This document shows, piece by piece, positions 1 through 37,842 of a stretch of DNA of 37,842 bases (positions are counted from its first letter, which is position 1; every line of letters starts with the position of its first letter). The stretch spans positions 1 through 37,842 of the forward strand of contig QNZF01000029.1 in the NCBI GenBank assembly GCA_003978485.1. The letters run 5' to 3'. This DNA is from Persephonella sp. GTDB lineage: Bacteria > Aquificota > Aquificia > Aquificales > Hydrogenothermaceae. The translations under genes and the position numbers were made by a program. The notes beneath the pieces are model-generated. The model saw only the letters and a list, made by a program, of their open reading frames with translations. It was not told the origin of the DNA and searched no databases.

Positions 1-480
1 GCAGATTACATAGTAAAAAAACCTGTAATGTTAGGTTTTGTATCAGGTGGTCAACCAACAAATAAAACAACTTTTGAAAAGTTTAAAGAAAACTTTAAAA
101 GTATATTTATAGATACTGGTAAGTATGTGTTAATAGGTTTACTAATTGCCTCTGTTATATCTGTTTTAATTCCTCCTAGTTTTATTACAGAAGTAGCTAA
201 TTGGCATCTCTCATATGTGTTAATAGCTATTATATCTATTCCACTTTATATGTCAGCAGGAGAAGAAATACCTATCGGTAAATCTTTACTAGATTTAGGT
301 TTAACAGAGGGTCAGGTTTTAACTTTTATGTTCGCAGCATCTGGCATCTGTATACCTACAATTAGTGCAACACTTAAATTTTTTCCTAAAAAATTAGTCT
401 ATTACTACAGTCTTTTATGGCTTATAGGCTCTGTTTTAGCTGGTGTAATTTACGATTTAATTTTCACTCGTATTCTTTAA
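1..480 (+). CDS. Permease C-terminal part (DUF318/SO_0444-like metal or metalloid permease), truncated by window start
   Basis: Frame is open from base 1 (ADYIVKKPVMLGF...). Multiple hydrophobic segments; 'PLYMSAGEEIPIGKSLLDLGL...G' resembles the permease family motif. Confidence 0.65.
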   Translation, partial: ADYIVKKPVMLGFVSGGQPTNKTTFEKFKENFKSIFIDTGKYVLIGLLIASVISVLIPPSFITEVANWHLSYVLIAIISIPLYMSAGEEIPIGKSLLDLGLTEGQVLTFMFAASGICIPTISATLKFFPKKLVYYYSLLWLIGSVLAGVIYDLIFTRIL

Positions 481-682
481 TTTCTTTTAGATAGCCTTTA
501 TCATTACTTAAATTTTTTGCGAGTTTTTCCATTTTTTTATGGATTTTTTCTCTCTTTATTTTTTCTCCATACTCAAAAACTGCTTCTTTAATTATTTGAG
601 ACTTTGATTTACCTAACTTTTTACTTAGACTATTTAAATATTCAAAAAATTCTTCTTCCGTTTTTAATATTATAGTTTTCAT
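464..682 (-). CDS. Ribbon-helix-helix (CopG/MetJ-like) DNA-binding protein, possible antitoxin
   Basis: 72 aa; N-terminal beta strand (MKTIILKT) followed by a helix-turn-helix-like 'LGKSKSQIIKEAVFEYGEKI'. Overlaps the end of the permease convergently. Confidence 0.6.
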   Translation of the reverse strand: MKTIILKTEEEFFEYLNSLSKKLGKSKSQIIKEAVFEYGEKIKREKIHKKMEKLAKNLSNDKGYLKEIKEYE

Positions 683-809
683 TGGCTTATTCCCTAAAAA
701 TTCAATTATCCATTACTTAAAATATAAACATTTGAGTTTTTGTATGCAATTTTTACCCAAGGTTTTAAAATAATATTATAAAAACTTACTGGCAACACAA
801 GGTATTAAC

Positions 810-1511
810 TTGTTTAACAGATATAACGTCCCAAAGGAATTTATTGAGAAATTAAAAAAGGAGCAGATAGAGTTAGCTAAAAAGTTAAATCTTAAAGATA
901 TTAAATCTATCAATGAGTATCGTTATATAGCAGGTGTTGACACCACTTTTTTAGATATATGGAGTAATCCTACAACTGCCATATCATCAATAGTTGTGGT
1001 TGATATAAAGAACAAGTTTAAGGTTATAGAAAAAGTGTTTGCTGAAAAGGTTATAGACTTTCCATATATACCTACATTTTTAGCTTATAGAGAACTACCT
1101 GTAATATTGGAAGCGTATAGAAAGTTAAAATCTAAACCTGATATTTTTATAATTGATGGTATGGGTATTATTCATCCCAGAAAAATGGGTATAGCATCAC
1201 ATTTTGGAGTTATTACAAACAGTATATCGGTAGGTTGTGGTAAATCAAAACTTCTAGGAGATTTTAAAGAACCTCCAAATAAAAGATTTGCCTACAATCC
1301 TGTTTACATAGATAATGAATTAAGGGGTTATGTTGTAAGAAGTAGGGTGAATTCTAAGCCTATATTTATATCCCCCGGTAATAATATATCAATAAAAACT
1401 GCATTAAATATAACATTACTCTCAATTACTAAATACAGATTACCTGAACCTGTTAGATTAGCTCATAACTATTTACAGGAGTATAGAAAAAATCTTTTAG
1501 GGAAAAAATAA
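810..1511 (+). CDS. nfi: Endonuclease V (deoxyinosine 3' endonuclease)
   Basis: TTG start. Motifs 'GVDTTF', 'PYIPTFLAYRELP', 'DGMGIIHPRKMGIASHFGV' characteristic of EndoV. Confidence 0.9.
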   Translation: MFNRYNVPKEFIEKLKKEQIELAKKLNLKDIKSINEYRYIAGVDTTFLDIWSNPTTAISSIVVVDIKNKFKVIEKVFAEKVIDFPYIPTFLAYRELPVILEAYRKLKSKPDIFIIDGMGIIHPRKMGIASHFGVITNSISVGCGKSKLLGDFKEPPNKRFAYNPVYIDNELRGYVVRSRVNSKPIFISPGNNISIKTALNITLLSITKYRLPEPVRLAHNYLQEYRKNLLGKK

Positions 1512-1534
1512 AACTGCCCCAAGCTGTGGGGCAG
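1500..1534 (-). terminator. Rho-independent terminator of glnA, overlapping the end of nfi
   Basis: CTGCCCCA-agctg-TGGGGCAG stem (1514-1534). On the minus strand it is followed by TTTTATTTTTTCC. Confidence 0.85.
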
Positions 1535-1545
1535 GTAGAATATAC

Positions 1546-2973
1546 TTAAATGTCGTAGTATAACTCAAACTCTTTTGGATGTGGAACTAATCTTATTGCG
1601 TCAACTTCTTCCTGCTTAGTTTCAATCCACATATTAATAAAGTCTTCGTCCATTACTCCACCTTTTAATAGGAAGTCCATATCTTCTTTCAATGCGTCTA
1701 TAGCTTCCTGTAAAGATGCTGGCATAGATGGAACGTTTGCCAACTCTTCAGGTGGTAATGCGTAAATATCTTTATCTAGTGGTTCACCCGGATGTATTTT
1801 GTTTTCTATACCGTCTATAGCCGCCATTAATAACGCTACAAACGCTAAATATGGGTTAGATGATGCATCTGGAAATCTACATTCTATTCTTTTAGCCTTT
1901 GGAGATTGTGAACCCATAGGTATTCTTATAGCTGCCGACCTGTTTCTTGCAGAGTAAGCTAATTTAACTGGTGCTTCAAAACCGGGTACCAATCTGTGGT
2001 AAGAGTTAGTAGTTGGATTTGTAAATGCCGCTATAGCTTTTCCGTGCTTAATAATACCTCCTATAGCATATAAAGCTATTTCTGATAATCCTGCGTATTG
2101 GTCTCCTGCAAATTGGTTTTCTCCATCTTTCCATATTGAGAAGTGTGTATGCATTCCTGAACCGTTATCACCTGCAATTGGCTTAGGTAAGAAAGTTACG
2201 AATTTACCGTGTCTGTATCCAACATTTTTTAAGACATATTTATATTTTAATACGTTATCACCAGTTGTTATTAAATCTGAAAATCTAAAGTTTATCTCTC
2301 CCTGTCCAGCTGTTCCAACTTCGTGGTGTTCCCTTTCTACTGTTATTCCAACTTCTTCAAGAGTTTTTACCATTTCCATTCTGATAGCTGCCATCTTATC
2401 TAAAGGTGGCACTGGGAAATAACCTCTTTTATAAGGTGTTTTATAACCTAGATTAGGCATTTCTTCTCTGCCTGTGTTCCACCAACCTTCTATACTGTCT
2501 ATCTCGTAGTAAGATATGTTTGGGCCATTCATAAATTTAATATCATCAAATATGAAGAATTCTGCTTCTGGTCCAAAGTAAGCTATATCTCCAATTCCTG
2601 TTGATTTTAAAAACTCAATAGCCTTTTTAGCTATTTGTCTAGGGTCTCTGTTGTAAGGCTCTTTAGTTATAGGGTCAACAACATCACAAACTAAAGATAT
2701 TGTAGGTTCTTCTATGAATGGGTCTATAAATGCAGATTTTGGGTCAGGTATCAATAACATATCAGACTCGTTAATTCCCTTCCATCCTCTTATTGATGAA
2801 CCGTCAAAAGGAACTCCTTCTTCAAAAGTTTCCTTTGAGAATTCATGAGCAGGGACTGTTAAGTGTTGCCACTGTCCAAATGGGTCGGAGAATTTTAAAT
2901 CTACAAAGGCTATACCTTTTTCAGAAATAACCCTCATAACATCATCAGGTGTTTGACACTGTATCATAGCCAT
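1546..2973 (-). CDS. glnA: Glutamine synthetase type I
   Basis: 475 aa; 'FDGSSIRGW', 'FGPEAEFFIFDD', 'NGSGMHTHFS', 'NPTTNSYHRLVPGFEAP' signatures. RBS aggaggt upstream. Confidence 0.97.
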   Translation of the reverse strand: MAMIQCQTPDDVMRVISEKGIAFVDLKFSDPFGQWQHLTVPAHEFSKETFEEGVPFDGSSIRGWKGINESDMLLIPDPKSAFIDPFIEEPTISLVCDVVDPITKEPYNRDPRQIAKKAIEFLKSTGIGDIAYFGPEAEFFIFDDIKFMNGPNISYYEIDSIEGWWNTGREEMPNLGYKTPYKRGYFPVPPLDKMAAIRMEMVKTLEEVGITVEREHHEVGTAGQGEINFRFSDLITTGDNVLKYKYVLKNVGYRHGKFVTFLPKPIAGDNGSGMHTHFSIWKDGENQFAGDQYAGLSEIALYAIGGIIKHGKAIAAFTNPTTNSYHRLVPGFEAPVKLAYSARNRSAAIRIPMGSQSPKAKRIECRFPDASSNPYLAFVALLMAAIDGIENKIHPGEPLDKDIYALPPEELANVPSMPASLQEAIDALKEDMDFLLKGGVMDEDFINMWIETKQEEVDAIRLVPHPKEFELYYDI

Positions 2974-3000
2974 TAGCTAACCTCCTTTTATTTATTAAAA

Positions 3001-3015
3001 ATTAACAAAATTGTT
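3001..3015. promoter_or_regulatory. Dyad TTAACAAAATTGTT upstream of glnA (putative operator)
   Basis: Inverted repeat AACAA-AA-TTGTT. The same motif recurs upstream of glnB (3407-3418, 3542-3553, 3563-3576). Confidence 0.4.
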
Positions 3016-3018
3016 CTC

Positions 3019-3372
<354 letters not shown>

Positions 3373-3406
3373 TCAAATCCTATTATATTATAACTTTTTG
3401 TTTATT

Positions 3407-3577
3407 TTAACAAAATTGACCATTTATTTGAAGGTAAGCTAATTCTTATTAAAATTTTTTAAAATTATATTAAATATGTTCTATTTATGATTAAAAAATA
3501 ATAAACATTGGTTAAATTTTTTCTCCAAAATTGTAAATATGTTAACAAAGTTGAAATTTAATTTAACAAAATTGTTA
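3407..3577. promoter_or_regulatory. Cluster of TTAACAAAATTG-type repeats in the glnB upstream region
   Basis: Copies at 3407-3418, 3542-3553 (one mismatch, AAG) and 3563-3576 (TTAACAAAATTGTTA). Confidence 0.4.
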
Positions 3578-3583
3578 TTATTT

Positions 3584-4027
3584 TTATAAATCCTTTGAAT
3601 TAATTATAAATGTAACTGGTCCATCGTTTTCTATAAAAACTTTCATATCTGCTCCAAAAATACCCGTTTCAACTGGGACATACTTTTTTAACTCTTCTAC
3701 AAACTTCAGGTATAACTCTTTAGCTTTTTTTGGTTCTTCTGCATTTTCAAAGGAAGGTCTCCTACCTTTTTTAACATTTCCTGCAAGTGTAAATTGGGAT
3801 ATAACTAAAGCCTTTCCCTCTATATCAATTAAGGATAAATTCATTTTTCCATTTTCATCTTCAAAAATTCTTAAAAAGGGAATTTTATTTATCAACTTTT
3901 TTACATCTTCCTCTGTATCTCCCTTTACAACTCCAAGTAATATATTTATTCCTTTATCAATCTTTCCTACTACCTTATTATCAACTTCAACATAAGATTT
4001 ATTAACTCTCTGTATTACAGCTATCAT
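3584..4027 (-). CDS. dtd: D-aminoacyl-tRNA deacylase
   Basis: 147 aa; '[17 protein letters not shown]', '[20 protein letters not shown]', '[20 protein letters not shown]' DTD signatures. Confidence 0.95.
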
Positions 4028-4647
4028 TTGTTCCTCTCCAAATACACTTTGTCTATCCTTTTTCCATCAAATATTATTTTAAAAATCTTTAAGCTTTCTT
4101 CTTTGTCTAAATAAAGAATATTATATTTATTTTTACTAACTTTTATACAGTAAAATTTTTTGTTCGGCTTTGAATTGTCTAAAGGTTTGTCAAAGAGAAT
4201 AACTACAGATTTATTGCTTAACAAATAAATATTATTAAAATCTTTTTTTATATCTCCTTCCAAAACTAAAGCTATATCTTCTATCCTTTTTTTAGGCTTA
4301 AGGAAATCTTTAGATACTTCCATTAAATCTCTTGGTAAATCATTTAACGATTTTGAAGTTATACATTTTATACTTTCAAGTTTGTCCTTTTTATATATGT
4401 TTATACAACTACTAAATGTATTGGAAAGCATAGCTATATTTACAAATATATAATTATCTATCTCTTCATTAGTAATATTGGAAAAAGTGTTTAGGAAAAA
4501 ATCTTTTACTAAATTTTTTTCTTCACAATCAGAATTTTCACAATACTGATTTATATTAATTAATCTTATTTCTTTTAAATAAAAATCTTCTGCATAAAGT
4601 TTGTTAAAAGATATAAATAAAAGAAAGATAAAAAAGATATTTCTCAT
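4024..4647 (-). CDS. Hypothetical secreted protein
   Basis: 207 aa with an N-terminal hydrophobic signal peptide ([21 protein letters not shown]); no recognised domain. Overlaps the dtd start by 4 nt. Confidence 0.7.
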
Positions 4648-4650
4648 ACC

Positions 4651-5223
4651 TTAATCAAACTGACCTTCCTTATAGTTAAGTTTTCTTGTTGCACTTTCTC
4701 TAGTTATGGCAACTATACCTGTTCTAGCTATATCTTTAATACCAAATGGTCTTATTAAATCTATAAAAGCTCCTATCTTCTCTGTGTTCCCTGTTATCTC
4801 TATAGTGTATGTATCAGTGTAAACATCAACTATTCTGGCTCTAAATATATCTACAAGTCTCATTATTTCGTTTCTCTCACTGTCTGTTCCTGCGTGGACT
4901 TTTATTAATGCCAACTCTCTCTCTATATGTGGTTTATTGGTTATATCCTTAACTTTTAAAGTTTCTATTAGCTTTCTTAACTGCTTTATTATCTGCTCTA
5001 TAATCCTTTCATCACCGTTAACGACTATGGTTATCCTTGCAACATTTGGCTCATTTGTTTTTCCTACAGAGAGACTTTCAATGTTATATCCTCTACCTGC
5101 AAACAGACTGGTTATTCTTGTTAAAACACCAAAGTTATGTTGAGCTCTAACTATAATTATATGTTTTCTAACCTCTGTTTTTTTCTCTTCCCTTACCTTT
5201 AAAACTTTTATTTCCTCTGCCAT
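4651..5223 (-). CDS. ilvH: Acetolactate synthase small subunit
   Basis: ACT domain 'HNFGVLTRITSLFAGRGYNIESLSVG', 'ELALIKVHA'; downstream of ilvB. Confidence 0.93.
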   Translation of the reverse strand: MAEEIKVLKVREEKKTEVRKHIIIVRAQHNFGVLTRITSLFAGRGYNIESLSVGKTNEPNVARITIVVNGDERIIEQIIKQLRKLIETLKVKDITNKPHIERELALIKVHAGTDSERNEIMRLVDIFRARIVDVYTDTYTIEITGNTEKIGAFIDLIRPFGIKDIARTGIVAITRESATRKLNYKEGQFD

Positions 5224-5246
5224 TCTCTAATAACTCCTAAATTTTT

Positions 5247-6992
5247 TTAACCTACTAAATACATTGTTTCAGCTTCTCCCTTTTGTTTAGGGCTTAAAAT
5301 CATTTCCCTATAACTTTTACCTGCAGGCACCATAGGTAAAACATTTTCTTCTTTATCAACAACAAAATCAATTAGGACAGGTTTGTCTTTGACTTTTAAA
5401 GCTTCCTGTAAGACCTGTGGAACTTCTGAAGGTTTTGTTGCTCTCAAACCTACAGCTCCGAAACTTTCTGCCAACTTAACGAAGTCTGGCTGGGTTGCTA
5501 AACAAACAGAAGAGTATCTACTGTCATAGAATAACTGTTGCCACTGTCTAACCATTCCTAAGAATGAGTTATTTATCAATGCTATTATTACAGGTATTCT
5601 GTACTGAACTGCTGTTATCAGGTCTTGAACGTTCATTATAAATGAACCATCTCCCTCTATAGCTATTACTGTTTTATCAGGTCTTCCTAACTTAGCTCCA
5701 ACTGCCGCAGGAAAACCGTATCCCATAGTACCTAATCCACCTGAGTTTAAAAACTGTCTTGGGAATTTGTATTTATAGAACATTGCCGCCCACATCTGAT
5801 GTTGTCCCACACCTGCAGTTATAATTGCATCCCCATTAGTTACTCTGTGTATCTCTTCTATAACATATTGTGGTTTGATTATCTTGTCAGATTTGTTGTA
5901 AGTTAAAGGATGTTTTTCCTTCCATTTTTCAATCTGTTTTATCCATTGTTCCCTTAACTTAACCCACTCTATAGGCTTTTTCTTTAACTCTTTTATTAAC
6001 TTTTGTAAAACTAATTTAACATCACCAACTATAGGAACATCTACAGTAATATTTTTACTTATAGATGCAGGGTCTATATCTATATGTATAATTTTTGCCT
6101 CAGGTGCAAACTCCTGTATTTTTCCGGTAACTCTGTCGTCAAATCTTGAACCAACAGCAATTAAAAGGTCTGAATGGTAAACAGCCATATTTGCGTAGTA
6201 AGTGCCGTGCATTCCTAACATATGTAAAGCTAAAGGATGGCTTTCGTCAAAAATTCCCTTTGCCATATTCGTAGTTGTTATAGGAATTCGTGTTAACTCA
6301 ACTAACTCTCTTATCTCTTTATCTGCACCTGATATAACGGCTCCACCACCTACGTATAAAACAGGTCTTTTAGCCTTCCTAATTAATTCTGCCGCCTTTT
6401 TTATCTGGGAAGGATTTCCTTCGTAATGTGGTTTATATCCCGGTAAAGATGCTTCAACATCCCTTTCTGTAGGCATTTTATAATCGTAAACTTGCTGGGT
6501 TATATCCTTTGGTATATCAACTAACACAGGTCCCGGTCTTCCTGTTCTAGCTATATAAAAGGCTTGTCTAAGTATTAAAGCTAAATCCTTTATATCTGTG
6601 ACTAAAAAATTATGTTTAGTTATAGGTCTGGTTATTCCGACAACATCTGCCTCTTGGAAAGCGTCTGTCCCTATATAGCTCGTGGGGACTTGTCCTGTAA
6701 TAGCCACCATAGGCACAGAGTCCATATATGCGGTAGCTATACCTGTTACTAAATTTGTAGCTCCCGGTCCTGAAGTTGCCAAAACAACCCCAACCTTTCC
6801 TGTAGCTCTTGCATAACCATCTGCCATATGTGATGCCGCCTGTTCGTGTCTAGCAAGGATATTTCTTAAAGGTGCGTTAAAAAGGGCATCATAAACTTCC
6901 ATTATTGCTCCACCGGGAAGACCGAAAACGGTGTCCACTCCCTCTTCAAGTAAAACATCTATTACTATATCTGCTCCTCTTTTTTTAGGCAT
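5247..6992 (-). CDS. ilvB: Acetolactate synthase large subunit
   Basis: 581 aa; 'GADIVIDVLLEEGVDTVFGLPGGAIMEVYDAL', ThDP motif 'GDGSFIMNVQDLITAVQYRIPVIIALINNS'. Confidence 0.96.
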   Translation of the reverse strand: MPKKRGADIVIDVLLEEGVDTVFGLPGGAIMEVYDALFNAPLRNILARHEQAASHMADGYARATGKVGVVLATSGPGATNLVTGIATAYMDSVPMVAITGQVPTSYIGTDAFQEADVVGITRPITKHNFLVTDIKDLALILRQAFYIARTGRPGPVLVDIPKDITQQVYDYKMPTERDVEASLPGYKPHYEGNPSQIKKAAELIRKAKRPVLYVGGGAVISGADKEIRELVELTRIPITTTNMAKGIFDESHPLALHMLGMHGTYYANMAVYHSDLLIAVGSRFDDRVTGKIQEFAPEAKIIHIDIDPASISKNITVDVPIVGDVKLVLQKLIKELKKKPIEWVKLREQWIKQIEKWKEKHPLTYNKSDKIIKPQYVIEEIHRVTNGDAIITAGVGQHQMWAAMFYKYKFPRQFLNSGGLGTMGYGFPAAVGAKLGRPDKTVIAIEGDGSFIMNVQDLITAVQYRIPVIIALINNSFLGMVRQWQQLFYDSRYSSVCLATQPDFVKLAESFGAVGLRATKPSEVPQVLQEALKVKDKPVLIDFVVDKEENVLPMVPAGKSYREMILSPKQKGEAETMYLVG

Positions 6993-7086
6993 TTTAATAA
7001 ACCTCTTAAAGTATTATTTAAAAATTAAAATTATTAATTACAGTTGGGAAATTATTATACGATTTATCATAATTAAACTAACATTT

Positions 7087-8001
7087 TTAACTGAATATTG
7101 CTTCTACAAATGCTTTAGCATCAAAAGGTTGTAAATCCTCAATACCTTCCCCCACTCCTATAAATTTAACAGGTATTTTTAACTCTTTACATATAGGAAT
7201 TATCGCTCCTCCTTTAGCTGTTCCATCAAGTTTTGTTATAACTATTCCTGTTATATCTGTCGCCTCTTTAAAAGTTTTAGCCTGATTTATAGAGTTCTGT
7301 CCAATAGTTCCATCTAATACGAGTATAGTTTCTACAGGTTGGTTAGGTGCAAGTTTTTTTATAGTCCTTTTTATTTTCTGTAATTCTTTAATTAAATGTT
7401 CCTTCGTATGTAATCTACCTGCTGTATCTATTAAAACTACATCTTCCCCCCTAGCTTGTGCAGATTTTACCGCGTCAAATACAACAGCCGAAGGGTCTGC
7501 ACCTTCTGAATGTTTAACTATTCTACTTCCTGACCTTCTTGCCCATTCTTCCAGTTGGTCAATTGCTGCAGCTCTGAAGGTATCTGCAGCTGCTAAAACA
7601 ACAGATTTACCGTCTTCTTTTAGCTGTGATGCTAACTTACCTACAGTGGTAGTTTTTCCACTTCCGTTAACTCCTAAAAATAGGATTACTGCAGGTTTTT
7701 CTTTTCCTAGATTTAAATTTCCTTCACATTCTTTAAGTATATCGTATAATTTTTCCTTTAATAACTCTTTTAAGCCTTCTCCATCCTTAATTTTTCTTTT
7801 TTTACTTTCTTTTCTTAAGAAATCTATTATTTCCTCTGTTGCATTAACTCCAACATCAGCCTGTAGTAAAACCATTTCTATGTCTTCAAATAAGCTTTCA
7901 TCTATTTTTCTTCCAAATGATATTTTTGAAAAACTATCTGACAGTTGAGTTTTAGTTTTTTTCAGACCTTCTTTAAGACGTTTAAACATTGACTTGAACA
8001 T
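7087..8001 (-). CDS. ftsY: Signal recognition particle receptor FtsY
   Basis: 304 aa; SRP GTPase motifs 'GVNGSGKTTTVGKLA', 'DTFRAAAIDQL', 'DTAGRLHT', 'TKLDGTAKGG'. Confidence 0.96.
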   Translation of the reverse strand: MFKSMFKRLKEGLKKTKTQLSDSFSKISFGRKIDESLFEDIEMVLLQADVGVNATEEIIDFLRKESKKRKIKDGEGLKELLKEKLYDILKECEGNLNLGKEKPAVILFLGVNGSGKTTTVGKLASQLKEDGKSVVLAAADTFRAAAIDQLEEWARRSGSRIVKHSEGADPSAVVFDAVKSAQARGEDVVLIDTAGRLHTKEHLIKELQKIKRTIKKLAPNQPVETILVLDGTIGQNSINQAKTFKEATDITGIVITKLDGTAKGGAIIPICKELKIPVKFIGVGEGIEDLQPFDAKAFVEAIFS

Positions 8002-8154
8002 TTATATCCTAACCTCATTTTTAAAATTTTATTAATTCTTATTTTATCACTCTATTCTGTTTCAATATCTGTATATTCAATTAAATTTTGGAATTTTAGT
8101 TAATCATTTATAATTTTACTCAATAGCACTGTAGCTATACGGAAGGTTTTTAAT

Positions 8155-9273
8155 ATGGATAGATTAAGAAAGGTAAAATCTTTTATAGTTATGGATGTAC
8201 TTAAGGAAGCCCAAAAATATGATGATACTATCCATTTTGAGATAGGGGAACCTGATACAGAACCTCCACCAAAAGTATGGGAATATACTGAAAGGGCAGT
8301 TAAAGAAAAAATTAATTGTTACAGTGAAGCGTTAGGATTAACAGAATTAAGAGAAAAAATATCAAAGTTTTATTATGATAAATATAAAGTAGATGTGTCC
8401 CCTTCACGGATAGCGATAACTGTTGGGACATCAGGGGCATTTTTAGTAGCTTATATGATTTTATTAAATCAAGGTGAACGTTTGGCGTTAACTGACCCAT
8501 CGTATCCATGCTATAAGAACTTTAGTTATCTTTTAGACATAAATCCTGTTTTTATACCTATTGATAAGACAACTAACTACCAATTAACAGTCGACAAGTT
8601 GAAGGAGTACAAAGATATAAAGGCTTTACAAATTACATCTCCTTCAAATCCTATAGGAAATGTTTACGAAAAAAAAGTTTTAAAGGAGTTAATAGAGTAT
8701 TGTGATGAAAATAATATCTATTTCATATCAGACGAGATATACCACGGTTTAGTTTATGATGGCAAGGAGTATACAGCTTTGCAGTTTTCGGATAAAAGTA
8801 TAGTTATAAACGGTTTTTCCAAATACTTTAGTATGCCCGGTTTCAGATTAGGATGGATAATTCTACCTGAAGATTTAATTAGAAAAGCTGAAATAGTTTT
8901 ACAAAATGTTTTTATAGCCCCTCCTATATTAAGCCAGTATGGAGCTTTAGGTGCTTTTGATTATGAATATCTTAATAAGATTAGAAATATTTATAAAGAA
9001 AGGAGAGATTTTTTATATAAAGAGTTATCTAAAATATTCGATATAGATGTAATTCCTAAAGGTGCGTTTTATATATGGGCAAATATAGAAAGATATTCTG
9101 ATAATTCATATCAGTTTGTTAAAGATATTTTAAAAAATATACATGTTGCCATAACTCCCGGTGTTGATTTTGGAGAGAATAATACGCAGAAATATATCAG
9201 ATTTGCCTACACAAGAGATATTAATCATTTAAAAGAAGGAGTAGAAAGACTTAAAAGTTATTTGAAATGTTGA
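8155..9273 (+). CDS. Pyridoxal phosphate-dependent aminotransferase, class I/II
   Basis: 372 aa; 'ITSPSNPIGNVYEKK', 'SDEIYHGLVYDG', 'NGFSKYFSMPGFRLGW' PLP-lysine region. Confidence 0.92.
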   Translation: MDRLRKVKSFIVMDVLKEAQKYDDTIHFEIGEPDTEPPPKVWEYTERAVKEKINCYSEALGLTELREKISKFYYDKYKVDVSPSRIAITVGTSGAFLVAYMILLNQGERLALTDPSYPCYKNFSYLLDINPVFIPIDKTTNYQLTVDKLKEYKDIKALQITSPSNPIGNVYEKKVLKELIEYCDENNIYFISDEIYHGLVYDGKEYTALQFSDKSIVINGFSKYFSMPGFRLGWIILPEDLIRKAEIVLQNVFIAPPILSQYGALGAFDYEYLNKIRNIYKERRDFLYKELSKIFDIDVIPKGAFYIWANIERYSDNSYQFVKDILKNIHVAITPGVDFGENNTQKYIRFAYTRDINHLKEGVERLKSYLKC

Positions 9274-9374
9274 AAGCTTATTGTTTAATGTAAATTCTGA
9301 AAATAAATTTAGTTAATTTTTCTAATTGGCTAGATTAAAGGGTTTTAATTAAATCAGAAATTAATTTAATGAGT

Positions 9375-9418
9375 AAAAAAAAGAAAAAAAAGAGAAAAAA
9401 GGCATATATTTAACCTTT
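9375..9418 (-). terminator. Probable intrinsic terminator of the aldolase gene (weak stem plus long U-tract)
   Basis: Minus strand: AAAAGG-ttaaatatatg-CCTTTT followed by TTCTCTTTTTTTTCTTTTTTTT; the stem overlaps the aldolase stop codon. Confidence 0.5.
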
Positions 9419-10789
9419 TAATTTTCCATAAGGTATTTTTACAGGTTTTACATATTTATTGACTAAATCTTTTGTATTGAAGACGTTTAATTTTTGGAAT
9501 AAAAATTCAAATTTGTTGAATAATGCTTCCATTATCTTGTCTTTGTATTCTTTATCTAAAGTCCACCATTCATATTTAAATGGTCCAAAACCTTTCTTTC
9601 TAGTTTTATAAATAAATTGTGCCTCTGTTTGTCCCTCTTTCCACTCATTTTTTAGATTTTCCTTTATCCAGTTATAAATCTCATTTTTAAAATCTTCAGG
9701 AATTAAATCATACATAATGTTTTGGAAACCTGTAGCTAAGTGTATCTCACAACAGTTATTTTGTGGAAATTTATCAAATAATTCGTCAGGTAAAGTTGAA
9801 GCTCCATGCTGTACTGTTCCTCCAAGTCCATACTTCTGTCTTGCAACTTTACCTATATCGTTTAAAACGTTAAAATCTAACTTAACTTCAGCTACCCTAC
9901 CATCAGGTAAAGGTATTCCTCCATGTTCTGTTCCTGTTTGAACAGATATTTTGGATATACCGCTCATTCCTTCGGGTATTTCAGTTAAGTACCCTTCCAT
10001 AAAAGCTTCAAACTCCTCTACGGTTGAGTTTTTACCACCTATATGTCCTATTTCTGCTCCAATTGATACAGTTATACCTTCAGGCTCTATGCTTCTTATA
10101 AACTCTGTCATTTTAGCGGTGTTTATGTAGTTATGATACTGTTGCTCTTTTAATGTAGGTTTTGAATAATCAACTAATGTTGAAGGGTCTATATCAATAT
10201 TGTAAAATCCAGCTTTTACAGCTTCTTCCGTTAATTCTTTTATACTTTCTAATTCTTTCTCTGGATTTTCTGCATATTTTTTGGCATTAAATTGGAAATG
10301 GTCTCCCTGTATAAAAACATTTCCTTTAAATCCTTCTTTTATAGCAGCAGACAGAACAGCAGATGCATACTCGGATGGTCTCTGATAGGTGTATCCTATT
10401 TCAGATTTAGCTATTTCAAATATAAAAGCACCTACATTATTTTTTATTGCAACTTTAAAAATCTGTCTTGCAACATCATAAGTCATTCCCCTTATATTGA
10501 TTGCAGGTGTTGTTATGTTATCAACTTCTCCTCTTCCCATAGCCATATAAAAATCATGTATAGATGAAGGTATAGCTCCAAACTCATTTGCAAGCTCTCT
10601 AATTAGTCTTTTTGCCTCATCTTTTACCTCTTCATTTTTGGAAAAAACTGCAGTATAAATTAAATCATCAATAACCGTCTCCTTTAACTTTTTCTCATCT
10701 GTAATAGATAAAACTTTGTTATCTTTTAAGTCTGCAACAAAAGAAACTAGATTGTATAAATCTTCCTTACTTTCCAGTATATTTGCCAT
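9410..10789 (-). CDS. Class II fructose-bisphosphate aldolase-like protein (long form)
   Basis: 459 aa; 'FIQGDHFQFNAKKY', 'FYNIDIDPSTLVDYS', 'SIGAEIGHIGGKNST', 'SVQTGTEHGGIPLPDG' (metal-binding His/Glu motifs). Confidence 0.85.
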   Translation of the reverse strand: MANILESKEDLYNLVSFVADLKDNKVLSITDEKKLKETVIDDLIYTAVFSKNEEVKDEAKRLIRELANEFGAIPSSIHDFYMAMGRGEVDNITTPAINIRGMTYDVARQIFKVAIKNNVGAFIFEIAKSEIGYTYQRPSEYASAVLSAAIKEGFKGNVFIQGDHFQFNAKKYAENPEKELESIKELTEEAVKAGFYNIDIDPSTLVDYSKPTLKEQQYHNYINTAKMTEFIRSIEPEGITVSIGAEIGHIGGKNSTVEEFEAFMEGYLTEIPEGMSGISKISVQTGTEHGGIPLPDGRVAEVKLDFNVLNDIGKVARQKYGLGGTVQHGASTLPDELFDKFPQNNCCEIHLATGFQNIMYDLIPEDFKNEIYNWIKENLKNEWKEGQTEAQFIYKTRKKGFGPFKYEWWTLDKEYKDKIMEALFNKFEFLFQKLNVFNTKDLVNKYVKPVKIPYGKLKG

Positions 10790-10860
10790 TTTTAACCTCC
10801 AATCTGTTTTAATTTTAACGATTTAATCATAAATTAACCAAAACTATAAAGGCAAGATAA

Positions 10861-11937
10861 TTATTTGAAAAATCTTTTAACTCTCTTTGATATTCCACAC
10901 ATTATCTCGTAAGGAATAGTCCCTGACATTTCGGCAATATCTGAAAAAGTTATACTTAAATCTTTATCCTTTCCTATAATAATAACTTCCTCTCCTTCCT
11001 TTATTTTGTCTTTAAAACTATCCACATCAACCATAATCATATCCATAGTTATATTTCCCACAATTTTAGCTTTATAACCTTTTATTATTACGTATCCCTT
11101 GTTTGATAGGTTTCTAGGCAAACCGTCTGCATAGCCAAAGGAAACGGTAGCAATATACATACTCCTAGGTGCAATGAATGTTCCTGAGTAGGATACTTTA
11201 TCACCCTTTTTCAATTTTTTTATTGATATTACCTTAGCTTTTACAGACATTATATTTTCAACGTTTATAGGATAGTTTTTAAAAGGTTTTTCACCGTATA
11301 TAGCCAGTCCTACCCTAACAGCATTACAAAAATCACAGGGATAAACTAAACCTGCAGAGTTTTGTAAATGTGTAAATTTAGGATTTATATGAAAGATTTT
11401 TAAAATTGCTAAAATCTTTTTTAATTCCTTTATCTGATTTTTTGTAAATTCTTCGTCAATATCTGCAGATGGGAAATGGGACATTACACCTTCAACTGAT
11501 ATATTGTTTTCCTTTAAAAAACTAACAATATCTTTAATGTCAGATTTATAAAAACCTAATCTATGCATTCCTGTGTCAAAATTAAGATGTATCTTTTTTA
11601 ATCCTTTCGTGTTTTCAAGCTGTGAAAAATCAGATATTACAGGAGTTAGATTGTAATCTTTGAATAGCTCTACCTCTTCCTTTAAAATTCCTCCTAAAAC
11701 TAATATATCTTTTTTTATTTCGGCTTCTCTTAGTTCTTTTCCCTCTAAAGCAGTAGCCACACAGAATTTTTTTATGTATTTATATTTTTGTAATATTTTT
11801 GCTAAAAATTTAGCACAATGTCCATAAGCATCAGCTTTTATTACAGCAAATATATCTTTCTTTGCAAAATAATAAACATTTTCTAAATTTTTTTTTAACT
11901 GTTTCTTATCTATCTCAGCCCAACTCCTGAATATCAA
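10861..11937 (-). CDS. alr: Alanine racemase
   Basis: 358 aa; 'FAVIKADAYGHC' PLP-Lys motif, 'HLNFDTGMHRLGF', 'VRVGLAIYG'. Confidence 0.94.
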   Translation of the reverse strand: MIFRSWAEIDKKQLKKNLENVYYFAKKDIFAVIKADAYGHCAKFLAKILQKYKYIKKFCVATALEGKELREAEIKKDILVLGGILKEEVELFKDYNLTPVISDFSQLENTKGLKKIHLNFDTGMHRLGFYKSDIKDIVSFLKENNISVEGVMSHFPSADIDEEFTKNQIKELKKILAILKIFHINPKFTHLQNSAGLVYPCDFCNAVRVGLAIYGEKPFKNYPINVENIMSVKAKVISIKKLKKGDKVSYSGTFIAPRSMYIATVSFGYADGLPRNLSNKGYVIIKGYKAKIVGNITMDMIMVDVDSFKDKIKEGEEVIIIGKDKDLSITFSDIAEMSGTIPYEIMCGISKRVKRFFK

Positions 11938-12065
11938 TAAACTTATTCCTTTTAAGTTTTTTATAATTCCTATTATAAGATTAAAAAATGAAAATATTAT
12001 GAAAGGATAAAACAGGTGATAATTTATAAAATCTCTTAGCTACTATATTAATATTATTTTTAATA

Positions 12066-13334
12066 TTAAAACTTCCATAACTTCATATTATCTCTGACTT
12101 CTTCCATCGTTTTTTCAGCTTCTATAGATGCAGTTTTACATCCTTCTTTGAAAACATTTATATATTTTTCAATATCTTTTTTTACTTCTTCTCTTTTCTC
12201 CCTAATAGGTTCTAAAAATTTATTTATACTATCTGCAAGTAACTTTTTACATTCTACACAACCTATACCAGCCTTTCTACACTCAACATTTATATTTTCC
12301 ACTGTGTTTTTATCTGTAAATAGTTTGTGATAGCTAAAAACTATACAAACATCGGGATTTCCTTTGTCTGTCCTTTTTATTCTGTTAGGGTCTGTTTTCA
12401 TCATTAAAACTTTTTGTTCTACTTCCTTAGAGTTATCAGACAGATATATTGCGTTATTGTAGGATTTAGACATTTTTCTACCATCTATCCCTAACAGTTT
12501 AGCCTCTTCAGTTAGAATGTGTTTAGGTTCTGGAAAAGTTTTTCCGTATAGGTTATTAAATCTCCTTGCTATCTCTCTAGTTAATTCAAGATGTGGTAAT
12601 TGATCTTCCCCTATTGGAACAGCATCAGCTTTGTATATTAGAATGTCTGCTGCCTGTAGAACAGGATAAGATAGAAAACCTAATGTATCTATATCTTTAC
12701 CTATATCACCTGTTTCAAGATTTTTTATTGCTTCTTCAACAATTTTTTTACTTAAACCTAGTTTCATTAAATTCTCTTTTAATCCTTTAAAATCAATTCC
12801 CCTTTTATTATAAAAGGCTCTAAAGAATAACTCCCTTAGATATTCATCGTATATCTTATTTTTTTGTTTCCCTGTGGCTTCCTCTAAAGCTTCATCAACC
12901 TTTTTTATTGGTGGTGTTTGTAAAACCTTAACATTTTTACCTAAAAAAAAGTCCCTCAAATATTGGTAGTAAAGATTAAATTTTAAATCTTTGTAGGACG
13001 GATTTAACTCTAACCAGCTTTTAGGGGTTATCATACTGAACAGTAAAGCTAACTCAGAATGTTGTTTAACTTGGGATTGTATAAATAAAACATTCTTTTC
13101 AGGGTCTAAGCCAACCGAAAGCCAATCGATAATCATTTCTTTTATATTTTCTTTTAAACTTTCCGTTTCTTTATATTTATTCGTTAATGCGTGCCAATCG
13201 GCTATAAAAAAGAAACATCTGTTATTCTCCTGTAAATCTATCCAATTTTTTAAAACTCCGAAATAATGACCTAAATGCAATTTACCTGTAGGTCTCATTC
13301 CACTAACTATTCTCATCTCTCCATCCTTTAACAT
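12066..13334 (-). CDS. trpS: Tryptophanyl-tRNA synthetase
   Basis: 'SGMRPTGKLHLGHYFGVLKNW', 'PVGEDQLPHLELTREIARRFN', 'KMSKSYNNAI'. The start may be the internal ATG (MRIVSGMRP). Confidence 0.95.
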   Translation of the reverse strand: MLKDGEMRIVSGMRPTGKLHLGHYFGVLKNWIDLQENNRCFFFIADWHALTNKYKETESLKENIKEMIIDWLSVGLDPEKNVLFIQSQVKQHSELALLFSMITPKSWLELNPSYKDLKFNLYYQYLRDFFLGKNVKVLQTPPIKKVDEALEEATGKQKNKIYDEYLRELFFRAFYNKRGIDFKGLKENLMKLGLSKKIVEEAIKNLETGDIGKDIDTLGFLSYPVLQAADILIYKADAVPIGEDQLPHLELTREIARRFNNLYGKTFPEPKHILTEEAKLLGIDGRKMSKSYNNAIYLSDNSKEVEQKVLMMKTDPNRIKRTDKGNPDVCIVFSYHKLFTDKNTVENINVECRKAGIGCVECKKLLADSINKFLEPIREKREEVKKDIEKYINVFKEGCKTASIEAEKTMEEVRDNMKLWKF

Positions 13335-13849
13335 TTTTTATTATTTCTTATAAAGTTTTCATAATCTGTTTTTTTATAACAACCTGTTCCTATATAATCT
13401 AAAAGATTTGCAAAATCACTCTTTGGAATGTATCCGTTAATGTAGGTTAACATCTCAAAATTTTTGGTCGGGTCAAAAACTATTATTGTTGGGAAACCTT
13501 GAACTCTGTAAGCTAGTGCAAAAGCTTCCTCTTCCATCTCTTTTTTTGTTTGAGGGTCTGTTATCTTTCTATTTCCATAAGCATTAACAATGGCAACAAC
13601 AACATTATTTTTAATAAGTTTTTCTTTTATGGTTTGGTCGTTTAATACTTCTTTATTTAATTTTTCACAGTATCTACAGTCTGCACTTTCAACTATTATC
13701 ATTAGGTATTTACCACCTTTTAACGCCTCTTGAATTTTTGGTTCAGGGTTCACTTTAAATTTATCACTTCCAGAAGAATTACAGGAATAACTGAACAGTA
13801 TTAAAGCGATTAGAGTAAATATTACAGAAAAAACTTTAATTTTTCCCAT
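13328..13849 (-). CDS. Thioredoxin-fold lipoprotein
   Basis: Lipobox-like 'LILFSYSCNSS', thioredoxin-like 'SADCRYCEKLNKEVL', 'GFPTIIVFDP'. Confidence 0.85.
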   Translation of the reverse strand: MGKIKVFSVIFTLIALILFSYSCNSSGSDKFKVNPEPKIQEALKGGKYLMIIVESADCRYCEKLNKEVLNDQTIKEKLIKNNVVVAIVNAYGNRKITDPQTKKEMEEEAFALAYRVQGFPTIIVFDPTKNFEMLTYINGYIPKSDFANLLDYIGTGCYKKTDYENFIRNNKKC

Positions 13850-13914
13850 AAGAAAGCTCCTTCCATTCTTTTAAATCTTAAAAATTATAGCAAAATAGTA
13901 TTAAAACCTGTTTG

Positions 13915-15627
13915 TTAATCTTTATTATGGGTAAATATCTTTAAACTGGTAAAATTTTTATTTTTTCTTTTAAAATCTTCTATTTTATAATCTTCTGTAA
14001 TCTTACCATTTTCCATAATTATTACCCTATCCATAACATCGACTATAGCTAATCTATGGGTAATCATTAATACTGTTTTGTCTTTAAAACTGTTAACAAT
14101 TTCATTAACTACTTTATCCTCCGTTTCCACATCTAAAGCTGATGTTCCTTCATCTATTATCAGAATGTCTGGATTTTTTAAGAATAATCTAGCCATAGCA
14201 AGTCTCTGTCTCTCTCCACCTGAAAGGTTTGAACCTCTCTCTCCAAGTAAAGTATCCAATCCATCAGGTAATCTTAATATAAAATCAGCTTTTGCCTTTT
14301 TTAAGGCGCTGATTATCTCATCATCTGTAGCATCAGGTTTAGCTATTAAAAGATTATTCCTAACTGTATCGTTAAATATAAATATATCCTGTGATAACAT
14401 TCCAAATTTTTCCCTTAAAGAGTTTATATCAAACTCCTTTAACTCTGTATCATCTAAATAAATATTACCTTCGTAATCTTTTATTAATCGTGGTAAAAGC
14501 TTAACTAAACTACTTTTACCTGCCCCAGATAAACCTATAATAGCCAGCTTTTCTCCTTTTTTTATATTTAGATTAATATCTTTTAAAATATTCCTTTCAC
14601 CAATTTTTAAATTTACATTTTTATAAACAATTTCTCTATTTAAACCATTAAAAACTTTATCTCCACCTTTTTCTTTAGGTAGATTTAGCAATAACTGAAT
14701 TCTTTCGATTATAGGAGTTATACTTTTAAGGTTTACCAATCCTCTTTGTAATATTTGCATTGAGTTTACTAAGACTAGAATACCACCTAAAAAGGAAAAG
14801 AACTGACCTGTAGTTAAATCTCCCTTTATAACTCTATAACCGCCATAACTAATTATTCCAACAACACCTATATAAGCTATTATCTCAACTGAACTTAGAT
14901 ACACAGTTTCGTAAAAACGACTTTTTACTTCCCTTTTGAATAGCTTTTCATTTAATCTGTTGAAAAATCTTATAAAAATATCCTTTTTAAACAGCTTTAC
15001 AGTTTCTAAGCCTGTTAAAACTTGGTTTAGATGGGATGTAAAATCTCCTAAACTTTCTTGAACTAATTTTCCGTATTTCTTCCTTTTTTCTCCAAAATAA
15101 TTTAAAACTAATGCTAAAAATGGAATAACAACAACGAAAATTAAAAAAAGTTTCCAATCTGTATATATTAACAGACCTATTATTCCAATTATAGTTAAGC
15201 TTTCAGTTATAACATTTGTCCCTAAAGAAGAGAGAATAACCGAAAATCTTTCTATATCGTTAGTGGCTCTACTTACTATCTCTCCAACAGATAATTGATT
15301 TATATAACCTATCTCTGCGTTTAAAATATTTCTGTAAATTTTTTCTCTTAATTTTTTTATTATCTTTAGAATTATCACAGGATAAAGATAGTTTTTAAGG
15401 AAAAATCCTACCTGTTTAAAAAAGGCTAGTACTATTAAAACTGTTATTATAAAAAGCAGTTTATTGTAATTTTTCTCTACAAATATGTCGTCTATAACAT
15501 TTTTTAAAATATAAACAAAACCTGATAAAGCTCCTGCCTCTAAAACAGACCCAATTAAAGCAAGAAAAAATAAAAAGGTATGCTCTTTGTAAAGTGATAG
15601 TATAAACTTTAAACTTTTTCTTTCCAT
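13915..15627 (-). CDS. ABC transporter, fused permease-ATPase (MsbA-like lipid/peptide exporter)
   Basis: 570 aa; N-terminal TM region; 'IIGLSGAGKSSLVKLLPR', 'LSGGERQRLAMARLFLKNPDILIIDEGTSALD', 'MITHRLAIV'. Confidence 0.92.
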   Translation of the reverse strand: MERKSLKFILSLYKEHTFLFFLALIGSVLEAGALSGFVYILKNVIDDIFVEKNYNKLLFIITVLIVLAFFKQVGFFLKNYLYPVIILKIIKKLREKIYRNILNAEIGYINQLSVGEIVSRATNDIERFSVILSSLGTNVITESLTIIGIIGLLIYTDWKLFLIFVVVIPFLALVLNYFGEKRKKYGKLVQESLGDFTSHLNQVLTGLETVKLFKKDIFIRFFNRLNEKLFKREVKSRFYETVYLSSVEIIAYIGVVGIISYGGYRVIKGDLTTGQFFSFLGGILVLVNSMQILQRGLVNLKSITPIIERIQLLLNLPKEKGGDKVFNGLNREIVYKNVNLKIGERNILKDINLNIKKGEKLAIIGLSGAGKSSLVKLLPRLIKDYEGNIYLDDTELKEFDINSLREKFGMLSQDIFIFNDTVRNNLLIAKPDATDDEIISALKKAKADFILRLPDGLDTLLGERGSNLSGGERQRLAMARLFLKNPDILIIDEGTSALDVETEDKVVNEIVNSFKDKTVLMITHRLAIVDVMDRVIIMENGKITEDYKIEDFKRKNKNFTSLKIFTHNKD

Positions 15628-15668
15628 TTAAAATTAATACTTAAACTTATCATAAGCTCTAAAATCTG

Positions 15669-16118
15669 TTAGCTTTTTCTTACTGCCGCCAGTAGAATAG
15701 CTTCACAAACAACCTGACCGTTAACTTTAGCAACTCCCTTTATTTTTCCCATAGCCTTTTTAATATTTATTCCCTCTATCTCGTAAACGATTTGGTCTCC
15801 CGGAAAAACAGGTTTTCTAAACTTTGCATTCTCAATTCCTGCAAATAACACGGTGTAGTTGCCTTCCTGCCCTACATTGGCCTTTCTCATCATCATAAAA
15901 GCTCCAGCTTGTGCCATACCTTCAATAATTAACACACCGGGCATAACAGGGAAGTTTGGAAAATGTCCCTGAAAGAAATACTCATTAACACTTACATTTT
16001 TAATAGCCTTTACTTTAAGATTTTCTAGGTCTAGCTCTAATATTCTATCTATCATTAAAAATGGGTATCTATGGGGTAAAACCTTTTTTATTTCTTCAAT
16101 ATCTATATACTTCTCCAT
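15669..16118 (-). CDS. fabZ: 3-hydroxyacyl-ACP dehydratase
   Basis: 149 aa; 'LPHRYPFLMIDRI', 'GHFPNFPVMPGVLIIEGMAQAGAFM'. Confidence 0.96.
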   Translation of the reverse strand: MEKYIDIEEIKKVLPHRYPFLMIDRILELDLENLKVKAIKNVSVNEYFFQGHFPNFPVMPGVLIIEGMAQAGAFMMMRKANVGQEGNYTVLFAGIENAKFRKPVFPGDQIVYEIEGINIKKAMGKIKGVAKVNGQVVCEAILLAAVRKS

Positions 16119-16194
16119 ATTAAAAACTCTCCATTACTAAGTTTTATTACCTGTCTAATTTTAAATTAGATTAAAAATCTAAAGCAAATGAAAA

Positions 16195-17217
16195 TTATAA
16201 ATCAGCGAACATATCTAAAAACCACTGTGGATATGGTCTTTCAGGTGCAGTTAGTTTGTCTAAATACTCAACATCTTCCTTCTCTAAAGTCCAGTTAACA
16301 GAATTTAAATTGTCCTCTAACTGTTTAATATTTCTAACTCCTATTATTATTGAACTTACAAATTTTTTAGCTCTCAACCAATTTAAAGCTACCTGTGAAG
16401 GTGTAGTGTTATACTTCTTGGCTATCTTTTCAAGCTCTTCAACCACTTTAAAGGCAAAATCAAAATCAAACCTTAAGAAATGTCTTTCCATTCTTTTATA
16501 TCTACTATCCTCTGGAAAGTCTTCTTTTCTCTTATACTTACCTGTTAAAAATCCACCTGCTAAAGGGCTCCAAGGTAAAATACCTAAACCTAAATCTTCA
16601 CAGGCAGGAACAACCTCATTTTCAATATCCCGTCCTAAGAGAGAGTAATACATCTGTGCGGAAACAAAACGAGACCAATTTTTACACTCTTGTATCATGA
16701 CTGATTTTGTAATCTGCCAAGCAGAAAAATCAGATATTCCTATATATCTAACTTTACCTATTCTAACTAAATCATTTAAAGCCTCTAAAGTTTCTTCTAT
16801 AGGTGTTTGATTATCCCACCAATGAACCTGATACAAATCTATATAATCCCTGTTTAATCTTTTTAGAGATTTATCAACAGAGTTAAATATATGATGTCTA
16901 GATAATCCTCTACAGTTAGGGTCATTCTCGTCCATTACTCCCCTAACTTTCGTTGCAATAATAACATTGTTAATTCTTTTTCCTAAAGCTTTTGCCAGTA
17001 AAGTTTCACTTTCTCCAAATGCATATATATCTGCAGTATCAAAAAAGTTCACTCCTCTATCTATCGCATAATCAACCACTTTCTGAATTTCAGAAAAACT
17101 CATACTTCCAGAGGAACGCCAACCTTTCTCTGTAAAAGTCATAGCCCCCACAGATATAACTGATACCTTTAATCCTGATTTCCCTAAATTTCTATACTCC
17201 ATAGATTTAAACCTCAC
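16195..17217 (-). CDS. Aldo/keto reductase
   Basis: 'GKSGLKVSVISVGAMTF', 'FFDTADIYAFGESETLLAKAL', 'IDLYQVHWWDNQTPIEETLEAL', 'YIGISDFSAWQ'. Start likely the ATG at 17202 (MEYRNLGKSG) behind AGGT. Confidence 0.93.
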   Translation of the reverse strand: MRFKSMEYRNLGKSGLKVSVISVGAMTFTEKGWRSSGSMSFSEIQKVVDYAIDRGVNFFDTADIYAFGESETLLAKALGKRINNVIIATKVRGVMDENDPNCRGLSRHHIFNSVDKSLKRLNRDYIDLYQVHWWDNQTPIEETLEALNDLVRIGKVRYIGISDFSAWQITKSVMIQECKNWSRFVSAQMYYSLLGRDIENEVVPACEDLGLGILPWSPLAGGFLTGKYKRKEDFPEDSRYKRMERHFLRFDFDFAFKVVEELEKIAKKYNTTPSQVALNWLRAKKFVSSIIIGVRNIKQLEDNLNSVNWTLEKEDVEYLDKLTAPERPYPQWFLDMFADL

Positions 17218-17220
17218 TAA

Positions 17221-17799
17221 TTAGTTTTGTGTTTCAAAAAAGTTAGAGTTTTTTAAAAATATTAGAAAAGTTTTAAATTCCTGAAAAATTTCAAATAAAT
17301 CTAAATTCAGATATTCCCTACAAAATTCTATTGATTTTATAATTTTCTTTCTTTTTTCTACTAAACTTCTTTCATTTAAATTAAATACCTCTATAGTCTT
17401 TTTAGCCTTTGGAGTTTTTCCTAAAATTTCTCCTGTATATGAATATTCAAACTCATCTAAATTTATATATAAAGGAGAATAAATTGTATTAAACTCATCT
17501 TTTGTCAATCCATATCTATCTTTATGCTTACCACAACTATTTTCATTATTACAAGAAAGAAATAAATTGTTATAATCAAAGGTAAGTTCGGGAAATAAAC
17601 TTCTCTTACGAAAATGCTCTATATGATAGGAATTTTCTTTCAGTTTACTTTCACAGTAAGCACACATTCCTTTTTGTTCATTTTTCTTTAAATACTCGGC
17701 GATGATTTTCTTTTCTTCACCTCTTAAATTATCCCAGTTTTTTTTATCCTTAACTAAATCGTCAAAAAAATCTGGCTTTTTTTTAGTTATTTTTAACAT
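17221..17799 (-). CDS. HNH endonuclease of the TIGR02646/PtuB type (Septu nuclease subunit candidate)
   Basis: 192 aa; 'CAYCESKLKENSYHIEHFRKRSLFPELTFDYNNLFLSCNNENSCGKHKD' = Cys-pair plus HNH core. Overlaps the upstream ATPase gene by 17 nt. Confidence 0.82.
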   Translation of the reverse strand: MLKITKKKPDFFDDLVKDKKNWDNLRGEEKKIIAEYLKKNEQKGMCAYCESKLKENSYHIEHFRKRSLFPELTFDYNNLFLSCNNENSCGKHKDRYGLTKDEFNTIYSPLYINLDEFEYSYTGEILGKTPKAKKTIEVFNLNERSLVEKRKKIIKSIEFCREYLNLDLFEIFQEFKTFLIFLKNSNFFETQN

Positions 17800-18868
17800 T
17801 TTTTCTTCTTTGCAGTTCTAACTTTATCAAAGACAATTCAATGTTATCATTTTCAAGCATTTTTTCAAGTTTTCTAAATTCTTCTTCAAACTCCCTTGTA
17901 TTAAACTTATTTTCAAAAATCATATTTTTAACTTTTTTAATTTGTTCTTCTACATCAATATCTCTAAGATATTCACTTCCCATAACTTCCAATAGAACTG
18001 CATTTATATCTTTACCATAGGAGTTAAAGTTTTTAGCTACAATTTTTCCATCCTCTTTAGTCAGAATAAACAGACTTTCGTCAGGTGTTGAAGCTATAAT
18101 ATGTGGTGAGTGTGTAGCTATTATAACCTGATTATTAAACTCTTTAGCTAGATTTTGATAAACTTTTAAGATATAACTTTGCCAAGATGGATGAAGTGAT
18201 ATTTCAGGCTCATCTATCAGTATTACACTATCCTTTATATCATTAATGAAAAAGTAAAAGGCTTTATTTAATATTTCTTTTTCTCCAGTAGAAAGGTCTT
18301 CTATTTTTACCTTTTCACCAAACATATTTTTAAAGTATACATTTTCATCTTTGTCTATATTACTGAAAGATATACTTGATTTCATTCCCTTGAAGACAGT
18401 TTTTAGATATTCGTCTAATTTTTTGTAGGCATCGTTAGGTGCTAATCCATCTTCAAAGATTAGCTTTTTTAAGTGTCTTATAATACTTATTTTTAAATCC
18501 TTTGATTTATCGTCTTTGGCTTTTATATAATGCAAAACTTTCATCAAAGTGTCTCTTTTAGAGAGGTATATTTCTCCTCGCAAATAAGCAAAAAATTTCC
18601 CTATAGAATTGGATACCTTTGTTGTCCTATAAAGATAGCCGTCTTTTTGTAAGAAATATAATTCTCCTTTATATTCAAAATAAATTTTTCCTTCAATTTT
18701 ATAGGGATTGTCAAATTTATAATTTATAAAATCCAACAAAGTAGTTTTTCCACTTCCGTTAACTCCCGCTAGAACAATCAAATTAAGAATTTTATTATCT
18801 TTTCTGAAGTCTATAGAAAAATTCTTTAGTATTTTAAAGTTTACATCTTCAAGCCTTACTAATTTCAA
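17783..18868 (-). CDS. AAA/ABC-type ATPase (Septu PtuA-like)
   Basis: 361 aa; Walker A 'AGVNGSGKTTLL', signature-like 'LSTGEKEILNKAF', Walker B 'SVILIDEPEISLHPSWQ', H-motif 'VIIATHSPHIIAST'; coupled to the HNH gene. Confidence 0.82.
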   Translation of the reverse strand: MKLVRLEDVNFKILKNFSIDFRKDNKILNLIVLAGVNGSGKTTLLDFINYKFDNPYKIEGKIYFEYKGELYFLQKDGYLYRTTKVSNSIGKFFAYLRGEIYLSKRDTLMKVLHYIKAKDDKSKDLKISIIRHLKKLIFEDGLAPNDAYKKLDEYLKTVFKGMKSSISFSNIDKDENVYFKNMFGEKVKIEDLSTGEKEILNKAFYFFINDIKDSVILIDEPEISLHPSWQSYILKVYQNLAKEFNNQVIIATHSPHIIASTPDESLFILTKEDGKIVAKNFNSYGKDINAVLLEVMGSEYLRDIDVEEQIKKVKNMIFENKFNTREFEEEFRKLEKMLENDNIELSLIKLELQRRKNVKNN

Positions 18869-19095
18869 TTTTATACAACTCCACTAAAATTAAAAATGTA
18901 GAATGTTATAATTGATTTTATCAAATTTAGAAAAAACTCAAATACGAAATTTTCAATAGGTAATATATAAGATTTTTTATATTGCATAATCAATATTTTA
19001 ATTATATTCTGCATAACTTTTATAAAAAAAATAACTTATATTAAAAATTACGCTAAAAATTTTATAGGGGAGAGGAAAAAATAGAGTTTATCAGC

Positions 19096-19626
19096 ATGAA
19101 TATTGCAAATATACTAACTTTGGTTAGAATTTTTTTAGTTCCTCTTTTTATTATTAGTTTAGGATACAATAAACCAATTTTAGCGTTAATAATATTTACA
19201 ATTGCAGGCATAACAGATGCTTTAGACGGTTTTATAGCTAGAAGGTTTAAACAGGAAACTACCTTAGGTAAAGTTTTAGACCCGATAGCAGATAAAAGTT
19301 TGTTAATAAGCAGTTTTATATTTATATACAACTCAAAACTAGATGTAAAATTTCCATACTGGTTTGTCATTATTGCAATAAGCAGAGATATATTTATACT
19401 CCTTGGTAGCTCAATTATCTATATAATAAAAGGTTATTTAAAGGTGGAACCTAACATATTCGGAAAAGTTACAACATTTTTTCAGATTTTATCTATAATA
19501 ACAGTCCTACTTGCAAATATAACTTATATACCAACTATTCTTATTCAGGCAATTATATTTGTAACAACCGCTTTTACTCTAATATCCACATTTGTTTATT
19601 TACAACAAGGTTTAAAACAGTTATAA
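19096..19626 (+). CDS. pgsA: CDP-diacylglycerol-glycerol-3-phosphate 3-phosphatidyltransferase
   Basis: 'NIANILTLVRIFLVPLFII', CDP-alcohol motif 'TDALDGFIARRFKQETTLGKVLDPIADK'. Confidence 0.92.
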   Translation: MNIANILTLVRIFLVPLFIISLGYNKPILALIIFTIAGITDALDGFIARRFKQETTLGKVLDPIADKSLLISSFIFIYNSKLDVKFPYWFVIIAISRDIFILLGSSIIYIIKGYLKVEPNIFGKVTTFFQILSIITVLLANITYIPTILIQAIIFVTTAFTLISTFVYLQQGLKQL

Positions 19627-20376
19627 ATGGTTTTTGTATATGTAATACATACCTTTTAATGCTAAATATTTATCACAGATTAGATTCAATTTAGATTTAA
19701 ATAAATCCCCGTTTCCTCCTGTAAGTATTATGGTATAATTTTCACCTGTTTCATAAGATATTTTTTTTATCATACCTTCAATTAAAGATATATATCCATA
19801 GAATAAACCTGATTTAATACTTTCGTCTGTTGTCTTACCAACAACCTTATTTATTTCCTTTAGATTAACTTTAGGAAGTTTTGCAGTTTTTGAGAATAAC
19901 GCTTCAACACTTGCCTGTATACCCGGAAATATTGCTCCACCCTCATACTCTCCATTTTTATTAACAACATCAAAAGTTATTGCCGTTCCTAAATCTACAA
20001 TAATTAAAGGTGGTTTATAAAGCTGTAAACCTGCATATCCATTTAAAAGCCTATCTATTCCAACCTCTTCAGGTTTTTTATAGTTATTTTTTATAGGGAC
20101 TTGAATATCTGAACCAAGAATAAAAGGTTTTATGTTCAAAATCTTTTTAACCGCTAAAGCTATCTTATCTTCAAGTATAGGAACTGTAGAAGAAATAATG
20201 GAAGCTGTTATATTATCCTTAACATTTAACAATTGAAAAATATTGAATAAATCTAACATCCAATCATCTACAGTTTTATTCCTTTCTGATGACAGTTTAT
20301 AACTGGTTATACTGTCTATATTCCCAACTAATCCTATCTCAGTTGTAGTATTCCCAATATCTATAGCTAATAACAT
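19621..20376 (-). CDS. coaX: Type III pantothenate kinase
   Basis: 'MLLAIDIGNTTTEIGLV', 'GVDRLLN'-like 'GIDRLLNGYAG', 'IVDLGTAITFDVV', 'GGAIFPGI', 'ILTGGNG'. Confidence 0.94.
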   Translation of the reverse strand: MLLAIDIGNTTTEIGLVGNIDSITSYKLSSERNKTVDDWMLDLFNIFQLLNVKDNITASIISSTVPILEDKIALAVKKILNIKPFILGSDIQVPIKNNYKKPEEVGIDRLLNGYAGLQLYKPPLIIVDLGTAITFDVVNKNGEYEGGAIFPGIQASVEALFSKTAKLPKVNLKEINKVVGKTTDESIKSGLFYGYISLIEGMIKKISYETGENYTIILTGGNGDLFKSKLNLICDKYLALKGMYYIYKNHL

Positions 20377-20433
20377 AATTGTACCGTTAATCCTCTAATC
20401 TATTTTTGATTAAAATCTATTTTAAAGTAAAAG

Positions 20434-21291
20434 TTATTTTGATTTATACAGAAACAAATTTCTTAAACCAGTTTTAAATGATAACTCTTTGACTTCACTC
20501 CAATTCGTTTCATATATTTTCTTTTTATAGCCTATATAAACTTTGTTAAAGTATCTTTTAAAAATTTCAAGTAGTTCTAAAGCCTCATCATTACCCATAT
20601 AAGATGGAGAATACTCTATAAACATCCAAAAGTTTTTTAAATCTTTCAATGTTTTTTCAAATCCTTTTAAAACTTCTAACTCGTATCCTTCAACATCAAT
20701 TTTTATAAAATTTATATTTTTAATTTTATTTTCCTCTACAAATCTATCTAAAGATATTAATTTAACTTTCTCATAATCCTGTACAGGTAGATTATCTCTA
20801 ACTATAGAGTTATGCCCTGATGATGTTTTAGCTATACCTAGATTTACATAACCGTCTTTACTACCTACTGCATATCTATAAATTTTTACAGTATCTTTAA
20901 GGTTGTTTAAACATACATTCTTTTTTAAATATTTGAAATTTCTACTTGATGCTTCAAATGAGTAAACTTTTCCATTTATACCTGTTAACTTAGCAAAGAA
21001 GATTGAAAAACCACCCCAATGTGCTCCAACATCTATAACCGTATCTCCTTCTCTTATTAATCTATTTTCCTTAATAAATTTATCTTCAGGTGTTTCAACT
21101 ATACCCCTCTTTATAGGTTGTAAACTCCAATGGTCTCTAGTGTTTACTAATAAAAAATAGTCTTCAGACCTCATCTTTATTATTAGATGTTTATTCAGAA
21201 CACTTTTTTTACAGATTTCGTAAGCTAAAACCCTAAAAGGCGGATATTTAGAAAAAAATCCTCTTAAAAAAGGCTTTAAACATTTTTTCAA
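20434..21291 (-). CDS. FkbM-family SAM-dependent methyltransferase
   Basis: 'VIDVGAHWGGFSIFFAKLTGINGKVYSFEASSRNFKYLKKN', 'NFIKIDVEGYELEVLKGFEKTL'. Confidence 0.88.
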   Translation of the reverse strand: MKKCLKPFLRGFFSKYPPFRVLAYEICKKSVLNKHLIIKMRSEDYFLLVNTRDHWSLQPIKRGIVETPEDKFIKENRLIREGDTVIDVGAHWGGFSIFFAKLTGINGKVYSFEASSRNFKYLKKNVCLNNLKDTVKIYRYAVGSKDGYVNLGIAKTSSGHNSIVRDNLPVQDYEKVKLISLDRFVEENKIKNINFIKIDVEGYELEVLKGFEKTLKDLKNFWMFIEYSPSYMGNDEALELLEIFKRYFNKVYIGYKKKIYETNWSEVKELSFKTGLRNLFLYKSK

Positions 21292-21348
21292 ACTTTTTAT
21301 ATCCTCTGATAAATTTTTCTGTTCAGTTATTATAACAGTTGAAATCCT

Positions 21349-23047
<1,699 letters not shown>

Positions 23048-23482
23048 CTAATTTTTACTGAAAACTTTTTCCAATATTTTATCTATATCCTTTTCTATCT
23101 CCCTTAATGGTATCATAACAAAATCCCTTTCTAACATATATGGATGAGGTATTTTCAGGTCTGGTTTATCAATCTTTAAATCTCCGTATAGAAGAATATC
23201 TATATCTATCTCCCTTGGACCCCATTTAAATCTGTAAACTCTACCTACCTTTTTTTCCACATTTTGACAGAATAATAAAAGCTCTTCAGGGGATAAATCT
23301 GTGTATCCCTTTAACACAGTGTTTATAAATTTTGGTTGCTTCGTATAACCGACAGGTTCAGTTTCATAAAAGGAAGCAACCTTTATATCTTTTATCTTTT
23401 CGGCAAGTAATTTTATAGCCTTCCTTATGTTCTCTTTCCTATTTCCAACATTACTTCCTAACGCTAAATAAACCTTTACCAT
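23048..23482 (-). CDS. folK: 2-amino-4-hydroxy-6-hydroxymethyldihydropteridine pyrophosphokinase
   Basis: 'VYLALGSNVGNRKENI', 'SFYETEPVGYTKQPKFINTV', 'RFKWGPREIDIDILLYGD'. Confidence 0.95.
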   Translation of the reverse strand: MVKVYLALGSNVGNRKENIRKAIKLLAEKIKDIKVASFYETEPVGYTKQPKFINTVLKGYTDLSPEELLLFCQNVEKKVGRVYRFKWGPREIDIDILLYGDLKIDKPDLKIPHPYMLERDFVMIPLREIEKDIDKILEKVFSKN

Positions 23483-23485
23483 ATT

Positions 23486-24106
23486 TTAGTCGTAATCTTT
23501 GTTGTATCTTCTGTAAAGATAAAATATTCTCTGTAGCAAGGATAGGATAGTTAAAACGGTTATAAATAAAAATCCAAATTTTAGGTCTAATATCTTAAAG
23601 TAATCCAATATTGAAAAGATTATTATGGACAGTAATGTTTCAGGTCTGCCGAAAAATCCTATACCTTCCAGTGGGTCGTTAATTTTTCCTTTTTTCCTTT
23701 CCTCAAAACCTATCTCTGCGTAAACAACAGGTTTTATAAATGTGTGAAGCATATTTGATACAACAGCTAAAACTGTTAAAAATGGATTTGTGTAAGCTAA
23801 GCCTATAGAGAAAAGTATTACTCCATCTACAAACTTGTCTGCCAACCAGTCAAAAACAGCTCCGAACTTTGATGATTTATCATTCTCCCTTGCAACAACA
23901 CCATCCATTAAATCAAAAAATCCACTAAAGAATAGAAGTATAGCACCTATTAATGGCTCTTTATGGTAAAAGTAAAATGCGGAGAGAGAACCGAAGATTA
24001 TAGATATAACTGTAATTATGTTTGGCGTTAAGTGTGTCTTTGCTAAAGCTATACCTATCGGTTCATAAATCTTTTTTAAATTTTTTCTTCTTGATGTTAA
24101 ATTCAT
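23486..24106 (-). CDS. CDP-alcohol phosphatidyltransferase family protein (archaeal/inositol-phosphate synthase-like)
   Basis: Motif 'SGFFDLMDGVVARENDKSSKFGAVFDWLADK' with flanking TM segments; second CDP-alcohol transferase in the window. Confidence 0.88.
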   Translation of the reverse strand: MNLTSRRKNLKKIYEPIGIALAKTHLTPNIITVISIIFGSLSAFYFYHKEPLIGAILLFFSGFFDLMDGVVARENDKSSKFGAVFDWLADKFVDGVILFSIGLAYTNPFLTVLAVVSNMLHTFIKPVVYAEIGFEERKKGKINDPLEGIGFFGRPETLLSIIIFSILDYFKILDLKFGFLFITVLTILSLLQRIFYLYRRYNKDYD

Positions 24107-24119
24107 AACTATATCCTTT

Positions 24120-25160
<1,041 letters not shown>

Positions 25161-25307
25161 TTAACATAACAGAAAACCTGAGTTTTTTATATGGAATTTA
25201 ACCCATCTAGATTTCAAATTTATTAAAAATTTCATCAAATAAGCTTTTATGATAAATTAAAATAAATAGTTGTCGTTAATTTTATTTTTCAGGAGGTTTT
25301 AAAATAA

Positions 25308-26549
25308 ATGGCAAAAGTTAAATGTTTAAAGTGTAAAGAGTGTGGTAGAGAATATCCTATTGAACCTATACATGTGTGTGAATACTGTTTTGGACCATTG
25401 GAGATAGAGTATGACTATGAATATATAAAACAGAATATATCTAGGGAAAAGATTGAAAAAGGTGAAAAAAGTTTATGGAGATATATAGATTTATTACCTG
25501 TGGATAATCCTACTGTTGGCTTAACAGCTGGATATACACCATTAAAAAAGGCTAATAATCTGGGAAAACTTTTAGGTTTAAACAATCTTTATATAAAAGA
25601 TGACAGTGTTAATCATCCTACTTTATCCTTTAAAGATAGAGTTGTTGCTGTTGCCCTTTCTAAAGCTAAAGAATTTGGTTTTGATACTGCAGCTTGTGCA
25701 TCAACTGGAAATCTGGCAAATTCCGTTTCTGCAAATGCTGCAGCTTCCGGTATGGACTGTTATGTTTTCATACCTGCAAATTTAGAAACAAACAAAATAA
25801 TAGGCTCTCTAGTTTTTAATCCAACAGTTGTTGCTGTAGATGGTAATTATGACGATGTGAACAGATTGTCTTCTGAAATCGCCAATGAGTTTGGCTGGGC
25901 ATTTGTAAATATAAATGTTAGACCGTTTTATTCGGAAGGTTCAAAAACACTGGCTTTTGAAGTGGCAGAACAGTTAGGTTGGAGAGCTCCAAACTCTGTA
26001 GTCGCACCGTTGGCGTCAGGTTCACTTTATACGAAAATATGGAAAGGCTTTAACGAATTAAAGACTGTAGGATTGATTGAAGATAATCCACCTAAAATGT
26101 ACGGGGCACAGGCGGAAGGTTGTAGCCCAATTTATAAAGCCTTTAAAGAAGGTAGAGATTGGATTATTCCTGAAAAGCCCAACACAATTGCAAAATCAAT
26201 AGCTATAGGAAATCCTGCAGACGGACCTTATGCTGTTAAAGTTGCTAAAGAAAGTAATGGATTAATAGATATAGCTACAGATGATGAGATAATAGAAGGA
26301 ATGAAGTTATTGGCTAAAACCGAAGGTATATTTACAGAAACGGCAGGCGGAACAACAATCGCAGTATTGAAAAAGTTGGCTGAACGTGGAGTTTTTGACC
26401 CTGATGAAGTGGTTGTTGCTTACATTACAGGAAATGGTTATAAGACAATGGAAGTTTTAGAAGGTAAGTTAAAAAAGCCTATCCATATAAAACCATCTTT
26501 AAAAGAGTTTAAGGAAAAAGTTATTAATCAAGCTGTGGAAAAACGATAA
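25308..26549 (+). CDS. thrC: Threonine synthase
   Basis: 413 aa; N-terminal zinc-ribbon-like cysteines; PLP motif 'HPTLSFKDRVVAVALSKAKEFG', 'ACASTGNLANSVSANAA'. SD aggaggt upstream. Confidence 0.94.
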   Translation: MAKVKCLKCKECGREYPIEPIHVCEYCFGPLEIEYDYEYIKQNISREKIEKGEKSLWRYIDLLPVDNPTVGLTAGYTPLKKANNLGKLLGLNNLYIKDDSVNHPTLSFKDRVVAVALSKAKEFGFDTAACASTGNLANSVSANAAASGMDCYVFIPANLETNKIIGSLVFNPTVVAVDGNYDDVNRLSSEIANEFGWAFVNINVRPFYSEGSKTLAFEVAEQLGWRAPNSVVAPLASGSLYTKIWKGFNELKTVGLIEDNPPKMYGAQAEGCSPIYKAFKEGRDWIIPEKPNTIAKSIAIGNPADGPYAVKVAKESNGLIDIATDDEIIEGMKLLAKTEGIFTETAGGTTIAVLKKLAERGVFDPDEVVVAYITGNGYKTMEVLEGKLKKPIHIKPSLKEFKEKVINQAVEKR

Positions 26550-27233
26550 CTAAAAGAATAAATCCCATATGGATTTTTCCTTTTCTTCTTTTTGATAATC
26601 TTCTTCATCTGATTGGTAATCATCAGAGTATCCGTCTTCATAACTGGAAGAACTATCCATATCCCAAACGTATCCATTATTATCACTTTCATCTGTAGTG
26701 GTTTCATTTATTTCGTAAGGATAATAACTGTTCCCTGTTATTTCTGATATATCATAACCAGCAAATTTTTTTATATACTCTGTTATAGGAGTTCCGTAGC
26801 CGTCTCTAGGTATATATCTTCCATTTGATTTTAAAAACTTTTTAACATTTCCTGCTCCTAAAAGATGTGCCCCCCCAAGTAAGCCACTTTCTGTTATTAA
26901 AATCCCTCCAATTCTTTTACCTACATATTTGTCTAATCCTAATAGTCTTATATACTTCCAACTTTTCCTGTGAAATTCCCTTATTGCATTTTCCTGTGCC
27001 CTAGGATTGTTTAGAAAATCTTCTTTACTCCAAACTCCGTCTTTTCCTGTCCACTCGCCTATCCAATCGTTCCTTCTTGTAGGGTCTCCCTTGTAATAAC
27101 CTGCGTCTTTTAACGCACTTTCCCCCATCTGATACTTGCCTAGATAACCGTAGCTATTCTCAATGTTATACCTTCCGCCACTCTCCCTATAACCTAAAGC
27201 CCTTAAAAAGTCTATATAATTGCCTTTATACAT
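26550..27233 (-). CDS. Lysozyme/transglycosylase-like protein, paralog B, with acidic Tyr/Ser-rich tail
   Basis: 'YRESGGRYNIENSYGYLGKYQMGESAL' (candidate catalytic Glu plus GxYQMG), 'ITESGLLGGAHLLGAG'; C-terminal 'DESDNNGYVWDMDSSSSYEDGYSDDYQSDEEDYQKEEKEK'. Confidence 0.72.
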   Translation of the reverse strand: MYKGNYIDFLRALGYRESGGRYNIENSYGYLGKYQMGESALKDAGYYKGDPTRRNDWIGEWTGKDGVWSKEDFLNNPRAQENAIREFHRKSWKYIRLLGLDKYVGKRIGGILITESGLLGGAHLLGAGNVKKFLKSNGRYIPRDGYGTPITEYIKKFAGYDISEITGNSYYPYEINETTTDESDNNGYVWDMDSSSSYEDGYSDDYQSDEEDYQKEEKEKSIWDLFF

Positions 27234-27248
27234 CTTTTCACCCTATCT

Positions 27249-27956
27249 TTACTTTTTGGAAAATATACTAAATATCGCCTTAAACAGCTTTATAATTATC
27301 TCAAATATGCCTCCTCCGCCTTTTTTCTCATCTTTTTCAGGTTCTTCATCATATGATGGTGTTTCTGGTGTAGATGGTATATCCCATTGGAAGCCAAATT
27401 CTTCCTGTATTTTCTTTTTCTCTTCTGGAGTTAATGTTGTACTACCTGTAATCTCCGATATATCATAACCGTTAAATTTGCTTATATACTCGGTTATAGG
27501 TGTTCCAAAACCATCTCTAGGTATTTCACTGCCGTTAGATTTTAAAAATTTTGCTAAACTTCTAACACCAACTAGGTGTGCTCCTCCAACTAATCCACTC
27601 TCTGTAATATAAATACCAGCTATAGTTTTACCTACATATCTGTCTAAATCTAAAGCTTTTATATATTTCCATATCTTTCTGTGAAATTCTCTTATTGCAT
27701 TTTCCTGTGCCTGTGGATTGTTTAAAAAATCTTCTTTACTCCAAACTCCATCTTTCCCTGTCCACTCCCCTATCCAATCGTTCTTTCTAGGTGTACTGTC
27801 CCCTTTGTAATAACCTGCGTCTATTAAAGCCATCTCCCCCATCTGATACTTGCCCAGATAACCGTAGCTGTTTTCAATGTTATACCTTCCGCCACTCTCC
27901 CTATAACCTAAAGCCCTTAAAAAGTCTGTATAACTTCCCTTGTAGCTATTTGACAT
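27249..27956 (-). CDS. Lysozyme/transglycosylase-like protein, paralog A, with hydrophobic C-terminal helix
   Basis: Same core as 26550-27233; tail 'EEPEKDEKKGGGGIFEIIIKLFKAIFSIFSKK'. ATG at 27956 preceded by GGAGG. Confidence 0.72.
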   Translation of the reverse strand: MSNSYKGSYTDFLRALGYRESGGRYNIENSYGYLGKYQMGEMALIDAGYYKGDSTPRKNDWIGEWTGKDGVWSKEDFLNNPQAQENAIREFHRKIWKYIKALDLDRYVGKTIAGIYITESGLVGGAHLVGVRSLAKFLKSNGSEIPRDGFGTPITEYISKFNGYDISEITGSTTLTPEEKKKIQEEFGFQWDIPSTPETPSYDEEPEKDEKKGGGGIFEIIIKLFKAIFSIFSKK

Positions 27957-29040
27957 AGCATTTACCTCCATTCACATATTTATGACCGTTATACTTTAAG
28001 ATTATTTCATCATCTACAATTAAATCTCTGTATCCTCTTGTTTTCGTTTTGGCTAAGTAGAAATAGTTAAGATTTTGTATTAATACGGACACATCTACAG
28101 ACCTATATCTATTCTTTCCTCTGTTTATATAAACGAATGCACCGCAACCTGCAGTCCCACACATATAATAGGAATTGACAATCATAAAAACATCAGGTCT
28201 TCTGTCTCCGTTTAAATCAACTATACCTAACAACAGATTTTTAGGTTCTATAGTTATATTTAATTTTTTTAACTGGTCTAAATTGATACCTTCCTCTTTT
28301 AAAAATTTATTTAGTAATACCTTTGCTAGATCTTTTACCTTTTCATTATCTCCCTGAACAAACTCAACCTTTCTTAAAACTGGACAGACTTTTAATTTTT
28401 TTATCCCTAACTCTTCAGCAGGTAAAGTTTTAGCGGATAAAACAACTTCTGGAGTTATAAATGAGTTAATATCCTTCCTTACAGCATCAGCAAGGATGTT
28501 TAAATCTTCTTCAGATGGATTTCCTATAGGTACTTTTACAAAATCGTTATCACTTTCTATCAGGTAAACTCCAAAAAGTCTTTTATCATCTGGAGAGTAT
28601 ATTAGATAAACCATCTCAGTATCGCACATATGAGGCTTACAGAAGCTTATATACACATATCTTTTTCCGTTTATTTTAACTATCTTATTCTTACCACCTA
28701 CACCTGATATATTTCTAATCCAAGGTATATTACTAAGCTCTCCTAAAGATTTTATATATATAGATTTAAACTCTCTATCCTTCAATAACTCCCAAGGATA
28801 TTTTGTAAACTTCTCGTATAACTCCCTATCCTTTTCAGTAATATTTACTTTTTCTTCTTTTTTTTCTTCTGTCTGATTAACTGTAGATATAGTCTCATTT
28901 ACACTAGGTTGAGTTATCGGTTGTATAGCAGAAACAGGTTCTTTTTCTTCCTTTTTTTCTTTCCTTTCAGATGAACAGGTAGATACATTAATAAGTAGTG
29001 TAAAAATAAAAAATAGCTTTACATACCTTTTTATCATCAT
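27946..29040 (-). CDS. Unknown lipoprotein/periplasmic protein
   Basis: 364 aa; lipobox-like 'TLLINVSTCSSERKEKKEEKEP'; C-terminal 'DLNGDRRPDVFMIVNSYYMCGTAGCGAFVYINRG'. Overlaps the start of the downstream lysozyme-like gene. Confidence 0.75.
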   Translation of the reverse strand: MMIKRYVKLFFIFTLLINVSTCSSERKEKKEEKEPVSAIQPITQPSVNETISTVNQTEEKKEEKVNITEKDRELYEKFTKYPWELLKDREFKSIYIKSLGELSNIPWIRNISGVGGKNKIVKINGKRYVYISFCKPHMCDTEMVYLIYSPDDKRLFGVYLIESDNDFVKVPIGNPSEEDLNILADAVRKDINSFITPEVVLSAKTLPAEELGIKKLKVCPVLRKVEFVQGDNEKVKDLAKVLLNKFLKEEGINLDQLKKLNITIEPKNLLLGIVDLNGDRRPDVFMIVNSYYMCGTAGCGAFVYINRGKNRYRSVDVSVLIQNLNYFYLAKTKTRGYRDLIVDDEIILKYNGHKYVNGGKCYVK

Positions 29041-29139
29041 AGCACCGTTAACATTTGAATTTTTAACTGTTTAATATTAAAATCTCCAATTATTAAAAAA
29101 TTTTCAATTACAAATAAAAAAATTGTTGTCAAAAGTTTA

Positions 29140-29373
29140 TCATAAAAAATATTTTTTTGATTTTACTTTATAGATTTTTATAATCCATAAAATAATTACA
29201 ACAGTTAGCCAAAAGGCTAATATATAGCTTAATTGAAACTTAAAATTAAAAAAATGTGATATTACTAAATGATACAGTATATAGGGAAATGTAAGTATAA
29301 CTGAGAGAAAAGATAGAAACAGGAAAAATAATGTTAAAAAGGCATAGAAATAAGCCTTTTTACTTCTCTTCAA
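29140..29373 (-). CDS. Small membrane protein
   Basis: 77 aa, two strongly hydrophobic segments, basic ends. Confidence 0.55.
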   Translation of the reverse strand: MKRSKKAYFYAFLTLFFLFLSFLSVILTFPYILYHLVISHFFNFKFQLSYILAFWLTVVIILWIIKIYKVKSKKYFL

Positions 29374-29376
29374 TTT

Positions 29377-29820
29377 TTATTTAGTTAAAAGTATTTTTAG
29401 ATAAACAATTCCTGCCATATCTGGAGTTATTTTAAATACAATCAGTCTGTCCCCTTTCTTAAATGCTAAAACTCCGTCTGTCGATACAGTAGCAAAATCT
29501 GGTTTCCAACCTTTTTCAGGCATATATTCTGTTAAAAAGTTTATAATCTGAACTGTTGATGCCTTACCTACATAAACTAAATAAGCTCTAACATCTCCTC
29601 TATAGTCGTATATTAAAGATTGGTCGCTAACAAATCTAAAGTTGTCTGGAATAACAAAAGAAAACTTTCCCATCACTTTGTTTTTAGGTATTAATTCTAT
29701 TGGAGTTTGTTCCGGTAGTAGTTGTAAAGTGTTTAAACAGCTTGTTAAAGGTAGAGACAAAATTAACAGGAAAAAAATTTTAATCAAAAATCTTTTTATC
29801 ATTTCCTTTCCTTTAATCAA
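29377..29820 (-). CDS. Putative lipoprotein
   Basis: 'LILSLPLTSCLNTLQLLPEQTPIELIPKNKVMGKFSF' lipobox; conserved domain not recognised. Confidence 0.7.
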   Translation of the reverse strand: MIKGKEMIKRFLIKIFFLLILSLPLTSCLNTLQLLPEQTPIELIPKNKVMGKFSFVIPDNFRFVSDQSLIYDYRGDVRAYLVYVGKASTVQIINFLTEYMPEKGWKPDFATVSTDGVLAFKKGDRLIVFKITPDMAGIVYLKILLTK

Positions 29821-29873
29821 AAATAATTTTTATTTGAATATTATAAAATGAAAAGGATTAATTTAACTAAGAT

Positions 29874-30800
29874 TTGTTAGGTTGTTTTAAAGATATGGAT
29901 AAAATTGTAGTTATTACAGGGGCAACTGCGACTGGAAAAACAGATTTAGCTATTAAACTGGCGGAAATGATAAACGGAGAGATTATAAGTGCAGATTCTA
30001 TGATGGTTTACAAATATATGGACATAGGAACGGCAAAACCGCCTAAAGATATAAGGAAGAAAATATCACACTACATTATAGATGTGGTAAAACCTTCTGA
30101 AATTTTTTCCGTAAAAGATTTTGTGGAGTTAGCAGACAGGCATATAAAAGATATAAAAGCTAGAGGTAAAACTCCAATTATTGTTGGTGGTACTTGGTTA
30201 TATATACAGGCTTTACTTTATGGATTGTCAGATGCACCTAAGGGAGACTGGGCGTTAAGAAAAAAGCTTTATGAAAGGGATACGGAGGAGTTATACGAGG
30301 AATTAAAAAAGGTTGATTTAGAGTACTCAAAAAAGATAAACAGAAATGACAAAAGAAGAATTGTTAGGGCTTTAGAGGTGTTTTATCTATCCGGTAAACC
30401 TTTTTCATACTTTCAAAATAAGCATGGTTTTAAAGAGGAAAGATACAGTTTCATAGGTTTTGTATTAGAAAGGAATAGAGAAGATTTAATGAAGGCTATA
30501 GAAAACAGAGTTGATAAGATGTTTTCTGAAGGTTTAGTTGATGAGGTTAAGTTTTTAATAGATATGGGATACAAAAACTTTTTAACATCTTCTCAGGCAA
30601 TAGGCTATAAGGAGTTAATTCCATTTTTTGATGGATACATATCACTGAATGAAGCAAAAGAGAATATAATAAAAAATACTAAAAAGTTTGCAAAAAAGCA
30701 GATAAAAACTTTTCGTTCAAAATTTGGCAAAAAAAATAACTGGAATTTTGTTAATATAAATGATAAAAATTTTATTGAAATTTTTGAAAAAATAATTTAG
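29874..30800 (+). CDS. miaA: tRNA dimethylallyltransferase
   Basis: 'ITGATATGKTDLAIKLAEMINGEIISADSMMVYKYMDIGTAKP', 'HYIIDVVKPSEIFSV', 'SSQAIGYKE'. Start may be the internal ATG (MDKIVVITG). Confidence 0.95.
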   Translation: MLGCFKDMDKIVVITGATATGKTDLAIKLAEMINGEIISADSMMVYKYMDIGTAKPPKDIRKKISHYIIDVVKPSEIFSVKDFVELADRHIKDIKARGKTPIIVGGTWLYIQALLYGLSDAPKGDWALRKKLYERDTEELYEELKKVDLEYSKKINRNDKRRIVRALEVFYLSGKPFSYFQNKHGFKEERYSFIGFVLERNREDLMKAIENRVDKMFSEGLVDEVKFLIDMGYKNFLTSSQAIGYKELIPFFDGYISLNEAKENIIKNTKKFAKKQIKTFRSKFGKKNNWNFVNINDKNFIEIFEKII

Positions 30801-30876
30801 ATTAAAAATTGTTAAAAAAATGGTAAAATTTTTAATGTGTAAGTTTAGCAATCAATAAAATTTGGAGGAGGCGTAG

Positions 30877-31065
30877 ATGAACATACAAGATGAAGTTCTA
30901 AACAAGCTAAAGGAAGAGGGGAAGGAAATAACAATCTACCTAATTAGGGGGACAAGGATAACTGGAAAAATAGAGGGGCTAGACCAATTTACAATTTTAC
31001 TTGATGTAAATGGTGAAAAACAATTAATCTACAAACACGCTATAAGCACAATCATAGTAGAGTAA
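30877..31065 (+). CDS. hfq: RNA chaperone Hfq
   Basis: 62 aa Sm-like; 'LNKLKEEGKEITIYLIRGTRITGKIEGLDQFTILLDVNGEKQLIYKHAISTI'; downstream of miaA; ggaggag SD. Confidence 0.93.
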   Translation: MNIQDEVLNKLKEEGKEITIYLIRGTRITGKIEGLDQFTILLDVNGEKQLIYKHAISTIIVE

Positions 31066-31067
31066 AT

Positions 31068-31691
31068 CTACTCTACGTAAAGTCTTTTTTCCTTTATATA
31101 ATCTTCTACTATTGGGGGAACAAGGTATGTTATTGGTTTCCCCCTTCTAATTCTATCTCTAATCTCAGAAGATGATATATCAATTCTCCTTCCATTGAAG
31201 AAATATATATTGGCAGAAAATGGTTCTATAGTTTTAGTTAACCTTAAATCTTTACATAAGACTTTTCTTGAATATTCATAAATGTCTGCCAGATTGTCCT
31301 TGTCCCTTCCTATAACTATAAAGTTTGTTATCTCTAAAAGGAGATTATACTTTCTCCATTTATGTAAACTTAAAAATGCATCACTACCAACCAAAAATAT
31401 TGGGTTATAACCAAGTTTACGTTTATAAAATAAAATAGTGTTTATTGTATAAGAAACTTTCTCATTTTTTATCTCTCTATCGTCTATATCAAAATATGGA
31501 TTGTAGCCTATAGCCATCTCAATTAACTTTAGCCTATCTTCAGGGAGTATATTTATTCTATGTTTTAAAGGGGATAAATAAGCAGGTATAAAGATTATTT
31601 TATTCAGTTTGTAATACTCTCTAACATCCTCTGCTAATCTTAAATGTCCTATGTGTATCGGGTCAAAACTCCCGCCGTAAAGTCCAATCAT
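31068..31691 (-). CDS. nadD: Nicotinate-nucleotide adenylyltransferase
   Basis: 'MIGLYGGSFDPIHIGHLRLAEDV', 'FLVGSDAFLSLHKW', 'DISSSEIRDRIRRGKPITYLVP'. Confidence 0.95.
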   Translation of the reverse strand: MIGLYGGSFDPIHIGHLRLAEDVREYYKLNKIIFIPAYLSPLKHRINILPEDRLKLIEMAIGYNPYFDIDDREIKNEKVSYTINTILFYKRKLGYNPIFLVGSDAFLSLHKWRKYNLLLEITNFIVIGRDKDNLADIYEYSRKVLCKDLRLTKTIEPFSANIYFFNGRRIDISSSEIRDRIRRGKPITYLVPPIVEDYIKEKRLYVE

Positions 31692-31907
31692 TAACTTCTC
31701 CTTAAAATTTATCAGCTTTTATAATATTTAACAAAAAATGGAAATTTTTATGAAAATTATGTAAAAATTCTAATATTTAAATTTTCAAATTGTAAAATTA
31801 AATAAATTTATCTGCATAATTTACCAGTTTTTATTCTAAATTTTTCATAAACAATGTTTAATGTTATAAAATTAGCAAGATAAATTATTCTTTAGGACAT
31901 AGTTATA

Positions 31908-33305
31908 GTGAGAGAATTAGTAATATTAAGCTCAAAAGATATTTATTTATACTTGTTAATAGAGGATGAAGAAGTTGTAGAGGTAAGAATTGATAAAAAA
32001 AATAAATTGAATGTAATAGGAAGTATTTTTAAGGGAAGAGTAAAAAGATTACTTCCACATATGAACGCCGCATTTATTGATATAGGAGACAGTAAAGAGG
32101 CTTTTTTACCTTTAAAAAACAGCCCTGAGAACTGTCAAAAGATTAAGATAGGTGATACACTTTTACTTCAATTAAAAAGAGTTTCCCTACAGTCTAAAGG
32201 TGCAAAGTTAAGTTGTAAAATAACATTACCGGGAAAGTATTTAGTTTTAATGCCAACAACAAATCATATTTCTGTTTCTTCAAAACTTCCTGAAGACATA
32301 AGGGAAGATTTAAAAAGTAGAGTTGAAAATTTGTTGAGGGATTATAATGAAGAAAAAATAGGTTTTATAATTAGGACAAAAACAATTAATGCCTTAGATG
32401 AGGATATAATTCAAGATTTTTTAGCCTTAAAGCAACAATGGAATAGTATTTTAGATAGATATAAAAGGGAGAAAGCACCTTCTTTACTGTATGAGGAACA
32501 GCTAAAAGCTTATAACTTTCTACGGGATTATGCAGGGGATATAAAAAGGATTTATACAAACGATAAAACTTTATCAAAAAAGTTAGAGGACTATATAAGA
32601 CTTAACTTTGATAAATATGATATAGAGGTCATTTATGTAAGTGAGAGGAAGGAAGATTTATTTAAAAAGTATAATGTTGAAAAGGTTATAAATAAAATTT
32701 TAAATCCGTATGTTTGGTTAAAAACAGGTGGCTATCTGATTATAGAGGAGACGGAGGCTTTAGTTGCAATAGATGTTAATAGTGGAAGTTTAAAAAAGTA
32801 TAAAAGCTTAGAGGAAACAGCTCTATACACTAATTTGGAGGCTGTAAAGGAAATTGTAAAACAGATAAGATTAAGGGATTTAGGGGGGATTATAGTTGTT
32901 GATTTTATAGATATGTATAAAGAAGAACACAAGGAAAAGATTATTGAATTATTAGAAAAGGAGATAAAAAAGGATAAACAGACTATAAAAATAAAATCTT
33001 TTACATCTTTAGGTTTACTTGAGTTAACAAGAAAAAAAACAGACAAAAGTTTAATAAAACAGTTATCTGAAAGTTGTGGAGTTTGTAGAGGAACAGGCTA
33101 TATAAAGGGAAAAGGTATAGTTTTATTTGAAATAGAGAATAAACTGAAAGGTTTAAAACCCTTCTACAAAGTAAAGATATATGTAAACAAAAATCTATAC
33201 GATTATGTAAAGTCTTTATTAAAAGAAAAGTTTAAAGATGAAAATATTGAGGTTGTTATTGACACCAAAATAAAAAATAATGAGTATAGAATAGAGAGGT
33301 TTTAA
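31908..33305 (+). CDS. rng: Ribonuclease E/G family protein
   Basis: GTG start; S1-like 'NVIGSIFKGRVKRLLPHMNAAFIDIGDSKEAFLPL', 'ALVAIDVNSGS', 'RDLGGIIVVDFIDM', 'GVCRGTGYIK'. Confidence 0.92.
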   Translation: MRELVILSSKDIYLYLLIEDEEVVEVRIDKKNKLNVIGSIFKGRVKRLLPHMNAAFIDIGDSKEAFLPLKNSPENCQKIKIGDTLLLQLKRVSLQSKGAKLSCKITLPGKYLVLMPTTNHISVSSKLPEDIREDLKSRVENLLRDYNEEKIGFIIRTKTINALDEDIIQDFLALKQQWNSILDRYKREKAPSLLYEEQLKAYNFLRDYAGDIKRIYTNDKTLSKKLEDYIRLNFDKYDIEVIYVSERKEDLFKKYNVEKVINKILNPYVWLKTGGYLIIEETEALVAIDVNSGSLKKYKSLEETALYTNLEAVKEIVKQIRLRDLGGIIVVDFIDMYKEEHKEKIIELLEKEIKKDKQTIKIKSFTSLGLLELTRKKTDKSLIKQLSESCGVCRGTGYIKGKGIVLFEIENKLKGLKPFYKVKIYVNKNLYDYVKSLLKEKFKDENIEVVIDTKIKNNEYRIERF

Positions 33306-33488
33306 TTTTTCATATTTTTTAAAAGCTCTTCTAATTAGAAATTCTTTTCCTTTTCTTACTTCTTTTTGTTTCTAAAGACATAATTTTCAGTCCAAAACTT
33401 TTATTACTATTTATAATTTTAAGTCTAAATAATAAGTTTATATAAATTTTGTGATAAATTAATATTAAAAGACGTTTATATAAAAAAG

Positions 33489-33785
33489 ATGAAGAAAAAT
33501 TTAGAGGAAATAAAAAAAATTTTAAGAGAGCATAAAAAAGAGCTTAAAGAAAAGTATTACGTCAAAAATATTGCACTATTTGGTTCTTATGTTAGAGGAG
33601 AGCAAACATCAAAAAGTGATATAGATATACTTGTAGAATTTGAAAAAGCTATTACATTCATTCAATTTATGAAATTAGAAAATTATCTTTCTCATCCTTT
33701 AGGCTTAAAGGTTGATTTGGTAATGAAAAAATCTCTAAAGCCTTATATAAAAAAACAAGTCTTAAAAGAAGCTATTTTATTGTGA
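33489..33785 (+). CDS. MNT-type minimal nucleotidyltransferase (MntA-like)
   Basis: 98 aa; 'NIALFGSYVRGEQTSKSDIDILVEFEK' = GSxxRG...DxD nucleotidyltransferase core. Confidence 0.88.
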   Translation: MKKNLEEIKKILREHKKELKEKYYVKNIALFGSYVRGEQTSKSDIDILVEFEKAITFIQFMKLENYLSHPLGLKVDLVMKKSLKPYIKKQVLKEAILL

Positions 33786-33801
33786 GAATAAAATCTAAGA
33801 A

Positions 33802-33826
33802 AAAACTATCAAATCTAGATAGTTTT
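33802..33826. repeat. Perfect 9-bp inverted repeat (hairpin/terminator or operator)
   Basis: AAAACTATC-aaatcta-GATAGTTTT, just after the MNT stop. Confidence 0.6.
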
Positions 33827-33883
33827 ACGCTTTAGTATTATTTTATCTATAAGCTTTTAAGTTTGAAGAATGAGGTTAGGAAT

Positions 33884-34339
33884 ATGAACTTTTTCGGAAT
33901 TGATTTAAATAGCCTATCTCAAGATGAAAAATCTTTTTTAATATCCTTTTTTGCTTCTTTAGGAGTTGAAGTTGTTAAATCTCTTGGGACTTTCACAAGG
34001 AAAAAGGTTATAGGAAAGGTAAAAAGTGTATACGATAGTCTATTAAATAAAGATAAGAAAAGTCTCTCTGAAAAACTTATTAAAGAGTTGGAAAAAGAGG
34101 AAGTAAAAGAAAGAATAGGAGAGATACTATTTGAAAAATTAGAAAGTTTTATAGATGAAAAATTGGAGGATAACGGGAATATAAAAGAACATTTGGAAGA
34201 TTTAAACAAATTTTTAAAAGAAGAATTTGAGAGATATTTTATTAAAGGTGAAGGAAATATTTATATAAATTTGGAAATAAAAAATAACGAGTTGGACAAT
34301 CACTCACAGATTAACAATAGTATAAATATTAACCGTTAG
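33884..34339 (+). CDS. Small helical protein with N/I-rich beta C-terminus; candidate effector of an amyloid-signalling NLR
   Basis: ATG at 33884 behind GAGGTTAGGA (the ORF track extends to a TTG at 33863). N-terminus 'FLISFFASLGVEVVKSLGTFTRKKVIGKV' then charged helices, then 'GNIYINLEIKNNELDNHSQINNSININR'. Confidence 0.7.
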   Translation: MNFFGIDLNSLSQDEKSFLISFFASLGVEVVKSLGTFTRKKVIGKVKSVYDSLLNKDKKSLSEKLIKELEKEEVKERIGEILFEKLESFIDEKLEDNGNIKEHLEDLNKFLKEEFERYFIKGEGNIYINLEIKNNELDNHSQINNSININR

Positions 34340-34382
34340 ATTTTGTTAAAATAGAAAAAAGAGCAAATTTTAAGGTAGTTTT

Positions 34383-36803
34383 ATGATAGATGTTAATATT
34401 AATCAAAAAATTGAAGGAAACAAATTAGATAATTCATCTATTCAGCCAGAAATAAACGTTAATATAAGTGAAATATTTAAAATCAGTTGTCCATGGTTTA
34501 CAAAGGATTTTATAAGCAGTGATATTAAAAGTAGCTATTTTATAGGTAGAGATGAGGAATTAGAAGCAATAGAAGATATGCTATTTAATGGTTATCCTGT
34601 TCTTTTTATAGAGGGAGTGGCCGGAATTGGAAAAAGTTATCTAGTTAAAAAATTTTTTCCTAAAGCTTATGAAGAAAAGCTGTTTGATTGTTATGGTTAT
34701 ATATCCTTAGCAACTATTGAAAAAACTGATTTTGAAAATTTAGAAAGTTTTAAAACATTACTTTTTGAAGAGTTCTCATCTAACTTTAATTATAAACCTT
34801 CCAATCCAAATGAAAGACCTAAAGACAAATTTCTAAATTTAATCCATTATCTTAAAGAATTTGCAAAAGGAAAGAAAAAATTACTGATAATAGATGATAT
34901 TGTTAATATTGAAAATCTATATACAGACTTTTTTGAGAAGTTATTTAATTTAAAAGACAACAGTTTTTACTTCCTGATAACAACAAGGGAAGAGTTAACA
35001 GCTGAATTAATGGATAAAAGTTTTATAAATTGGATAAAACTAAAAGAACTAGAAGAAAAAGAATTAAAAGATTTGTTCTTTCATATTTGTAAAGAGTGTA
35101 ATCATTTAAAGGATAATAGAGAATTTAACAAAGTATTAGAAGAAGTATTAAAAGAGCTAGACTACAACACACTGTTAACGGAAATATTGGCAAAAATAGT
35201 AAACAACTACAGAAGCGGAAGATATAGAATAAAAGAGGATTTAAGATTATTTGCTATAAAAAATATATTAAAAAGGATAAGGGAACGACCAATAAATGAA
35301 GGATTAGCATATAGAGGATATGATAAGACAGTATTAGAAAGAACATTTAAACTTTTTGAGTTTTTATATCTAACAAAAAATGAGAAGAGATTAGCGAAAA
35401 AATTAACAGTACTACCACCTGAGGAGATAGAGTTTGAGGAGATAACAAGATTTTTCATAAAAGAGTTTAAACAACCAGTAGTAGATTTTGGGATATTGGA
35501 ATACAAAGAGAGGGATATAATAAAGAAAAAGATAGGAAAAAAGAGAATAGAAGAGTTTGAGGACTATTTAGACAGAAATTTAAACAATTTAACATTTAAG
35601 GGAGTATTAACCAGTAATGAAGAAGTTGTAAAATACAAACTACATAAGATAGTGAGGGATTACTTTATATCGTCAGGTATAGAGTATAAGGATATAGAGT
35701 TTCAGATAGGGGCATTTTCATTACAGTTACCAAGTAATAAGGAGAAGATATATAGTAAGGAGAAGGAGATAAGGAATTATCTAGGTAAGATAATAACGTT
35801 AGAGAGGACGTTAAGGAACGTAAAAGATTACGAGGAAATAAAAGATATAGAAGTAGCGTTATTTTATGTAAAGGCGAGTACAGTATTAAGGAATTTAAAA
35901 GTTTTTGATATAGCGGAAGAATTTTTAATAAGAGGAGGAAGGATATTAGAGAGGGTGGGATATATAGAGATAGGGGAAGGGGAAGAAATAGAGATAAAGA
36001 TAAAAGAAGAAAATATAAGGAGTATATCTGAAAAGAATTTAAAGGTAATAGGGAGATACTTTATAAGTTTGGGAAGTTTATACAGGGAGAGGGGAAAGGG
36101 TAAAGAGAGAGGGGATTGGGAAAAATCTATAAAGTATTTTGAGATGGCAGAAGGAATATACAACAGGTTAAAAGATAGTGAGAGAGATTTAATAACGATA
36201 TATGGGAATTTATCAAAAAGTTATAAGATGAAAGGGGAGATAAATAAGGCAATAAAGATGGCAGAAAAATCTTTAGAGATGTCAATAAAAAAGTATGGGG
36301 AAGAAGATAAAAAAACAATAAGAGGATATGGTAATATTGCTACAATCTACAAATCTAAAGGTGATTATGACAAGGCTTTGGATTATGCATTGAAAAATTT
36401 GAAATTGTTAAAAAATGCATATGGAGAAGAGCACGTAGAAACAGCTAAGGCATATGGTAATATTGCTACAATCTACAAATCTAAAGGTGATTATGATAAG
36501 GCTTTGGATTATTCAATGAAAGCATTGGAATTAACAAAAAATGCATATGGTGAAGAGCACGTAGAAACAATGGAAGCATTTTTTAATTTGGCAGATATAT
36601 ATTTTGAAAAAAATGAATTAGGTAAAGCAGAAGAATATTTAAAAAAGTTAATAAATATAGGAGAGAAGCTAAAAGATAAAAACAAAAGAGCTTTAAAAAA
36701 TTTAAAAGGAGTTTATGAGCTTTGTGAAAAAGTGTATAAAAAATTAGGAAATGAAGAGAATAGAAAAAAATGTAGAGAAAAGTTAAAAAACTTAAATAAA
36801 TAA
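34383..36803 (+). CDS. STAND/NB-ARC NTPase with C-terminal TPRs (bacterial NLR-like protein)
   Basis: 806 aa; 'YFIGRDEELEAIEDML', Walker A 'EGVAGIGKSYLVKKF', Walker B 'KKLLIIDDI', sensor 'FYFLITTREEL', 'LKELEEKELKDLF'; C-terminal TPR units 'AYGNIATIYKSKGDYDKALDYSMKALEL'. Confidence 0.88.
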   Translation: MIDVNINQKIEGNKLDNSSIQPEINVNISEIFKISCPWFTKDFISSDIKSSYFIGRDEELEAIEDMLFNGYPVLFIEGVAGIGKSYLVKKFFPKAYEEKLFDCYGYISLATIEKTDFENLESFKTLLFEEFSSNFNYKPSNPNERPKDKFLNLIHYLKEFAKGKKKLLIIDDIVNIENLYTDFFEKLFNLKDNSFYFLITTREELTAELMDKSFINWIKLKELEEKELKDLFFHICKECNHLKDNREFNKVLEEVLKELDYNTLLTEILAKIVNNYRSGRYRIKEDLRLFAIKNILKRIRERPINEGLAYRGYDKTVLERTFKLFEFLYLTKNEKRLAKKLTVLPPEEIEFEEITRFFIKEFKQPVVDFGILEYKERDIIKKKIGKKRIEEFEDYLDRNLNNLTFKGVLTSNEEVVKYKLHKIVRDYFISSGIEYKDIEFQIGAFSLQLPSNKEKIYSKEKEIRNYLGKIITLERTLRNVKDYEEIKDIEVALFYVKASTVLRNLKVFDIAEEFLIRGGRILERVGYIEIGEGEEIEIKIKEENIRSISEKNLKVIGRYFISLGSLYRERGKGKERGDWEKSIKYFEMAEGIYNRLKDSERDLITIYGNLSKSYKMKGEINKAIKMAEKSLEMSIKKYGEEDKKTIRGYGNIATIYKSKGDYDKALDYALKNLKLLKNAYGEEHVETAKAYGNIATIYKSKGDYDKALDYSMKALELTKNAYGEEHVETMEAFFNLADIYFEKNELGKAEEYLKKLINIGEKLKDKNKRALKNLKGVYELCEKVYKKLGNEENRKKCREKLKNLNK
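36326..36577 (+). repeat. Two near-identical 126-bp tandem units encoding 42-aa TPRs
   Basis: Units 36326-36451 and 36452-36577; 'atatggtaatattgctacaatctacaaatctaaaggtgattatga(c/t)aaggctttggattat' repeats at an offset of exactly 126 bp. Confidence 0.9.
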
Positions 36804-36863
36804 TAAAAAATTTGTAAACCTATATTTCTTTACTTTATGGTTTTCTAAATTTCTATAAACTTT

Positions 36864-37631
36864 TTAAATAATACTTCTCAAAGATGTTTTCAATTTTATA
36901 TAGTTAATCCATTTATCTAAACCTTCCCCTGTTTTTGTAGAAATTTGAATAATGTCCATCTTAGGATTTAGTTTTCTTGCCTCTTCAACTGCTTTTTCAA
37001 CTGAAAATTCAAAATATGGGAGTAAATCTATTTTTGTTATAAGCATAAGGTCTGCAGTTCTAAACATTATCGGATATTTCGCAGGTTTATCGTCTCCCTC
37101 TGGAACAGAGAGTAAAACTACATTTATATGTGTTCCTATATCATAAGAAGCAGGACAAACTAAATTTCCAACATTCTCAACAAAAACAATATCAAGCTCT
37201 TCTAGAGGAAGATGGTGTATTCCATTATGAACCATAAAAGCATCAAGATGGCAAGCCTGTCCTGTAGTTATCTGATAGGCTGGAACTCCTTTTGCCTTTA
37301 TTCTTTCTGCATCCCTATTTGTTTCAAGGTCTCCCTCAATAACACCAATTTTTAACTCATCTTTCAACATATCAATACTTTTTTCTAAAAGTGTCGTTTT
37401 TCCCGCTCCCGGAGAACTCATAAGGTTTATAGCTAATATTCCATATTGGTCAAAATGTTTTCTATTACTTTCTGCCTGTCTGTCATTTGCATCTAATATT
37501 TTCGTTATAACTTCAACCGTTTTTTTATCATTTAAACTTGGATTTGAGTGGTTAAGATTATGATGATGGTGATGGTTGGGATTATGCTCGCTATGGTGGT
37601 CTGTTATTGAACATCCACAATCTTTACACAT
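36864..37631 (-). CDS. hypB: Hydrogenase/urease nickel incorporation protein HypB
   Basis: 'MCKDCGCSITDHHSEHNPNHHHHHNLNHSN' (CxxCGC plus His-rich), 'NLMSSPGAGKTTLLEKS', 'VFVENVGNLVCPASYDIGTH', 'ITKIDLLPY'. Start reassigned to the ATG at 37631 behind GGAGGAG (the ORF track start is 37664). Confidence 0.95.
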   Translation of the reverse strand: MCKDCGCSITDHHSEHNPNHHHHHNLNHSNPSLNDKKTVEVITKILDANDRQAESNRKHFDQYGILAINLMSSPGAGKTTLLEKSIDMLKDELKIGVIEGDLETNRDAERIKAKGVPAYQITTGQACHLDAFMVHNGIHHLPLEELDIVFVENVGNLVCPASYDIGTHINVVLLSVPEGDDKPAKYPIMFRTADLMLITKIDLLPYFEFSVEKAVEEARKLNPKMDIIQISTKTGEGLDKWINYIKLKTSLRSII

Positions 37632-37690
37632 ATTCTCCTCCAGATAATATGAATGTATGTTCATTTAATAAATATAGCAGAGAAAAGATA

Positions 37691-37842
37691 TAAGTGAACT
37701 ACTACCGATTAAAATCGGTAGCTTCTGTAGGGGTTTGTCGCTTAATGCGACCTTACCCTACAAAGGTGGTCACCTGAAGTGTGTTTTAAATCAAAAATGT
37801 TAAACAAGGTTTTAAAACACACTTCACACCTTGCTACCGCTA
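37691..37842 (-). mobile_element. Probable right end / omegaRNA-like terminus of an IS200/IS605 (TnpB) element or its remnant; continues beyond the window
   Basis: Minus strand reads ...GTAGGGTAAGGTCGCATTAAGCGACAAACCCCTACAGAAGCTACCGATTTTAATCGGTAGTAGTTCAC: nested hairpins followed by 'GAAGC[hairpin]AGTTCAC', a typical TnpB-element end pattern. No tnpB ORF is visible inside the window. Confidence 0.5.

What the first reader, a model, noticed from the sequence alone, without database searches (positions are those of the whole stretch)
34247..34478. Matching putative amyloid-signalling motif at the C-terminus of a small effector and the N-terminus of the adjacent NLR
SEEN: the effector ends NIYINLEIKNNELDNHSQINNSININ. 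The next protein, starting 43 nt downstream, begins M-I-DVNINQKIEGNKLDNSS-IQPEINVN. With a single one-residue gap, about 12 of 26 positions are identical (I.IN..I..N.LDN.S.I...IN.N), plus conservative I/V and D/N changes. The motifs are short, N-rich and alternate hydrophobic residues, and they occupy opposite termini of neighbouring genes. KNOWN: in bacterial amyloid signalling (BASS) pairs, a C-terminal amyloid motif on a cell-death effector matches the N-terminal motif of an NB-ARC/TPR NLR encoded next door, analogous to fungal HET-S/NWD2. INFERENCE: this is a BASS-like NLR-effector system, probably of an undescribed motif family. An Aquificota thermophile host would be unusual, because such pairs are mostly described from multicellular bacteria.
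Basis: partly seen in the sequence, partly recalled or inferred. Interest (0 to 1): 0.92.

Follow-up and report, generated by a model that had tools for sequence, protein, structure and literature searches.

The report
Matching tails couple NLR and effector
Two neighbouring bacterial genes, a small helical protein and an immune-receptor-like NLR, share a short matching tail at facing ends, the layout that fungi and some bacteria use to pass a death signal by amyloid templating; here the motif is one not described in what I could read, and nothing has been tested at the bench.

Summary
The last 26 residues of a 151-aa helical protein (33884-34339) match the first residues of an NB-ARC/TPR NLR 43 nt downstream (34383-36803): 12 identities, one gap. 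The match is the best of 971 predicted genes' C-termini in the fetched 84% of this genome (score 53, next 38) and the best of 620 adjacent pairs. Composition-preserving shuffles reach it 106 times per million. No pair among 198,197 pairs of N/I-rich proteome windows reaches it. Synonymous codons in the matched residues are randomised, so it is not a fresh DNA duplication. The anatomy (small helical protein, disordered tail, adjacent NLR with the matching tail at its N-terminus) fits the BASS/HET-S scheme. Best explanation: homotypic, probably amyloid, templating from oligomerised NLR to effector. Caveats: no homolog of effector or motif was found, so covariation is untestable here; amyloid formation and toxicity are inferred; BASS profiles were not available. 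A same-genus genome holds a related NLR as one fused protein (helical domain, N-rich linker, transmembrane helix, NB-ARC, TPR). It supports coupling by architecture only, because neither its motif nor its helical domain is significantly similar. The cassette is accessory.

The parts
33884..34339 (+). Small putative effector, 151 aa: predicted helical bundle (residues about 13-119) followed by a disordered C-terminal tail. First helix LISFFASLGVEVVKSLGTF is moderately hydrophobic and amphipathic; no strong transmembrane helix.
   Evidence: ORF; AF2 helices 13-33, 39-56, 63-69, 72-94, 100-119, tail 117-151 pLDDT < 50, overall pLDDT 56.5 and pTM 0.53, so low confidence; hydropathy; no Pfam, NCBIfam, PHROG, PADLOC or PDB relative
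34256..34333 (+). Effector-side motif NIYINLEIKNNELDNHSQINNSININ (residues 125-150), one residue before the C-terminus
   Evidence: alignment and chance tests
34383..36806 (+). NB-ARC + TPR NLR (STAND ATPase), 806 aa; coding sequence with the stop codon as listed (34383-36803)
   Evidence: NB-ARC residues 57-257, TPRs about 576-770
34389..34463 (+). Receptor-side motif DVNINQKIEGNKLDNSSIQPEINVN (residues 3-27 of the NLR)
   Evidence: alignment and chance tests
34340..34382 (+). 43-nt gap between the genes, with a ribosome-binding-like AAGG before the NLR start and no terminator-like site; co-transcription likely
   Evidence: sequence; terminator scan found none
33489..33785 (+). Lone minimal nucleotidyltransferase (MNT/MntA-like), 98 nt upstream on the same strand; membership of the cassette uncertain, no HEPN partner
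   Evidence: NTP_transf_2 2.5e-21; PADLOC candidate PDC-S09 4.4e-34; no RX4-6H motif in the next gene

Best explanation
The pair is a two-gene NLR-effector signalling module. The NLR senses a trigger through its TPR end and oligomerises through NB-ARC (inferred from the family). Oligomerisation brings its N-terminal N/I-rich segments together so that they stack. The stack templates the matching C-terminal segment of the small helical protein by homotypic, probably cross-beta (amyloid-like), assembly, which recruits and activates the helical domain, most likely as a membrane-acting cell-death effector in an abortive anti-phage response. Shown: the gene pair, the NLR domains, the non-random terminal match, the helical-bundle-plus-disordered-tail prediction, the accessory status. 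Inferred: homotypic interaction, amyloid nature, membrane action, anti-phage role.
For: The match is 1st of 971 C-termini, 1st of 971 N-termini and 1st of 620 adjacent pairs. Shuffle p is 1.06e-4, and 0 of 198,197 N/I-rich window pairs reach it. The 12 identical residues share 6 codons against 6.3 expected from genome usage, and only 44 of 75 nt are identical, so this is not a recent DNA copy. The motif sits at the extreme C- and N-terminus of the two proteins, in the BASS and HET-S/NWD2 order. The NLR is NB-ARC + TPR. The effector is predicted helical with a disordered tail. The motif occurs only in these two proteins of the genome (although that profile includes both). A related NLR in a same-genus genome (NB-TPR score 238 against best unrelated own-genome protein 160) has its N-terminal helical domain and an N-rich linker fused in front of NB-ARC, so helical domain and NLR work together. 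Neither gene was found in the third genome of the genus (97% complete), and the site after rng is different in both relatives, as expected for accessory defence genes.
Against: No homolog of the effector or of the motif exists in the collections I could search, so the pairing rests on one instance. A profile from the two motifs does not detect the fused relative's linker, and the two helical domains are not significantly similar (rank 24 of 859). [quoted passage not shown] The first effector helix is only moderately hydrophobic (1.44). No amyloid predictor was run. Genome-wide blastp E is only 0.024.
Confidence: 0.55

Rival explanations
1. The two tails bind each other or themselves in a non-amyloid way (beta-strand addition, a small beta-helical or docking element), tethering the effector to the NLR. 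The signal is induced proximity, without templated cross-beta conversion.
For: Everything that supports a homotypic match supports this equally. The motif lacks the shared glycines and RHIM core typical of known amyloid signalling motifs.
Against: Where short matching C-/N-terminal motifs of adjacent effector/NLR pairs have been tested, they behaved as amyloids (PMC8086366; HET-S/NWD2, abstract of PMC4344463). Both segments are short and N/I-rich, and the effector's is predicted disordered when alone.
Confidence: 0.22
2. Gene fission relic: an ancestral fused protein (helical domain, linker, NLR), like the one in the same-genus genome, split in two, and each half kept a copy of the linker. The match reflects ancestry, not signalling.
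For: The related NLR in the same genus is fused, with an N-rich linker at the corresponding place.
Against: Synonymous codons are already randomised (only 12 codons, so weak) while 48% of residues remain identical; a functionless relic should have lost this. A split does not by itself duplicate the linker. The fused linker and helical domain are not significantly similar to the split ones.
Confidence: 0.1
3. Chance similarity of two low-complexity N/I-rich tails in a 30% GC genome.
For: AT-rich genome; shuffle p 1e-4, which times 620 adjacent pairs is about 0.07; genome-wide blastp E 0.024.
Against: The pair is an NLR with its immediate neighbour, where a match was expected beforehand. No pair among 198,197 pairs of natural N/I-rich windows reaches the score, and no other adjacent pair passes 43.
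Confidence: 0.08
4. The small protein is the toxin half of an MNT-HEPN type toxin-antitoxin pair with the upstream nucleotidyltransferase, and the NLR is unrelated.
For: The MNT gene lies 98 nt upstream on the same strand and is a canonical NTP_transf_2 protein.
Against: The small protein has no HEPN Pfam match and no RX4-6H motif. It does not account for the matching tails.
Confidence: 0.04

Closest known systems
BASS NLR/Bell amyloid signalosomes (Dyrka et al. 2020, as described in PMC7889193 and PMC8086366), in particular the 'other BASS' pairs found only by pairwise alignment of neighbours
   Same: Adjacent genes; [quoted passage not shown] discovery by pairwise alignment
   Different: No RHIM-like core (not BASS3); sequence is N/I/D-rich without a glycine common to both sides; host is not reported among the mainly filamentous actinobacterial and cyanobacterial (and some archaeal) hosts; Bell homology not shown
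Fungal HET-S/NWD2
   Same: Effector C-terminal motif matches NLR N-terminal residues of the adjacent gene (NWD2 3-23; here NLR 3-27)
   Different: No HeLo domain detected, a single motif copy on the effector side, no HET-s consensus
Fungal sigma motif (sesA/sesB/HET-eN)
   Same: N-rich motif in an effector/STAND cluster
   Different: Sigma is long, G/N/Q-rich and repeated; pairwise scores to the published sigma peptide are at chance (p 0.4-0.6)
Bacterial effector-associated-domain (EAD/Death-like) coupling (PMC8195603)
   Same: Homotypic module links effector and NTPase sensor
   Different: EADs are folded helical domains, not short terminal motifs

Membership tests
BASS/Bell NLR amyloid signalosome | Adjacent genes for an NLR (NB-ARC or NACHT with repeats) and a small effector | tested here: met
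   NB-ARC + TPR NLR 43 nt downstream of a 151-aa protein
BASS/Bell NLR amyloid signalosome | Matching short motif at effector C-terminus and NLR N-terminus | tested here: met
[quoted passage not shown]
   Low-confidence helical bundle; first helix hydropathy 1.44, below a clear TM helix; no Bell profile in the libraries
BASS/Bell NLR amyloid signalosome | Motif belongs to one of BASS families 1-10 | not testable with these tools
   Profiles and the source paper are not held. BASS3 RHIM tetrad absent. Scores to the one published BASS3 peptide: effector p 0.02, NLR p 0.6
BASS/Bell NLR amyloid signalosome | Motif forms amyloid and cross-seeds | not testable with these tools
   needs peptides
BASS/Bell NLR amyloid signalosome | Motif pair conserved or co-varying in homologous pairs | tested here: inconclusive
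   No homologous pair found; one fused relative only
RHIM/BASS3/PP | [IV]-Q-[IVLC]-G tetrad | tested here: not met
MNT-HEPN toxin-antitoxin | HEPN toxin with RX4-6H next to MNT | tested here: not met

The most novel reading that the evidence does not exclude
An undescribed amyloid-signalling motif family, glycine-poor and N/I/D-rich, working at high temperature in a small-genome, AT-rich, apparently thermophilic bacterium, with a sister lineage in which effector, motif and NLR are one membrane-anchored polypeptide.
Probability: 0.35. Interest if true: 0.7.

Novelty: new variant of a known kind. Interest (0 to 1): 0.55.

Why it matters
If the motifs template each other, prion-like immune signalling reaches beyond the filamentous and multicellular prokaryotes in which it is mainly described, which bears on whether it needs multicellularity. 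It would also give a short, cheap peptide pair for asking how signalling amyloids assemble, possibly at high temperature and without the usual glycines. The split and fused versions in one genus would be a natural comparison of signalling in trans and in cis.

Tried and rejected
Effector homologs by 8-mer-seeded scans of genome contigs and viral contigs and by tblastn in plasmids and phages: none. The only relative-genome hit, G034, is a different, 399-aa ORF resembling Cas10 by eye, judged chance helical similarity. NLR NB part in 136 phylum genomes, genome contigs, viral contigs and plasmids: none above threshold except itself. Other strong NB-ARC proteins: G101 (L057) and G005 (L058, at a contig end) start directly at the NB domain with no N-terminal motif. 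The G002 fusion motif as a third motif-family member: rejected by a leave-one-out HMM (1.8 bits, below many unrelated proteins); hits in the three-row profile are by construction. Homology of the helical domains: not significant. Fold search of the effector model: no hit below E 0.8. BASS3, sigma and archaeal peptides from PMC8086366: effector against BASS3 p 0.02 and fusion against BASS3 p 0.007 out of nine comparisons, not convincing.

Full report
What is there. Window 33884-34339 (+) encodes a 151-aa protein and 34383-36803 (+) an 806-aa protein, 43 nt apart. The second is an NLR: NB-ARC at residues 57-257 (5.7e-11) and TPRs near 576-770. The first matches no family in Pfam, NCBIfam, PHROGs or PADLOC and no PDB sequence convincingly. 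AlphaFold gives five helices over residues 13-119 and a disordered tail 117-151, at low confidence (pLDDT 56.5, pTM 0.53). A 98-aa MNT nucleotidyltransferase lies just upstream; hypB follows on the other strand (identified by eye).

The match. Effector residues 125-150 (NIYINLEIKNNELDNHSQINNSININ) align with NLR residues 3-27 (DVNINQKIEGNKLDN-SSIQPEINVN), 12 identities and one gap, BLOSUM62 score 53. One million shuffles of both tails reach 53 in 106 cases. In 975 kb of this genome (971 predicted genes) the effector is the best C-terminus for the NLR's N-terminus (53, next 38), the NLR the best N-terminus for the effector's tail (53, next 34), and the pair the best of 620 adjacent same-strand pairs (next 43). 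Among 198,197 random pairs of natural N/I-rich windows none reaches 53 (max 47). Genome-wide blastp E is 0.024. The match is therefore not explained by composition; it is persuasive because it joins an NLR to its neighbour at the expected termini, not because the alignment alone is overwhelming. If one corrects for all 620 adjacent pairs, the shuffle p becomes about 0.07.

Age of the match. Of the 12 identical residues, 6 use the same codon, against 6.3 expected from genome codon usage; nucleotide identity is 44 of 75. So it is not a recent DNA duplication. The sample is small and cannot prove selection.

Relatives. The effector, the NLR's NB region and the motif have no relative in the searchable collections. 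In the phylum, strong NB-ARC proteins occur in very few genomes. The informative one is in a same-genus genome, G002 (L054 4882-7212, -): a 776-aa protein with a helical N-terminal region (about 115 aa), an N-rich stretch SLNIQNSTDSKQAGRDIDDKSINIKDSKNVNININ, a clear transmembrane helix (hydropathy 3.12), NB-ARC and TPRs. Its NB-TPR part is related to the window's NLR (score 238; best unrelated own-genome protein 160). This is a fused counterpart in architecture. However, a profile from the two window motifs does not pick out its linker, and its helical region is not significantly similar to the effector (rank 24 of 859). I treat it as support for functional coupling, not as a third motif member. 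G101 and G005 NB-ARC proteins have no N-terminal motif.

Accessory status. In G001 and G002 the gene after rng is a cytochrome-c-peroxidase-like gene (by eye), with no MNT, effector or NLR there; neither the effector nor the NLR's NB region was found in G001 (97% complete). The pair is thus a lineage-specific acquisition or a loss elsewhere, as usual for defence genes.

Mechanism. Bacterial amyloid signalosomes are adjacent NLR and small helical (Bell) effector genes with a matching motif at the NLR's N-terminus and the effector's C-terminus (PMC7889193). Several pairs, including an archaeal one whose peptide aggregated as amyloid, were found only by pairwise alignment of neighbours and missed by family profiles (PMC8086366). 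HET-S/NWD2 works on the same plan (PMC3321046). The window pair meets the testable parts: gene pair, NLR, terminal match, helical effector with disordered tail. I infer NLR oligomerisation, stacking of the N-terminal segments, templating of the effector tail and activation of the helical domain, probably at the membrane. Amyloid nature is the weakest inference: the motif has no glycine common to both sides and no RHIM tetrad, and a non-amyloid docking of the tails explains the sequence data equally well.

Membership. It works like a BASS pair. I do not file it in BASS 1-10: the profiles were not available, Bell homology is inconclusive, and amyloid formation is untested. RHIM/BASS3 membership fails on the tetrad.

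Limits. Searches beyond the phylum relied on exact-word seeds and would miss distant relatives. Apart from the G002 relative the pair has no comparison.

Noticed in passing
L054:4882-7212 (-), same-genus genome G002: Single 776-aa protein: helical N-terminal region, N-rich stretch with QAGRDI, transmembrane helix, NB-ARC, TPR; a membrane-anchored NLR with an apparent built-in effector-like domain.
   Followed up: partly
L054:7304-9607 (-), G002: 767-aa protein with no Pfam match, 92 nt upstream of the fused NLR on the same strand, plus a 140-aa orphan just downstream (4403-4825); possible partners.
   Followed up: partly
window 33489-33785 (+): Lone MNT nucleotidyltransferase (PADLOC PDC-S09) without a HEPN partner, next to the pair.
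   Followed up: partly
L067:1491-3824 (-), own genome contig C1: CHAT-domain protease (Pfam 2.1e-40) followed 31 nt downstream by a 230-aa protein with a hydrophobic C-terminal helix (IIAEIISMVIGGLIRGLK); looks like a protease-substrate cell-death pair.
   Followed up: no
L061:3932-8638 (+), G014: 1,568-aa STAND-like P-loop protein (NB-ARC 31 bits summed) in another genus of the family; N-terminal domain not identified.
   Followed up: no
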